A DNA stretch of 64,000 bases from Sphaerotilus natans (lineage in GTDB: Bacteria > Pseudomonadota > Gammaproteobacteria > Burkholderiales > Burkholderiaceae_C): contig NZ_FTMZ01000003.1 of NCBI RefSeq assembly GCF_900156335.1, positions 1 through 64,000 of the forward strand, in the 5' to 3' direction. The notes under the pieces are model-generated. The model was not told the DNA's origin and made no database searches. It was given only the letters and a program-made list of their open reading frames with translations. This document shows positions 1 to 64,000 of the stretch, in pieces (position 1 is the first letter of the stretch; each line of letters begins with the position of its first letter). The position numbers and the translations under genes were made by a program.

Positions 1-93
1 CGCCTCCTGGACCGTGAACGCCGGGTAGCCGCGCGGCACCGGCACGTCGAACTGGCGCAGGATTTCCTTGCCTTGGTATTCGTGGATCTTCAT
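1..93 (-). CDS. sucC: Succinyl-CoA synthetase beta subunit, N-terminal fragment
   Basis: Only the first 31 codons are present; the gene runs off the left edge on the minus strand. The residues [12 protein letters not shown], followed by VPVPRG, are the characteristic start of the ATP-grasp domain of ADP-forming succinyl-CoA ligase beta. A GAGGAG ribosome binding site lies just upstream of the ATG. The enzyme interconverts succinyl-CoA and succinate in the TCA cycle in the cytoplasm. Its place beside the methylmalonyl-CoA mutase cluster is meaningful, because succinyl-CoA is the end product of that pathway. The assignment is firm; sucD would be expected further left. Confidence 0.93.
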
Positions 94-217
94 CGGGGCG
101 ATCTCCTCGATCTTCAGGTGGTGAATCTGTGGGATGGGGTGGGGCGGGTCTTCTCTGCGGGCCAGGGACGGCAGGCTGCGCAGGCGCTGCGCGGCACTCT
201 GCGGTCCCAAGCTGACC

Positions 218-886
218 TCAGGGTGACGCAGCCTCCAGGCCGTTCTCGAAGTGCTGGCGCATCAGCCGGCTGGCGGCCTCGGCATCGCGGCGCTCGAGCG
301 CTTCCATCAGCGCGCGGTGCTCCTGCAGCGATTCCTCGGGGCGGCCCATCTTGAACAGCGAGTGATGTCGGTTGAGCTTCATGACCTTGCGCAGGTCGGT
401 GACGATCTGCTGGCGCCAGCGATTGCCCGACAGCGCCAGCAGCTGCATGTGGAAGGCCTCGTTGGTGGCGAAGAAGAACTCGCGCTGGCCGACCTCGCGC
501 TCGAGCCGCTCGTGCAGCGCACGCAGCGTGGCCAGATCGGTGCTGGCGGCCGAGCGCGCGACCTCGCCGGCGGCGTCGCTCTCCAGCAGCGCGAGCAGGT
601 GATAGACCTGGCGCACATCGTCGGTCGACATCTCGGTGACATAGGCGCCGCGGCGCACCTTCATCGTCACCAGACCTTCGACCGCCAGCACCTTCAGCGC
701 CTCGCGCAGCGGCGTGCGGCTGATGCCGTACTCGGCCGAGAGCTTCTGCTCGTCGATCCAGCTGCCGGGCTCGAGCTCGCGGTTGAAGATCTGCTGGCGC
801 AGCCGCTCGGCCACATCCTGATAGAGGGCGCGAGGCGCCAGGGCATGTTCGGGGTCGTGGGTGGGCAGGCGCACGGTGGGCATCAT
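218..886 (-). CDS. GntR-family (FadR/FCD) transcriptional regulator of the propionate cluster
   Basis: The 222-residue protein has an N-terminal winged helix-turn-helix of GntR type ([18 protein letters not shown], then [19 protein letters not shown]). An all-helical FCD ligand domain follows, with [14 protein letters not shown] and RQHF supplying its usual polar and metal-binding positions. FCD regulators respond to small carboxylates or acyl-CoAs. The gene is divergent from methylmalonyl-CoA mutase, so I infer that it controls the propionate genes and itself. The reading frame stays open to 949, but that start would overlap the mutase promoter region and has no better ribosome site, so I prefer the ATG at 886 (another lies at 883). 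No clear Shine-Dalgarno precedes any candidate. The effector is unknown. Confidence 0.85.
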
Positions 887-927
887 TCGGAATTCGGTCG
901 GGATGATAGCGGACCGGGCTGCGGTCT

Positions 928-956
928 TGAATTCATAATTATGCATCATGTATCAT
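928..956. promoter_or_regulatory. Candidate GntR operator region between the regulator and mcm
   Basis: This AT-rich island in GC-rich DNA holds two symmetric elements. TGAATTCATAATT (928-940) recurs exactly, in inverted orientation, 32 bases before prpE (11581-11595). ATGCATCATGTATCAT (941-956) is a dyad of the form ATG-N3-CATG-N3-CAT. The shared 13-mer in front of two genes of one pathway, next to a GntR gene, suggests a binding site. This is inference from sequence only. Confidence 0.5.
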
Positions 957-986
957 GGCGATGCACTGCGTCAGGAACCCCGCAAC

Positions 987-3146
987 ATGTCGAACTCCCC
1001 CGAATTCCAGCCCGCCTCGATGGAACAGTGGCTGAAGGCCGCTGCCAAGTCCGCGCCCGGCGGCAATGTCGAGGCGCTGAACTGGGTCACGCCGGACGGC
1101 ATCACCGTCAAGCCGCTCTACACCGCGGCCGACGTGGCGGGGCTGCCCTTCACCGACACGCTGCCCGGGTTCGAGCCCTTCATCCGCGGCCCGCAGGCCA
1201 CGATGTACGCGGTGCGCCCGTGGACCATCCGCCAGTACGCCGGCTTCTCGACCGCCGAGGAGTCGAACGCCTTCTACCGCAAGGCGCTGGCCGCCGGCGG
1301 CCAGGGCGTCTCGGTCGCCTTCGACCTGGCGACCCACCGCGGCTATGACTCGGATCACCCGCGCGTGACCGGCGACGTCGGCAAGGCCGGCGTGGCGATC
1401 GACTCGGTCGAGGACATGAAGATCCTTTTCAACGAGATCCCGCTCGACAAGGTCTCGGTCTCGATGACCATGAACGGCGCGGTGCTGCCGGTGCTGGCGG
1501 GCTACGTGGTCGCGGCGGAAGAGCAGGGCGTGTCGCAGGACAAGCTCAGCGGAACCATCCAGAACGACATCCTCAAGGAGTTCATGGTCCGCAACACCTA
1601 CATCTACCCGCCGGAGCCGTCGATGAAGATCATCGGCGACATCATCGAGTACACGGCGCAGAAGATGCCGAAGTTCAACTCGATCTCGATCTCCGGCTAC
1701 CACATGCAGGAAGCGGGCGCGAACCAGGCGCTGGAACTCGCCTTCACGCTGGCCGACGGCAAGGAGTACGTCAAGACTGCCATCGCCAAGGGCCTGGACG
1801 TGGATGCCTTCGCCGGCCGCCTGTCGTTCTTCTGGGCGATCGGCATGAACTTCTATCTGGAGATCGCCAAGATGCGCGCCGCGCGCATGCTGTGGACCCG
1901 GATCATGAAGGGCTTCGACGCCAAGAACCCCAAGAGCCTGATGCTGCGCACGCACTGCCAGACCTCGGGCTGGTCGCTGACCGAGCAGGATCCGTACAAC
2001 AACATCGTGCGCACCACGATCGAGGCGATGGCCGCGGTCTTCGGCGGCACGCAATCGCTGCACACCAACGCGCTGGACGAAGCGATCGCGCTGCCGACCG
2101 CGTTCTCGTCGCGCATCGCCCGCAACACGCAGCTCATCATCCAGGAAGAGACCCACATCACCAACGTGGTCGATCCGTGGGCGGGCTCGTACCTGATGGA
2201 GTCGCTGACCCAGGAGATGGCCGACAAAGCGTGGGCCATCATCGAGGAAGTCGAGGCGATGGGCGGCATGACCCGGGCCGTCGATTCCGGCTGGGCCAAG
2301 CTGAAGATCGAGGCCTCGGCGGCCGAGAAGCAGGCCCGCATCGACTCCGGCAAGGACGTGATCGTCGGCGTCAACAAGTACAAGCTGACCAAGGAGGATC
2401 CGGTCGAGATTCTCGAGGTCGACAACATGAAGGTGCGCGACGCGCAGATCGCTCGCCTGCAGCAGATCCGCGCCACCCGCGACACTGCGGCGGTGCAGGC
2501 CGCGCTGGCGGCGCTGACCGACGCGGCCCGGACCGGCCAGGGCAACCTGCTGGATCTGGCGATCCAGGCGGTGCGCCTGCGCGCCACGGTCGGCGAGGTC
2601 TCGGACGCGCTGGAAGCCGTCTACGGCCGCCACCGCGCCGACATCCAGAAGGTCACCGGCGTCTACGCGGCGGCCTACGACTCGGCCGAAGGCTGGGAGA
2701 AGCTGCAGGGCGAGATCGCGGCGTTTGCCGAGACCTACGGCCGCCGCCCGCGCGTGATGATCGCCAAGCTCGGCCAGGACGGCCATGACCGTGGCGCCAA
2801 GGTGGTGGCCACCGCCTACGCCGATCTCGGCTTCGACGTCGACATGGGCCCGCTGTTCCAGACGCCGGAAGAATGCGCCCGCCAGGCCATCGAGAACGAT
2901 GTGCATGCGGTCGGTGTCTCGACGCTGGCGGCCGGTCACAAGACCCTGGTGCCGGCGATCATCGCGGAACTGAAGAAGCAGGGCGCCGACGACATCATCG
3001 TCTTCGTCGGCGGCGTCATTCCGCAACAGGATTACGATTGCCTGTTCGAAGCCGGCGTGAAGGGCGTCTATGGTCCCGGCACGCCGATTCCGGCCTCGGC
3101 CAAGGATGTTCTGGAGCAGATCAAAGCCCATGTGTCTGCGGCCTGA
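987..3146 (+). CDS. scpA: Methylmalonyl-CoA mutase (adenosylcobalamin-dependent)
   Basis: A 719-residue single-chain mutase that interconverts (R)-methylmalonyl-CoA and succinyl-CoA. The N-terminal TIM-barrel contains the substrate region [13 protein letters not shown] and the [11 protein letters not shown] segment with the active-site histidine. The C-terminal B12 domain has DGHDRG (the DxHxxG base-off motif, near residue 600), [12 protein letters not shown] and VGGVIPQQD. The length fits bacterial single-subunit ScpA/Mut forms. The ATG at 987 is chosen because AGGAA lies nine bases upstream; an in-frame ATG at 948 sits in the operator region and lacks a ribosome site. Its chaperone MeaB is encoded two genes downstream. 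No cobalamin riboswitch is visible. Confidence 0.96.
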
Positions 3147-3173
3147 GGTGCGCCCATGACCTATCGGTGATCC

Positions 3174-3671
3174 ATGCAACCTCCCTCAGCCGCTTCTGCC
3201 ACGTCTGCCGCCGGCACACCGCATCTCCAGCTCACCCCCGCCGGTGAGGATGATTTCGAAGCCCTGCTGTCCTTGCGGATGGCGGCGATGAGGGAGAGCC
3301 TGACGCGGCTTGGCCATTTCGATCCGCAGCGGGTGCGCGAGCGGCTGAGCCGGGGCTTCAACCCGGCGCATGCGCGTCACATCCTGCGCGATGGCGATCT
3401 GGTGGGCTTTGTCGTGGTGATCCCGCGGCCCGGCGACATGCTGCTCGATCACCTCTACATCCACCCGAGCGCGCAGGGCGAGGGCATCGGTGGCTGGGTG
3501 ATGCGGCGGGTGCTGGCGGAGGCCGATGCGCGGGCCATGCCGATGTCGGTGACCGCGCTGAAGCACACCGCAGCGGCGCGCTTCTACGAGCGCCACGGCT
3601 TCATCCTGGAGGCCGAAGGCGAATGGGACCTGTATTTCCGAAGGCCGGCGCATCCGGCCAGCGATCACTAG
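3174..3671 (+). CDS. GNAT-family N-acetyltransferase
   Basis: A 165-residue protein with GNAT features: LDHLYIHPSAQGEGIGGWVMRRVL is the beta4/alpha3 acetyl-CoA binding region (Q/RxxGxG/A type), and AARFYERHGF is the usual C-terminal strand-helix. The first 17 residues are low in complexity and may not be structured. It lies between mcm and meaB on the same strand with short gaps, so it is probably co-transcribed. A role in acylating propionate enzymes is conceivable, but nothing in the sequence shows the substrate. Confidence 0.85.
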   Translation: MQPPSAASATSAAGTPHLQLTPAGEDDFEALLSLRMAAMRESLTRLGHFDPQRVRERLSRGFNPAHARHILRDGDLVGFVVVIPRPGDMLLDHLYIHPSAQGEGIGGWVMRRVLAEADARAMPMSVTALKHTAAARFYERHGFILEAEGEWDLYFRRPAHPASDH

Positions 3672-3703
3672 CGATCACACCGGGCGATCACTCGCCTCTT
3701 TCG

Positions 3704-4744
3704 ATGACCGACGACTTCTCCCACCTGCCTGCCACCGAGCAGGCCCTGGCTGCCGGCATCGCCGGCACGCAGCCGGCGGTGCAGCGGCGCGCGATGGCCA
3801 AGGCGATCACGCTGCTCGAGTCGACCCGGGCCGACCACCGCGCCCGCGCCGACGCGCTGCTCGACGCGCTGCTGCCGCGCACCGGCCGCTCCTTCCGGCT
3901 CGGCATTTCCGGCGTTCCCGGCGTGGGCAAGTCGACCTTCATCGAGACGCTCGGGCTGCACCTGATCGGCCTGGGCCACCGGGTGGCGGTGCTGGCGGTC
4001 GATCCGTCGTCGACGGTCTCGGGCGGCTCCATCCTGGGCGACAAGACCCGCATGGAGCGGCTGTCGGTGCACCCGGACGCCTACATCCGGCCGAGCCCCT
4101 CCTCGGGCACGCTCGGCGGTGTCGCCGAGAAGACCCGCGAGGCGATGCTGGTCGCCGAGGCCGCCGGCTACGACATCGTCATCATCGAGACGGTCGGCGT
4201 CGGCCAGAGCGAGACCGCGGTCTCGGGCATGACCGACATGTTCTGCCTGCTGCAGCTGCCCAATGCCGGCGACGACCTGCAGGCGATCAAGAAGGGCGTG
4301 ATGGAGCTGGCCGACCTGGTGGTCATCAACAAGGCCGACATCGACCCCGACGCCGCCACCCGCGCCCGCGCGCAGATCACCAGCGCGCTGCGCCTGCTGG
4401 GCATGCACGCCCAGCACGGCCATCCCGACCGTGGCCATGAGGGCGCGAGCCTGTGGCTGCCGCGCGTGATCCAGATCAGCGCGCTCAAGGGCGCCGGGCT
4501 CGACGATTTCTGGAGCGCGGTCAGCACCTTCCGCGAACTGCAGCAGGCCAGCGGCCGGCTGGCGCTGCGCCGCCAGCAGCAGAACCTGGCCTGGATGTGG
4601 GAGCGCATCGAGTCCGGCCTGCGCGAGCGTTTCCGCGCGCACCCCGAGGTGCGCGGCCAGCTCGGCGAGCTCACCGCCCAGGTGCGCGAGGGCCGCACCG
4701 CCGCGTCGGTGGCCGCGCGCCGGCTGCTCGACCTGATGACCTGA
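3704..4744 (+). CDS. meaB: MeaB/ArgK-type G-protein chaperone of methylmalonyl-CoA mutase
   Basis: A 346-residue SIMIBI-class GTPase. GVPGVGKST (about residues 70-78) is the P-loop, VDPSSTVSGGSILGDKTRM is the MeaB/ArgK signature, ETVGVGQSE is switch II and NKAD the guanine-specificity motif. MeaB gates cofactor delivery to the mutase and protects it from inactivation. The frame is open from 3623, overlapping the previous gene; the ATG at 3704 matches where family members begin. It is followed closely by pccB, consistent with one operon. Confidence 0.95.
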   Translation: MTDDFSHLPATEQALAAGIAGTQPAVQRRAMAKAITLLESTRADHRARADALLDALLPRTGRSFRLGISGVPGVGKSTFIETLGLHLIGLGHRVAVLAVDPSSTVSGGSILGDKTRMERLSVHPDAYIRPSPSSGTLGGVAEKTREAMLVAEAAGYDIVIIETVGVGQSETAVSGMTDMFCLLQLPNAGDDLQAIKKGVMELADLVVINKADIDPDAATRARAQITSALRLLGMHAQHGHPDRGHEGASLWLPRVIQISALKGAGLDDFWSAVSTFRELQQASGRLALRRQQQNLAWMWERIESGLRERFRAHPEVRGQLGELTAQVREGRTAASVAARRLLDLMT

Positions 4745-4810
4745 TCGCCCCCGCCGACCTTTCCCGATCCGAACCGATTTCGAATCACGGACCCACCCGA
4801 GGAGATTCCC

Positions 4811-6343
<1,533 letters not shown>

Positions 6344-6368
6344 TCACGCGGCGCGAAAGCAAACCATC

Positions 6369-8444
<2,076 letters not shown>

Positions 8445-8458
8445 AGCCGGGAGCCACG

Positions 8459-8923
<465 letters not shown>

Positions 8924-8998
8924 GCTCCGAGCCCCTGGCGGCCCGGTGTCCGTTGTCCACGGATGTCGGGCCGTTGTCGTTTGGATTTGCCATTTTCC

Positions 8999-10246
8999 AT
9001 GCTGATCGATCACCTGAGCCAACAGCTGCAGCAGCGCCGCGCGCTCGGCCTCGAGCGGGTGCGCCGCATCGCCGAGGGGCCGTGCGCGCCGCAGCTGCCG
9101 GTGAGCCTGCCTGGCACGGGCGCAGATGCGGATGCGGCGCAGCCGATGCTGGCCTTCTGCAGCAACGACTACCTGGGCCTGGCCGCGCATCCGGCGGTGG
9201 TCGAGGCGCTGGCCGAGGGCGCGCGGCGCTGGGGCGCCGGCAGCGGTGCCTCGCACCTGGTCAGCGGCCACAGCCGTGCGCACGAGCAGCTTGAGCAGGC
9301 GCTGGCCGAGTGGCTCGCGCCGCTGTGGCCCGAGGGCGCGCGGGTGCTGGGCTTCGGCACCGGCTATCTGGCCAATCTGGCGCTGGTGACCGCGCTGGGC
9401 GAGGCGCGCGCCACGCTGTTCACCGACCGGCTCAACCACGCCTCGCTGATCGACGGCGCGCAGCTGGCGCGCGCCGAGGTGCGCCGCTATCCACACAACC
9501 GCGTCGACCGGCTGGAGGCGATGCTGGCCGACAGCAGCACGCCGCTGAAGCTGATCGTCACCGACGCCGTCTTCAGCATGGACGGCGACCTGGCGCCGCT
9601 GGAGCGGCTGCTGGCGCTGGCCGAGCGCCATGACGCCTGGCTGGTGGTCGACGACGCGCACGGCCTGGGTGTGCTCGGCGAGGCCGGACGCGGCAGCCTG
9701 GCGCATTTCGGCCTGCGCGGGCGCCGGCTGATCCTGATGGGCACGCTGGGCAAGGCCTTCGGCGTGGCGGGCGCCTTCGTGATGGCCGATCCGGTCATCG
9801 TCGAGTGGCTGCTGCAGACCGCGCGCCCCGGCATCTACACCACCGCCGCGCCGCCGGCGCTGGCCGAGGCGACGCGCGCCAGCCTGGAGATCCTGCGCGG
9901 GCCGGAGGGCGACGCGCGCCGTGCGGCGCTGCAGGCGCGCATCCTCCAGCTGCGCGAGGGGCTGGCGGCGCTGCTGGCCGCGCATCCGGACTGCGGCTGG
10001 TCGCTGCCGGCGTCCGCCACCGCGATCCAGCCGCTGCTGATCGGCGACAACCACCGCGCCGCCGCGCTGGCCGAGCGGCTGCGCCAGGCCGGGCTGTGGG
10101 TGCCGGCGATCCGCCCGCCGACCGTGCCCGAGGGCACCGCGCGGCTGCGCATCACGCTCTCGGCCGCGCACCGGCCGGAGGAGGTCGCGCGGCTGCTGGC
10201 GGTGCTGGGCCAGGCGCTGCAGGACCCGGCCGGAGGCCCGCGATGA
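8999..10246 (+). CDS. bioF: 8-amino-7-oxononanoate synthase
   Basis: A 415-residue PLP-dependent alpha-oxoamine synthase. It contains CSNDYLGLAAHP, SGASHLVSGHSRAHEQLE, DDAHGLGVLGEAGRGS and the PLP-lysine motif LMGTLGKAFGVAGAF (lysine near residue 250). BioF condenses pimeloyl thioester with alanine in the first ring-forming step of biotin synthesis. The ATG at 8999 places the N-terminus at MLIDHLSQQLQQRRALGL, typical for BioF. The stop overlaps the start of a P450 gene (ATGA), so the two are translationally coupled. Biotin is the cofactor of the carboxylase encoded just upstream. No other bio gene is in the window. Confidence 0.92.
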   Translation: MLIDHLSQQLQQRRALGLERVRRIAEGPCAPQLPVSLPGTGADADAAQPMLAFCSNDYLGLAAHPAVVEALAEGARRWGAGSGASHLVSGHSRAHEQLEQALAEWLAPLWPEGARVLGFGTGYLANLALVTALGEARATLFTDRLNHASLIDGAQLARAEVRRYPHNRVDRLEAMLADSSTPLKLIVTDAVFSMDGDLAPLERLLALAERHDAWLVVDDAHGLGVLGEAGRGSLAHFGLRGRRLILMGTLGKAFGVAGAFVMADPVIVEWLLQTARPGIYTTAAPPALAEATRASLEILRGPEGDARRAALQARILQLREGLAALLAAHPDCGWSLPASATAIQPLLIGDNHRAAALAERLRQAGLWVPAIRPPTVPEGTARLRITLSAAHRPEEVARLLAVLGQALQDPAGGPR

Positions 10247-11496
10247 GCGCGGTCGTGCTGCAGCCTGGCGCGGCCGATCCGCATCCGGCCTATGCCGCGC
10301 TGCGCCAGGCCGGCCCGATCCACTGGAGCGAGGATTTCTTCGGCGGCGCCTGGGTGCTGACCCGCCATGCCGATGCCGAGCAGGTGCTGCGCGATCCGCG
10401 CTTCTCGGCCGCGCGCACTGGCGGCTGGGTGCGCCGGGGCGAGACGCAGCGGCGCGAGGCCGGCGCCTTCCAGCGCCTGTTCGCGCGTGCGCTGCTGTTT
10501 CTGGACGGGCAGGACCATGCGGCGCTGCGTCGGCTGATGATGGCCGGCTTCGATGGTCAGGCGATGGCGGCGCTGCGCCCCTGGATCGAGCAGCGCTGCA
10601 CCGCGCTGATGGACGCGCTGCAGGCCGAGCAGGCCGCCGCACCGGCGCGGCCGGTCGACTGGATCGCCGGCGTGGCGCGCCGGCTGCCGGCCGGGGTGAT
10701 CTCGCGGCTGCTGGGCCTGCCGGCCGAGGACGAGCCGATGCTGGTGGGCTGGTCCGACGAGATCGCGCCCTTCCTGGGCGCGGCCGATCCCGCGCCCGAG
10801 CTGACCCGCCGGGCCGAGCGTGCGCTGGTGGCGATGGCCGGCTATTTCCGGGGCCATTTCGCCCGCGCGCCCGGCGCGGCGTCCCCAGCGCCCGCGGGCC
10901 TGCTGGACCGGCTGCTGCAGGCCCATCGCCAGGGCCAGGCCGGCCTGGACGACAGCGTCGGCTTGCTGGCGCAGGCGACGATGCTGCTGTTCGCCGGTCA
11001 TGAGACCACCCGCCATCTGCTCGGCAATGCGGTGCAGCTGCTGCTGACGCATCCGGCACAGTGGCAGGCGCTGCGCGCCGATCCGGGCCTGGCGCCGGCC
11101 GCGGTGCGCGAGGCGCTGCGCCATCAGTGTCCGGTGCAGTACAGCGGCCGGCGGGTGGTGACGCCGCTGGAGCTGCACGGCCAGCGCCTGGAGCGCGGCG
11201 ATGGCGTCATCGTGCTGATCGGCGCGGCCAACCGCGACCCCGAGCGCTTCGAGCGGCCCGACGACTTCGACATCCAGCTGCCGCGCCGCGCCTCGCTGGC
11301 CTTTGGCAGCGGACCGCATGTCTGCATCGGCGCGGCGCTGACCCGCCTCGAGGGCGAGATCCTGCTCGGCCAGCTCGCGCGGCGCTGGCCGCATCTGACA
11401 CTGGCGCGGCCCGAGACGCCCGACTGGGTGCCTGACCAGCCGCTCTACCGCGGTCTGCGCTCGCTGCCGCTGTGGCTGCAAGGCCCGCCGGCCTGA
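10243..11496 (+). CDS. Cytochrome P450, coupled to bioF
   Basis: A 417-residue soluble bacterial P450. The I-helix oxygen-binding motif is FAGHETTRHLLGNA, the K-helix ExxR lies in VREALRHQ, and the haem loop is FGSGPHVCIG with the cysteine thiolate near residue 361. There is no membrane anchor. Its ATG overlaps the bioF stop. In Bacillus, the P450 BioI cleaves acyl-ACP to pimeloyl-ACP, the substrate of BioF; the coupling here makes a BioI-like role the best guess, but the sequence alone does not prove substrate. No ferredoxin or reductase gene is adjacent. Alternatively it could act in unrelated hydroxylation. Confidence 0.88.
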   Translation: MSAVVLQPGAADPHPAYAALRQAGPIHWSEDFFGGAWVLTRHADAEQVLRDPRFSAARTGGWVRRGETQRREAGAFQRLFARALLFLDGQDHAALRRLMMAGFDGQAMAALRPWIEQRCTALMDALQAEQAAAPARPVDWIAGVARRLPAGVISRLLGLPAEDEPMLVGWSDEIAPFLGAADPAPELTRRAERALVAMAGYFRGHFARAPGAASPAPAGLLDRLLQAHRQGQAGLDDSVGLLAQATMLLFAGHETTRHLLGNAVQLLLTHPAQWQALRADPGLAPAAVREALRHQCPVQYSGRRVVTPLELHGQRLERGDGVIVLIGAANRDPERFERPDDFDIQLPRRASLAFGSGPHVCIGAALTRLEGEILLGQLARRWPHLTLARPETPDWVPDQPLYRGLRSLPLWLQGPPA

Positions 11497-11580
11497 TCCC
11501 GGTCAAGAATTTCCCGGGCGATCGCTGACGGCAGGCGCGGCTGACAGCGAATTGACAGGCGGACGTCAGGCGTGTCATTT

Positions 11581-11595
11581 TGAATTATGAATTCA
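11581..11595. promoter_or_regulatory. Palindrome before prpE shared with the mcm promoter region
   Basis: TGAATTATGAATTCA has perfect 6-base arms around ATG. Thirteen of its bases (AATTATGAATTCA) recur, inverted, at 928-940 in front of methylmalonyl-CoA mutase. A TTGACA at 11552-11557 may be the -35 box of prpE, placing this element just downstream of the likely transcription start, a position suited to repression. Proposed to be bound by the GntR/FCD regulator of the cluster. Confidence 0.5.
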
Positions 11596-11626
11596 GCCGG
11601 ACCCTCAGGATTCAGGAGACAAGCGC

Positions 11627-13519
11627 ATGACCGCCTACGCCGACTTTCACCGCCGTTCCATCGAAGACCGTGACGGCTTCTGGGGCGAGCAGGCCCAGCT
11701 GATCGACTGGCACAAGCCCTTCGATCAGGTCTGCGACTACTCGAACCCGCCGTTTGCCAAATGGTTCGCCGGCGGCGAGACCAATCTCTGCCACAACGCG
11801 GTCGATCGCCATCTGGCCACCCGCGCCGACCAGAACGCGCTGATCTTTGTCTCGACCGAGACCAACACCGAGAAGGCCTACAGCTACCGCGAGCTGCACG
11901 CCGAGGTGCAGCGCATGGCCGCGATCTACCAGTCGCTCGGCGTCAAGAAGGGCGACCGCGTCCTGATCTACATGCCGATGATCGCCGAGGCGGCGTTCGC
12001 GATGCTGGCCTGCGTGCGCATCGGCGCGATCCACTCTGTGGTGTTCGGCGGCTTCGCCAGCCACTCGCTGGCCAGCCGCATCGACGACGCGCAGCCGACC
12101 GTCATCGTCAGCGCCGACGCCGGCATGCGCGGCGGCAAGTCGGTGCCGTACAAGCACCTGCTCGACGAGGCGATCAACCTGGCCAAGCACAAGCCCGCCA
12201 AGGTGCTGATGGTCAACCGCGGCCTGGCCGACTTCGCCCGGGTCGAGGGCCGCGACGTTGACTACGCGACGCTGCGCGAGCAGAACCTGGACGCGGTCGT
12301 GCCCTGCGAATGGGTCGAGTCCACCCACCCGAGCTACATCCTCTACACCTCCGGCACCACCGGCAAGCCCAAGGGCGTGCAGCGCGACACCGCCGGCTAC
12401 ACGGTGGCCCTGGCCGCGTCGATGAAGCACATCTACCTGGGCAACCCGGGCGAGACCTACTTCAGCACGTCGGACATCGGCTGGGTGGTGGGCCACAGCT
12501 ACATCATCTACGGCCCGCTGATCAACGGCATGGCCACGATCATGTACGAGGGCCTGCCGATCCGCCCGGACGCCGGCATCTGGTGGAGCCTGGTCGAGAA
12601 GTACAAGGTCACGGTGATGTTCTCGGCGCCGACCGCCGCGCGCGTGCTCAAGAAGCAGGATCCCGCCTTCCTGACCAAGTACGACCTCTCGTCCCTGAAG
12701 GCGCTGTTCCTGGCCGGCGAGCCGCTCGACGAGCCCACCGCCACCTGGATCGGCGGCGCGCTGAACAAGCCCATCATCGACAACTACTGGCAGACCGAGA
12801 CCGGCTGGCCGATCATGGCCATCTGCAACGGCGTCGAACCGGCGCCGACCAAGTTCGGCTCGCCCGGCAAGGCGGTCTACGGCTATGACGTGAAGCTGAT
12901 CGACGAGACCACCGGCGAGGAGATCACCGAGCCGAACAGGAAGGGCGTCATCGCCGTCAACGGCCCGCTGCCGCCGGGCTGCCTGCAGACCGTCTGGGGC
13001 GACGACAAGCGCTATGTCAGCACCTACTGGTCGAGCATCCACAACAAGGTCATGTATTCGACCTTCGACTGGGGCGTGAAGGACGAGGACGGCTACTTCT
13101 TCATCCTCGGCCGCACCGACGACGTCATCAACGTCGCCGGCCACCGCCTGGGCACCCGCGAGATCGAGGAGAGCATCTCCAGCCATCCGAACGTCGCCGA
13201 AGTGGCGGTGGTGGGCGTGGCCGACCCGCTCAAGGGCCAGGTCGCGGTCGCATTCGCGGTGCTGAAGGATCCGAGCAAGGTCGCCGGTCCGGACGACGCC
13301 AAGGCGCTGGAGGCCGAGATCATGAAGGTCGTCGACGGCCAGCTCGGCGCGGTGGCGCGTCCGGCCTCGGTGCGCTTCGTCTCGGTGCTGCCGAAGACCC
13401 GCTCGGGCAAGGTGCTGCGCCGCGCCATCCAGGCGGTCTGCGAAGGCCGCGATGCCGGTGACCTGACGACGATGGAAGACCCGGCCGCGCTGGCACAGAT
13501 CAAGGATCTGGTGTCCTGA
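11627..13519 (+). CDS. prpE: Propionate-CoA ligase (propionyl-CoA synthetase)
   Basis: A 630-residue acyl-adenylate-forming enzyme. The P-loop-like AMP motif YTSGTTGKPKGV lies near residues 240-250, NYWQTETGWPI is the A5 motif, GRTDDVINVAGHRLGT is the hinge and KTRSGKVLRRAI holds the catalytic lysine. The N-terminal YADFHRRSIEDRDGFW and the closing region resemble PrpE rather than acetyl-CoA synthetase. It activates propionate with ATP and CoA, feeding the carboxylase encoded upstream. A good ribosome site (CAGGAG) precedes the ATG. A strong hairpin terminator follows. Confidence 0.92.
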   Translation: MTAYADFHRRSIEDRDGFWGEQAQLIDWHKPFDQVCDYSNPPFAKWFAGGETNLCHNAVDRHLATRADQNALIFVSTETNTEKAYSYRELHAEVQRMAAIYQSLGVKKGDRVLIYMPMIAEAAFAMLACVRIGAIHSVVFGGFASHSLASRIDDAQPTVIVSADAGMRGGKSVPYKHLLDEAINLAKHKPAKVLMVNRGLADFARVEGRDVDYATLREQNLDAVVPCEWVESTHPSYILYTSGTTGKPKGVQRDTAGYTVALAASMKHIYLGNPGETYFSTSDIGWVVGHSYIIYGPLINGMATIMYEGLPIRPDAGIWWSLVEKYKVTVMFSAPTAARVLKKQDPAFLTKYDLSSLKALFLAGEPLDEPTATWIGGALNKPIIDNYWQTETGWPIMAICNGVEPAPTKFGSPGKAVYGYDVKLIDETTGEEITEPNRKGVIAVNGPLPPGCLQTVWGDDKRYVSTYWSSIHNKVMYSTFDWGVKDEDGYFFILGRTDDVINVAGHRLGTREIEESISSHPNVAEVAVVGVADPLKGQVAVAFAVLKDPSKVAGPDDAKALEAEIMKVVDGQLGAVARPASVRFVSVLPKTRSGKVLRRAIQAVCEGRDAGDLTTMEDPAALAQIKDLVS

Positions 13520-13572
13520 CCCTGAGCGGATCCTGATCCGGGATCCGCGTCTTCGATCCGCGCTGAACCGCA

Positions 13573-13602
13573 GGGGCCCCGTGGCGACACGGGGCCCCTT
13601 TG
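13573..13602 (+). terminator. Rho-independent terminator of prpE
   Basis: A perfect 11-bp stem (GGGGCCCCGTG / CACGGGGCCCC) is closed by a GCGA tetraloop and followed by a short T-rich stretch (TTTGTCTTG). It lies about 50 bases after the prpE stop and ends the propionate cluster. Confidence 0.85.
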
Positions 13603-13637
13603 TCTTGTCCCGCCTTCATCGGATCTTCAGAAAGGCT

Positions 13638-13653
13638 TGTGAACTCTGTCACA
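13638..13653. promoter_or_regulatory. CRP/Vfr-type consensus site
   Basis: TGTGAACTCTGTCACA matches the CRP consensus TGTGA-N6-TCACA in all ten conserved bases. It lies 22 bases before the start of the zeta-type kinase gene, over the probable -35 region. Regulation by a CRP-family protein is inference; the regulator is not in the window. Confidence 0.55.
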
Positions 13654-13654
13654 T

Positions 13655-13670
13655 CTGATTACATAATCAG
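13655..13670. promoter_or_regulatory. Perfect palindrome over the -10 region of the zeta-kinase gene
   Basis: CTGATTACATAATCAG has 7-base arms separated by CA and ends four bases before the ATG. It contains CATAAT, the probable -10 box. It is the kind of site an autoregulating antitoxin or repressor would use. The flanking DNA is much richer in GC. Confidence 0.55.
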
Positions 13671-13674
13671 CGCC

Positions 13675-14187
13675 ATGCCGCGCATTCACATCATTGCCGG
13701 CCCGCCGGGAGCGGGCAAGACCACCTTCGCCAAGGAGTACCTGCCCCAGGAGGCGGCCTGCCGCAACTTCGTCGATGCCGATCTGATCGCCGAGGGGCTG
13801 TCGCCGTTCTCGCCCGAGCGCATGGCGATGCGTGCGCACAAGCTGATGCAGATCACCATCGGCGACCTGCTGCGCCGCCATGAGAGCTTCGGCTTCGAGA
13901 CCACGCTGCGCAGTCGCGAGGTGTCCAGCCAGATCCCGGAGTGGCGCCGCCAGGGCTATGTGGTGCAGCTGGTCTTCCTGTCGCTGAGCAGCCCGGAGCT
14001 GGCGATCCAGCGCGTCGGCGAGCGGGTGCGCCAGGGCGGGCACAAGGTGGCGCCTGACGCGGTGCGACGGCGCTTCGAGGCCGGGCTGGACAACTTCCAC
14101 ACCGTCTACAAGGACCTGGTGGACCTGTGGGTGCATTTCGACAACTCGGGGCCGGCTCCGAGGCTGATGGACTGGAGCGGCGCATGA
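13675..14187 (+). CDS. Zeta-toxin-family kinase
   Basis: A 170-residue P-loop kinase. GPPGAGKTT (residues 9-17) is Walker A, FVDADLIAEGLSPFSPE is the zeta substrate region, FGFETTLRSRE carries the conserved ETTL segment, and ERVRQGGHKVAPDAVRRRFEAGLDNF is the lid-like arginine motif. Plasmid zeta toxins phosphorylate UDP-N-acetylglucosamine and poison wall synthesis, and chromosomal relatives share these motifs. The start at 13675 follows a promoter-like region; the frame is open upstream, but only the ATG at 13675 gives the normal N-terminus. No epsilon antitoxin precedes it; an overlapping small gene follows instead. Confidence 0.85.
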   Translation: MPRIHIIAGPPGAGKTTFAKEYLPQEAACRNFVDADLIAEGLSPFSPERMAMRAHKLMQITIGDLLRRHESFGFETTLRSREVSSQIPEWRRQGYVVQLVFLSLSSPELAIQRVGERVRQGGHKVAPDAVRRRFEAGLDNFHTVYKDLVDLWVHFDNSGPAPRLMDWSGA

Positions 14188-14456
14188 GCATCTTCGGCAA
14201 GGACCGATCGGGCCGCAGCGACCGCCAGCCCGGCAACGAGCCGGTGGCGCCGGAAGTCCGTGGCATGCTGGCCGCCCTGCGCCGCTCGACCGAGATCGCC
14301 CGGCAGATCGCCTATCTGACCGGCACCGACGTGATCCTGGCGCGTGAGGGCCGTCTGGTGCGCGAGGCCGGATCGGAGAGCTACGATCTCGATCCGGACC
14401 CGCGCAGCCGACCGCTGCCCGGCAATGTCAGGCCACTGAACCGGCCGACGCGCTGA
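14184..14456 (+). CDS. Small protein overlapping the zeta-kinase gene, candidate partner or antitoxin
   Basis: A 90-residue, basic, soluble protein of no family I can name with certainty. Its ATG overlaps the kinase stop (ATGA), so the two are translationally coupled. The central part is helical (PEVRGMLAALRRSTEIARQIAYL) and is followed by DVILAREGRLVREAG, a strand-turn-strand with a charged pattern that I associate with small proteins beside chromosomal zeta kinases. The C-terminus is proline- and arginine-rich. The last 29 bases overlap the convergent ybiB gene. A role as antitoxin is inference from gene arrangement. Confidence 0.7.
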   Translation: MSIFGKDRSGRSDRQPGNEPVAPEVRGMLAALRRSTEIARQIAYLTGTDVILAREGRLVREAGSESYDLDPDPRSRPLPGNVRPLNRPTR

Positions 14457-15387
14457 GGCTGCCGCGGCGGGCGGCACATGCCGCCTGCAGGCACGCGAGC
14501 TGCTGCGCGATCGGCGCGGGCACCGGCTGGCGGCCGGCGAGCACCTCGCGCAGGTGCGCGGCGGTGGTCGCGGCGTCGATGCCGGCGGGCAGCACCGGCA
14601 GCTCGACCAGCACGCCGTCCTGCGGCGCCAGCGAGGCCTCGGCATCGATCCGGCCGTCGCGGAAGACCTGCATGCGCGGCTGGCGGCGCGCGTCGGCGAC
14701 CGGCTCGCCCTCGGTGCCGCGCATCAGCACCGCGCAGGCCTGGGTGTCGGTGAGGTACTGCGTCAGGCTGACCGCGTATTCCGGGTGCGTGTGGTTGACC
14801 ACCCGCAGCGCGCCGGGCAGCGCGGGCAGGATCTTCGCGACGGTGTGGCCGCTGTTGCGCAGGCCCAGCACCGGCCGGATCGCCAGCAGGCTGGCCAGCG
14901 GCCGGTTCAGCGTCTCGATGGCGATGAAGGCCGGCTGGCCGGCGGCCCAGCGTGCGGCCACCGTGGCGGCGTCGGGGCAGGGCGGCAGGCCCAGCTCGGT
15001 GAAGATGGCGGCGCTGGTGATGCGCCCGGTCGGGTCGGCGACCATGCCGTGCACCAGCACCGGCACGCCCTCGCGCGCCAGCAGCAGCGCCAGCAGCGGC
15101 GTCAGGTTGGGCAGGCGGCGCGCGCCGTTGTAGGACGGCAGCAGCACCGCCAGCCGGCCCGGATCGGGCAGGGCCAGCGTGTGCGCCATCGTCGCGTCGA
15201 CGAAGCCGGCGAGCTCCTCGGGCGTCTCGCCCTTGATGCGCATGGCCAGCGCGAAGCCGCCGAGCTCCAGGTCGGTGACGCGGCCGTCGAGGATGCGCGA
15301 CATCAGGTCGTGCGCCTGCTCGCGGCTCAGCGAGCGGGCGCCGTCCTTGCCGCGGCCGATTTCCTTCAGATAGGGGGCGATGCTCAT
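14428..15387 (-). CDS. ybiB: YbiB-family DNA-binding protein (TrpD2-like)
   Basis: A 319-residue member of the anthranilate phosphoribosyltransferase fold (IGRGKDGARSLSREQAHDLMSRIL at the N-terminus, SYNGARRLPNLTPLLALLLAREGVPVLVHG in the nucleotide domain). It has YbiB features rather than a TrpD active site: E. coli YbiB binds nucleic acid without sequence specificity and is linked to the LexA stress response. ORFs are open upstream to 15492, inside the nitrate reductase gene; the ATG at 15387 is the usual YbiB start. It follows the reductase on the same strand with a 20-base gap. Confidence 0.85.
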   Translation of the reverse strand: MSIAPYLKEIGRGKDGARSLSREQAHDLMSRILDGRVTDLELGGFALAMRIKGETPEELAGFVDATMAHTLALPDPGRLAVLLPSYNGARRLPNLTPLLALLLAREGVPVLVHGMVADPTGRITSAAIFTELGLPPCPDAATVAARWAAGQPAFIAIETLNRPLASLLAIRPVLGLRNSGHTVAKILPALPGALRVVNHTHPEYAVSLTQYLTDTQACAVLMRGTEGEPVADARRQPRMQVFRDGRIDAEASLAPQDGVLVELPVLPAGIDAATTAAHLREVLAGRQPVPAPIAQQLACLQAACAARRGSLSASAGSVA

Positions 15388-15407
15388 GGGCCGGATTGTC
15401 GCCCGGC

Positions 15408-18209
15408 TCAGCCGGCCACCGGCACCAGCGGGATCGAGGCCCGCACCAGCCCGCGCAGCACCGGCAGGCAGGAGCCGCAGTTGGTGCCGCACTTCAGCGC
15501 GCCCTGCAGCTGCTGCAGCCGCGCCTCGGCGCTGCCTTCGCAGTGGCCGAGCTGCTCGACGATCTGCGGTTCGGTCACGTTGAAGCAGGTGCAGACCTGG
15601 CGGCCGCGCTCGGCGATCGCCACCGGCGGCGTGGCGCTGGCGGCCAGCAGGCGCCGACCGTAGGCCTGCGCAGGCAGCTCGTCCTTGACCAGCGTGCGGA
15701 GCCAGGATTCGGCCCGGGTGTCGCCTGCCAGCAGCACGCCGCGCAGCCGGCCGCCGTCCAGGCGGGCGCTGCGGAACTGGCCGCGCTCGGCGTCCTCGTA
15801 ACGCATCGCGGTGGGGGCGTCCAGGCCGAGCAGCGCGGCGATCTCGGCGATCAGACTGGCCTCGGCCGGCGTGGCCGCCGAGGCGCGCCAGATCACGCCG
15901 CCCAGCCCGCCGTCATGGGGCTCGCGGCCGAAGGGCAGCACCATCGCGTGGGCGAAGCGCGGCATCAGCGCGCGCAGGTGCTCGCGCACCCGCAGGATCT
16001 CGTCCTGCGGCAGCCAGGCCAGGCCGACCATGCGCCAGGGCAGATCGGCCTTCACGACCGAGACGGCCGCGTGCTTGAGCTCGGGCTGCTTCGATCCTGG
16101 GCAGAAGGTCGGCAGCGTCAGGCCGTTGACGCCCCGGCGCGGCGTGCCATCGGCATCGGTGCCGCCCAGCACCTCCTCGCCCCAGTGCATCGGGATCGAG
16201 ACCTGACCCCGAGCGACCGCCCCGCCGGCCTGCGCAGCCAGCACGACGCTGCCGCGGCGCGAGCGCACCTCGACCAGATCGCCGTCCTTCAGGCCCAGCG
16301 CGGCCAGGTCGGCGGCGTTCATCTCGACCCCCGGCTCGGGCACATGGCCGAACAGGCGGCCCAGCGTGCCGGTGCGGCTCATGCCGTGCCACTGGTCGCG
16401 CAGCCGGCCGCTGATCAGCGAGAAGGGGTAGAGCGCATCGACCGGCTCGGCCACCGGGCGGAAGCTCACCGGCGCGAAGCGGGCGCGGCCGTCCTCGGTG
16501 GGGAAGACGCCGTCCTCGTAGAGGCGGGGTCGGCCAGCGCGGGCGCCCTCGGGCATCGGCCACTGCTGCGGGCCGTGCTGCTCGAGGTGCGCCCAGCTCA
16601 GGCCGGTGATGTCGAGGTCGCGGCCGCGGGTGCTCTCGCGGTGCTCGTTCCAGATGGATTCGGCGTCTGCGTAGGGGAATAGCGTGGCCTGGCCGTGCAG
16701 GCGCTCGGGCAGGCGCGCCTCGATGCGGCGGGCCACGTCGATGGCGATCTGCCAGTCGTGGCGCGCCTGGCCGGGCGCGGCCACCGCCGGGCGCACCCGG
16801 CTGATGCGCCGCTCGGAGTTGGTCACCGAGCCGATCTTCTCGCCCCAGGTGGTGGCCGGCAGCAGCAGGTCGGCGTAGGCGGCGGTCGCGGTGGTGGCGA
16901 AGGCTTCCTGCACGATGACGAACTCGGCGCGCTCAAGCGCGCGGCGCACCATCGCCTGGTCGGGGATGGACTGCGCCGGGTTGGTGCAGGCGATCCACAG
17001 CAGGCGGATCTCGCCGTCGGCGGCGGCCTCGAACATCTCGATGGCGCTGCGCCCCGGCGTGGCCGGCACGTCGGGCAGGCCCCACAGCGCGGCGACCTCG
17101 GCGCGGTGCGCCGGGTTGGCCAGGTCGCGGTGGGCGCTGAGCAGGTTCGACAGGCCGCCGACCTCGCGTCCGCCCATCGCGTTGGGCTGGCCGGTCAGCG
17201 AGAAGGGACCGGCCCCGGCGCGGCCGATCTGGCCGGTGGCCAGGTGCAGGTTGATCAGCGCGGCGTTCTTGTCGGTGCCGGCGGCGCTCTGGTTCAGGCC
17301 CATGCAGTACAGCGACAGCGTGGCGCCGCCGGGGCGGTCGGCCTGCGCGAACCAGCGCGCGGCCTGGATCAGGTCGGCCTCGGCGATGCCGCAGACCTCG
17401 GCGGCGCGCGCCGGGGTCCAGTCCTGCACCACCTCGCGCAGCGCCGCGAAGCCGGTGGTGTGCGCGGCGATGTAGCGCGCGTCGGTCAGGCCCTCGGCCA
17501 GCATGACGTGCAGCAGGCCGTGGTAGAGCGCCACATCGGTGCCCGGGCGGATCTGCAGGAACAGGTCGGCGGTCTCGGCCGTCTCGGTGCGGCGCACGTC
17601 GACGACGATCCAGCGCTGGCCGGGGCGCGCGGCGCGGGCGTCCTCCATGCGGCGGAACAGGATCGGGTGCGCCCAGGCGGTGTTGCTGCCGGTGATGAAG
17701 ACGGTGTCGGCGTGCGCGACGTCCTCGTAGCTGCACGGCGGCGCGTCGGCGCCGAGCGTCTTCTTGTAGCCGGCAACCGCGCTGGACATGCACAGCCGCG
17801 AGTTGGTGTCGACGTTGTTGGTGCCGAGCAGCCCCTTGGCGAGCTTGTTGAAGACGTAGTAGTCCTCGGTCAGCAGCTGGCCCGACAGGTAGAGGCCGAC
17901 CGCGTCGGGGCCATGCTGGCGCACGACGTCGGCGATGCGGTCTGCTGCGGTGTCCAGCGCGTGGGTCCAGTCGATCGGCTGCGGGGCGGCGTCGCGCTGG
18001 AGCCGCTGCATCGGCTGCAGCAGCCGGCTGCTTCGGGTGATCGCCGCGCTGGCGGTCAGGTGCAGCGTGCTGCCCTTGGTGCACAGCCGGCCGAAGTTGG
18101 CCGGATGCTCGGGATCGCCGCGCACGCCGGTGATCTGCGTGCCATCGGACTCGATGATCACGCCGCAGCCGACGCCGCAGTAGGGGCAGGTGGAACGGGT
18201 CTGCATCAT
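15408..18209 (-). CDS. nasC: Assimilatory nitrate reductase catalytic subunit with C-terminal [2Fe-2S] domain
   Basis: A 933-residue molybdopterin-guanine-dinucleotide enzyme. CPYCGVGCGVI and RLCTKG (residues 8-50) bind the N-terminal [4Fe-4S] cluster. SLYCMGLNQSAAGTDKN and GGREVGGLSNLL belong to the Mo-cofactor core, and QWHGMSRTG starts the molydopterin-dinucleotide domain. The tail has CTCFN and CGTNCGSC, a BFD-like [2Fe-2S] domain as in NasA/NasC proteins. It reduces nitrate to nitrite in the cytoplasm. Names vary between species (nasA, nasC, narB). The start at 18209 (a second ATG at 18206) is set by the cysteine motif; the upstream open frame overlaps the FAD gene. Confidence 0.93.
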   Translation of the reverse strand: MMQTRSTCPYCGVGCGVIIESDGTQITGVRGDPEHPANFGRLCTKGSTLHLTASAAITRSSRLLQPMQRLQRDAAPQPIDWTHALDTAADRIADVVRQHGPDAVGLYLSGQLLTEDYYVFNKLAKGLLGTNNVDTNSRLCMSSAVAGYKKTLGADAPPCSYEDVAHADTVFITGSNTAWAHPILFRRMEDARAARPGQRWIVVDVRRTETAETADLFLQIRPGTDVALYHGLLHVMLAEGLTDARYIAAHTTGFAALREVVQDWTPARAAEVCGIAEADLIQAARWFAQADRPGGATLSLYCMGLNQSAAGTDKNAALINLHLATGQIGRAGAGPFSLTGQPNAMGGREVGGLSNLLSAHRDLANPAHRAEVAALWGLPDVPATPGRSAIEMFEAAADGEIRLLWIACTNPAQSIPDQAMVRRALERAEFVIVQEAFATTATAAYADLLLPATTWGEKIGSVTNSERRISRVRPAVAAPGQARHDWQIAIDVARRIEARLPERLHGQATLFPYADAESIWNEHRESTRGRDLDITGLSWAHLEQHGPQQWPMPEGARAGRPRLYEDGVFPTEDGRARFAPVSFRPVAEPVDALYPFSLISGRLRDQWHGMSRTGTLGRLFGHVPEPGVEMNAADLAALGLKDGDLVEVRSRRGSVVLAAQAGGAVARGQVSIPMHWGEEVLGGTDADGTPRRGVNGLTLPTFCPGSKQPELKHAAVSVVKADLPWRMVGLAWLPQDEILRVREHLRALMPRFAHAMVLPFGREPHDGGLGGVIWRASAATPAEASLIAEIAALLGLDAPTAMRYEDAERGQFRSARLDGGRLRGVLLAGDTRAESWLRTLVKDELPAQAYGRRLLAASATPPVAIAERGRQVCTCFNVTEPQIVEQLGHCEGSAEARLQQLQGALKCGTNCGSCLPVLRGLVRASIPLVPVAG

Positions 18210-18259
18210 GGCGGGGAGCCTGTCTCGGGTTCGGTGTCTTGGGGTGTCAGGTCGCGGCG

Positions 18260-19525
18260 TCAGGCCAGCGCGGATTCGGCCTCGGCACGGCCGAACATCA
18301 GCCGCTCGCGCATCTCGCCCAGCGTCGCGCCTTCCCGGATCAGGTCGAAATACCAGCTGCCGTCCGAGGTGTCGCCGTACAGGCAGGCGCCGACCAGGCG
18401 GCCCTCGCGCAGCACCAGCTTGCGGTAGACCCCGTCGACCGGGTCGGACAGCAGGATCTGCTCGCTGTCCTCGTCGCCCATGAAGTCGCCGGCGGAGAAC
18501 AGGTCGATGCCGGTGACCTTCAGCCGGGTCGCGGTCTGGCTGCCGGTGTAGCGGCCGATGCCGGTCTCGCCCAGATGGGCGGCCAGAACCCGGGCCTGCT
18601 CGTACAGCGGCGCGACCAGGCCGTAGGCGATGCCGCGGTGGCTGGCGCATTCGCCCACCGCCCAGATGCGCGCGTCCGTCACGGTCTGCATCGTGTCGCT
18701 GACGCGGATGCCGCCGCGGCCGTCATGGTCGCACAGCAGACCGGCCGCGCGCGCCAGCGCGGTGTTCGGGCGGATGCCGGCGGCCATCACCACCAGGTCG
18801 GCCGGGATCTCGCGGCCGTCCTTCAGCCGCAGCGCGCGCACCCGGCCGGACTGGCCGTCCTCGGCATCGCCCAGCAGCGCCTCGGTCTGCGCCCGCAGCG
18901 CGAAGCGCAGGCCGCGCGCCTCCAGCGCCTGCTGCAGCAGCCGGCCGGCGGTCGGGTCGAGCTGGCGGTCGAGCAGCCACGCGCCCAGATGCACCACCGT
19001 GACCTCCATGCCGCGCAGCTTCAGGCCGTTGGCGGCTTCCAGGCCCAGCAGGCCGCCGCCGACCACCACCGCGTGGCGGCGGGTGCGCGCGGCCTCGATC
19101 ATGGTCTCGGTGTCGGCGATGTCGCGGTAGGCGATGACGCCTTCCAGCCGGTGGCCGGGCACCGGCGGGATGAAGGGCGTCGAGCCGGTGGCCAGGATCA
19201 GCCGGTCGTAGTCGGCGCGGATCGTCGTGCCGTCGGCCCGGGAGGCGATGACCTGGCGACGGGCCCGGTCGATCGTGGTGACGGTCGTGCCCAGGTGCAG
19301 CGTGATGCCGTGCTGCGCGTACCACGACAGCGGGTTGAGCACGATCTGGTCGAGCGTCTGCTCGCCGGCCAGCACCGGGCTGAGCATGATGCGGTTGTAG
19401 TTCGGGTACGGCTCGGCGCCGAACACGGTGATGTCGTAGCGATCCGGCGCGATCTTCAGCAGCTCCTCGAGCGCGCGCGCGCCGGCCATGCCGTTGCCGA
19501 TCATCACGAGCTTCATTCTGGGCAT
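18260..19525 (-). CDS. FAD/NAD(P)H oxidoreductase subunit of assimilatory nitrate reductase (NirB N-terminal-like)
   Basis: A 421-residue pyridine-nucleotide disulfide-type flavoprotein. MKLVMIGNGMAGARALEEL is the FAD dinucleotide fold, VVVGGGLLGLEAANGLK the NAD(P)H fold, and RIWAVGECASHRGIAYGLVAPLYEQARVLA the C-terminal FAD contact. It resembles the N-terminal half of nitrite reductase NirB but stops before the bacterioferredoxin and sirohaem domains, like the electron-transfer subunits of Klebsiella and Bacillus nitrate reductases. It probably passes electrons to the catalytic subunit encoded 50 bases downstream. AGGAG upstream of the ATG at 19525 fixes the start. Confidence 0.85.
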   Translation of the reverse strand: MPRMKLVMIGNGMAGARALEELLKIAPDRYDITVFGAEPYPNYNRIMLSPVLAGEQTLDQIVLNPLSWYAQHGITLHLGTTVTTIDRARRQVIASRADGTTIRADYDRLILATGSTPFIPPVPGHRLEGVIAYRDIADTETMIEAARTRRHAVVVGGGLLGLEAANGLKLRGMEVTVVHLGAWLLDRQLDPTAGRLLQQALEARGLRFALRAQTEALLGDAEDGQSGRVRALRLKDGREIPADLVVMAAGIRPNTALARAAGLLCDHDGRGGIRVSDTMQTVTDARIWAVGECASHRGIAYGLVAPLYEQARVLAAHLGETGIGRYTGSQTATRLKVTGIDLFSAGDFMGDEDSEQILLSDPVDGVYRKLVLREGRLVGACLYGDTSDGSWYFDLIREGATLGEMRERLMFGRAEAESALA

Positions 19526-19615
19526 TGCGAACTCCTGGCTGCGGGAGACCCGTTCAGGGTCTTCCCATGCAAATTCATGTGGAACAAGTTGCATTCCCAT
19601 TCACAATGCGGCCGC

Positions 19616-21340
19616 ATGAGCTTTGATGTCGACATCGGACACACCAGCGCCAGCGGGGTGCGGGAACGCAACGAGGATTTCGCCGCTGCCGTGCGCGCCG
19701 GTGCGCAGGAGCCGGGTCGCGGCCTGATCGCGGCCGTGGCCGATGGCGTGTCGGCCGGCGGTCTGGGGCGCGAGGCCGCCCAGACCACGGTGACGAGCCT
19801 GGTGCAGGATTTCCATGCCGCACCGGCCACCTGGGAGACGACGGTCGTCCTTGACCGTCTGATCGGCGCCCAGAACGCCTGGCTGGCCGACCACAACCGG
19901 CGCCGCAGCGGACCCGGCGGCGATCGTGCCTCCGGACTGACCACGCTGACGGCGCTGGCTCTGCAGGGCCACACCTGGACGCTCGCCCACGTCGGCGACA
20001 CCCGGGCCTGGCTGCTGCGCGGGGGCGAGCTGCAGCAGCTCACCCAGGACCATGCCATCGATCATCCCGACTTCCGCAGCCAGCTCACCCGCGCAGTCGG
20101 CCTCGACCTGGCGGTGCGCGCCGACTACCTCCAGGGCGAACTGCAGACCGGCGACATCTTCATGCTCACCACCGATGGCGTGCATGGCGTGCTCCGGCCC
20201 GAGCAGATCCGCGCGCTGCTGGCCACCGCGCCGGCTCAGCGGGCCAGCGAGGCGGTCGTCAAGGCCGCGCTGGAGGCGGGCAGTCAGGACAACGTCACGG
20301 CATTGGTCATGCAAGTTCTGGGCCTGGAGCCGGTGCGGCTGCAGGACACGCTGCTGCAGGCGCGCCAGCTGCCGGTGCCGCCGCGCATGCGCCCGGGCGA
20401 CACGCTCGACGGCTGGAGCATCACCGCGCTGGTGGCCGACACCGGTGTGCACCGGCTCTACCAGGCGCGTGATCCGGCCAGCCGCGAGCTGGTGGCGATC
20501 AAGACGCTGCACGAGTCGCGCGCCAGCGACCGCGAGGAACAGGCGATGCTGGCGCACGAGGCCTGGCTGGGCCTGCAGGTGACCGACAGCGGCGCTCCCG
20601 GCTTCGTGCGGGTGCGTCAGGTCAAGGCGCCGAGCGCCTTCTACACCGTCTTCGACTGGCACAGCGGCCACACGCTGGAGCAGCTGCTGGCCGAGGAGGC
20701 GCGCCGCTTCGCGATCCCCGAGGTGGTGCAGGGCGGGCTGGCGGTGTGCCGCGCGCTCGGGCGGCTGCACCGCATTGGGGTGATCCACCGCGACATCAAG
20801 CCCGGCAATCTGCATCTGGGCGAGGACGGCCAGTGGCGGGTGCTCGACCTGGGCGTGGCGGTGTCGGGCCGCGAGCCGGCCTCCACGCGCACGCTGCACG
20901 CCGGCACGCCCAGCTACATGAACCCGGAGCAGTGGGAGGGCGCCGAGGGTCGGCCGGCCGACGCCGGCAGCGACCTGTTCGCGCTGGGCGTGACGCTCTA
21001 CCAGTGGCTGACGGGGCGGCTGCCCTACGGGGAGATCGAGCCGTGGCAGACCGCGCGCTTCCGGCGCGATCCGGTCGCGCCCTCGCGCCTGCGCCCGGAG
21101 GTGCCGATCTGGCTCGACCATGTGGTGATGAAGGCGATCGCGCGGGATGCGCGCCAGCGCTTCGAGACCGCCGAGGAGTTCGCGCTGGCGCTCGAGCGCG
21201 GTGCCTCCAGGCCGCTGAACGCGCCCCAGGCCACGCCGCTGGTGCGGCGCGATCCGGCCTGGGCCTGGAAGGTCACCTGCGTGATCTCGCTGATCTTCAA
21301 CCTGATGCTGGTGATCTGGCTGCTGTTCCTGCCGCGCTGA
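19616..21340 (+). CDS. Bifunctional PP2C phosphatase / Ser-Thr protein kinase, membrane-anchored
   Basis: A 574-residue fusion. Residues 1-235 are a PP2C phosphatase (VRERNEDF, VADGVSAGGLG, THVGDTR-like AHVGDTRAW, TTDGVHG, SQDNVTALV, giving the metal aspartates). Residues 265-540 are a Hanks-type kinase (VAIKTL lysine, HRDIKPGN catalytic loop, DLG in place of DFG, AGTPSYMNPEQ). A single membrane helix (ISLIFNLMLVIWLLFLP) ends the protein. It sits inside the nitrate locus, between transporter and reductase, as in Pseudomonas, but on the opposite strand to both neighbours here. A role in controlling nitrate uptake or reduction is likely but unproven. Confidence 0.92.
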   Translation: MSFDVDIGHTSASGVRERNEDFAAAVRAGAQEPGRGLIAAVADGVSAGGLGREAAQTTVTSLVQDFHAAPATWETTVVLDRLIGAQNAWLADHNRRRSGPGGDRASGLTTLTALALQGHTWTLAHVGDTRAWLLRGGELQQLTQDHAIDHPDFRSQLTRAVGLDLAVRADYLQGELQTGDIFMLTTDGVHGVLRPEQIRALLATAPAQRASEAVVKAALEAGSQDNVTALVMQVLGLEPVRLQDTLLQARQLPVPPRMRPGDTLDGWSITALVADTGVHRLYQARDPASRELVAIKTLHESRASDREEQAMLAHEAWLGLQVTDSGAPGFVRVRQVKAPSAFYTVFDWHSGHTLEQLLAEEARRFAIPEVVQGGLAVCRALGRLHRIGVIHRDIKPGNLHLGEDGQWRVLDLGVAVSGREPASTRTLHAGTPSYMNPEQWEGAEGRPADAGSDLFALGVTLYQWLTGRLPYGEIEPWQTARFRRDPVAPSRLRPEVPIWLDHVVMKAIARDARQRFETAEEFALALERGASRPLNAPQATPLVRRDPAWAWKVTCVISLIFNLMLVIWLLFLPR

Positions 21341-21360
21341 GCGGCAGGGCCGGGCCGAGC

Positions 21361-22611
21361 TCAGGCAGCCCGGCGCGCGCCCGAGGTGCCGACGGTGGTC
21401 GGCGTGCTGCGGGCACGGCCCCCCTTCTCGGCCCAGGTGCGGGTCCAGCGGATCTGCACGATGCGCAGCATCACCAGCATCGCCACCGCCAGCACCGCGA
21501 AGGCGACGAAGCCCCACAGGTAGGTGCCGCTGTGCTGCTTGGACAGGCCCATCGCGTTGGGGATGAAGCCGCCGCCCAGGGCGCCCACTTCACCGATCAT
21601 CGAGCCGGCCACCGCGGTGGTCAGCGGCCAGCGCAGCGGTACCAGCTGGAACAGCGCGCCGTTGCCCGCGCCCAGCGCGGCGAAGCACAGCATGAACAGC
21701 AGCGTGGTCACCGCCAGCGAGCTGCCGGCGAAGCCGCAGGCCACCAGCGAGATCGCCACCAGCACCAGCACGCCGCTGAGGGTGTTGATGCCGCCGACGC
21801 GGTCGGAAATGTAGCCGCCGACGACCCGCACGCCCGAGCCCATCACGGTGGCCAGCATCGTCAGCTGGCCGGCCTCGATCTTGGTGACCTTGAACTGGTC
21901 GTAGAAATAGGTCGGCAGGAAGCTGGCCAGACCGATGAAGCCGCCGAAGGTCACGACATAGATCAGGCTGAAGGACCAGCCGTCCTTTTCGAACAGACAG
22001 GAGATGTGCTCGCGGAAGGACTGGTGCTCGACATCGGGCGGCTCCTTCGCGGCGAACCACATCACCAGCATCGGCAGGATCATCGTGCAGGCCGCCAGGC
22101 CATAGACGGTCTGCCAGCCGAACTTCGCCGCCAGCGGGGGCGCGAACAGCACCGCCAGCACGGTGCCGGAGTTGCCCGCGCCGGCGATGCCCATCGCCAG
22201 GCCCTTGTACTTCGGCGGATACCAGCCCGAACCGAGCGACAGCGCCACGCCGAAGGAGGCGCCGGCGATGCCCAGCAGCACGCCCATGGCCAGCACCTCG
22301 TCGTAGGTGTCGACCATCGTGTAGCCGAAGGCCAGGGCGGCCACGATCAGGCTCATCTCGACCATGGCCGCGTTCTTGCGGCCGATGTACTGCGCCAGCA
22401 CGCCCAGCGGAAAGCGCATCAGCGCGCCGGCCAGGATCGGCACCGAGATCATGAAGCCCTTCTCGGCGGCGCTCAGGTTGAAGCTCTCGCTGATGAAGGG
22501 CGCCATCGCGCCGTTCAAAACCCAGATCGCAAAACAGAAGTCGAAGTACAGGAAGGAGGCCGCCAGGGTCGGCCAGTGGCCAGCCTTGGCGAAGGACTTG
22601 AAGTCGGACAT
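21361..22611 (-). CDS. nasA: NarK/NasA-type nitrate transporter (MFS)
   Basis: A 416-residue major facilitator with about 12 membrane helices. The nitrate-signature regions are AGAGNSGTVLAVLFAPPLA and GAGNGALFQLVPLRWP, both glycine-rich with the G-x-x-N pattern of nitrate/nitrite porters. It imports nitrate for the reductase encoded on the same strand beyond the kinase gene. The ATG at 22611 gives MSDFKSFAKAGHWPTLAASF, typical for the family; the longer open frame is leader. A 160-base leader with a sigma-54-type promoter and an ANTAR-type hairpin precedes it. Confidence 0.92.
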   Translation of the reverse strand: MSDFKSFAKAGHWPTLAASFLYFDFCFAIWVLNGAMAPFISESFNLSAAEKGFMISVPILAGALMRFPLGVLAQYIGRKNAAMVEMSLIVAALAFGYTMVDTYDEVLAMGVLLGIAGASFGVALSLGSGWYPPKYKGLAMGIAGAGNSGTVLAVLFAPPLAAKFGWQTVYGLAACTMILPMLVMWFAAKEPPDVEHQSFREHISCLFEKDGWSFSLIYVVTFGGFIGLASFLPTYFYDQFKVTKIEAGQLTMLATVMGSGVRVVGGYISDRVGGINTLSGVLVLVAISLVACGFAGSSLAVTTLLFMLCFAALGAGNGALFQLVPLRWPLTTAVAGSMIGEVGALGGGFIPNAMGLSKQHSGTYLWGFVAFAVLAVAMLVMLRIVQIRWTRTWAEKGGRARSTPTTVGTSGARRAA

Positions 22612-22711
22612 CGGAGTGGAGGGGGCGTGGGGGTGGGACGGCTCCGTCGCGGAAGGGGCCACAGCAGCCTGAGCGCGGAGGGTCGATGCGAGGTGCTCTG
22701 GCGGCACCATG

Positions 22712-22729
22712 CGGTCCGGCGGCGGACCG
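22712..22729 (-). promoter_or_regulatory. GC-rich leader hairpin before nasA
   Basis: Read on the minus strand, CGGTCCG-CCGC-CGGACCG forms a 7-bp stem with a 4-base loop, about 100 bases before the transporter start and downstream of the hexaloop hairpin. No T-run follows, so it is not a classical terminator alone. It may be part of an attenuator. Confidence 0.4.
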
Positions 22730-22751
22730 GGGCCGGCATGCGGCGCCGGCA

Positions 22752-22769
22752 GATCGCGGCTGTGCGATC
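22752..22769 (-). promoter_or_regulatory. Hexaloop hairpin, candidate ANTAR-protein RNA target
   Basis: On the minus strand GATCGC-ACAGCC-GCGATC forms a perfect 6-bp stem with a 6-base loop that has A at position 1 and G at position 4, the two bases known to be conserved in RNA loops bound by ANTAR antiterminators. It lies immediately after the expected start of transcription of nasA. ANTAR targets normally have two such hairpins; I find only one strict match. Confidence 0.5.
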
Positions 22770-22782
22770 GTGATGGGCCATC

Positions 22783-22799
22783 AAGCATCTTCCATGCCG
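22783..22799 (-). promoter_or_regulatory. Candidate sigma-54 promoter of nasA
   Basis: The minus strand reads CGGCATGGAAGATGCTT: GG and GC separated by exactly ten bases, with GGCA and TGCT matching most of TGGCAC-N5-TTGCW. Transcription would start near 22773, directly before the hexaloop hairpin. Sigma-54/NtrC control is usual for nitrate assimilation operons. Confidence 0.5.
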
Positions 22800-22870
22800 G
22801 CACCCGGACAGTGCATGCCTGGCGTGGTGCGTGCTTAGTCTTCCGTCACAACAATGATGACCCCCTCCTG

Positions 22871-22888
22871 GTTCAAGACGTTCAAGAC
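22871..22888 (+). repeat. Tandem 9-bp direct repeat abutting the regulator start codon
   Basis: GTTCAAGAC occurs twice in immediate succession and ends directly at the ATG of the ANTAR regulator, filling the place where a Shine-Dalgarno sequence would be expected. No AGGAG-like motif is present. Confidence 0.6.
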
Positions 22889-24163
22889 ATGCTGAAGATC
22901 CTTGCCGTGGCTCCGGCGCAGCCCGATGCGCCGACCCTCGTGACCGACCTGGAGTCCAACGGACTGCAGGTCTGTGCCCGCTGCACATGCGCCGCCATGG
23001 TGCGTGAGGCGGTGCGTCATGCACCAGACATGGTCATCGTCTGGGATCCGCACCCCGGCGAGGAGCTGTTCGAGGCGGCGCGGCTGCTCGAGTCGGCCGC
23101 GCCCGCGCCGGTGCTGGTCTTCACCAGCGACGTGCGCGCCGAGACGATGGAGACCGCGATCGCCTCGGGCATCGACGGCTGGGTGGTCAACGGCTATGCG
23201 GCCGGGCGGCTGCGGCCGCTGATCCAGTTCACCAGCGCGCGCCACCGCCAGATGCGCCAGATGCGCGAGGAGCTCGGCGACCTGAAGCGCCGGCTCGAGG
23301 AGCGCAAGCTGGTCGACCGTGCCAAGGGCATCCTGATGAGCGCGCGCCAGATCAGCGAGGACGAGGCCTTCCGGCTGCTGCGCTCGGCCTCGATGCACGC
23401 GAAGCTGCGCATCGGCCAGGTCTCGCAGCAGGTGATCGACTCGGCGCACTATGCCGAGGCGATCAACCGCGCCGGCCGGCTGCGCATGCTGTCGCAGCGC
23501 ATCGTCAAGCTCTACGCGCTTGCCGCGGCCGGCGTCGAGGCGGCGGGATCGCGCGCGCTGCTGGCCGATTCGGTCACCCAGGTCGAGCAGAGCCTGTCAG
23601 TGCTGGCGCGCACCCTGTCGCAGCCGACCTTCGGCGATCTGCTCGGCGCGGTGCAGGGCACCTGGGCGACGGTGCAGGCCGGGCTGGGCGGCCTGCCGGT
23701 GAGCTCGCGCACGGGGGTGCTCGACCAGGAGGCCGAGCGGCTGCTGGAGCTGTCGGACCGGCTGACCCAGGCGCTGGAGAATGCCGGGCTGACGCCGTCG
23801 CTGCATGTCATCAATGTCTCGGGGCGTCAGCGCATGCTGGTGCAGCGCCTGGCCAAGCTGGCGCTGCTGCGCAGCGGCCCGGCGATCGCGCCTGCAGAGC
23901 CGCTGCCGGTCGATCTGGCGCCCACCGCCGAGGCCTTCGAGCGCGGCCTGGCCTATCTGCACGAGATTCCGCTGTCGACGCCGCTGATCCGCGAGGGCCT
24001 GGCCCGCGCCGAGGCGACCTGGCGCGACATGCTCGCCGCGGTGCGTGCCGGCGCGCAGCAGGGCGCGCGCATCACGCTGGCGGCCAGCAGCGAGTCGCTG
24101 CTGGAGCTGTTCGACGCGCTGACCCGCGAGTACGAGCAGAGCATGCAGATGCTGATGGGGTGA
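22889..24163 (+). CDS. Receiver-ANTAR regulator fused to two NarX-like nitrate-sensing (PilJ-type) domains
   Basis: A 424-residue soluble protein. Residues 1-120 are a receiver-like domain: an aspartate is present in VIVWDPHPG, but the lysine normally in VxKP is replaced (GWVVNGY), so it is probably a pseudo-receiver. Residues 122-188 are an ANTAR RNA-binding domain (KLVDRAKGILMSARQISEDEAFRLLRSASM). INRAGRLRMLSQRIVKLY (about 190) and INVSGRQRMLVQRLAKLA (about 307) resemble the nitrate-binding P-box of NarX and mark two tandem PilJ/NarX-type helical domains. By analogy with NasR it should bind nitrate and prevent termination in nas leaders. It is divergent from the transporter. Confidence 0.88.
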   Translation: MLKILAVAPAQPDAPTLVTDLESNGLQVCARCTCAAMVREAVRHAPDMVIVWDPHPGEELFEAARLLESAAPAPVLVFTSDVRAETMETAIASGIDGWVVNGYAAGRLRPLIQFTSARHRQMRQMREELGDLKRRLEERKLVDRAKGILMSARQISEDEAFRLLRSASMHAKLRIGQVSQQVIDSAHYAEAINRAGRLRMLSQRIVKLYALAAAGVEAAGSRALLADSVTQVEQSLSVLARTLSQPTFGDLLGAVQGTWATVQAGLGGLPVSSRTGVLDQEAERLLELSDRLTQALENAGLTPSLHVINVSGRQRMLVQRLAKLALLRSGPAIAPAEPLPVDLAPTAEAFERGLAYLHEIPLSTPLIREGLARAEATWRDMLAAVRAGAQQGARITLAASSESLLELFDALTREYEQSMQMLMG

Positions 24164-24195
24164 TGGGTTGATGGTGATGCCGGTGAGGCTTCACG

Positions 24196-24223
24196 GCCGG
24201 CGCTGATCCGCGTCAGCGTCGGC
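24196..24223 (+). other. Long hairpin between the ANTAR regulator and the GGDEF-like gene
   Basis: GCCGGCGCTGA pairs with TCAGCGTCGGC (11 bp, one G-T pair) around the 6-base loop TCCGCG. No T-run follows. The loop has G at position 4 but T, not A, at position 1, so it is only a partial match to an ANTAR target; it could be a terminator without a strong tail. Confidence 0.4.
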
Positions 24224-24249
24224 TGGGATGCGCTGCTTATCATCTTCGG

Positions 24250-25233
24250 ATGAGCATTTCCGCGCTGTCCGACCTCTCCGATGCCGTCGTGGCTCCCGTC
24301 GCACTGAACGAGGGCCTTCTCGATCTGCTGCTGATCGACGGCGCGATGGCCACCCTGAAGCGGGCCGCGGACGGCCGCCATGTCTGGGCCAGTCCCTCCT
24401 GGCAGGACTGGGTCGGCGGCGAGGCGCCGCTGCCGCAGCCGGTGGCCAACGCGATCCAGGCGGCCGATGTCCGCGCGCTGGCCAGCGGGCAGCCGATGTC
24501 GGTCGATGACCATGTGTTCGAGCGCGCCGGCGGGCGGCGGGTCGAGCTGCGTGCGGTGCGCCGGGTGCTGCACGGCCTGGCCGGCGAGCCGCTGCTGCTG
24601 ACGCTGTGGCGCGACGTGACCGCGCTGCGGCGCGAGTCGCTGCAGCTGCAGCAGGCGCTGGGTCAGATCGAGCGGCTGCAGCAGGCCATCGAGGCGATGC
24701 GCCGGCAGCATGAGCAGGGCCTGGATCGGCCGGGCGAGCTGTTCCGGCGCGAGCATTTCGAGGAGCACCTGCGCCGCGAGGCCGCGCTGTCGCAGCGCGA
24801 GCACCGCGAGTTCGCGCTGGTGCTGCTGGCGATCGACCGCATCGAGGCGATGCGCCAGAGCCACGGCGAGGCGGCGGTGCAGCGCATCGTCGAGATGATG
24901 GGCCACCTGATGCGCACCAACACCCGCGCGATGGATGTGCTGTCCCAGCTCGGGGAGGGCCGCTTCGCGATCCTGCTGTCCGGCGTCGGCCTGGCGACCG
25001 CCCATGCGCGGATGGAGCATCTGCGCCGCGCCTGCGCCACCCAGGTGGTGGTGCAGGATGGCCGCAGCCTGGGCTTCGAGATCTCGATCGGCATCGCCAG
25101 CTTCCCGCACACCGCCGCGACGCTGGCCGAACTCAGCCAGGCCGCGGTGCGGGCGCTGACCGATGCGCGGCTGCGCGGGGGCAACCGCATCGCGCTGGCC
25201 TCGATCCGGCTGCCCGAGGCCTCGGGGGTCTGA
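24250..25233 (+). CDS. PAS-like/degenerate GGDEF protein
   Basis: A 327-residue soluble protein. The N-terminal part (to about 125) looks like a PAS-type sensor ending in LTLWRDVTALRRE. A coiled coil (QLQQALGQIERLQQAIEAMRRQ) leads into a GGDEF-fold domain (LLAIDRIEAMRQSHGEAAVQ; ISIGIASFP; GGNRIAL). The signature is GEGRF instead of GGDEF, so cyclase activity is unlikely; it may bind GTP or c-di-GMP, or act as a partner. It follows the ANTAR regulator by 86 bases on the same strand and may share its control. Confidence 0.78.
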   Translation: MSISALSDLSDAVVAPVALNEGLLDLLLIDGAMATLKRAADGRHVWASPSWQDWVGGEAPLPQPVANAIQAADVRALASGQPMSVDDHVFERAGGRRVELRAVRRVLHGLAGEPLLLTLWRDVTALRRESLQLQQALGQIERLQQAIEAMRRQHEQGLDRPGELFRREHFEEHLRREAALSQREHREFALVLLAIDRIEAMRQSHGEAAVQRIVEMMGHLMRTNTRAMDVLSQLGEGRFAILLSGVGLATAHARMEHLRRACATQVVVQDGRSLGFEISIGIASFPHTAATLAELSQAAVRALTDARLRGGNRIALASIRLPEASGV

Positions 25234-25240
25234 GCGAGGA

Positions 25241-27826
25241 TCAGTCGGTCGCGGCCTGGCGCAGCGTCTCGCTGACCGGCCGCTGCAGCACGCCGCGCAG
25301 GCTCCACCAGCCCGCCAGCGCGGCCATCAGCGCCCCGGCTGCGGTGCCGGCCAGCGGCACCCAGGGCGAGGGCGTCCAGGCGAAGCCGAACACCTGGCGC
25401 GCCAGCGCCCAGCTCACCGCCACCGCCGCCACGGCCGCCAGCAGCCCCGCCAGCGCGCCCAGGCCGAGCAGCTCGGTGCGCTGCACATGGCGCAGCAGCG
25501 CGCTGCCGGCACCCATCGCGCGCAGCAGCGCGAACTCCCGGGCGCGTGATTCGCGGGTGGCGCTGACGGCGGCGAACAGCACCAGCAGGCCGGCCGCCAG
25601 CGTGAAGCCGAACAGGAACTCGACCGCGCGGATCACCTGATCCAGCACCTTCTGCACCTGCGCGATCTGCTGCGACACATCGACCACGGTCAGGTTGGGA
25701 TAGTCGCGCGCCAGCTGGGCGTCGAATCCGGCCTGCGCAGGCGCCCGCAGCGCCGAGATGTAGGTCGCCGGCAGCTCCGGCATGGCCGCGCGCGGGAACA
25801 TCACGAAGAAGTTGACCCGCATCGAGCCCCAGTCGACCCGGCGCAGGCTGGTGATGCGGCCCTCCACCACCGTGCCGGCGATGTCGAAGCCCATGCGGTC
25901 GCCCAGCTTCAGGCCGAGCGTGCGCGCCAGGCCTTCCTCGACGCTCAGCCCGTCGGCCTCGTCGGCCTGCCAGCGCCCGCCCGCCAGCGTGTTGTGCGTC
26001 GGCAGCGTCGCGGCATGGCTGAGGTTGAACTCGCGCTCGACCAGGCGCTGCGCCCGGTCGTCGGAGAAGCTGGCCGGGCTGACCGCCCGGCCGTTGATCG
26101 TGGTCAGCCGGCCGCGGATCATCGGGTACCAGTCGTAGCCGCTGACGCCGGCCTGCTCGACCGTGCGGCGGAAGTCCGTGGCCTGGTCGGGCTGGATGTT
26201 GATGATGAAGCGATTTGGCGCATTGGCCGGCGTGGCGGCGCGCCAGCTGTCGACCAGATCGGTGCGCATCAGCACCAGGACCATCAGGGCCATCAGGCCG
26301 ATGGCCAGCGCGCTGACCTGCAGCACCGCCAGCGCCGGGCGGGCGCCGATCTGGCGGGTGGCCAGCGCCAGCCAGCGCGGCGCGCCGACCTCCGGCACCG
26401 CGCGGCGCAGCAGGCGTACCGCCAGCCAGGCCACGCCGGCGAAGAGGGCCCAGGCCGCCGCGAAGCCGCCGACCGCGATCGCACCGAGCTTGGCGTCGTC
26501 GGCCACCGACATCAGCAGCGCGGCGTAGCCGGCCAGCCCGGCGCCGAGCACGCCCAGCGAGGTCGGCCGCAGTCCGCCCAGATCGCGGCGCAGCACCCGC
26601 AGCGGCGGCACGCGCGCGAGCTGCAGCACCGGCGGCAGCCCGAAGGCCGCCAGCAGCACCAGGCCGGTGCCCAGGCCGAACAGGCCCGGGCGCAGGCTGG
26701 GCGCGGGCAGGTCGCTCTCGACCAGTCCGGCCAGCAGCCGCACGAAGACCTCATGCACCGCCAGGCCCAGCAGCACGCCCAGCACGCTGGCGGCCAGGCC
26801 GACCATCAGCAGCTCCAGCGCATAGATGGCGGCGATGCGCCGCTGCGACAGGCCCAGCACCCGCATCAGTGCGCAGGCGTCCAGGTGACGCGCCGCGAAG
26901 CCGCGCGCGGCGATGCCGACCGCCACCGCCGCCAGCAGCGCCGCCAGCACCGCCACCAGCTGCAGGAACTGGCTGGCCCGGTCCAGCGCCTGGCGCATTT
27001 CCGGGCGGGCGTTCTCGATCGACTCGATGCGCACGCCGCGCAGCCGGCCCGCCTCGATCGCGGTCTCGGACCAGGCGACGAAGCCGCGCACCGCAGTCTG
27101 GCGTCGCTCGCCATCGGGCGCGGCCACCGCCAGGCGCCAGCTCACCCGGCTGGCGGGCTGGATCAGGCCCGTCGAGTCCAGATCGGCTTCGGCCATCAGC
27201 ACCCGGGGCGCGAAGCTGACGAAGCCGGCATCGCGGTCTGGCTCGGCGCGCAGCAGCGCGCCGATGCGCAGGCCGCGCTCGCCCAGCATCAGCGTGTCGC
27301 CGACCGTCAGCCCCAGGCTGTCGAGCACCGCGGCCTCGACCCAGACCTCGCCGGCCTGCGGGCCCTGGCGGCGGATCTCGGTCGGACCTTCGGCGCGCAG
27401 CGCCACCTGCAGCTCGCCGCGCAGCGGATAGGTGCTGGCCACCGCCTTGACCGAGACCAGCCGGATCGCGCCGCCGCGCTCGTCGGGCGCGCGCGCCATG
27501 CTGGGGAAGCGGGCGCTGGTGGCGCGCTGCAGGCCCATGCGCCGTGCGGTGTCGTCGAAGGTCGCCGGCAGGGGCTGGTCGCTGGCGATGACCGCGTCAC
27601 CCCCGAGCATCGTCAGCGCGTCGCGCGACAGTCCGGCCGCCAGCCGGTCGGCGAAGAAGCCGACCGCGCACAGCGCCGCCACCGCCAGCGCGACAGCCAC
27701 CAGCATCAGCCGCAGCTCGCCGGCGCGGAAGTCGCGCAGCAGCTGGCGCCAGGCCAGGGTGGTGACCGCCGGCGGGCGGGGAGGGGGGACGGTCGCGGGG
27801 CGGGCGGGCAGGGCAGTGGCGCTCAT
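25241..27826 (-). CDS. FtsX/YbbP-type ABC transporter permease
   Basis: An 861-residue membrane protein with the YbbP layout: an N-terminal helix (LRLMLVAVALAVAALCAVGFF), a large periplasmic MacB-like domain, then FtsX core helices (near residues 255-430), a second periplasmic domain and a final FtsX core (VEFLFGFTLAAGLLVLFAAVSATRESRAREFALLRAMGAG). Such permeases release lipoproteins or other envelope molecules with an ATPase of the YbbA/LolD family. The partner ATPase, usually adjacent, is not next to it here. The start at 27826 follows a likely ribosome site; the frame stays open upstream without plausible residues. Confidence 0.85.
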   Translation of the reverse strand: MSATALPARPATVPPPRPPAVTTLAWRQLLRDFRAGELRLMLVAVALAVAALCAVGFFADRLAAGLSRDALTMLGGDAVIASDQPLPATFDDTARRMGLQRATSARFPSMARAPDERGGAIRLVSVKAVASTYPLRGELQVALRAEGPTEIRRQGPQAGEVWVEAAVLDSLGLTVGDTLMLGERGLRIGALLRAEPDRDAGFVSFAPRVLMAEADLDSTGLIQPASRVSWRLAVAAPDGERRQTAVRGFVAWSETAIEAGRLRGVRIESIENARPEMRQALDRASQFLQLVAVLAALLAAVAVGIAARGFAARHLDACALMRVLGLSQRRIAAIYALELLMVGLAASVLGVLLGLAVHEVFVRLLAGLVESDLPAPSLRPGLFGLGTGLVLLAAFGLPPVLQLARVPPLRVLRRDLGGLRPTSLGVLGAGLAGYAALLMSVADDAKLGAIAVGGFAAAWALFAGVAWLAVRLLRRAVPEVGAPRWLALATRQIGARPALAVLQVSALAIGLMALMVLVLMRTDLVDSWRAATPANAPNRFIINIQPDQATDFRRTVEQAGVSGYDWYPMIRGRLTTINGRAVSPASFSDDRAQRLVEREFNLSHAATLPTHNTLAGGRWQADEADGLSVEEGLARTLGLKLGDRMGFDIAGTVVEGRITSLRRVDWGSMRVNFFVMFPRAAMPELPATYISALRAPAQAGFDAQLARDYPNLTVVDVSQQIAQVQKVLDQVIRAVEFLFGFTLAAGLLVLFAAVSATRESRAREFALLRAMGAGSALLRHVQRTELLGLGALAGLLAAVAAVAVSWALARQVFGFAWTPSPWVPLAGTAAGALMAALAGWWSLRGVLQRPVSETLRQAATD

Positions 27827-27926
27827 GGTGCTCCGGACCTTACACCAGGGTTCGAGCCGCTTCAGAACGCAGCGTGCAAAGTCGCAGAACATCACGGGGT
27901 GCCGGCCATGCTGCAATGGATTCACC

Positions 27927-28763
27927 ATGAACACCTCGCTGCCCACCCTCTATCTGTCCCACGGCTCCCCGATGATCGCGATCGAGGATTCGCCGGCGGC
28001 CCGCTTCCTCGACCGGCTTGGCCCGGTGATCGAGCGCACCTTCGGCCGGCCGCGGGCGGCACTGGTGGTGTCGCCGCATTCCTCGACCCGCCAGCCGATG
28101 GTGCTGGCCGGTGCGCGCCATCCGGCGATTCACGACTTCGGCGGCTTTCCGGCCGAGCTGTACGCGCAGCGCTATGACGCGAAGGGCGCGCCGGCTCTGG
28201 CGCTTCAGGCCTCCCGGCTGCTGGCCGCGGCCGGCATCGAGGCGCCGGCGGTCGAGGCCGAAGGTCTCGATCACGGCATCTGGACGGTGATGAAGCGCGC
28301 CTGGCCGGGCGCCGAGGTGCCGGTGGTCCCGCTGACGCTGGTGCCGACGGCCTCGCCGGCGCAGCAATGGGCGATCGGCGCGGCGCTGGCGCCGCTGGCC
28401 GCCGAGGGCGTGCTGGTGATCGGCAGCGGCGCGATGACGCACAACCTGCGCCGCTTCTTCGGCCTGCGCGGTGCGGTCGATCCGGCTGCCGCCGATGTCG
28501 TCGCCTTCCAGGACTGGGTCCGTGACCGCGCCGCCGTGCGCGACTGGCCGGCGCTGTTCGACTACCGCCGCCAGGCGCCCGAGGCCGCACAGCAGCATCC
28601 GACCGACGAGCACTGGCTGCCTTTCTATGTCGCGGCCGGGGCCGGCGGCGACACGCCGGGCGTGCGCATCCACGACAGCGTCGATGCCGGCGTGCTGGCG
28701 ATGGACGGCTACGCCTTCGGCCCGCAGGCCGAGCGGCTGAAGCAGGCGCTGCAGGCCGCCTGA
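27927..28763 (+). CDS. LigB/DODA-type extradiol dioxygenase (YgiD-like)
   Basis: A 278-residue class III extradiol dioxygenase. The metal ligands are seen in YLSHGSPM (His 12 region), SPHSSTRQ and GLDHGIWT; DEHWLPFYVAAGA is the conserved C-terminal catalytic histidine region. E. coli YgiD is a zinc enzyme that opens the ring of L-DOPA. The natural substrate here is unknown. It is divergent from the FtsX-type permease and stands alone. Confidence 0.88.
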   Translation: MNTSLPTLYLSHGSPMIAIEDSPAARFLDRLGPVIERTFGRPRAALVVSPHSSTRQPMVLAGARHPAIHDFGGFPAELYAQRYDAKGAPALALQASRLLAAAGIEAPAVEAEGLDHGIWTVMKRAWPGAEVPVVPLTLVPTASPAQQWAIGAALAPLAAEGVLVIGSGAMTHNLRRFFGLRGAVDPAAADVVAFQDWVRDRAAVRDWPALFDYRRQAPEAAQQHPTDEHWLPFYVAAGAGGDTPGVRIHDSVDAGVLAMDGYAFGPQAERLKQALQAA

Positions 28764-28792
28764 GCGACGCTTCCGGCCCGGCCCCGACGCGA

Positions 28793-29560
28793 TCAGGCCG
28801 GATTGTCCAGATCGATGAAGCGGTGCTGCAGGCCGAACTCGGCCGCGAGCCGCTCGCCCAGCGCGCGCGCGCCGTAGCGCTCGGTGGCGTGGTGGCCGCA
28901 GGCGAGAAAGGCGCAGCCCGTCTCGCGCGCGATGTGCGCCTGCGGCTCGGAGATCTCGCCGGTCAGGTAGACATCGGCGCCGGCGGCGATCGCCGCCTCG
29001 AAGTAGCCCTGGGCGCCGCCGGTGCACCAGGCCACCCGCCGCACCGGCCGGCCGTCGCCGGGCGCGACCACAGGCGCGCGGCCCAGCGTGGCCTGTACGC
29101 GCGCCGTCAGGTCCGCGAGCGCGCAGGGGCCGCCCGCCGGCGCGCCGATCAGCCCGAGCGCCTTGTCGCCGAAGCTGCCCTCCACCGTCAGGCCCAGCTC
29201 GGCGCCCAGCCGGGCGTTGTTGCCGACCTCCGGGTGCGCGTCCAGCGGCAGGTGGTAGGCGTAGAGGCTGATGTCGTGCGCGAGCAGCGCAGCCAGCCGG
29301 CGCTTCATCCAGCCGGTGACCCGGCCGTCCTGGCCGCGCCAGAACAGGCCGTGGTGCACGACGATCGCGTCGGCGCCCTCGGCTGCGGCGGCCTCGATCA
29401 GCGCCAGGCTGGCGGTCACGCCGCTGACGACGCGCCGCACCCGGCGCCGGCCCTCGACCTGCAGGCCGTTGGGACCATAATCCGAAAATCGACCGCTTTC
29501 GAGCAGTCGGTCCATCCAGCCTGCCAGCGCATCGCGGTCCGCGCCGGCGTCGTCGGTCAT
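28793..29560 (-). CDS. Nif3-like dinuclear metal centre protein
   Basis: A 255-residue YbgI/Nif3 family protein. Metal-binding motifs are VVHHGLFWR, YAYHLPLDAHPEVGNN and ACGHHATERYG. A hexameric ring protein with two metal ions per subunit; its biochemical role is unsettled (GTP cyclohydrolase-like activities have been reported). Start at 29560; an in-frame ATG at 29596 would overlap the divergent protease start, so I prefer the shorter form. No strong ribosome site. Confidence 0.85.
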   Translation of the reverse strand: MTDDAGADRDALAGWMDRLLESGRFSDYGPNGLQVEGRRRVRRVVSGVTASLALIEAAAAEGADAIVVHHGLFWRGQDGRVTGWMKRRLAALLAHDISLYAYHLPLDAHPEVGNNARLGAELGLTVEGSFGDKALGLIGAPAGGPCALADLTARVQATLGRAPVVAPGDGRPVRRVAWCTGGAQGYFEAAIAAGADVYLTGEISEPQAHIARETGCAFLACGHHATERYGARALGERLAAEFGLQHRFIDLDNPA

Positions 29561-29594
29561 CAGGTTCTCAGCCAATTCTCTCTCCGGTTCTTCC

Positions 29595-30755
29595 ATGCGC
29601 AGGCTCTGGCTCATATTCTCGCAGGCCGTCACGGTGGCGCTGGCTGCCGTCTTCGTGCTGGCCACGCTCAAGCCGCAGTGGCTGGGCGGGCGCCCGGGCA
29701 GTGCGCCGGTGCAGTTCAGCATCATCCAGGCGGCCCCCCTGCCGCTGGACGGGGCCAGCAGCCCCGGCAGCTACGCGCCGGCCGCACGGCGTGCCTCGCC
29801 CTCGGTGGTCAGCGTGATGACCTCGGCGGCCGAGGGCTCGGCCAGCGCCAGCGACGCCCTGCGCCGCCATTTCGGCGACCCCGACGGCGGCAGCAGCGCC
29901 GGCACCGGCTCGGCGGTCATCGTCTCGCCGGACGGCTATCTGCTGACCAACAACCATGTCATCGACAACGCCGAGCAGATCGAGATCGGTCTGGCCGATG
30001 GTCGGCGGGTCGCCGCCAAGGTGGTCGGCACCGATCCGGACAGCGATCTGGCGGTGCTGAAAGTCGATCTTGGCGGCCTGCCGGCGATCACCTTCGGCGA
30101 TGCCGACGCGCTGCAGGTCGGCGACATCGTGCTGGCCATCGGCAATCCGTTCAATGTCGGCCAGACGGTGACCTCGGGCATCGTCAGCGCGGTCGGCCGC
30201 AGCGGCCTGGGGCTCAACACCTTCGAGAACTTCATCCAGACCGATGCGGCGATCAATCCGGGCAACTCGGGGGGCGCGCTGGTCGACATCAACGGCCAGC
30301 TGCTGGGCATCAACACCGCGATCTACTCGCGCTCGGGCGGCAGCATGGGCATCGGCTTCGCGATTCCGGTGGCCACCGCTCGCCAGGTGATGGAGGGCCT
30401 GATCACCGAGGGCGTGGTCACCCGCGGCTGGATCGGCGTACAGCCCAGCGATCTGACCCGCGACATGGCCGAGTCCTTCGGGCTGGAGGTCGAGCGCGGC
30501 GTGCTGATCACCGGCGTGCTGCAGGACGGCCCGGCCAGCGCGGCCGGCGTGCAGCCGGGCGACGTGGTGGTCAAGGTGGCCGGCACCCCAGTGATGAACA
30601 CCGCGCAGCTGCTCGATGCGGTGGCCGGGCTGAAGCCCCAGACGCAGGCGGTGCTGTCGGTGCACCGCGGCCGCCAGCAGCTCGAGCTGACGGTGCGGGT
30701 GGCGCAGCGGCCCAAGGCGCGGACCGCGCGGGGATCGTCCGGCTCAGGACGCTGA
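29595..30755 (+). CDS. DegS/DegQ-like periplasmic serine protease with one PDZ domain
   Basis: A 386-residue HtrA protease. The first helix (LIFSQAVTVALAAVFVLATL) is a signal anchor. The catalytic triad is His in TNNHVIDN (about 120), Asp in DSDLAVLKV and Ser in NPGNSGGALVD (about 223). One PDZ domain (WIGVQPSDLTRDMAESFGL; DGPASAAGVQPGDVVVKVAG) follows, as in DegS. DegS cuts an anti-sigma factor when outer-membrane proteins misfold. A glycine/serine-rich tail of about 25 residues ends it. The last 12 bases overlap tatC, which converges from the other strand. Confidence 0.92.
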   Translation: MRRLWLIFSQAVTVALAAVFVLATLKPQWLGGRPGSAPVQFSIIQAAPLPLDGASSPGSYAPAARRASPSVVSVMTSAAEGSASASDALRRHFGDPDGGSSAGTGSAVIVSPDGYLLTNNHVIDNAEQIEIGLADGRRVAAKVVGTDPDSDLAVLKVDLGGLPAITFGDADALQVGDIVLAIGNPFNVGQTVTSGIVSAVGRSGLGLNTFENFIQTDAAINPGNSGGALVDINGQLLGINTAIYSRSGGSMGIGFAIPVATARQVMEGLITEGVVTRGWIGVQPSDLTRDMAESFGLEVERGVLITGVLQDGPASAAGVQPGDVVVKVAGTPVMNTAQLLDAVAGLKPQTQAVLSVHRGRQQLELTVRVAQRPKARTARGSSGSGR

Positions 30756-31526
30756 GGAGTCCGGGGCGGCCGAGTACTTCAGGAAGAAGCCCGCCGCCCA
30801 GATGCCGACCTCGTAGAGCAGGCCCATCGGCACCAGCAGCGCGATCATCGACACTGCGTCTGGCGGCGTCACCAGACCGGCCACCGCCGCGGCGGCGACC
30901 CAGAAGTAGCGCCGCCACTCGCGCAGCTGCTCGACGGTTACCACCCCCAGGCGCGCCAGCACCACCACCGCCACCGGCACCTCGAAGGCCACGCCGAAGG
31001 CGATGAACATCGTCAGCACGAAGTCGAGATAGGCCTCGATGTCCGGGCTGACCGCCACCGAGGCCGGCGCCATCTTCTGGATCGCCGGAAAGGCCTGGCC
31101 GAAAACGAAGAAGTAGCAGAAGGCCACGCCAAGGTAGAACAGGATCGTGCTGCTGGCCACCAGCGGCAGCACCAGACGCTGCTCATGGCGGTACAGGCCC
31201 GGGGCCACGAAGGCCCAGACCTGGTAGAGCACCCAGGGCAGCGCGACGCCGAAGCCGGCCAGCAGCGTGACCTTGATCGGGATCAGGAAGGGCGAGACGA
31301 CGCCGACGGCGATCATCTTCGAGCCTTCCGGCAGCGACTTCACCAGCGGCAGCGCCAGCAGGTCATAGACCTGGGACGGGCCGGGATAGAGGCACAGCAG
31401 GATGAAGATGGCGCCGACGCCGTAGACCGAGTGCAGCAGGCGGTCGCGCAGCTCGATCAGGTGGCTGACGAAGGGCGCTTCGGTCCCGGCGAGCTCGTCG
31501 GGTTGGGGGTCAGGGCTCGAACTCAC
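30744..31526 (-). CDS. tatC: Twin-arginine translocase subunit TatC
   Basis: A 260-residue integral membrane protein with six helices. FVSHLIELRDRLLHSV is the conserved first cytoplasmic motif of TatC, FVAPGLYRHEQR lies in the second loop, and VTPPDAVSMIALLVPMGLLYE near the end. With TatAB it exports folded proteins bearing twin-arginine signals. No ATG fits; a GTG at 31526 gives a normal N-terminus (SSSPDPQPDELAGTEAPFVSHL). Operon tatA-tatB-tatC on the minus strand. Confidence 0.93.
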   Translation of the reverse strand: MSSSPDPQPDELAGTEAPFVSHLIELRDRLLHSVYGVGAIFILLCLYPGPSQVYDLLALPLVKSLPEGSKMIAVGVVSPFLIPIKVTLLAGFGVALPWVLYQVWAFVAPGLYRHEQRLVLPLVASSTILFYLGVAFCYFFVFGQAFPAIQKMAPASVAVSPDIEAYLDFVLTMFIAFGVAFEVPVAVVVLARLGVVTVEQLREWRRYFWVAAAAVAGLVTPPDAVSMIALLVPMGLLYEVGIWAAGFFLKYSAAPDSSAS

Positions 31527-31573
31527 GATGGGGTGGGGGCGCAAGGAGAAGTCCCGCCGGGCGGGACGGATGA

Positions 31574-32077
31574 TCAGACGCTGCGGCGCGGCGGACGAAA
31601 GCGCGCGACCCGCGCGGCGCCGGACTGCACATGCCGGCGCACGCCTTCGCGCTGCTTGTACCACTGCGGAATGGCGCCACGCTTGACGCGCCATTTCTTG
31701 CGCGGGTGCACATAGGTCGGCACCGCCGGCGAGCTGTCCCACTCGTAGGGCTCGTAGGTCGGGGCGCCGTCGTCGTCCGTGCCGGTGCTGCCCGGGCCGC
31801 TCAGGGCCGCGTTGATCTGGCCGGTGGCCGAGTCCAGGCTCGAGGAGACCGACTGGCCGACATCGCGCGCGGCGGTCTCGAACTCGCGGCGCACCTTGTT
31901 GAGCTCGTCGAGCTCCATCGAGCGGTTGACCTCGGCCTTGACGTCGGCGACATAGCGCTGCGCGCGGCCGAGCAGCGTGCCGGCCATGCGCGCGACCTTG
32001 GGCAGCCGCTCCGGACCGATCACGACCAGCGCGATGCCGGCCACCAGCATCAGCTTCGAAATGCCTATGTCGAGCAT
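31574..32077 (-). CDS. tatB: Twin-arginine translocase subunit TatB
   Basis: A 167-residue protein with the TatB start [26 protein letters not shown], one membrane helix then an amphipathic helix ([24 protein letters not shown]) and a long acidic then basic cytoplasmic tail (RRKKW-like [18 protein letters not shown]). TatB and TatC form the receptor for twin-arginine signals. It follows tatA by 33 bases. Confidence 0.92.
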
Positions 32078-32110
32078 TCAGGGGTTCCCGAGGAGATCCG
32101 GTTCAGCGGA

Positions 32111-32362
32111 TCACTGCTTGGTGCGGGCCTCGACGTCGATCGCCTGGCTGTTGTCGACGCGCTTCTCGGCGACCTGCGCGGTGGCGGTCGTGGTCGGCTG
32201 GGCGGCTGCGTCGGCGGCCGGCTTGTCGCCGTCCTTCACGCCATCCTTGAAGCCCTTGACCGCCGAGCCGAGGTCGGAGCCGATGTTCTTGAGCTTCTTC
32301 GTGCCGAAGACCAGCACGATGATGACGAGGAAGATGATCAGGTGAGTGGTGGACAGGCCCAT
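32111..32362 (-). CDS. tatA: Twin-arginine translocase subunit TatA
   Basis: An 83-residue protein: membrane helix [20 protein letters not shown], the [21 protein letters not shown] hinge and amphipathic helix, and a hydrophilic tail. TatA polymerises to form the transport channel. The order HIT, tatA, tatB, tatC follows hisE, a common betaproteobacterial arrangement. Confidence 0.93.
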
Positions 32363-32421
32363 GAGGGTGCTCCGTGAGTGCTGCGGGTGCGGTGGGTGGT
32401 CGGGATTCTAGGTGGGGCGCC

Positions 32422-32769
32422 TCAGCCCTGTTTCCAGGGGCGCGGACCGCCCATGACATGCATGTGGAGGTGGTAGACCTCCTGGCCGCCGTCCGGGCCG
32501 GTGTTGATCACCGTGCGGAAGCCGTTGTCGGCGCCATGCTCGCGCGCCAGCTTCGTCGCCAGCAGCGCCATGCGGCCGAGCAGCGCCTGGTGGCGCGGCT
32601 CGGCGTCGGCCAGCGTGGCGATGTGCTCGCGCGGGATGATCAGCAGATGCACCGGCGCGGCCGGGCGGATGTCCTTGAAGGCGATCAGCTCGTCGTCCTC
32701 ATGGACCTTCTGCGCGGGAATCTCGCCGGCGGCGATGCGGCAGAAGATGCAGTTCGGGTCGTGGCTCAT
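32422..32769 (-). CDS. HIT-family nucleotide hydrolase (HinT-like)
   Basis: A 115-residue histidine-triad protein starting MSHDPNCIFCRIAAGEIP with zinc-type cysteines (CIFC) and ending in the triad VYHLHMHVMGG. HinT-like enzymes hydrolyse nucleoside phosphoramidates and aminoacyl-AMP. The ATG at 32769 is the natural start; the open frame above lies in hisE. Found between hisE and tatA as in relatives. Confidence 0.92.
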   Translation of the reverse strand: MSHDPNCIFCRIAAGEIPAQKVHEDDELIAFKDIRPAAPVHLLIIPREHIATLADAEPRHQALLGRMALLATKLAREHGADNGFRTVINTGPDGGQEVYHLHMHVMGGPRPWKQG

Positions 32770-32810
32770 GGCGGCAGCTCCGTCGATGCGTGAAAGGGGC
32801 GGTGTGCGGC

Positions 32811-33173
32811 TCAGCGCGGCCGGCTGGCGAACTCGGTCAGGCCCGACAGGCCCTCGCGGCGCTCGAGCTCGGCGATCACCTGCGCCGGCGTCAGGCCGAA
32901 CTGCGCCAGCGCGACGATGCTGTGGAACCACAGGTCGGCGACCTCGTAGACGATCTTGGCCGGATCGCCGTCCTTGGCGGCGATGACCACCTCGGTGGCC
33001 TCCTCGCCGACCTTCTTCAGGATGGTGTCGGTGCCCTTGTGGAACAGGCGCGCGACATAGCTCTTGTCGGGGTCACCGCCGCGGCGCGAGGCGATCACCT
33101 CGGCCAGACGGGCCAAGCTGTCGCGAGAGGGGTCGAGGGGGTCGGTCATCGGGTCGGGAACGCGAGTGCTCAT
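32811..33173 (-). CDS. hisE: Phosphoribosyl-ATP pyrophosphatase
   Basis: A 120-residue MazG-fold enzyme: [29 protein letters not shown] carries the KxGEExxE metal motif, with [17 protein letters not shown] following. It hydrolyses phosphoribosyl-ATP in step two of histidine synthesis. The ATG at 33173 overlaps the hisI stop (ATGA), indicating coupling; an ATG at 33149 is a possible shorter start. Confidence 0.94.
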
Positions 33174-33577
33174 GAGCGGTAGATGGTGGCGGGATCCTTC
33201 AGGACCGGATCGACCGCCTGCCACGCCTTTTGACCGTCGGCCGTGGTGTGCAGTTCCTCGAAGAAGCAGGAATGGCGGCCGGTGTGGCAGGCGATGCCGG
33301 GCTCGTGGCCGAGCTGGGTGATGCGCAGCAGCACCACGTCCTGGTCGCAGTCGATGCGGATCGAATGCACCTTCTGCACATGGCCCGATTCCTCGCCCTT
33401 GTGCCAGAGGCGATGGCGCGAGCGGCTCCAGTAGACCGCCTCGCCGAGCTCGGCGGTGCGCGCCAGCGCCTCGCGGTTCATCCACGCGAACATCAGCACG
33501 TCGCCGCTGTCCTTCTCCTGCGCGATCACCGGCACGAGGCCGTCGGCAGTCCAGGTGATTCTTTCCAGCCAGTCCAT
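33170..33577 (-). CDS. hisI: Phosphoribosyl-AMP cyclohydrolase
   Basis: A 135-residue enzyme of step three of histidine synthesis. [41 protein letters not shown] and [11 protein letters not shown] (zinc and magnesium ligands: the aspartates of DCDQD and the three cysteines) are all present. Normally hisBHAF precede hisI; here a divergent pdxA gene lies directly upstream, so hisIE is detached from the rest of the pathway in this window. ATG at 33577. Confidence 0.94.
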
Positions 33578-33637
33578 GGCGGTGGAGTGTAGCAACCGTC
33601 ACGAAGCGGTCCGCGACGAGTCCATGACAATCGGGGC

Positions 33638-34708
33638 ATGACGACCGATCTGCACACCGCCGCCGCTTCCTTTTCCTCTGCACCTGTCCGCCCGCTTGCC
33701 CTGACGCTGGGCGACGCGCTGGGCATCGGCCCGGAGATCATCGTGCGCGCCTGGCGCGAGGGCCGCGTCGGCGCGGGCGTGGTGGTCATCGGCGAGCCCG
33801 CGGTGCTGCGCCGGGCCGCGCGGGCGCTGCGCCGCCTCGACGATGTGCCCGAGGTGCCGATCGCGGTGATCGACACGGTGGCCGATCTGGCCGAGGTGCC
33901 GCCGGGGGCGCTGCCGGTGCTGCTGCCCAGCCACCGCGAGCCCGCGCTGGCCCAGGCGCCGTGGGGCACGGTCGACGCGCGCGCCGGCCGGCTGGCGGCG
34001 GCGTGCATCCGCGACGCGGTCGCGCTGGCGATGCGCGGCGAGATCGCCGGCCTGGTCACCGCGCCGATCCACAAGGAGGCGCTGGCCGCCGCCGGCGAGC
34101 CCTTTCCCGGTCACACCGAGCTGCTGGCCGACGAGAGCGCGCGCCACGGCCGCCCGGCCGACGTGCGCATGATGCTGGCCAACGAGGAGCTGCGCACGGT
34201 GCTGGTGACCATCCACTGCGCGCTGCGCGAGGCGATCGACCGGGTGAGCTTCGACGCGGTGCTCTCGACGCTGCGCATCAGCCACGCCTCGGCGGCGCTG
34301 TGGGGGCAGCCGCGCCCGCGCATCGCGGTGGCGGGGCTCAATCCGCATGCGGGCGAGGGCGGGCTGTTCGGCCGCGAGGAGATCGAGATCATCGCGCCGG
34401 CGATCGCCGCCGCCCGCGCCGAAGGCATCGACGCGCAGGGGCCGTTCCCGCCCGACACCATCTTCATGCGCGCGCGCCGCGGCGAGTTCGACCTGGTGCT
34501 GGCGATGTACCACGACCAGGGCCTGATCCCGGTGAAGTACCTGGGCGTCGAGCAGGGGGTGAACGTCACGCTGGGCCTGCCCTTCGTGCGCACCAGCCCG
34601 GACCACGGCACCGCCTTCGACATCGCCGGACAGGGCCGCGCCGAGGCCGACAGCCTGGTGGCGGCGCTGACGATGGCGCGCCGGCTCGCCGCAGGGGTTG
34701 CGGGCTGA
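33638..34708 (+). CDS. pdxA: PdxA-family 4-hydroxythreonine-4-phosphate dehydrogenase
   Basis: A 356-residue PdxA-type dehydrogenase. [12 protein letters not shown] is the substrate loop (most PdxA have GDPAGIGPE; here P-A becomes A-L). [22 protein letters not shown] and [10 protein letters not shown] supply the zinc histidines. In vitamin B6 synthesis it oxidises 4-hydroxythreonine phosphate; PdxA2-type paralogues act on other substrates, and the altered loop keeps that possible. It stands between hisI and ubiA, with its stop abutting that of convergent ubiA. A CATGACAAT box just before the ATG may be the -10. Confidence 0.88.
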
Positions 34709-35575
34709 TCAGCGCAGCGCCAGATCCAGCACGTAGCCGGCGAAGACCGCGAAGCCCACCCAGTGGTTCTCGCGGAAGGCGCGGAAGCACCCCTCGCGGC
34801 TGCGGCCCCGGATCAGCGTGAAATGCCAGCCCACCTGCGCGGCCGCCGCGGCGATGCCCAGCCAGAAGGCGCCGCCCAGGCCGGCCTGCAGCGCCGCCCA
34901 GGACCAGATCGCCAGGTACAGGCCGTAGAACAGCATCACCGCGGCGACGTCGGCGCGCCCCAGCGTGATCGCCGAGGTGCGGATGCCGATCTTCAGGTCG
35001 TCGTCGCGGTCGACCATCGCGTACTCGGTGTCGTAGGCCAGCACCCAGAACAGGTTGCCGATCACCAGCGCCCAGGCCAGCGGGTCGACCGTGCCGCGCA
35101 CCGCGGTGAAGGCCATCGGGATGCCGACGCTGAAGGCCACGCCCAGCACCGCCTGCGGCATCGCGACGAAGCGCTTGGCGTAGGGGTAGGCCATCGTGAT
35201 CGCCAGCGCGGCGAACGAGATCGCGATGGTGGGCGCGTTGGTCGTCAGCACCAGCGCGAAGGCGACCAGCGCCAGCGCGGCGCCCAGGCCGAGCGCCTCT
35301 TTCACGCCCATCGCGCCGGAGGTGATCGGGCGCTGCGCGGTGCGCTTGACATGGCGGTCGAAGTCGCGGTCGGCCACGTCGTTGATGCAGCAGCCGGCAC
35401 TGCGCATCAGGATCGTGCCCAGCGTGAACACCAGCAGCAGGTGCAGCCCCGGCCAGCCGCCGGCGGCCAGCCACAGCGCCGAGAGCGTCGGCCACAGCAG
35501 CAGCAGCCAGCCGGCCGGGCGGTTCCAGCGGATCAGGTCGAGGTAGAGCGGCAGGCGGGAGGCGAGGGCGGTCAT
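34709..35575 (-). CDS. ubiA: 4-hydroxybenzoate polyprenyltransferase
   Basis: A 288-residue membrane prenyltransferase with about eight helices. The two aspartate-rich motifs, NDVADRDFD and [12 protein letters not shown], bind prenyl diphosphate through magnesium. RPITSG, and YPYAKRF are also typical. It attaches the polyprenyl tail to 4-hydroxybenzoate in ubiquinone synthesis. It is a single gene; the stop touches pdxA without overlap. Confidence 0.93.
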
Positions 35576-35652
35576 CGCGCGGCGAGGCAGAGGCGGTCGG
35601 GCAGGGCCGCCATTGTCGCCGCTCGTCGCTGTTCGTCGCTGTTCGTCGCCTT

Positions 35653-38178
35653 TCAGATCAGCGTTTCCGGCAGCGTCTGCGGCAGTGCGGCAGTCTCGGT
35701 GTTGGCCAGGTCGAAGTCGCGCGGGCGGTCCGGGCGGTGGCGCTCGCCCCAGTTCAGCACGAACTCGAGCACGTCGCGGGCCGGCATCGGCCGCGAGGCG
35801 TAGTAGCCCTGCACCATGTCGCAGCCTTCGGCCTCGAGCACGCTGACCTGCATCGGCTCCTCGACGCCCTCGGCCACGGTGGACATGCGCAGCGACTGCG
35901 CCAGCGCCAGGATGTTGCGCACGATCGAGCGTGCGTCGCGGCTGATCAGCAGCTCGCGCACGAAGGCGCGGTCGATCTTCAGCGTGTCGAAGGGGAAGCG
36001 GCGCAGGTAGGCCAGCGAGGAGTAGCCGGTGCCGAAGTCGTCCAGCGCGATCTGCACGCCCAGCCGGCCCAGCGCATGCAGCCGCTCCACCGTGCCGCGC
36101 GTCTCGTTGATGAAGACCGATTCGGTGATCTCCAGCTCGAGCCGGTGCGGCGCCAGGCCGCTGCGCTGCAGCGCGCGCTGCACCGCGTCGGGCAGGTTCT
36201 GCGCCATCACCTGCACCGGCGAGATGTTGACCGCCACCTGCAGCGGATCGGGCCAGCGCGCCGCCTCCAGGCAGGCCTGGCCGAGGGCCCACTCGCCCAT
36301 CTGCAGGATCAGGCCGCTTTCCTCGGCCACCGGAATGAACTCGACCGGCGAGATCGGGCCGTGCTCCGGATGATTCCAGCGCAGCAGCGCCTCGAAGCCG
36401 GTCACCGTCCAGTCGCGCAGGCTGACCTTGGGCTGGAAATGCAGCTCGAGCTGGCCGCGCTCGATGGCTTCGCGCAGGTCGCGCTCGAGCACCAGGCGGC
36501 GGCGCACCTGCTCGCCCAGCCGCGCGACGAAGAAGCGCACCGAGCCGGGCGCATGGCTCTTGGCGTCGTACAGCGCCAGGTCGGCGTGCTGCATCATCTC
36601 GTCGACCGTCATGCCGTCCTGCGGGAAGCGCGCGATGCCGACGCTCACCCGCACCGGCACCGCCGCCCCCATGACCTCGCAGGGCGCACGCATCGCCTCG
36701 ATGATGCGCTGGCCGGCCGCCCCGATCTCCTCGTCCTGCCGCACCGAGCGCATCAGCACCGCGAACTCGTCGCCGCCGAGCCGCGCCACCACCTGGCCGC
36801 GTCCGGCTGCCTCCTTGAGGCGGCGTGCCACCTCGACCAGCAGCGCGTCGCCGGTGGCGTGGCCCAGGGTGTCGTTGACATTCTTGAAGCCGTCCAGGTC
36901 CAGGCACATCACCGCGCCGCAGTGCGGCGGGCCGCCGGCCTGCTCGCGGGCCTTGGCGCCGCCGAGCACCTTCTCCAGCAGCACCCGGAAGTGCGCCCGG
37001 TTGGTCAGGCCGGTCAGGGTGTCGTTGTGCGCCAGCCAGGTCAGGCGCCGATCGGCATGGCGGGCCTGGGTGACGTCGCGGGCCACGCCGCGCCAGCCCA
37101 CCGGCGTGCCGCGTTCGTTGACCAGCGGCTTGGCGGTCATCGACCACCAGCGCTGCTGGCCGCCGACCATCATCGGCAGCAGCACGTCGCGGAAGGGCTG
37201 GCCCTCGGTGAGCCGCTCATGGAGCTGACCGGCCGATTCCCGCTCGCTCTCGGGCAGATCCTTCTGCAGCTCGGCCAGCAGGCCCAGCAGCGAGCGGTCG
37301 TTCAGCGTGGCGGCCTCGCGCCCGAGCGCCTCGGCCAGATGGCTGGAGACATGGCAGAGGCGGCCGCCGGCGTCGATCTCCCAGATCACGTCGCTGCCCT
37401 GCTCCTCGAAGTCGCGCAGCAGCAGGCCGACCAGCTGCATCTGGTGATCGGACTTGACCTCGGCGCTGACCCGCGCATGCAGGTTGCGCTGCACGCCGCG
37501 GCTGCTGGCGATCGCGATGCCGGCCAGCAGCAGCCACTGCAGCAGCAGGCTCCAGGCCGGCAGCCCGCCTTGCAGGCCCGCGCCGATCACCGGACCCAGG
37601 CTGAGCAGGCCGAGAAAGGCATGCAGCGCCCGCGGCATCGACAGCAGGGTCAGCGACCCGGCGCACAGCACCGTCATCAGCGTGGCGCCGCCGACCACGC
37701 CCAGGGTCGCATCCCCGCCGAAGGCCATCAGCACCGGCGGAGCGCTCCACAGCAGCCCGGTCAGGCCGGCCTGCAGCTCGTAGGCACCGATGCGGCGGCG
37801 GTGGATGTGCAGCGGCCGACCTTGGCGGCGGCACTGGTGCCAGAACTGCAGATGGCCGAGCGTCAGCACCATCAGCGCCACCAGCCAGCCCCACAGCGGT
37901 GCCTGAGGCACGGTCGGGGGCGCCGCTGCGGCCACCGACAGCGCGCCCAGCGCCGACATCACCGACATCCACGGCAGCGCCCGCACCACCGCTGCATGCT
38001 GGCGCAGCCGCACGCGGGCCTCGATCGCCTCGTCGGAGGCCTGCAGCGTGCGCCGCCGATCTTCGCGGCGGCGGTCGGAGGCCGGGCGCGCAGGGCGCGG
38101 TGTCGCACGGGCCGGCACACGCGGCGAGGCGCGGGGCGCAGAGGACGAGGAGCGGTGGGCGGTCTTCGGTGCGGGCAT
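35653..38178 (-). CDS. Membrane-bound GGDEF-EAL c-di-GMP turnover protein
   Basis: An 841-residue protein: about six N-terminal membrane helices (residues 70-220), a PAS domain ([25 protein letters not shown]), a GGDEF domain with intact [10 protein letters not shown], then an EAL domain with [47 protein letters not shown] and [10 protein letters not shown] all preserved. The inhibitory RxxD site before GGDEF is absent. Both domains could be catalytically competent. Start at 38178 chosen because an 18-base palindrome lies between it and the alternative ATG at 38241. Confidence 0.88.
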
Positions 38179-38204
38179 CAGCGGGGGCGCGAAAGCGGAG
38201 AAAT

Positions 38205-38222
38205 GGACATCCGGAGATGTCC
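38205..38222. promoter_or_regulatory. Palindrome upstream of the GGDEF-EAL gene
   Basis: GGACATCCGGAGATGTCC has perfect 7-base arms (GGACATC / GATGTCC) around CGGA, 26 bases before the preferred start at 38178. It may be an operator or an RNA hairpin in the leader. The binding protein is unknown. Confidence 0.4.
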
Positions 38223-38306
38223 TGTTCCCGGCTTTCGGCATCCGTGCGCCGTGCCTTGAGCTGAGCGCCGTGCGGGCAGGGGGCCAAAGGCCCCCAGGTT
38301 TCGGTG

Positions 38307-39242
38307 TCAGTCGGTGATGCGCCGCACGCCCTCGAGCGGGCAGCTCATGATCGCGTTGCGCAGCGCCGCGATCGCCTCGTAGCGGGTGAAGGATCGGCGC
38401 CAGGCCAGCACCACCCGGCGGGTCGGCACCGGATCGGCGAAGGGCAGGTAGCGCACCAGCGCATCGCGGTCGGTGCCGGCGCCGGGCGGGATCGACAGCT
38501 GCGGCACCACGGTCAGCCCCATGCCGGAGGCGACCATGTGACGGATCGTCTCCAGCGACGAGCCCTCGAAGCTCTTGCGGATGCCCTCCGCGTCGCTGGC
38601 GAAGCGGGCGAACTCCGGGCAGACCTCGAGCACATGGTCGCGGAAGCAGTGGCCGGTACCCAGCAGCAGCATGGTCTCCTGCTTCAGCTCCGCCGAGGAG
38701 ATGCGCTCGCGCGTGGCCAGCGGATGATCACGCGGCACCGCGACCATGAAGGGCTCGTCGTAGAGCGGCGCGATCGCCAGGCCGGTGTCGGGAAAGGGCT
38801 CGGCCAGCACGGTGCAGTCGAGCTCGCCGGTGCGCAGCATCTCGAGCAGGCGCACGGTGAAGTTCTCCTGCAGCATCAGCGGCATCTGAGGCACCTGCGC
38901 AATCGTGTTGCGCACCAGGTCCGGCAGAAGATAGGGGCCGATGGTGTGGATCACGCCCAGTCGCAGCGGCCCGGCCAGCGGGTCCTTGCCGCGCCGGGCG
39001 ATCTCCTTGATCGAGGCGGCGCTCTCCAGCGTGACCTGGGCCTGGCGCACGATGTCCTCGCCCAGCGGCGTGACCGAGACTTCGCTGCCGCCGCGCTCGA
39101 AGATCTTGACCTCGAGTTCTTCCTCGAGCTTCTTGATGGCCACCGACAGGGTGGGCTGCGAGACGAAGCACGCCTCGGCCGCGCGCCCGAAATGTCGCTC
39201 GCGCGCGACCGCGACGATGTAGCGCAGTTCGGTAAGGGTCAT
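38307..39242 (-). CDS. oxyR: OxyR hydrogen peroxide-sensing LysR-type activator
   Basis: A 311-residue LysR regulator whose N-terminal MTLTELRYIVAVARERHFGRAA and helix-turn-helix match OxyR. The peroxide-sensing pair is present in TGHCFRDHVLEVC at residues 199 and 208, the same numbering as E. coli Cys199 and Cys208. Oxidised OxyR activates antioxidant genes. The gene is divergent from a cytochrome c gene with three TTGATC-like half-sites between. Start at 39242; the open frame upstream overlaps the shared regulatory region. Confidence 0.94.
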   Translation of the reverse strand: MTLTELRYIVAVARERHFGRAAEACFVSQPTLSVAIKKLEEELEVKIFERGGSEVSVTPLGEDIVRQAQVTLESAASIKEIARRGKDPLAGPLRLGVIHTIGPYLLPDLVRNTIAQVPQMPLMLQENFTVRLLEMLRTGELDCTVLAEPFPDTGLAIAPLYDEPFMVAVPRDHPLATRERISSAELKQETMLLLGTGHCFRDHVLEVCPEFARFASDAEGIRKSFEGSSLETIRHMVASGMGLTVVPQLSIPPGAGTDRDALVRYLPFADPVPTRRVVLAWRRSFTRYEAIAALRNAIMSCPLEGVRRITD

Positions 39243-39358
39243 GCCGCCGATTGTGCGGAAAACCCGTACCGGTGTCATGGCCCTCTTTTGGTTGGTGCGC
39301 TGCATTTCCGTGCAGCCGACCGAAGGGTTTTCACTATCCGTCAGCGCTGCCTGCTGCA

Positions 39359-39395
39359 TTGATCCGTATCTATAATCGATCAAACTTCATTGATC
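39359..39395. promoter_or_regulatory. OxyR-cytochrome intergenic operator and promoter
   Basis: Three copies of one half-site occur: TTGATC (39359-39364), GATCAA (39378-39383) and TTGATC (39390-39395). The last two form the inverted repeat GATCAA-N6-TTGATC, extended by ATCG/CG.AT flanks. A perfect TATAAT at 39371-39376 lies between the first two and faces the cytochrome gene, while no good -35 is present, as in activator-dependent promoters. OxyR binding is inference. Confidence 0.5.
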
Positions 39396-39423
39396 GGCAT
39401 CAAACCGTTGCCCATCCATTGCC

Positions 39424-40077
39424 ATGATCCCTTTCCTTCACGCCGCGACGGCCTGTGTCCTCGCCACGATGGTTCTTGGTGCACAGGCTCAGGATGTGAC
39501 CGGTGATCCGGCCGCCGGCCAGCGCAAGGCGGCGATGTGCATCGGCTGCCACGGCATCCCGAACTATCGCGCCAGCTTTCCCGAGGTCCATCAGGTGCCG
39601 ATGATCTCCGGGCAGGGCGCCAAGTACATCGCCGCGGCGCTGAACGGCTACCGCAGCGGCGAGCGCCGCCATCCGACGATGCGTGGCGTGGCCGGCTCGC
39701 TGACCGATCAGGACATCGCCGACCTGTCGGCCTACTACGCCAGCCACCCGCCGGCGGCCAGCACTGCCGCCGCTGCCGCCCCGAGCGAGCAGGTGGCCGA
39801 GCTGCTCAAGCGTGGCAACTGCATGTCCTGCCACGGCGAGAACCTGAACAAGCCGATCGACGGCAGCTACCCGAAGCTGGCCGGCCAGCATGCCGACTAC
39901 CTGTTCGTCGCGCTGAAGGCCTATCAGGGCGGCAACGGCCGCAACACCGGGCGCGGCAACGCGATCATGGCCGGCATGGCCAAGCCCTACAACGCAGCCG
40001 AGCTGAAGGCGATGGCCGATCACATCGCCGCGCTGCCGGGCGACCTGCGAACGGTCACCCAGGGTCGCTTCCGCTGA
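39424..40077 (+). CDS. Di-haem cytochrome c (c4-like), periplasmic
   Basis: A 217-residue protein with a signal peptide (MIPFLHAATACVLATMVLGAQA) and two CxxCH motifs, CIGCH and CMSCH, about 100 residues apart. Each is in a separate class I cytochrome fold with a methionine region (VPMISGQG; AGMAKPY). This is the layout of cytochrome c4, an electron carrier to terminal oxidases. It is divergent from oxyR and may be controlled by it. Confidence 0.88.
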   Translation: MIPFLHAATACVLATMVLGAQAQDVTGDPAAGQRKAAMCIGCHGIPNYRASFPEVHQVPMISGQGAKYIAAALNGYRSGERRHPTMRGVAGSLTDQDIADLSAYYASHPPAASTAAAAAPSEQVAELLKRGNCMSCHGENLNKPIDGSYPKLAGQHADYLFVALKAYQGGNGRNTGRGNAIMAGMAKPYNAAELKAMADHIAALPGDLRTVTQGRFR

Positions 40078-40086
40078 GCCGGTTCT

Positions 40087-42324
40087 TCAGCGCTTGTCCA
40101 GGCCTGGACCCGGCCGCCAGCGCGACAGCAGCAGCGCATTGCTGATGACGCTGACGCTGCTGGCGGCCATCGCCGCGCCGGCCACCACCGGGCTCAGCAG
40201 CCCGGCCGCCGCCAGCGGAATGCCGACGATGTTGTAGACGAAGGCCCAGAACAGGTTCTGGCGGATCTTGCGCGTGGTGCGCCGCGAGATGTCGATCGCG
40301 TCGGCCACCGCGCCGGGGTCGCCGCGCATCAGCGTGATGCCGGCCGCATGCATCGCCACGTCGGTGCCGGTGCCGTCGCTGTGGGTGATGGCCAGGCCGA
40401 CGTCGGCCGCGGCCAGCGCCGGCGCGTCGTTCAGGCCGTCGCCGACCATCGCCACCTTCCGGCCACCCTCGCGCAGGGCCTGGATCACGCCGGCCTTGTC
40501 GCCGGGCAGCACCTCGGCGCGCACCTCGTCGATGCCCAGCAGCCGCCCGGCGGCCTCGACCGCGCTGCGGTTGTCGCCGCTGAGCAGCAGCGTGTGCAGG
40601 CCCATCGCGCGCAGGCGACCGATGGCCTCGACGGCGCCCGGCTTGAGCGTGTCGCCGAAGGCCAGTGCGCCGAGCAGGCGCGGCGGGCCGTCCGGCACGA
40701 TCTCGGCCAGCCAGGACAGCGTGCGGCCTTCGCCCAGCCAGACCTGGGCCTGCGCGTGCAGCGGCGCGGTGGCCACGCCCAGCTCGTCCATCCAGCGCTG
40801 GCTGCCCAGCCGCAGCGCGCGGCCCTCGACCGTGCCGGAAACGCCGCGGCCGGGCTTGGCGCGCAGGTCGGCGGCGGTGCTCGCGGGGGCGGCGGCCGAG
40901 GCTTGCGCCCGAGCGGCCTCGTTCACCGCGCGCGCCAGCGGATGCTCGCTGCCCGACTGCAGCGCCGCGGCCAGGCGCAGCACTTCCTGCTCGCTCAGGC
41001 CGGGGGCCGGCGCGCAGCCGGTCAGCGCGGGCTTGCCCGCCGTCAGCGTGCCGGTCTTGTCGAAGGCCACGACCCGCACCGCCTGCGCCACCTCCAGCGC
41101 CTGCGCGTCCTTGATCAGGATGCCGTGGCGCGCCGCCGCGCCGGTGCCGACCATGATCGCCGCCGGCGTGGCCAGACCGAGCGCGCAGGGGCAGGCGATC
41201 ACCAGCACCGCCACTGCCCGCAGCAGCGCGACCTCCCAGTCGCCGCCGACCCAGCCCCAGCCCAGCAGCGTCAGCAGCGCCAGCACGATCACCACCGGCA
41301 CGAAGACCGCGCTGACCTGATCGACCAGGCGCTGGATCGGCGCCTTCTTCGCCTGCGCCGACTCGACCAGCCGCACGATGCGCGCCAGCGTGGTCTCGGC
41401 GCCGATCGCTTGTGTGCGCACGATCAGCCGGCCTTCGCCGTTGACCGCGCCGCCGGTGACGCGCTGGCCGGGCTCGCGCGCCACCGGCAGGCTCTCGCCG
41501 GTCAGCAGCGACTCGTCCAGGTGGCTGGCGCCCTCGACGATCTCGCCGTCGACCGGCACCCGCTCGCCCGGCCGGATCACCACCCGGTCGCCGACGCGCA
41601 CTCGCGCCAGCGGGCGCTCCTGCTCGGAGCCGTCGGGCGCGATCACCCGCGCGGTCTCCGGCGCGAGCGCTCGCAGCGCGCGGATCGCCTCGACGGTGCG
41701 GTGCTTGGCGCGCGACTCCAGCCACTTGCCCAGCATCACCAGCGTGATGACGACGGCCGCGCTCTCGAAGTAGAGATGGTGGCCGTGGCCCGTCATCAGC
41801 AGCCACAGTGACAGCGCATAGGCCGCGCTGGTGCCCAGCGCGACCAGCAGGTCCATGTTGCCGCTGCCGGCGCGCAGCGCATGCCAGCCGGCGCGGTAGA
41901 AGCGTGCACCCAGCCAGAACTGCACCGGCGTGGCCAGCAGCGCTTGCCAGCCGCCGGGCAGCATCGCCTGCACGCCGAAGGGCTCGAGCAGCATCGGTGC
42001 CACCAGCGGCAGCGACAGCAGCGCCGCCAGCAGCACCCGCCGGCCCTCGCCCAGGAGCGGCTCGCGCGGCGCGACCGCCGGCGCGTCGGGCGCGGCCTCG
42101 TCGGGCACGCCGAAGCCGGTGCGGCGGATCGCCGCGGCCAGCGTCTCGCGTGCCACCGGATCGCGGGTGTGCACGGTGGCCTGCTCGGTGGCCAGGTTGA
42201 CCTCGGCCTCGGTCACGCCAGGCACCTTCTTCAGGGCCTTCTCGACGCGGGCCACGCAGGATGCGCAGGTCATGCCGTCGATCGGCAGGGTGAATTCGGT
42301 CTGGGGGCGCGCTTGCATCGTCAT
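40087..42324 (-). CDS. copA: Copper-translocating P1B-type ATPase
   Basis: A 745-residue heavy-metal ATPase. One N-terminal metal-binding domain (GMTCASC), the membrane CPC motif ([15 protein letters not shown]), [11 protein letters not shown] phosphorylation site, SEHPLA and [16 protein letters not shown], and the copper-specific YN and MxxSS pair ([16 protein letters not shown]). It exports Cu(I). The open frame begins at a TTG at 42366 that is part of the promoter's TTGACA, so the ATG at 42324 (or 42318) is the likely start. Confidence 0.94.
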
Positions 42325-42331
42325 GACTGTG

Positions 42332-42366
42332 CCTGGGTATACGCCAGGGTGATTGAGCATTGTCAA
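42332..42366 (-). promoter_or_regulatory. copA promoter with 19-bp spacer and dyad
   Basis: Read on the minus strand, TTGACA (42366-42361) and TATACC (42341-42336) are separated by 19 bases, the long spacer typical of promoters activated by MerR/CueR proteins. A dyad CCTGG-N7-CCAGG overlaps the -10 box. The overlap is further downstream than in CueR promoters, so a repressor is also possible. No merR-like gene is in the window. Confidence 0.5.
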
Positions 42367-42563
42367 TCTGCCATGGTTCGAATGAGGCCGACTTTCGGCA
42401 GTCTTTTCGATTCTGCACTTTCGGGTCGGGTGTGGCAGCGCCGGATCTTGCCGGCTCCGGGCGTGAATACCTGTCGCTTCGGGGCGCTTATCGGCCTCAA
42501 GCCGTGCGGCGGCGTCGCAAGAATGGCGAATCCTGTTCCTCTGAAACCGCTTCCTCCCGCACG

Positions 42564-43742
42564 ATGTCCGACGGCTCGCAAGACAAGCAGCTACCCGCCA
42601 CCCCCAAGCGGCTGGAGAAGGCGCGCAAGGAAGGCCAGATTCCGCGCTCGCGCGATCTCGGCCATCTGGCGGTGATCGCGGCGGCGCTGGGCGTGATCGC
42701 CGCGACCATCGGGCCGGTCACCGAGCGGCTGCGCGACCTGATGGCCGCGGCGCTGCGCTTCGACGTGGTCACGCTGAAGTCCCCGGAGCGCATGCTCGAG
42801 CGCCTGCACGACATGGGCCTGTCGGTGCTGCCGATGGTGCTGATCTTCGGCCTGGTGACCGCGCTGGCGGCGCTGGCCGCGGCGGTGGGCTCCGGCGGCT
42901 GGGTGTTCACGATGCAGGTGCTCGAGCCGAAGTTCAGCAAGATCAACCCGCTCTCCGGCCTGGGGCGCATCGTCTCCAAGGCGCAGGTCGGCGACATGCT
43001 CAAGGCTTGTCTGCTGGCGCTGGTGCTGGGCATCGTCGGCGCCGTCTACCTGTGGCGACATCACGAGGACTTCGTGCGGCTGCAGTCGGGCGGCGGGCTG
43101 GCCCAGGGCTTCGCCGACGCCGGCGAGCTGCTGGTGTCCGGCCTGTGGCTGCTGGTGCTGGTGCTGGCGCTGTTCGCGGTGGTCGACGTGCCGCTGCAGC
43201 GCTTCCTGCATGCCTCCCGGCTGAAGATGAGCCATCAGGAGGTCAAGGAGGAGTTCAAGCAGCAGGAGGGCAACCAGGAGGTCAAGGGCCGCATCAAGGC
43301 GCGCATGCGCGAGGTCTCGCGGCGGCGCATGATGGCCGCGGTGCCCCAGGCCGACCTGGTGGTGATGAACCCGACCCACTACGCCGTGGCGCTGAAGTAC
43401 GACCCCGACGGCCCCGGCGCGCCCCGGGTGGTGGCCAAGGGTACCGACGATCTGGCCATGCGCATTCGCGACGTGGCCGGAAGCGCCAAGGTGCCGGTGC
43501 TGCAGGCGCCGCCGCTGGCCCGCGCGCTCTATGCCACCACCGAGCTTGACCACGAGATCCCGATGCCGCTGTACAGCGCGGTGGCCCAGGTGCTGGCCCA
43601 TGTCTACCGGCTGCGCGAGGCGATGGCCGGCCGCGCGCCCTATCCCGGCTCGCTCGAGGACATCGCGGTGCCTCCCGAGCTCGATCCCGCCGATCCCCGG
43701 CATTCTCCGAGGGCCGCCCGCCGAGGCGCCGCCACCCCATGA
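42564..43742 (+). CDS. flhB: Flagellar export apparatus protein FlhB
   Basis: A 392-residue FlhB/YscU protein: N-terminal basic [28 protein letters not shown], four membrane helices, the conserved linker [15 protein letters not shown] and the self-cleavage site NPTH (residues 269-272). The C-terminal tail after about 350 is proline-rich. It switches export from hook to filament substrates. The stop overlaps flhA (ATGA). No ribosome site is obvious before the ATG at 42564, but earlier starts are not supported. Confidence 0.93.
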
Positions 43743-45841
43743 ACGCCCAGATCCTCCAGCTCAAGCGCCTGTTCGGGGCGCCGGACGCCGCCCTGCTCAG
43801 CGGGCTGGCTGCGCCGCTGCTCATCATCATGGTGCTGATGATGATGGTCCTGCCGCTGCCGCCGCTGCTGCTGGACCTGCTGTTCACCTTCAACATCGCC
43901 ACGGCGCTGATGGTGATGGTGGTGGCGTCCTACATGGTGCGGCCGCTGGACTTCGCGGCCTTTCCCGCGGTGCTGCTGCTGACGACGCTGCTGCGGCTGT
44001 CGCTGAACGTGGCCTCGAGCCGCGTCGTGCTGATGGAGGGCCACAACGGCCCCGGCGCGGCCGGCGCGGTCATCGAGGCCTTCGGGCATTTCCTGATCGG
44101 CGGCAACTTCGCGGTCGGCCTGATCGTGTTCGCGATCCTGGTGGTCATCAATTTCATCGTCGTCACCAAGGGCGCCGAGCGCATCGCCGAGGTCGGCGCG
44201 CGCTTCACGCTCGATGCCATGCCCGGCAAGCAGATGGCGATCGATGCCGATCTGGGCGCCGGCCTGATCGACGAGAAGGAGGCCAAGCGCCGCCGGCTGG
44301 AGGTCGGCAACGAGGCGGAGTTCTTCGGCTCGATGGACGGTGCCTCCAAGTTCGTGCGCGGCGACGCGATCGCCGGCATCCTGATCCTGTTCATCAACAT
44401 CATCGGCGGCTTCGTCATCGGCGTGGCCCAGCACGGCCTGAGTGCCTCGCAGGCGGCCAACTCCTACATCATCCTGGCGGTGGGCGACGCGCTGGTGGCA
44501 CAGATTCCCGGCCTGCTGATCTCGGTGGCCGCGGCGATGGTGGTCTCCCGGGTCGGCAAGGAAGAGGCGGTCGGCTCGCAGATCGCCGGGCAGATGTTCC
44601 GCTCGCCGCAGTCGGTGGGCATGGTGGCGGCGGTCATCGGCCTGCTCGGCCTGGTGCCGGGCATGCCGCATCTGGTCTTCCTGGGCAGCGCCGCCGGCCT
44701 GGGCTGGCTGGCGCATCACCTGGCCCGCAAGGCCGAGCGCAAGGCCGCCGAGCCGAGCGAGGCCGAAGTTGCCGCCCAGGCGCGTCCGCAGCCGGGCGAG
44801 GAGGCCAGCTGGGACGATCTGCAGCCGGTCGATGCGCTGGGCATGGAAGTCGGCTACCGGCTGATCGCGCTGGTCGACAAGGAGCGCGGCGGCGACCTGC
44901 TCGCGCGCATCCGCGGCGTGCGGCGCAAGTTCGCGCAGGAGGTCGGCTTCCTGCCGCCGGTGGTGCATGTGCGCGACAACCTCGAGCTCAAGCCCAGCAT
45001 GTACCGCCTGACGCTGCGCGGGGCGGTCATCGGCGAGGGCGAGGCCTATCCGGGCATGTTCCTGGCGATCAATCCGGGCCATGTGCAGATCCCGCTGAAC
45101 GGCCAGAGCGGCACCGATCCGGCCTTCGGGCTGCCGGCGATCTGGATCGACGAGCGTCAGCGCGAAACAGCCCAAATGGCTGGATACACGGTTGTTGATT
45201 GCTCGACCGTGGTGGCGACCCATCTTTCACACTTGATGCAACAACACGCAGCCCGCTTGCTGGGCCGCGCCGAGACCCAGGCTCTGGTCGATCATGTGAC
45301 CAAGCTGGCCCCGAAACTCATCGAAGACGTGGTTCCCAAGATGATTGGCATCGCTCCACTGCAGAAGATCCTTCAGATGCTGCTGGAGGAGGGCGTCCAC
45401 ATCCGGGACATGCGCTCGATCATCGAGACGCTGGCCGAGCATGCCTCCGCCGGCGTGACCGATCCGCACGAGCTGACGCGCCGGCTGCGCGTGGCGCTGG
45501 CGCCGGCGGTGGTGCAGCAGATCTACGGCACGGTGCGCGAGCTCGACGTGATCGCGCTGGAGCCCGAACTCGAGCGGCTGCTGACGCAGGCGCTGATCTC
45601 GGCCAACGGCCCGGCGCTGGATCCCGGCGTCGCCGAGCAGCTGACACGCGGCGCGATCGACGCCGCCCGTCGTCAGGAGGATCTGGGTCAGCCTGCCTGC
45701 CTGCTGGTGCCTGACCCGCTGCGGCCGTCGCTGGCGCGGCTGCTGCGCCGTGCGGCGCCCCGGCTGAAGGTGCTGGCGCACAGCGAGATCCCTGATACCC
45801 ACTCGATCCGCATCGGTTCGATCATTGGAGCCCACTCATGA
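43739..45841 (+). CDS. flhA: Flagellar export gate protein FlhA
   Basis: A 700-residue protein with about eight N-terminal membrane helices, the conserved FHIPEP-type cytoplasmic loop (ARFTLDAMPGKQMAIDADLGAGLID, then RRRLEVGNEAEFFGSMDGASKFVRGDAIAG) and a large cytoplasmic export domain from residue 360. It forms the proton-driven export gate ring. It overlaps flhB and flhF at both ends by ATGA, so flhBAF is translationally coupled. Confidence 0.95.
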   Translation: MNAQILQLKRLFGAPDAALLSGLAAPLLIIMVLMMMVLPLPPLLLDLLFTFNIATALMVMVVASYMVRPLDFAAFPAVLLLTTLLRLSLNVASSRVVLMEGHNGPGAAGAVIEAFGHFLIGGNFAVGLIVFAILVVINFIVVTKGAERIAEVGARFTLDAMPGKQMAIDADLGAGLIDEKEAKRRRLEVGNEAEFFGSMDGASKFVRGDAIAGILILFINIIGGFVIGVAQHGLSASQAANSYIILAVGDALVAQIPGLLISVAAAMVVSRVGKEEAVGSQIAGQMFRSPQSVGMVAAVIGLLGLVPGMPHLVFLGSAAGLGWLAHHLARKAERKAAEPSEAEVAAQARPQPGEEASWDDLQPVDALGMEVGYRLIALVDKERGGDLLARIRGVRRKFAQEVGFLPPVVHVRDNLELKPSMYRLTLRGAVIGEGEAYPGMFLAINPGHVQIPLNGQSGTDPAFGLPAIWIDERQRETAQMAGYTVVDCSTVVATHLSHLMQQHAARLLGRAETQALVDHVTKLAPKLIEDVVPKMIGIAPLQKILQMLLEEGVHIRDMRSIIETLAEHASAGVTDPHELTRRLRVALAPAVVQQIYGTVRELDVIALEPELERLLTQALISANGPALDPGVAEQLTRGAIDAARRQEDLGQPACLLVPDPLRPSLARLLRRAAPRLKVLAHSEIPDTHSIRIGSIIGAHS

Positions 45842-47700
45842 ATGTGAAGCGCTTTTTCGGGCGCAACTCGCGCGAGGCAATGCAGAAGGTTCGTCAGGCC
45901 TTCGGCGACAACGCGGTCGTGCTGTCGACCAAGCCCAGCAGCTCCGGCATCGAGATCGTGGCGATGCCGGCCGAGAGCATCGATGCGATCGAGCGCTTCG
46001 AGTCCGGCCCGGCCGTCCAGGCCGACGAGCGCTTCGAGGATGATCTGCACGAGGCCGAGCCGATGCTCGACAACTTCGATGCGGGGTCGACCGACGCCAG
46101 CGCGCAGGTCCAGGAAGATGTCGGCACGCTGGCGATGAGCACGCTGTCCTTCCAGGACTATGTGCGCGAGCGCATGCTGAAGAAGCGCCAGGCCGAGATG
46201 AAGTCGCGCGGCGATGGCGACGATGATCTGGCTGCCCCCGCCTCATCCGCTTCAGGGGCTGTCGCGCAGGCGCAGGCGGCATCGGTCGGCCAGCCGCGGC
46301 CGATGCCTGCACCGGCGCGTGCCAGCGAGAGCCGCCGCGAGGCCGGCGCCGGCGGTGCGCGGTCCGGCGAGACCACCATGCCGGGCATGTCGCAGCCCCC
46401 GGCCACCTATGCCGACTGGATGCGCCAGCAGGAGCGCGACGAGGCGGCCGCTGCCGCCGCTGCGGCGGCTGCAGCGACCTCCGAAGATCGCTCCTATCCG
46501 CCGGTCATGAGCCTGCATGACGACGAGCAGCTGTCGACCTCGGATGCTGATCTGTACGACAGCACTCTGATGCCGAGCCTGGACGTGCCGGCGCATTCTG
46601 CGCCGATGAACCCGGCGCCGGTGCGCGCTGCCGCGGGTCCGCGGGGCATCGATCCGGCCGACTCGATCCTTCCTTCGTCGATGGAGATGCTCAACGAGAT
46701 CCGAGCCATGAAAGGCATGATCGAGGAGCGCTTCAACACGATGGCCTTCATGGACCGGCTCAACAACAGCCCGCGCCATGCCCAGCTCACCACCCGGCTG
46801 CTCGACGCCGGCTTTTCTCCCGGCCTGATCCGCAAGCTCTGCGACAGCCTGAGCGAGGATGTGACCGACGAGATGGTCTGGGCCGCCGACGTGCTGCAGC
46901 GCAATGTGCTGACCGGCGAGAACGAGCCCGACATCGAGGACCAGGGCGGTGTCTACGCGATGATCGGTTCGACCGGCGTCGGCAAGACCACCTCGACCGC
47001 CAAGCTGGCGACCTCGTTCGCGACCCGCCATGGCGCGGCCAATCTCGGTCTGATCACACTCGATGCCTACCGGGTCGGCGCGCACGAGCAGCTGCGTGCC
47101 TATGGCCGCATTCTCGGCGTGCCGGTGCACACCGCACATGACCGCGCGGCGCTGGAGGATCTGCTCGACTTGCTGTCGGGCAAGAAGATGGTTCTGATCG
47201 ACACCGCGGGCCTAGCACAGCGCGACGCGCGCACCCGCGACCTGCTCGACATGCTCTCGCACCGCAGCATCAAGCGGCTGCTGGTGGTGAACGCCGCGCA
47301 GCAGGGCGAGACCATCGAGGATGTGCTCAATGCCTACTCGGCCAACCAGGCGCGCGGCATCATCCTGTCCAAGCTCGACGAGGCGGTGAAGCTCGGGCCG
47401 GCGCTCGACGCGCTGATCCGCCAGCATCTGAAGGTGGTGGCCATCTCGAACGGCCAGCGTGTGCCCGAGGACTGGCACCGCCTCAGCGCCCAGGCCCTGG
47501 TGAACCGGGCGCTGCGCAGCGGCGGCCCCCAGGCCTGGCGCCTGAACACGGGCGACGTCAACCTGATCTTCTCCCGGCCCGCCTCGGCCGCGACCGAGCC
47601 TGCGCCGGCTGTCAAGCCGGTGGCTCCAGCCGCAGCGAACGCATCGGTCCCCCCCGCACGTCGCCAGCCGTCCGCGGCGGCGCGTGACCTGGGCGCCTGA
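45838..47700 (+). CDS. flhF: SRP-type GTPase FlhF, flagellar placement
   Basis: A 620-residue protein, long for FlhF because of a disordered, alanine- and proline-rich region (about residues 85-270). N-terminal MNVKRFFGRNSREAMQKVRQAFGDNAVVLST is typical. The GTPase has GSTGVGKTTSTAKLA (about 377), LITLDAYRVGAHEQL, LIDTAGLAQRD and LSKLDEAVKLGPAL. FlhF marks the pole for flagellum assembly and recruits FliF. Its start overlaps the flhA stop. Confidence 0.94.
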   Translation: MNVKRFFGRNSREAMQKVRQAFGDNAVVLSTKPSSSGIEIVAMPAESIDAIERFESGPAVQADERFEDDLHEAEPMLDNFDAGSTDASAQVQEDVGTLAMSTLSFQDYVRERMLKKRQAEMKSRGDGDDDLAAPASSASGAVAQAQAASVGQPRPMPAPARASESRREAGAGGARSGETTMPGMSQPPATYADWMRQQERDEAAAAAAAAAAATSEDRSYPPVMSLHDDEQLSTSDADLYDSTLMPSLDVPAHSAPMNPAPVRAAAGPRGIDPADSILPSSMEMLNEIRAMKGMIEERFNTMAFMDRLNNSPRHAQLTTRLLDAGFSPGLIRKLCDSLSEDVTDEMVWAADVLQRNVLTGENEPDIEDQGGVYAMIGSTGVGKTTSTAKLATSFATRHGAANLGLITLDAYRVGAHEQLRAYGRILGVPVHTAHDRAALEDLLDLLSGKKMVLIDTAGLAQRDARTRDLLDMLSHRSIKRLLVVNAAQQGETIEDVLNAYSANQARGIILSKLDEAVKLGPALDALIRQHLKVVAISNGQRVPEDWHRLSAQALVNRALRSGGPQAWRLNTGDVNLIFSRPASAATEPAPAVKPVAPAAANASVPPARRQPSAAARDLGA

Positions 47701-47732
47701 GCGGCCCGCCCCAGACCGCAACGGAGCACGCG

Positions 47733-48557
47733 ATGGCCTTTCCCAGCGATTTCCGCCAGGCGCAGCCGGCCGATCAGGCCGATGGGCTGCGCCGCCTCTT
47801 CTCCGTGCGCTCCGTCCGCTTCATTCCAGTGGTGTCCAACCCGTTTGTCCAGCACCAGGACCAGCTGCTGCACCGCATGATGGTCGCGCTGGAGTCGCTG
47901 GGGCTCTACACGCTGATGGTGGACGCTTCCGAGCGCTCACCGCGGGTACGTGAGGGCGGCTTCGACGGTCTGGCGAAGTTCATCGAGCCGCGCTCCGACC
48001 GCCGTGCCTATCTGGCCGCGCGGGGTCTGCCCGAGCGCTGGTCCGAAAGCGTGGCCGGTCCGCGCGGCTTCCTGCGGGCGATCATCGATGCGGCGCCGCT
48101 GTCGCAGGCGGTGCTGCTGCATGCCAGTGCGGCCGAGCTGGCTCGCCTGCTCGGCAGCGGCGAGCAGGGCCTGAGCCGGCCGCGCCCGCTGGTGCTGTGC
48201 GACGAGCGCGCCGATGCGGTCACCCATGCCTACGCCTCGCTGAAGCGGCTGGCCACCGAGGTCGGCTGGCGCGAGCACGACATGCTGATGAGCGCCGAGA
48301 TCGATGCGCCGGCCTCCTGGCATGTGCCGGGGCGGCTGGCGCAGTGCGCCGACCTGTTCTTCGGGGGCGTGCAGAACGACTGTCTCGAGATCGTTCCGAC
48401 CCGCCCGGCGACCTGGCGAGCGGCCGAGGCGCTGGCCGCCTTCATGGACAGTGCCCTGCAGGCCGGGGCGGCCTTCGTGCCCGCCAGCCAGAGGCGTCCG
48501 CGTCCGGGTGCAGCTCCGCGCCCGATTTCATCCCCCAGTCTGCAGCCGATGGTCTGA
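47733..48557 (+). CDS. FlhG/FleN-like protein lacking the ATP-binding P-loop
   Basis: A 274-residue protein at the usual place of FlhG, between flhF and fliA. Parts resemble the MinD/FlhG fold: LESLGLYTLMVDAS corresponds to the strand after the deviant Walker A, and PRPLVLCDERADAVTHAYASLKRLA to the PEPTSLTDAYxLIK segment. The GKGGVGKT loop itself is missing; the aligned stretch is RFIPVVSNPFVQHQDQLLHR. It probably cannot bind ATP like FlhG and may act as a structural regulator. A coiled/proline-rich tail ends it. Confidence 0.72.
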   Translation: MAFPSDFRQAQPADQADGLRRLFSVRSVRFIPVVSNPFVQHQDQLLHRMMVALESLGLYTLMVDASERSPRVREGGFDGLAKFIEPRSDRRAYLAARGLPERWSESVAGPRGFLRAIIDAAPLSQAVLLHASAAELARLLGSGEQGLSRPRPLVLCDERADAVTHAYASLKRLATEVGWREHDMLMSAEIDAPASWHVPGRLAQCADLFFGGVQNDCLEIVPTRPATWRAAEALAAFMDSALQAGAAFVPASQRRPRPGAAPRPISSPSLQPMV

Positions 48558-48559
48558 CC

Positions 48560-49291
48560 ATGTCACGGAGCCAACCGATCTACAACTCCAACGGCCAGCT
48601 CGACGCCAAGACCATGCTCGAGCAGTACAGCTCGCTGGTGCGGCGTCTGGCGCACCAGATGATCGCCCGGCTGCCGGCGAACGTCGAGCTCGACGACCTG
48701 ATCCAGGTCGGCATGATCGGGCTGACCGACGCGATGAGCCGCTTCGACATCAAGCAGGGCGTGCAGTTCGAGACCTTCGCCACCCAGCGCATCCGCGGCG
48801 CCATGCTCGACGAGCTGCGCGGCGGCGACTGGATGAGCCGCAGCGGGCGCAAGCACCAGCGCGACATCGAGGGGGCGGTCCACAAGCTCGAGCAGCGCCT
48901 CGGCCGGGCGCCGCACGAGAGCGAGATCGCCGCCGAGATGGGCCTGTCGCTACCCGACTATCAGGATCTGCTCAACCGGGTCCGGGGCACGCAGCTGGTC
49001 TATCTCGAGGACATGAGCGGCGACGAGGGCGACAGCGACTACCTGGATCGCCATGTCGCCGACACCGATGCCGATCCGCTGGCTCGGCTCAACGACCGCC
49101 GCATGCGCGAGGCGCTGGTCGAGGCGATCAAGGGCCTGCCCGAGCGTGAGCAGTACGTGATGAGCATGTACTACGAGCACGACATGAACCTGAAGGAAAT
49201 CGCCGCAGTCCTGGGCGTGACCGAGTCGCGGGTGTGCCAGCTGCACAGCCAGTCGATCGCCCGGCTGCGCGCCAAGCTGCGGGCCTGGTGA
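48560..49291 (+). CDS. fliA: RNA polymerase sigma-28 factor FliA
   Basis: A 243-residue sigma factor. Region 2 is LVRRLAHQMIARLPANVELDDLIQVGMIGLTDAMSRFD and FETFATQRIRGAMLDELR; region 3 AEMGLSLPDYQDLLNRV; region 4 LPEREQYVMSMYYEHDMNLKEIAAVLGVTESRVCQLHSQ. It transcribes late flagellar and chemotaxis genes. It follows the flhG-like gene closely and is followed by a terminator. Confidence 0.95.
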   Translation: MSRSQPIYNSNGQLDAKTMLEQYSSLVRRLAHQMIARLPANVELDDLIQVGMIGLTDAMSRFDIKQGVQFETFATQRIRGAMLDELRGGDWMSRSGRKHQRDIEGAVHKLEQRLGRAPHESEIAAEMGLSLPDYQDLLNRVRGTQLVYLEDMSGDEGDSDYLDRHVADTDADPLARLNDRRMREALVEAIKGLPEREQYVMSMYYEHDMNLKEIAAVLGVTESRVCQLHSQSIARLRAKLRAW

Positions 49292-49297
49292 GATTCA

Positions 49298-49322
49298 GGG
49301 CACCTCCATCGAGGTGCCCTTC
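49298..49322 (+). terminator. Terminator of fliA
   Basis: GGGCACCTC and GAGGTGCCC form a 9-bp perfect stem closed by CATC, followed by TTCAG. It starts only seven bases after the fliA stop. The T-run is weak, and the next gene begins within 20 bases, so read-through is possible. Confidence 0.6.
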
Positions 49323-49337
49323 AGCCGGAAATCCGAG

Positions 49338-50702
49338 ATGTGGAAGCTGTTGCATGGTCGGCGTGCTGATGCCGACAAGGCCCTGAACCCGGCGTCCGAC
49401 GGGCCGGCGATGCCGCCGGTGTTGTCCGAGAAGGGGGTGGTCCAGCGCATCGCTGCCCAGGTGTCGAACATCGGCCGCGATGCGGCCGAGACCCGCGGCG
49501 TGATCGAGGATGCCAAGCGCGATGCAGCCACCCATCTGGCCTCGCTGCAGCAGCTCGAGCAGTGGCTGCGCGAGGTCGAACAGTCCCAGCGTGCGATCGG
49601 CGAGGCCTCCGGGGCCACCCGAGACGCCGTGGTGCGGGCACGCACCGAGGTCGAGCAGGTCGCCGGCGAGGTGTCGAGCATCGTCGAGGTGCTGCGCCAG
49701 GTGGCCTCGGCCGCCAGCGACATCGGCCAGATCGCGCTGCAGACCCGGCTGGTCGCCTTCAATGCCTCGGTCGAGGCCAAGCGCGCCGGCGAGGCCGGGC
49801 GTGGCTTTGGCGTGGTGGCCGATGCCGTCAAGGATCTGGCCGGCCGGGTGGAGACTTCCTCCCGGACGATCATGAGCACGCTGACCGACCTGGACCAGCG
49901 CATCGAGTCCTTCTCGCGTGAAATCCGCTCGGGCGGGGAGGGTGCGGCCCAGGGCGCGATCCACCGTGCTTTTGCCGAGGTCGAGGTCTCAGTGGGGCGG
50001 ATCGACGAGACCGCCGGGCGCAGCGCCACCACCGTCCAGCAGGTCTGCGAGCGCTCCCAGCAGCTCTCCAGCGGCATCAGCCATGCTTTCGATGGCCTGG
50101 ACGTGGCGCTGGACTGCAGCGACCGTTTTCTGTCGGTGTCAGAAACCCTGATCGACGAGCTGGCCGGCTGCGGTGTCGAGACCACCGACACGCCGATGAT
50201 CGCGCAGGCCCAGCGTGCGGCCGCCGACATGTCCCGGCTGCTCGAGCAGGCCGTCCAGCAGGGGCATATCTCGGCGCAGGCGCTCTTCGATGTGCGCTAT
50301 CAGCCGCTCGAGGGCACGCAGCCCGAGCAGTTCCTGGCGGCCTTCTCGCCGTTGGCGGAAAAGCTCTTTCCGGCGATCCAGGAAAAGGTGCTGGGCAGCA
50401 GCGACAAGATCGCCTTCTGCATTGCGGTCGATCGCAACGGCTATGTGCCGGTGCACAACACCATCTACTGCCAGCCGCAGCGTCCCGGCGATATAGCTTG
50501 GAATACCGCCAACAGCCGCTATCGGCGCATCTTCAATGACCGAACCGGTCTGGCCTCGGCGCGCAACGAGCGGCCCTTCCTGGTGCAGACCTACCGCCGC
50601 GACATGGGCGGGGGCAAGCATGTGATGCTCAAGGAGGCCTCGGCACCGATCATCGTGCAGGGCCGCCACTGGGGCGGCCTGCGCATCGGTTACCGGTTTT
50701 GA
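49338..50702 (+). CDS. Soluble chemoreceptor with C-terminal Cache/PAS-like sensor
   Basis: A 454-residue methyl-accepting protein without membrane helices. The signalling hairpin tip is IALQTRLVAFNASVEAKRAGEAGRGFGVVADAVKDLA (about 130-170), in the N-terminal half. The C-terminal part (residues 300-454) has a single-Cache/PAS look (IAFCIAVDRNGYVPVHNT; RPFLVQTYRRDMGGGKHVMLKEASAPI). Such cytosolic receptors sense intracellular signals. ATG at 49338 has GGAA upstream; a GTG at 49314 overlaps the terminator and is less likely. It directly follows fliA. Confidence 0.82.
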   Translation: MWKLLHGRRADADKALNPASDGPAMPPVLSEKGVVQRIAAQVSNIGRDAAETRGVIEDAKRDAATHLASLQQLEQWLREVEQSQRAIGEASGATRDAVVRARTEVEQVAGEVSSIVEVLRQVASAASDIGQIALQTRLVAFNASVEAKRAGEAGRGFGVVADAVKDLAGRVETSSRTIMSTLTDLDQRIESFSREIRSGGEGAAQGAIHRAFAEVEVSVGRIDETAGRSATTVQQVCERSQQLSSGISHAFDGLDVALDCSDRFLSVSETLIDELAGCGVETTDTPMIAQAQRAAADMSRLLEQAVQQGHISAQALFDVRYQPLEGTQPEQFLAAFSPLAEKLFPAIQEKVLGSSDKIAFCIAVDRNGYVPVHNTIYCQPQRPGDIAWNTANSRYRRIFNDRTGLASARNERPFLVQTYRRDMGGGKHVMLKEASAPIIVQGRHWGGLRIGYRF

Positions 50703-50971
50703 GGCGACTGCAGCGCGCCCAGCCAGTCGCAGCGCAGCAGGCCGCGCTGGTGAAGCTGGCGCCGCGCTGCGGCGTAGAACGAGGGCGTCAGCGTCATCAG
50801 CAGCGACACCGGCATCATTTCCGGCGCATCAATGACAGCCAGGGCCAGCAGCAGCGTCCAGCCTGCCGCCCAGATACAGAGCACCAGATCGCACAGGGCT
50901 GCTTCCATGGCGCGACCGCCAGGATGATGGCGGTGCCATTGCTTGAGATCTTGCAGCTGCTGCAGTGTCAT
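50690..50971 (-). CDS. Small membrane protein, unknown function
   Basis: A 93-residue protein with two predicted membrane helices (LCDLVLCIWAAGWTLLLALAVI and MMPVSLLMTLTPSFYAAA) and a hydrophilic N-terminus with MTLQQLQDLKQWHRHH. I do not recognise a family. It converges on the chemoreceptor gene and overlaps its last 13 bases. The upstream open frame has no plausible start. Moderate confidence that it is real. Confidence 0.55.
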   Translation of the reverse strand: MTLQQLQDLKQWHRHHPGGRAMEAALCDLVLCIWAAGWTLLLALAVIDAPEMMPVSLLMTLTPSFYAAARRQLHQRGLLRCDWLGALQSPQNR

Positions 50972-51023
50972 GGGCTGACCTGGGTACGGGCGGTGGGTGG
51001 CAGAGGGTGTGGGTCTTGCAGCT

Positions 51024-51107
51024 TTGCTGCTATGCAGCAATTTTAGGGTAAACCCGCGAGATTGCCCATGGGAAATGGGTCGGAAAGCACACCCCGGAAA
51101 AGGGGTG
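51024..51107. other. Hairpin cluster in the intergenic region before gltA end
   Basis: Between the small membrane gene and gltA (50972-51188) I see no gene. It holds TTGCTGC-TAT-GCAGCAA followed by TTTT (51024-51044), CCCAT-N5-ATGGG (51066-51080) and CACCCC-GGAAAA-GGGGTG (51090-51107). They may be terminators or protected 3' ends for the convergent or facing transcripts. Confidence 0.4.
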
Positions 51108-51110
51108 CCG

Positions 51111-51138
51111 AAAAGAAAAAAGGGCCCTGCAGGGCCCT
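51111..51138 (-). terminator. Rho-independent terminator of gltA
   Basis: On the minus strand AGGGCCC-TGCA-GGGCCCT is followed by TTTTTTCTTTT. The stem is perfect and the T-run strong. It lies about 50 bases after the gltA stop and ends the sdh-gltA operon. Confidence 0.9.
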
Positions 51139-51188
51139 GGGTCACGTCGCTCCGGCGGCAGGCGCCGCCGGGCGGGGTGTCGATCCGA

Positions 51189-52499
<1,311 letters not shown>

Positions 52500-52565
52500 G
52501 GCTGTTTCCTCGGTAGGTCGGTTGGTATGGGGGTGGAGTCCTGGGTTCCGGTCGCCTGGGAATGC

Positions 52566-52832
52566 TCAGGGCCGCTGACGCAGCATGGCGAGCACGTCCC
52601 GGACGTCCGGACGATCGATGTCACCCTCGGGCTCTTTCCTGCACAGCAGCAGGTCGAGCAGATCGTTATCGGCCAGATCCATCAGCACCTCGAGGCCGCC
52701 GGCCTGACGAACGGTCAGGCTGGACTCGAAGCGCTGGAAGAACCGCTCGATGAACAGATCGTTTTCCAGCAGGCCACGCCGGCAGCGCCAGCGCAGCTTG
52801 CTGAGTGCACGCTCGTCGAGCAGAGTGTCCAT
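52566..52832 (-). CDS. sdhE: Succinate dehydrogenase assembly factor SdhE
   Basis: An 88-residue acidic helical protein: LRWRCRRGLLENDLFIERFFQ has the RGxxE-type motif (RRGLLEND) needed for flavinylation of SdhA, with LADNDLLDLLL further on. It helps attach FAD covalently. Located between sdhB and gltA as in many betaproteobacteria. Confidence 0.9.
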   Translation of the reverse strand: MDTLLDERALSKLRWRCRRGLLENDLFIERFFQRFESSLTVRQAGGLEVLMDLADNDLLDLLLCRKEPEGDIDRPDVRDVLAMLRQRP

Positions 52833-52917
52833 TGCAGTTCTTTCAGAGGTCTGACCGCGGACGGTGCCATGCCGGGGTGGAAGGCAGGGCCCGCGCCGCG
52901 GTCGACGGATCGCAGGA

Positions 52918-53625
52918 TCAGACGGCCCGGCGGACCATCAGCTCCTTGATCTTGCCGATCGCCTTCGTCGGGTTCAGACCCTTCGGGCACACGTCCACGC
53001 AGTTCATGATCGTGTGGCAGCGGAACAGGCGGTACGGGTCTTCCAGGTTGTCCAGACGCTCGGCGGTTTCCTGGTCACGGCTGTCGGCGATGAAGCGGTA
53101 GGCCTGCAGCAGGCCGGCCGGGCCGACGAACTTGTCCGGGTTCCACCAGAAGCTCGGGCAGCTGGTCGAGCAGCTCGCGCACAGGATGCACTCGTACAGG
53201 CCGTTGAGCTCGTCGCGCTCCTCGGGCGACTGCAGGCGCTCCTTCTCGGGCGGCGGCGTGTCGTTGACCAGGTAGGGCTTGATCGAGTGGTACTGCTTGA
53301 AGAACTGCGTCATGTCCACGATCAGGTCGCGGATGACCGGCAGGCCCGGCAGGGGCTTGAGCACCACCACGCCCGGCAGGTCGCGCATGTTGGTCAGGCA
53401 GGCCAGGCCGTTCTTGCCGTTGATGTTCATCGCGTCCGAGCCGCACACGCCTTCGCGGCAGGAGCGGCGAAACGACAGCGTCGGGTCGACCTTCTTCAGC
53501 TTGACCAGGGCGTCGAGCAGCATGCGCTCGTTGCCGTCGAGCTCGACCTCGATGGTCTGCATGTACGGCTTGGCGTCCTTGTCGGGATCGTAGCGATAGA
53601 TCTGGAAACTGCGCTTCTGGGCCAT
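52918..53625 (-). CDS. sdhB: Succinate dehydrogenase iron-sulfur subunit
   Basis: A 235-residue protein with the three cluster motifs: CREGVCGSDAM ... C ([2Fe-2S]), CILCASCSTSCP ([4Fe-4S]) and CHTIMNCVDVCPKGLNP ([3Fe-4S] and the [4Fe-4S] ligands). It relays electrons from SdhA to quinone. ATG at 53625, 22 bases after the sdhA stop. Confidence 0.95.
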   Translation of the reverse strand: MAQKRSFQIYRYDPDKDAKPYMQTIEVELDGNERMLLDALVKLKKVDPTLSFRRSCREGVCGSDAMNINGKNGLACLTNMRDLPGVVVLKPLPGLPVIRDLIVDMTQFFKQYHSIKPYLVNDTPPPEKERLQSPEERDELNGLYECILCASCSTSCPSFWWNPDKFVGPAGLLQAYRFIADSRDQETAERLDNLEDPYRLFRCHTIMNCVDVCPKGLNPTKAIGKIKELMVRRAV

Positions 53626-53647
53626 GTTGTTTCTCCTTGGGCGCTTC

Positions 53648-55474
53648 TTAGAAGGTACGGACCTTCGGCGGCACCGACTCGACGGTCAGCGGCTTCAGGT
53701 TGACGGACTTGTACGACAGCGAGTTGGTGGCACTGTCCCACAGGGTGTGCTTCATCCATTCCTTGTCGTTGCGGCCCAGCGGGAATTCCTTGTCGTCGGC
53801 ACCGCGCTCGTAGTCCTTGACGGTGTGCGCGCCACGGCATTCCTTGCGGGCGGCGGCCGAGGTCATCGTGGCCTGGGCGGCTTCCATCAGGTTGTCGACT
53901 TCCAGCGCCTCGATGCGGGCGGTGTTGAAGACCTTCGACTTGTCCTTGAGGGTGATGTTCTTCACGCGCTCGCGGATGGCGTTGATCTTGACGACACCTT
54001 CGTCCATCGTCTTCTGGGTGCGGAACACGCCGGCGTGCTGCTGCATCGCCGAGCGGATGTCGCCGGCGACGTCCTGGGCGTATTCGCCGGAGGTGCTGGC
54101 GTCCAGACGGGCCAGGCGCGCCAGCGAGCGGTCGGCGGCGTCCTTCGGCAGGTCCTTGTGCGACTTCGGCGCCTTCTGGTGCGACTCGATGATGTGGTTG
54201 CCGGCCGACTTGCCGAACACCAGCAGGTCGAGCAGCGAGTTGGTGCCCAGGCGGTTGGCGCCGTGCACCGACACGCAGGAGCATTCGCCCACCGCGTACA
54301 GGCCGTTGACGATGGTGTTGACGTCGTTCTGCGTCGTCACGACCTGGCCGGTGATGCCGGTCGGGATGCCGCCCATCTGGTAATGGATGGTCGGCACCAC
54401 CGGGATCGGCTCCTTGGTGATGTCGACGTTGGCGAAGTTGTGGCCGATCTCGAACACCGAGGGCAGGCGCTTCAGGATGGTGTCGCCGCCCAGGTGGGTC
54501 ATGTCGAGCACGACATAGTCCTTGTTCGGACCGCAGCCGCGACCTTCCTTGATCTCCTGGTCCATGCAGCGCGAGACGAAGTCGCGCGGCGCCAGATCCT
54601 TCAGCGTCGGGGCGTAGCGCTCCATGAAGCGTTCGCCGTTGACGTTGCGCAGGATGGCGCCTTCGCCGCGGCAGCCTTCGGTCAGCAGCACGCCCGCGCC
54701 GGCCACGCCGGTCGGGTGGAACTGCCAGAACTCCATGTCCTGCAGCGGGATGCCGGCGCGCGCGGCCATGCCCAGACCGTCGCCGGTGTTGATGAAGGCG
54801 TTGGTCGAGGCGGCGAAGATGCGGCCCGCGCCACCCGTGGCCAGCAGCACGCTCTTGGCCTCGAAGATGAACAGCTCGCCGGTCTCCATCTCGAGCGCGG
54901 TCACGCCGACCACGTCGCCTTCGGCGTCGCGGATCAGGTCGAGCGCCATCCACTCGACGAAGAACTGCGTGCGCGACTTGACGTTCTGCTGGTACAGCGT
55001 GTGCAGCATCGCGTGACCGGTGCGGTCGGCGGCGGCGCAGGCGCGCTGGACGGGCTTCTCGCCGTAGTTGGCGGTGTGGCCGCCGAACGGGCGTTGGTAG
55101 ATGGTGCCGTCGGCGTTGCGGTCGAACGGCATGCCGAAGTGCTCGAGCTCGTAGACGACCTTCGGCGCTTCGCGGCACATGAACTCGATGGCGTCCTGGT
55201 CACCCAGCCAGTCCGAGCCCTTGATGGTGTCGTAGAAGTGGTAGTGCCAGTTGTCTTCCGACATGTTGCCCAGCGAGGCGCCGACGCCACCCTGGGCGGC
55301 GACGGTGTGCGAGCGGGTCGGGAAGACCTTGGTCAGGACGGCGACGTTCAGGCCGGCGCGCGCGAGCTGCAGCGAGGCGCGCATGCCCGAGCCACCTGCA
55401 CCGACGATGACGACATCGAACTTGCGGCGCGGCAGGGAACCAGAATAGCTGGCGGAAGTAGCGATCGACGCCAT
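53648..55474 (-). CDS. sdhA: Succinate dehydrogenase flavoprotein subunit
   Basis: A 608-residue flavoprotein. FDVVIVGAGGSGMRASLQLA is the FAD fold; RSHTVAAQGGVGASLGN holds the histidine that links FAD; PTGVAGAGVLLTEGCRGEG and SVHGANRLGTNSLLDLLVFG are active-site signatures. It oxidises succinate to fumarate. Its ATG shares one base with the sdhD stop (TGATG), so translation is coupled. Confidence 0.96.
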   Translation of the reverse strand: MASIATSASYSGSLPRRKFDVVIVGAGGSGMRASLQLARAGLNVAVLTKVFPTRSHTVAAQGGVGASLGNMSEDNWHYHFYDTIKGSDWLGDQDAIEFMCREAPKVVYELEHFGMPFDRNADGTIYQRPFGGHTANYGEKPVQRACAAADRTGHAMLHTLYQQNVKSRTQFFVEWMALDLIRDAEGDVVGVTALEMETGELFIFEAKSVLLATGGAGRIFAASTNAFINTGDGLGMAARAGIPLQDMEFWQFHPTGVAGAGVLLTEGCRGEGAILRNVNGERFMERYAPTLKDLAPRDFVSRCMDQEIKEGRGCGPNKDYVVLDMTHLGGDTILKRLPSVFEIGHNFANVDITKEPIPVVPTIHYQMGGIPTGITGQVVTTQNDVNTIVNGLYAVGECSCVSVHGANRLGTNSLLDLLVFGKSAGNHIIESHQKAPKSHKDLPKDAADRSLARLARLDASTSGEYAQDVAGDIRSAMQQHAGVFRTQKTMDEGVVKINAIRERVKNITLKDKSKVFNTARIEALEVDNLMEAAQATMTSAAARKECRGAHTVKDYERGADDKEFPLGRNDKEWMKHTLWDSATNSLSYKSVNLKPLTVESVPPKVRTF

Positions 55475-55839
55475 CAGAGTCTCCAGAGAACTTGCACTGC
55501 CCAGCCGGCGCAGCCGACGAGCCAGACGACCGTGGCCACCTGCAGGGTCAGGCGCAGGCCGACCGACTTGGTGACGTAGTCCATGTAGATGTCGCGCACG
55601 CCCACCCAGGCGTGCCAGGCGAGGGCGACGATCACCGTGAAGGTGAGCGTCTTCATCCATTGCGCTGCGAAGATGCCCGACCAGCTGTCATAGCCCAGCG
55701 GGCCGCCGAACAGCACCTGCACCAGCAGCACGATGGTGAACAGCGCCATCAGCACCGCGGTGACACGCTGCGCGAGCCAGTCGCGCAGGCCGTAGTGCGC
55801 ACCGGTGACGATGCGCTTGGAACCGTAGTTCTTGGACAT
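55474..55839 (-). CDS. sdhD: Succinate dehydrogenase membrane anchor subunit SdhD
   Basis: A 121-residue protein with three membrane helices. HYGLRDWLAQRVTAVLMALF and ALAWHAWVGVRDIYMDYV carry haem- and quinone-proximal residues typical of SdhD. It anchors SdhAB to the inner membrane with SdhC. ATG at 55839, 41 bases after sdhC. Confidence 0.92.
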   Translation of the reverse strand: MSKNYGSKRIVTGAHYGLRDWLAQRVTAVLMALFTIVLLVQVLFGGPLGYDSWSGIFAAQWMKTLTFTVIVALAWHAWVGVRDIYMDYVTKSVGLRLTLQVATVVWLVGCAGWAVQVLWRL

Positions 55840-55880
55840 GGGAAAAAGCGTCTCTCGACGTCTCTAAAGGGCGGACGGGC

Positions 55881-56303
55881 TCAGAACAGGCCGAACAGCT
55901 TGGCGCCGAGGGCGACGGTCAGCAGCAGGCTGATCGCGAAGCTGACGACGGCCGAGGACTTGCCCTGTTCCTTGGTGACGCTGTGGGTGGCGTCCATCCA
56001 CAGGTGGCGCACGCCGGCGCAGAAGTGATGCAGGTAGGACCAGATCAGGGCCAGCACCACCAGCTTGACGAACACCCCGGGGAAGGGACCGAACCCGTGC
56101 GTGAAGACCGCAGTGAAGTCCTCGTAGGAGGCTTCCGAGCTGACGCTCTTGTCGAACATCCAGATGATGAACGGCAGCAGCACGAACATGATGATGCCGC
56201 TGGCGCGGTGGAGGATCGACAGCTTCGCCGCGAGGGGAAGCCGGTACTGGGTCGCGTCGATGAGACGCATCGGGCCTGGCCGCTGTTTGAGGGTGTCTGC
56301 CAT
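55881..56303 (-). CDS. sdhC: Succinate dehydrogenase cytochrome b556 subunit SdhC
   Basis: A 140-residue protein with three membrane helices. LSILHRASGIIMFVLLPFIIW and HHFCAGVRHLWMDATHS are the SdhC signatures, including haem histidine. It opens the sdhCDAB operon. The 90 bases upstream hold AT-rich TAAAAT-like promoter candidates (56335-56340, minus strand), not firmly identified. Confidence 0.92.
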   Translation of the reverse strand: MADTLKQRPGPMRLIDATQYRLPLAAKLSILHRASGIIMFVLLPFIIWMFDKSVSSEASYEDFTAVFTHGFGPFPGVFVKLVVLALIWSYLHHFCAGVRHLWMDATHSVTKEQGKSSAVVSFAISLLLTVALGAKLFGLF

Positions 56304-56392
56304 GAGATGCCTTTGTAATTACGAAGAAACCGCGGAATTTTATTGCAACGCAGCAGTCAAGGCACGGGTGCCGACACTGCCAGCCGCTCTTT

Positions 56393-57151
56393 TCAGTTCA
56401 GCTCGTTGCGATAGTGATGCGTCGAGGTGTCGTAGAAGCCCCGGCGCAGTTCCACAGGCTTGTCACCATACGTGAACGACAGTCGTTCGACGCTGAGCAG
56501 GGGACTTCCCGCGTCAACACCGAGCACGCCTGCCACCTCACCGTCCGCCGCCACGGCCCGGATCTTCTCCTCCGCACGGATCATCCGGACTCCGAACTCG
56601 GACTCGAACAGGCCGTACAGGGGCCCCTTGTAGTCGCCCATGCGCTGCGCCGTCAGTCCCTTGAAGAGGCTGGCCGGCAGCCAGATGTCGTCCAGCACGA
56701 TCGGGCGCCCGTTCTGCGACAGGGTGCGACGGACCTCCACCGCCATCTCGCCGGCCCGCAGCGCCAGCGCGCGGGCGACGTCGGCTGGCGCGGGAATGCG
56801 GCGGCAGTCCAGGAACTGGCGCTGCATCGGCACCGGCTCGCCGCCGCCCTCGGGCTGCAGTCGCAGGAATCGATACTGGATCTTCTGCTCGCTGTGGGTG
56901 GCGACGAAGGTGCCCTTGCCCTGGCGGCGAACCAGCAGATTCTCGGCGGCCAGTTCGTCGATAGCCTTACGCACCGTGCCCTGGCTGACGCGAAAGCGCG
57001 CGGCCAGCTCCAGCTCGCTGGGAATCGCCTCGCCGGGCTTCCACTCGCCGGCCTGCAGGCCGCGCATGATCAGCGCCTTGATCTGCTGGTAGAGCGGGCT
57101 GAAGGAGGGCGCGCCGCCACCATCCCCCGCGGTGTCCGAGGAGGCATTCAT
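56393..57151 (-). CDS. GntR-family (HutC/UTRA) regulator of the TCA gene cluster
   Basis: A 252-residue regulator. Residues about 22-90 are a GntR winged helix (PSELELAARFRVSQGTVRKAIDELAAENLLVRRQGKGTFVATH). The rest is a UTRA/chorismate-lyase-fold ligand domain ending in LSFTYGDKPVELRRGFYDT. It sits between sdhC and divergent mdh, and a perfect palindrome lies upstream that recurs before acnB. It probably represses or activates these genes; the effector is unknown. The start is uncertain: ATGs at 57151, 57181, 57190 are possible and the frame is open to 57250, inside the palindrome. Confidence 0.85.
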   Translation of the reverse strand: MNASSDTAGDGGGAPSFSPLYQQIKALIMRGLQAGEWKPGEAIPSELELAARFRVSQGTVRKAIDELAAENLLVRRQGKGTFVATHSEQKIQYRFLRLQPEGGGEPVPMQRQFLDCRRIPAPADVARALALRAGEMAVEVRRTLSQNGRPIVLDDIWLPASLFKGLTAQRMGDYKGPLYGLFESEFGVRMIRAEEKIRAVAADGEVAGVLGVDAGSPLLSVERLSFTYGDKPVELRRGFYDTSTHHYRNELN

Positions 57152-57232
57152 CGGCGTTGATGAAGGGGCGGGTTGCGGCATGGCCGGCATTGCAGCACAA
57201 GCGGGTGTCGGGTTGCAACGCTGTTCTACAAG

Positions 57233-57250
57233 ATGTCTTATATAAGACAT
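57233..57250. promoter_or_regulatory. Palindromic operator between gntR and mdh
   Basis: ATGTCTTATATAAGACAT is a perfect 18-base palindrome. Together with the next bases it shares GTCTTATATAAGACATAA (then G or A, then AT) with the site before acnB. TAAGAT just after it may be the -10 box of mdh. It is a likely binding site of the UTRA-type GntR regulator. Confidence 0.7.
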
Positions 57251-57356
57251 AAGATCGTTGACAGTGCCCGGGTCGGCACCTAGACTGCGCGGTGTTTTTC
57301 AAGTAGACCCCACCCCGGCAGCACTCTCGCCGTACCCCATTCCAGGAGCCTCGCCC

Positions 57357-58343
57357 ATGAGCAAGTCCCCCGTTCGCGTCGCCGTCACCGGCGCTGCAGG
57401 TCAGATCGGTTACGCCCTGCTGTTCCGCATTGCCTCGGGCGAAATGCTCGGCAAGGACCAGCCGGTCATCCTGCAACTGCTCGAAGTGCCGATGGAGAAG
57501 GCCCAGGAAGCGCTCAAGGGCGTGATCATGGAGCTGGAAGACTGCGCGTTCCCGCTGCTGGCTGGCATCGAGGCACACAGCGACCCGATGACCGCCTTCA
57601 AGGACACCGACTACGCCCTGCTGGTCGGCGCGCGTCCGCGTGGCCCGGGCATGGAGCGTGCCGACCTGCTGGCCGCCAACGCCCAGATCTTCACCGCCCA
57701 AGGCAAGGCCCTGAACGCGGTCGCTTCGCGCAACGTCAAGGTGCTGGTCGTCGGCAACCCGGCCAACACCAACGCCTACATCGCCATGAAGTCGGCCCCG
57801 GACCTGCCGGCCAAGAACTTCACCGCCATGCTGCGCCTGGACCACAACCGCGCCGCGTCGCAGATCGCGTCCAAGACCGGCAAGGCTGTCGCCGACATCC
57901 AGAAGCTGGCCGTGTGGGGCAACCACTCGCCCACCATGTACGCCGACTACCGTTTCGCCACCATCGGCGGCGAGTCGGTCAAGGACATGATCAACGACGA
58001 CGTGTGGAACCGCGACGTGTTCCTGCCGACCGTCGGCAAGCGCGGCGCCGCGATCATCGCCGCCCGTGGCGTGTCGTCGGCCGCCTCGGCCGCCAACGCC
58101 GCCATCGACCACATGCGCGACTGGGCCCTGGGCACCAACGGCGCCTGGGTCACGATGGGCGTGCCCTCGAACGGCGAATACGGCATCCCGGCTGAAACGA
58201 TGTTCGGCTATCCGGTCACCTGCGAAGGCGGCGAGTACAAGATCGTCGAGGGCCTGCCGATCGATGCGTTCTCACAAGAGTGCATCAACAAGACCCTGGC
58301 CGAGCTGGAAGGCGAGAAGGACGGCGTCAAGCACCTGCTGTGA
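57357..58343 (+). CDS. mdh: Malate dehydrogenase
   Basis: A 328-residue NAD-dependent enzyme: [19 protein letters not shown] is the Rossmann loop, [17 protein letters not shown] the substrate loop, [11 protein letters not shown] and [11 protein letters not shown] with the catalytic histidine. It oxidises malate to oxaloacetate. The ATG at 57357 is the usual start; the upstream open frame is leader. A terminator follows. Confidence 0.95.
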
Positions 58344-58418
58344 TCTGACACGGCACGGCCCCTGTCCGTGAGACGGGTGCGTCAGCATCCCCGGCGGTGT
58401 CGGGGGTGAAAATTCCGG

Positions 58419-58450
58419 AAGGCCGGCCTCGTCGTTGAGGTCGGCCTTTC
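58419..58450 (+). terminator. Terminator of mdh
   Basis: AAGGCCGGCCTC pairs with GAGGTCGGCCTT (12 bp with one G-T pair) around GTCGTT, followed by TTCCTGC. The tail is only moderately T-rich. It separates mdh from the CitE-like gene. Confidence 0.65.
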
Positions 58451-58471
58451 CTGCTTTGCGAGCCTGACCTC

Positions 58472-59500
58472 ATGCCTTCATCGACATCTTCTCCGAACCC
58501 GCTCCACCCGCGCGACGCGCTGTTCGATGCCGGCGAGCTGCTGCCGGCCGACCTGCCGGTCTGCGACCACTACGCTGGCGTCGAGGTGCGCATGCGCAAG
58601 AGCCTGGAGCTGCAGGCTGAGATGGGGCCGGTCTTCGACATCACGCTCGACGGCGAGGATGGCGCGCCGGTCGGCGGCGAACTCGAGCATGCGCAACTGA
58701 TCGCCGAGATGATCGACTCGGGGGCCAACCGCTTCGACCGGGTCGGCGCGCGGGTGCAGACCGTCGACCATCCGGCCTTCGAGGCGATGGTCGACGCCAT
58801 CGTCGCCCGTGCCGGCGCGCGGGTGGCCTACATCATGGTGCCCAAGCCGCGCGGCTTGGCCGATGTCGAGCGCGCGGTCGCCGCGATCGACGATGCCATC
58901 GCCCGCCACGGCATCGGGCGGGCGATTCCGGTGCATGCGCTGGTCGAGACGCACGGCGCGCTGCGCGAGGTGCAGGCGCTGGCGGCGCATCCGCGCATCG
59001 AGTCGCTGTCCTTCGGCCTGATGGACTTCGTTTCCGACCACCGCGGCGCCATCCCGCAGAGCGGCATGTCGGTCAAGGGCCAGTTCGAGCATCCGCTGGT
59101 GATGCGCGCCAAGCTGGAGATCTCCGCGGCCTGCCACGGCTGGGGCAAGGTGCCCTCGCACTGCGTCGTCACCGAGTTCAAGCATCTCTCGGCGCTCGAG
59201 GCGGCGGCGACCCAGGCCTGCCGCCAGCTCGGCTACACCCGGATGTGGAGCATTCACCCGGACCAGATCCGCACCATCGTCGACGCCTTCTCGCCCACCA
59301 CCGCCGAGGTCGATCAGGCCGCCGAGATCCTGCTGGCCGCGCAGGCCGCCGGCTGGGGGCCGATCCGCCATCGCCACCACGGCCAGGACACGCTGCACGA
59401 CCGCGCCAGCTTCCGCTATTTCTGGCATGTGCTCGAGCGTGCGCACCGCACCGGTCCGCTGCCGGCCGAGATCGAGCGCCGGTTCTTCGCTCGCGCTTGA
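58472..59500 (+). CDS. HpcH/HpaI-family CoA-ester lyase (CitE-like)
   Basis: A 342-residue TIM-barrel protein of the CitE/malyl-CoA lyase superfamily. GPVFDITLDGEDGAPVGGELEHA contains the metal-binding glutamate/aspartate pair, FDRVGARVQTVDHP the arginine, and ESLSFGLMDFVSDHRG the later acidic ligand. Such enzymes cleave malyl-CoA, citramalyl-CoA or similar. Its place between mdh and acnB suggests a substrate close to malate or citrate, but this is inference. Confidence 0.78.
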   Translation: MPSSTSSPNPLHPRDALFDAGELLPADLPVCDHYAGVEVRMRKSLELQAEMGPVFDITLDGEDGAPVGGELEHAQLIAEMIDSGANRFDRVGARVQTVDHPAFEAMVDAIVARAGARVAYIMVPKPRGLADVERAVAAIDDAIARHGIGRAIPVHALVETHGALREVQALAAHPRIESLSFGLMDFVSDHRGAIPQSGMSVKGQFEHPLVMRAKLEISAACHGWGKVPSHCVVTEFKHLSALEAAATQACRQLGYTRMWSIHPDQIRTIVDAFSPTTAEVDQAAEILLAAQAAGWGPIRHRHHGQDTLHDRASFRYFWHVLERAHRTGPLPAEIERRFFARA

Positions 59501-59627
59501 GCGAATGCGCCGTGGCCGGTCGGGCGCCTGTCACGCCCGGTCGCGTTCCCGGCTGTAAAGCGCGGATCGACCCGGGCGGGCTTGGGCACAATGCCCGCCT
59601 TTGAACCTGCCTGTTCCGGAGCTCGTG

Positions 59628-60134
59628 ATGTCCCTGTCCCTTTCTTCCCCCCGTTCTCTCGTCCTGGCCCTGTTCGGCACCGCCTGCCTGATCGGCAGCC
59701 TGCCGGCCAGCGCCTCCACCGCCGCGAAGAAGAAGCCGGCCGCGCCGGTCGAGGCGCCGCTGGCCGATCTGGCGCCCGAGCAGGTCGCCAACGCCGAGCG
59801 CGTGCATGTCGGCGATCAGGACTGCGAGTTCCGCCAGCAGGTCAAGGTGCAGCGCCACCACGCCAAGGATGGCTATTTCCACCTGAACTTCAAGGGCAAG
59901 CAGTACACGATGGCGCCGGAGCCGACCACCACCGGCGCGGTCCGCCTCGAGGACAAGAAGAACGGTCTGGTCTGGATCCAGATTGCCAACAAGTCGATGC
60001 TGATGAATGCCCGCGCCGGCCAGCGCCTGGTCGACGAATGCGTGCATCCGAACCAGAAGATGCCGCCGGCAGCGCCGGTCGATCCGGTCACTTCGGCGGT
60101 CTCGACGGCTGAACCGGTTGCGCAGGCCCGCTGA
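59628..60134 (+). CDS. Secreted small protein of unknown function
   Basis: A 168-residue protein with a signal peptide (SLVLALFGTACLIGSLPASASA-like, cut near residue 29) and a lysine/alanine/proline linker. The mature part has a beta-rich core (GYFHLNFKGKQYTMAPEPTT; NGLVWIQIANKSMLMNAR) with two cysteines (DCEFRQQ; VDECVHP) that may form a disulfide. It weakly recalls MliC lysozyme inhibitors, but I cannot confirm this. ATG at 59628 has GGAG upstream; a TTG at 59601 is unlikely. It stands between the CitE-like gene and acnB. Confidence 0.72.
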   Translation: MSLSLSSPRSLVLALFGTACLIGSLPASASTAAKKKPAAPVEAPLADLAPEQVANAERVHVGDQDCEFRQQVKVQRHHAKDGYFHLNFKGKQYTMAPEPTTTGAVRLEDKKNGLVWIQIANKSMLMNARAGQRLVDECVHPNQKMPPAAPVDPVTSAVSTAEPVAQAR

Positions 60135-60181
60135 GGTGTTGCAGTGACACCCGTCGATCCCGATCTGGTACATCCCGCCTC

Positions 60182-60209
60182 TTGGCAAGTCTTATATAAG
60201 ACATAAAAT
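60182..60209 (+). promoter_or_regulatory. acnB promoter overlapping the TCA operator
   Basis: TTGGCA (60182-60187) and TAAAAT (60204-60209) with 16 bases between form a good promoter. The palindrome GTCTTATATAAGAC (60189-60202) fills the spacer exactly and matches the site upstream of mdh/gntR over 18 bases. A bound protein would block RNA polymerase, so repression is likely. Confidence 0.7.
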
Positions 60210-60284
60210 ACCGGACTAACCCCAGCCCAGGGTCACCCGGCCCGACAGTCGGCCGGGGCACCGCCACACCGCACGGAGCTCTTC

Positions 60285-62876
60285 ATGCTGCAAGCCTATC
60301 GCCAACACGTCGCCGAACGCGCCGCCCTCGGCATTCCGCCGCTCGCACTCGATGCCAAGCAGGTCGCCGAGCTGATCGAGCTGATCAAGAACCCGCCGGC
60401 CGGCGAGGAGGCGTTCCTGGTGGAGCTGCTGACGCACCGCGTGCCGCCGGGCGTGGACGATGCCGCCAAGGTCAAGGCCAGCTTCCTGGCTGCGGTCGCT
60501 CATGGCGAGCTGGCCGTCGGTCTGGTCTCGAAGGCCAAGGCCACCGAGCTGCTGGGCACCATGGTCGGTGGCTACAACGTGCAGCCGCTGATCGAGCTGC
60601 TCGATGACGCCGAGGTCGCTGGCATCGCCGCCGACGGTCTGAAGAAGACCCTGCTGATGTTCGACTACTTCAACGACGTCGCCGCCAAGGCCAAGGCGGG
60701 CAACGCCAAGGCGCAGGAAGTGATGCAGTCGTGGGCCGACGCCGAGTGGTTCACCAGCCGCCCGGAAGTGCCGAAGTCGATCACCGTGACCGTGTTCAAG
60801 GTGCCTGGCGAGACCAACACCGACGACCTGTCGCCGGCCCCGGACGCCACCACCCGTCCGGACATCCCGATGCACTATCTGGCGATGCTGAAGAACACCC
60901 GTCCTGACGCGGCCTTCAAGCCGGAAGAGGACGGCAAGCGCGGCCCGATCCAGTTCATCGAGGACCTGAAGAAGAAGGGCAACCTCGTCGCCTACGTCGG
61001 CGACGTGGTCGGCACCGGCTCCAGCCGCAAGTCGGCCACCAACTCGGTGGTCTGGGCGACCGGCCAGGACATTCCCTTCGTGCCGAACAAGCGCTTCGGC
61101 GGCGTGACGCTGGGCGGCAAGATCGCGCCGATCTTCTTCAACACCCAGGAAGACTCCGGCTCGCTGCCGATCGAGGTCGACGTGTCGAAGCTGGAAATGG
61201 GCGACGTCATCGACGTGCTGCCCTATGACGGCAAGATCACCAAGAACGGCGAGACGGTGGCCGAGTTCTCGCTCAAGAGCGACGTGCTGCTCGACGAAGT
61301 GCGCGCCGGCGGCCGCATCAACCTGATCATCGGCCGCTCGCTGACCGCCAAGGCCCGCGAGGCGCTGGGTCTGCCGGCCTCGACGCTGTTCCGTCTGCCG
61401 AAGGCTCCGGCCGCCAGCACGGCCGGCTTCACGCTGGCGCAGAAGATGGTCGGCCGCGCCTGCGGTCTGCCGGAAGGCCAGGGCGTGCGCCCGGGCACCT
61501 ACTGCGAGCCGAAGATGACCACCGTCGGCAGCCAGGACACCACCGGCCCGATGACCCGCGACGAGCTGAAGGACCTGGCCTGCCTGGGCTTCTCGGCCGA
61601 TCTGGTCATGCAGTCCTTCTGCCACACCGCCGCCTATCCGAAGCCGGTGGACGTGAAGATGCACCGCGAGCTGCCCAAGTTCATCGCCAACCGCGGTGGC
61701 GTGGCGCTGCGCCCGGGCGACGGCGTGATCCACAGCTGGCTGAACCGCCTGCTGCTGCCCGACACCGTCGGCACCGGCGGCGACTCGCACACCCGTTTCC
61801 CGATCGGCATTTCCTTCCCCGCTGGCTCGGGCCTGGTGGCCTTCGGCGCCGCCACTGGCGTGATGCCGCTGGACATGCCTGAATCGGTGCTGGTGCGCTT
61901 CAAGGGCACGATGCAGCCGGGCATCACGCTGCGCGATCTGGTGCACGCCATTCCGCTGTACGCGATCAAGGCCGGTCTGCTGACCGTCGAGAAGAAGGGC
62001 AAGAAGAACGTCTTCTCGGGCCGCGTGCTGGAGATCGAAGGTCTGCCGGACCTGAAGGTCGAACAGGCCTTCGAGCTGTCGGACGCCGCCGCCGAGCGCT
62101 CGGCCGCCGCCTGCACGGTGCAGCTCAACCCCGAGCCGATCGCCGAGTACCTGCGCTCGAACATCGTTCTGATGAAGAACATGATCGCCGACGGCTACGC
62201 TGACGCCAAGACGCTGGCCCGCCGCATCGAGAAGGTCGAGCAGTGGCTGGCCGATCCGAAGCTGCTGAAGGCCGACGCCGACGCCGAGTACGCCGCCGTC
62301 ATCGAGATCGATCTGGCCGACATCAAGGAGCCGATCGTCTGCTGCCCGAACGACCCGGACGACGCCAAGTTCATGTCCGAAGTCACCGGCACCCAGATCG
62401 ATGAAGTCTTCGTCGGTTCGTGCATGACCAACATCGGTCACTTCCGCGCCGCCGGCGAGATCCTGAAGGGCAAGAAGGACATCCCGGTGCGCCTGTGGGT
62501 GGCTCCGCCGACCAAGATGGACGCCTCCGAGCTGACCAAGGAAGGCTACTACGCCACCCTGGGCGGCGCCGGCGCGCGCATGGAAATGCCGGGCTGCTCG
62601 CTGTGCATGGGCAACCAGGCGCAGATCAAGGAAGGCTCGACCGCGATGTCGACCTCCACCCGCAACTTCCCGAACCGCCTGGGCAAGAACACCAACGTGT
62701 TCCTGGGCTCGGCGGAGCTGGCCGCGGTGTGCTCGAAGCTGGGCCGCATCCCGACGGTCGAGGAGTACATGGCCGAGATCGGCGTCGTCACCAAGAATGC
62801 CGACAAGATCTACAAGTACATGAACTTCGACCAGATCGAGGAATATGTCGAGAATGCCAAGGGCGTGAACGCCTGA
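60285..62876 (+). CDS. acnB: Aconitate hydratase B
   Basis: An 863-residue AcnB: an N-terminal HEAT-like domain ([25 protein letters not shown]), the swivel domain, then domains 1-3 with the cluster cysteines ([31 protein letters not shown]). It isomerises citrate and isocitrate, and in the apo form AcnB binds RNA as an iron-responsive regulator in E. coli. GGAG precedes the ATG. It is controlled by the operator-promoter described at 60182. Confidence 0.96.
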
Positions 62877-62919
62877 GTCGCGTTCTGTGCGGATCGCTGA
62901 GGTCCGCCTGATCGACACG

Positions 62920-62942
62920 ACGGCCCTGCGGGGCCGTTTTTC
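62920..62942 (+). terminator. Rho-independent terminator of acnB
   Basis: ACGGCCC-TGCG-GGGCCGT is followed by a T-run (TTTTTC). Perfect 7-bp stem with a tetraloop, 44 bases after the acnB stop. It separates acnB from pxpB. Confidence 0.85.
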
Positions 62943-62974
62943 ATGGGCCGGACGAACCGGCCAGGGAGAACACG

Positions 62975-63700
62975 GTGAAGCTGCTGCCGCTGGGTGATGC
63001 GGCCTGGACGCTCGAGTTCGGCCGCCACCTCGATCCGGCGCTGGCCGAGCAGGTGGCGCGGCTGGCGGCGCGGGTGCGGGCGGCCTGCCTGCCCGGCGTG
63101 GTCGATCTGGTGCCGACGCTGCGCTCGCTGACGGTGCATTTCGAGCCCGAGGCGGTCGAGGCCGAGCTGCTGGGCGCGCAGCTGCTGGCGCTGGCGGCCG
63201 ACGACGATGCCGCCGACGCGACCGGGCGCTGCTGGCGGCTGCCGATCTGCACCGAGCCGGCGCTGGCCCCCGATCTGGCGGAGCTGGCGGCCCGGGTCGG
63301 TCTCGCGCCGCAGGCGGTGCGAGCGCTGCTGTGCGGCACGACGCTGCGGGTCGGGCTGATCGGCTTCATGCCTGGATTTCCCTACCTGATCGGTCTGCCG
63401 CAGGCACTGCACCTGCCGCGCCGCGCCACGCCGCGCACCCGGGTGCCGACGGGCTCGGTCGCGCTGGCGGCCGGCCTGTGCGGCGTCTATCCCTGGGACA
63501 GTCCGGGCGGCTGGTGGCTGGTCGGGCATCTGCCGCTGCCGCTGTTCGAGGCAGATCATCCGCAGGCGCCGGCCTGGCTGGCGGCCGGTGACCGGCTGTG
63601 CTGGCAGCCGGTCGATGCCGCGACCCACGCGGCGCTGGCGGCCGATTGGGCCGCCGGGCGGCTGCGGCGCGAGGACTTCCTGATGCCGGAGGAGGCATGA
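62975..63700 (+). CDS. pxpB: 5-oxoprolinase subunit PxpB
   Basis: A 241-residue KipI/allophanate-hydrolase-subunit-1-like protein. GFMPGFPYLIGLPQALHLPRRATPRTRVPTGSVALAAGLCGVYPWDSPGGWWLVG is the diagnostic cyclophilin-like core. With PxpA and PxpC it opens 5-oxoproline with ATP. The GTG start at 62975 has GGGAGA upstream. Its stop overlaps pxpC (ATGA). Confidence 0.92.
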   Translation: MKLLPLGDAAWTLEFGRHLDPALAEQVARLAARVRAACLPGVVDLVPTLRSLTVHFEPEAVEAELLGAQLLALAADDDAADATGRCWRLPICTEPALAPDLAELAARVGLAPQAVRALLCGTTLRVGLIGFMPGFPYLIGLPQALHLPRRATPRTRVPTGSVALAAGLCGVYPWDSPGGWWLVGHLPLPLFEADHPQAPAWLAAGDRLCWQPVDAATHAALAADWAAGRLRREDFLMPEEA

Positions 63701-64000
63701 GGCGGGAGGCGCACGACGGCGGCCTCGAGGTGATCCGGGGCGGCATCGGCTGCACGGTGCAGGATGCCGGCCGCGTCGGTCATCGGCATGAGGGCGTGGC
63801 GCTGTCGGGCTGGCTGGACGGCTGGATGGCGGGCGCGGCCAATGTGCTGGCGGGCAACCCGCCGCAGGCGGCCTGCCTGGAATGGCGCGGTCCTGCGCTG
63901 CGGCTGCGGGTAGCGCAGGGGCCGGTGCGGGTGGCGGTGGCGGGCGGCGCCGCCGCCTGGGCAAGCGATGCGCAGGCGCGCCCGCAGCCGCTGCCGCCCT
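63697..64000 (+). CDS. pxpC: 5-oxoprolinase subunit PxpC, N-terminal fragment
   Basis: The first 101 residues of an allophanate-hydrolase-subunit-2-like protein, running off the right edge. LEVIRGGIGCTVQDAGRVGHRHEGVALSG and NPPQAACLEW-type segments match PxpC (AHS2) N-termini. It is translationally coupled to pxpB. pxpA may follow outside the window. Confidence 0.88.
   Translation, partial: MRREAHDGGLEVIRGGIGCTVQDAGRVGHRHEGVALSGWLDGWMAGAANVLAGNPPQAACLEWRGPALRLRVAQGPVRVAVAGGAAAWASDAQARPQPLPP

Follow-up and report, generated by a model that had tools for sequence, protein, structure and literature searches.

A probable ANTAR-type nitrate leader behind a sigma-54-like promoter upstream of nasA in Sphaerotilus natans and its relatives

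Introduction

How is a nitrate transporter gene controlled when its predicted promoter is followed almost at once by a hexaloop RNA hairpin, and when an ANTAR protein is encoded divergently beside it? The window, that is, the whole 64,000-nucleotide stretch of Sphaerotilus natans DNA analysed here, raises this question at the gene nasA. An original prediction had taken the locus for an antitermination leader controlled by nitrogen status and nitrate, with a single strict hexaloop in sight. Judging from sequence comparison, we consider it likely that a nitrate-responsive ANTAR leader lies behind a sigma-54 promoter and is read by the divergent receiver-ANTAR-PilJ-PilJ protein. That the leader is a variant of the known ANTAR nitrate leaders appears well supported by the comparison.

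Promoter, first hairpin and leader in the window

The features on which the argument is built are the following.

22799 to 22815, minus strand: NtrC-like palindrome TGCACTGTCCGGGTGCC, directly adjoining the -24 element, with two mismatches to the consensus used
22784 to 22799, minus strand: sigma-54 -24/-12-like promoter element CGGCATGGAAGATGCT, from sequence, score 27
22612 to 22773, minus strand: predicted untranslated leader of 162 nt, from the spacing-predicted +1 to the ATG, from sequence
22752 to 22769, minus strand: P1, hexaloop hairpin GATCGC-ACAGCC-GCGATC with A1 and G4 in the loop, from the fold and a covarying orthologous helix
21361 to 22611, minus strand: nasA, NarK-family nitrate/nitrite MFS transporter, from PF07690 (MFS_1) and TIGR00886
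22889 to 24163, plus strand: ANTAR regulator with a receiver-like part (residues about 1-120), ANTAR domain (131-183) and two PilJ repeats, from Pfam, alignments and a structural model

The predicted order of a minus-strand GG-N10-GC promoter and a perfect hairpin with a 6-base loop carrying A1 and G4 holds at the level of coordinates, with GG at 22798-22797, GC at 22786-22785, N10 between them, and P1 at 22769-22752. P1 begins at +5 relative to the spacing-predicted +1 (22773), close to the +4 proposed, and lies about 140 nt upstream of the transporter gene. The best NCBIfam match of the transporter was TIGR00886 (E 9.5e-69, under that family's cut-off). The element CGGCATGGAAGATGCT fits GG-N10-GC with a TGGCAC/TTGC context, though imperfectly, and is among the weaker promoters of the set (27 against 29-34 in most orthologues, as scored against a sigma-54 consensus). 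An rpoN gene is present, with one Sigma54_DBD match in the genome (E 4.5e-64).

RNAfold gave the leader three hairpins: P1, a middle one and a third. The total folding energy was ordinary for the composition (z -0.59), a measure that is uninformative in a GC-rich leader, and a search of the leader against Rfam gave no match near any gathering score.

We counted how often the two elements meet in the window. Perfect A1/G4 hexaloops with a stem of at least 6 occur six times on both strands together, and GG-N10-GC sites scoring at least 27 occur 117 times. Only one such site has a loop 12-29 nt downstream, namely the one in the nasA leader; three further site-loop pairs have site scores of 22-26. 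The chance expectation of such a pair in the window is estimated at about 0.1, and the pair is modest and suggestive on its own. The observation becomes firm because of the comparative evidence below.

The divergent regulator

As had been predicted, an ANTAR protein is encoded divergently. The ORF at 22889-24163 gives 424 residues from 22889, in which Pfam finds an ANTAR domain (PF03861, E 1.7e-19) and two PilJ stretches; the same Pfam search found no NIT domain. The ANTAR domain carries the expected RNA-contact residues: K140, F161 and M169, invariant in 14 sequences, align with Lys143, Tyr164 and Met172 of EutV, with Phe in the place of Tyr164.

Each PilJ repeat holds one G-x-x-R motif, at residues 196-199 and 312-315. 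The surrounding P-box stretches, AINRAGRLRM and VINVSGRQRM (AINRAGRLRMLSQR and VINVSGRQRMLVQR), conform to the nitrate-sensor motif, whose consensus is given as A-I-N-x-A-G-S-L-R-M with G-x-x-R in the excerpt of a review used here (PMC8199190). In alignments of 14 and of 23 fusions, neither the G nor the R of either motif varies. A single chain with two P-boxes could by itself build a NarX-like nitrate site, and the motifs indicate that the regulator probably senses nitrate.

A structure predicted from 23 sequences had a mean pLDDT of 90. Its best structural matches in the PDB were EutV bound to RNA (6ww6), EutV, Rv1626 and AmiR, and the 185-192 aligned columns correspond in length to a receiver-ANTAR protein. 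Sequence matches of the regulator in the PDB included Rv1626, EutV and NasR, and PilJ weakly (E 0.029). At the level of search results, the literature gave no description of a receiver-ANTAR-PilJ-PilJ one-component nitrate regulator. The second ANTAR protein of the genome (L002, 1-3126) is a response regulator of receiver-ANTAR type, flanked by two ORFs that by eye resemble histidine kinases.

Conservation of the layout among relatives

Of 399 genomes sampled from the family, 71, counting the window's own, encode a full-length relative of the regulator (E 1e-40 or better). We collected upstream regions from 70 of these (G414 was left out) and from 26 named loci, 96 in all. P1 was not found under the permissive rule in four (L054, L091, L106 and L133), although L106 was later recovered by a model. 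Setting aside these four, eight duplicates and the spurious L051 left 83 distinct leaders.

Under a strict rule, 74 of 90 distinct upstream regions had a site followed by a hexaloop at the expected distance; with the 60 nt past every sigma-54 site shuffled, the mean was 0.85 (maximum 3). The permissive rule gave 86 of 90 against 18.75 (maximum 26). The P1 loop starts 17-20 nt past the promoter 16-mer in 76 of the 83 leaders; an early tally of loop length used sites already chosen for having P1 and is not independent. The shuffles for layout, P2, T-runs, further hexaloops, NtrC sites, post-P2 hairpins, distant pairs and the pseudoknot strand preserved composition only. NtrC-like sites with at most two mismatches were detected in 14 of 83 leaders (1.3 in shuffles); the palindrome was nevertheless graded weak because leaders L034-L036 have only sites with four mismatches.

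A second hairpin with a purine at loop position 1 and G4, 40-47 nt from P1 loop to loop, was found in 42 of 83 leaders, against 2.5 (maximum 9) in shuffles. A covariance model added four more at 65 bits or above (L053, L060, L062 and L106), so that class I, with P1 and P2, comprises 46 of 84 leaders, and class II the other 38, with P1 only. Loop position 1 in distinct class I leaders was A in 18 and G in 20 for P1, and A in 23 and G in 12 for P2, in a tally for which purine 1 and G4 were themselves selection criteria.

The gene downstream is a NarK-type transporter in 59 of the 83 leaders. At least 12 of the remaining 24 precede a nirB-like gene (11 by N terminus, L066 by Pfam). Pfam assigned eight of the non-NarK downstream genes to Pyr_redox_2 (four), NMT1_2 (two), MFS (one) and no family (one); by reading, the first group would be NirB-type and the second NrtA-type.

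A second hairpin and a structured interval

The window holds three further elements within the leader.

22732 to 22750, minus strand: middle hairpin GCCGGC-GCCGCAT-GCCGGC in the interval between P1 and P2, from the fold; the orthologous helix covaries
22712 to 22729, minus strand: P2, hexaloop hairpin CGGTCC-GCCGCC-GGACCG with G1 and G4 in the loop, from the fold, the register and covariation in orthologues
22704 to 22741, minus strand: possible pseudoknot between GCAT of the middle loop (22741-22738) and GTGC past P2 (22707-22704), from pairing in orthologues

The original prediction saw one strict hexaloop, and in this it fell short: the partner exists at 22729-22712. Its suggestion that the partner diverges proved apt, since P2 stands 40 nt on, loop to loop, in the register of the orthologues' P2, and its loop GCCGCC has G4 but G at position 1, whereas the P1 loop ACAGCC fits both preferred bases. 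The fold shows window P2 with 7 bp closing a loop of 4 bases. The GC-rich 7-bp hairpin that had been noted after P1 is present, as either the middle hairpin or P2, though not as a terminator. The linker between P1 and P2 is 22 nt in the window and contains its own hairpin; in class I it measures about 20-29 nt.

We assessed these helices in an alignment of 42 class I leaders (A2). Across the alignment, two-sided changes occur in 12 of the 18 pairs (8.6 in shuffles), and the covariation score was 0.364, compared with 0.205 for shuffles and at most 0.142 with the partners slid. The P1 helix is paired in 97.5% of cells with two-sided changes in four of six pairs, and the P2 helix, which also covaries, in 89.8%; these percentages are biased because P1 and P2 were chosen for pairing, and the evidence lies in the two-sided changes. 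Within the genus, one P1 pair is A-U in the window and G-C in L034. The middle hairpin is paired in 72.9% of cells, with 24 two-sided cells against 13.6 in shuffles, but its exact register is unsure because a slide of -1 comes close (68.0% paired, score 0.230 against 0.269 in register). Unaided, RNAalifold predicted P1 and most of P2 from A2, and not the middle hairpin.

The loop of the middle hairpin can also pair with a strand past P2 (GCAC/GTGC, GATAC/GTATC, GTAC/GTAC). This helix is paired in 81.6% of cells, with two-sided changes in four of four pairs (16 cells, 5.0 in shuffles), as tested on the same sequences in which it was noticed; slid by -2, it was still paired in 70.1% and scored 0.222 against 0.321. 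A looser test of loop-to-strand pairing of at least 5 bp was less clear (45% against 28% in shuffles). Pseudoknot-like pairing around P2 is thus a probable trait of class I leaders, to go by the alignment. The window and its sister species lack four bases at this point in the alignment and have a weak version only, in the window 4 bp including one G-U.

A covariance model built without the window's genus (R2) scored the congeneric leaders at 46.3 (L036), 38.7 (L035), 35.9 (L207), 29.1 (L208), 28.6 (L034), 24.8 (L205), 20.0 (window) and 15.7 bits (L033). With filters off, the window site ranked first in the 64 kb (E 0.014), a chance site following at 19.6 bits; with default filters it was missed. 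The window copy is in the right place and register, and its low score makes it one of the most diverged. A whole-genome covariance search that scored 150 candidates per genome located a single site in each of 12 genomes out of 14. Because it scored only those candidates and missed the window's own site, this search cannot show that the element is unique.

Comparison with known ANTAR leaders

The closest parallels come from three systems. The NasR-nasF target of Klebsiella oxytoca is a two-hairpin hexaloop with preferred A1 and G4, as described in the part of the source used here (PMC7496416). Like it, the present system combines nitrate sensing and ANTAR RNA binding (both putative here) in one protein, and has two hexaloops before a nitrate assimilation operon (same excerpt, PMC7496416). 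Unlike NasR, the regulator has as its sensor two PilJ repeats after the ANTAR domain, together with a receiver-like N terminus; and unlike nasF, loop position 1 is A or G in the window's family, and the segment between the hairpins is structured.

In the Paracoccus denitrificans nas leader, hairpins HI and HII lie 137 and 91 bp upstream of nasA; mutation of HI severely cut activity and HII mattered little (passages cited from PMC5424462). The resemblance to NasS-NasT extends to the two-hairpin nas leader and to the protein, NasT being the sister group of the regulator's N-terminal half. In contrast to that system the sensor is fused, and by its domain make-up the regulator would not need a separate NasS.

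With EutV and the eut leaders of Enterococcus faecalis the shared traits are the dual hexaloop, the G4 contacted in EutV, the dimeric ANTAR of EutV, and 6ww6 as best structural match. Eut linkers measure 5-12 nt; 14 nt cut induction and an additional 20 nt abolished antitermination, according to the excerpts consulted (PMC3369931, PMC8934654). The window's linker, with 22 nt, a hairpin and a probable pseudoknot, is not short and exceeds what works for EutV, and there is no visible U-tract terminator overlapping P2 in the window. In more distant loci, 25 pairs of strict hexaloops lie 19-58 nt apart, loop to loop, so the eut spacing is not universal. A literature search at the level of search results found no report of a pseudoknotted or single-hexaloop nas leader.

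Proposed mechanism and the question of termination

Under the reading that we favour, nitrogen limitation would let sigma-54 RNA polymerase start nasA transcription near 22773. The nascent RNA would expose P1 at once, then the middle hairpin and then P2. Nitrate would be sensed by the divergent receiver-ANTAR-PilJ-PilJ protein, probably at a pocket formed by the two P-box G-x-x-R motifs; the activated ANTAR domain would bind P1 and then P2, and polymerase would reach nasA. Without nitrate, a downstream leader structure, or Rho acting on the C-rich end, would stop transcription. It is from domains, motifs and context only that we infer a control by nitrate and nitrogen status.

The last of these steps is where the predicted antitermination layout stood in part. 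An ANTAR-type leader, a sigma-54 promoter, an adjacent ANTAR regulator and nitrate-assimilation genes are all in place, conserved and covarying, but textbook termination and antitermination are not apparent, as no U-tract terminator is found in the window's leader. A hairpin followed by a T-run was sought in the window leader and none was detected, so P2 overlaps no intrinsic terminator of that kind.

This bears on an alternative that we regard as possible while not expecting it to be right, namely that ANTAR binding controls a non-intrinsic step: Rho access to the C-rich end, pausing, or nasA translation. Class I leaders as a whole are not enriched in hairpins with T-runs (21 of 42, 20.5 in shuffles), and their best post-P2 hairpin exceeds the shuffled 95th percentile in 15 of the 42, yet few T follow it (1.7 per 10). 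The last 80 nt of the window leader are C-rich and G-poor (52% C and 22% G, compared with 34% and 34% in 18 control upstream regions), which is compatible with Rho. The sister class II, with the same kind of regulator, is by contrast enriched for hairpin and T-run (29 of 41 against 17.9, maximum 22, in shuffles, a count that included three leaders later moved to class I), and its leader ends also have C over G (41% and 25%). Klebsiella nasF and Paracoccus nasA, moreover, are described as transcription attenuators in the excerpts at hand (PMC7496416, PMC5424462). By eye, a clear stem with GGCC and a T-run lies between P1 and the gene in L093, L094, L097-L099 and L124. In the class I leaders L066, L069 and L070, before nirB-like genes, a stem with TTTT is seen by eye just past P2 (about 1365-1460); this stem may engage P2, and these leaders are candidates for a textbook antiterminator switch.

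One-hairpin leaders and the fate of the second hairpin

Nearly all class II leaders belong to one regulator clade. A further hexaloop within 200 nt was found in one of the 38 (5.2 in shuffles). When model R1 was run on 15 of them it matched L081 (32.5 bits) and L073 (28.2 bits), which may therefore be decayed class I leaders, although both were left in class II. Of the 41 leaders originally assigned to this class, 26 have AACGAA or AACGAC as their P1 loop.

In a tree of N-terminal halves rooted on 41 NasT proteins, the fusions formed one group (92), and 34 of 36 class II rows fell into one clade with 98% SH-aLRT support. Among 55 more distant loci, mostly NasT, the leader model had no match at E 0.5 or better, and 12 had paired strict hexaloops in the 2 kb past the match (13 pairs, 1.2 in shuffles). 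Given these distant pairs and the NasT-rooted tree, two hairpins look ancestral and P2 appears to have been lost mainly once. A full-length tree rooted on a single long-branched fusion (L133) had made the one-hairpin class ancestral; rooting on the 41 NasT proteins reversed this and is preferred. Both trees came from a quick search.

The guess that a single hairpin suffices for the fused regulator may hold for a different clade (Variovorax, Aquabacterium, Mitsuaria), whose leaders have P1 only. A related alternative, that P1 alone is functional in this genome and P2 is a decaying relic, seems unlikely to us. It draws on the G1 of P2 in the window and its sister, where the loop can close to four bases and the element scores poorly, as well as on the P1-only clade and the unequal weight of HI and HII in P. 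denitrificans (PMC5424462, excerpt). Yet all eight genus members with a leader, the window included, keep a purine at position 1 and G4 in the two loops alike (that rule had selected five of them, and L205, L207 and L208 were read off the model alignment), and G1 is common in P2 (12 of 35 distinct leaders).

Two congeners, L206 (G599) and L209 (G598), lack the leader hairpins and gave no R2 match at the leader site. They keep the regulator, the transporter and a sigma-54-like site, which lies some 35-45 nt upstream of the transporter ATG, and are a natural loss of the leader. They lend some weight to the idea that the window's leader too is vestigial, with nasA now under sigma-54 and NtrC alone and the hairpins as remnants, as does the fact that the window and its sister have the lowest scores of the eight genus leaders. 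We think this improbable, as the compensatory P1 change within the genus and the intact ANTAR and nitrate motifs of the regulator speak against it. A chance hairpin beside an unrelated regulator, which the GC-rich window and the ordinary folding energy might suggest, is scarcely credible and already contradicted by the conservation, the covariation and the constant position seen across tens of genomes.

Returning to the two-hairpin leader read by the fused regulator, we offer a broader history only tentatively. NasT and a tandem PilJ sensor may have fused once, with a remodelled ANTAR code (a purine at loop position 1, and P2 pseudoknotted with the middle hairpin at a spacing that abolishes EutV antitermination); P2 might then have been lost in one clade, leaving a single 5' hexaloop to govern a non-overlapping terminator. 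The ANTAR model derived from EutV has two tightly spaced hexaloops, the second overlapping the terminator. If the proposed history is true, ANTAR proteins can act without a mutually exclusive switch between P2 and terminator, for example by staying with polymerase. The regulator lineage in any case provides a natural experiment, with two-hairpin, structured-linker leaders on many branches and one-hairpin leaders on another. The RNA change tracks the protein tree, and test pairs are ready for the sufficiency of a single hexaloop and the role of the second.

Distribution of the regulator and neighbouring genes

Named hosts of the fusion include Methylibium, Rhizobacter, Azohydromonas, Aquabacterium, Variovorax, Polaromonas, Ramlibacter, Hydrogenophaga and Mitsuaria. 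In the window's genus the two genes go together: 10 of 13 genomes encode both the transporter and the fusion, and the other three encode neither. In an order-wide sample of 200 genomes, full-length cover was seen in two of the matches listed (the window's genome and G049), and nearly all the other matches listed cover only the receiver-ANTAR part or the PilJ part. Four genomes from other families of the order (G068, G047, G111 and G121) have NasT-like and double-PilJ-like matches about 2-5 kb apart; such neighbouring genes are likely to correspond to the parts of the fusion. Two metagenome bins, labelled Beijerinckiaceae (L103) and Vitreoscilla (L123), carry the fusion and its leader, whose other occurrences are in the window's family; either transfer or mis-binning would explain this.

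A second copy of the leader was sought before the nirB-like gene of the window (start 19525, minus strand), and neither the window nor five congeners have one directly following a sigma-54-like site. In L225 a hexaloop is found about 50 nt beyond a sigma-54-like site upstream of the nirB-like gene; the other hexaloops seen before nirB in congeners are probably part of the PP2C-kinase coding sequence. In the window this fused PP2C phosphatase/Ser-Thr kinase gene (19571-21337, plus strand) separates the transporter from the nirB-like gene and is convergent with the former. The region 15411-19525 (minus strand) encodes a NasC-like nitrate reductase whose C terminus holds a BFD 2Fe-2S domain, together with a protein of 421 residues that matches the N-terminal half of NirB only and is possibly a NasB-type reductase partner. 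In L226 (G594) a strong sigma-54 site, TGGCATCTCGTTTGCA, stands just before the nirB-like gene without a leader, which suggests separate control of transporter and reductase.
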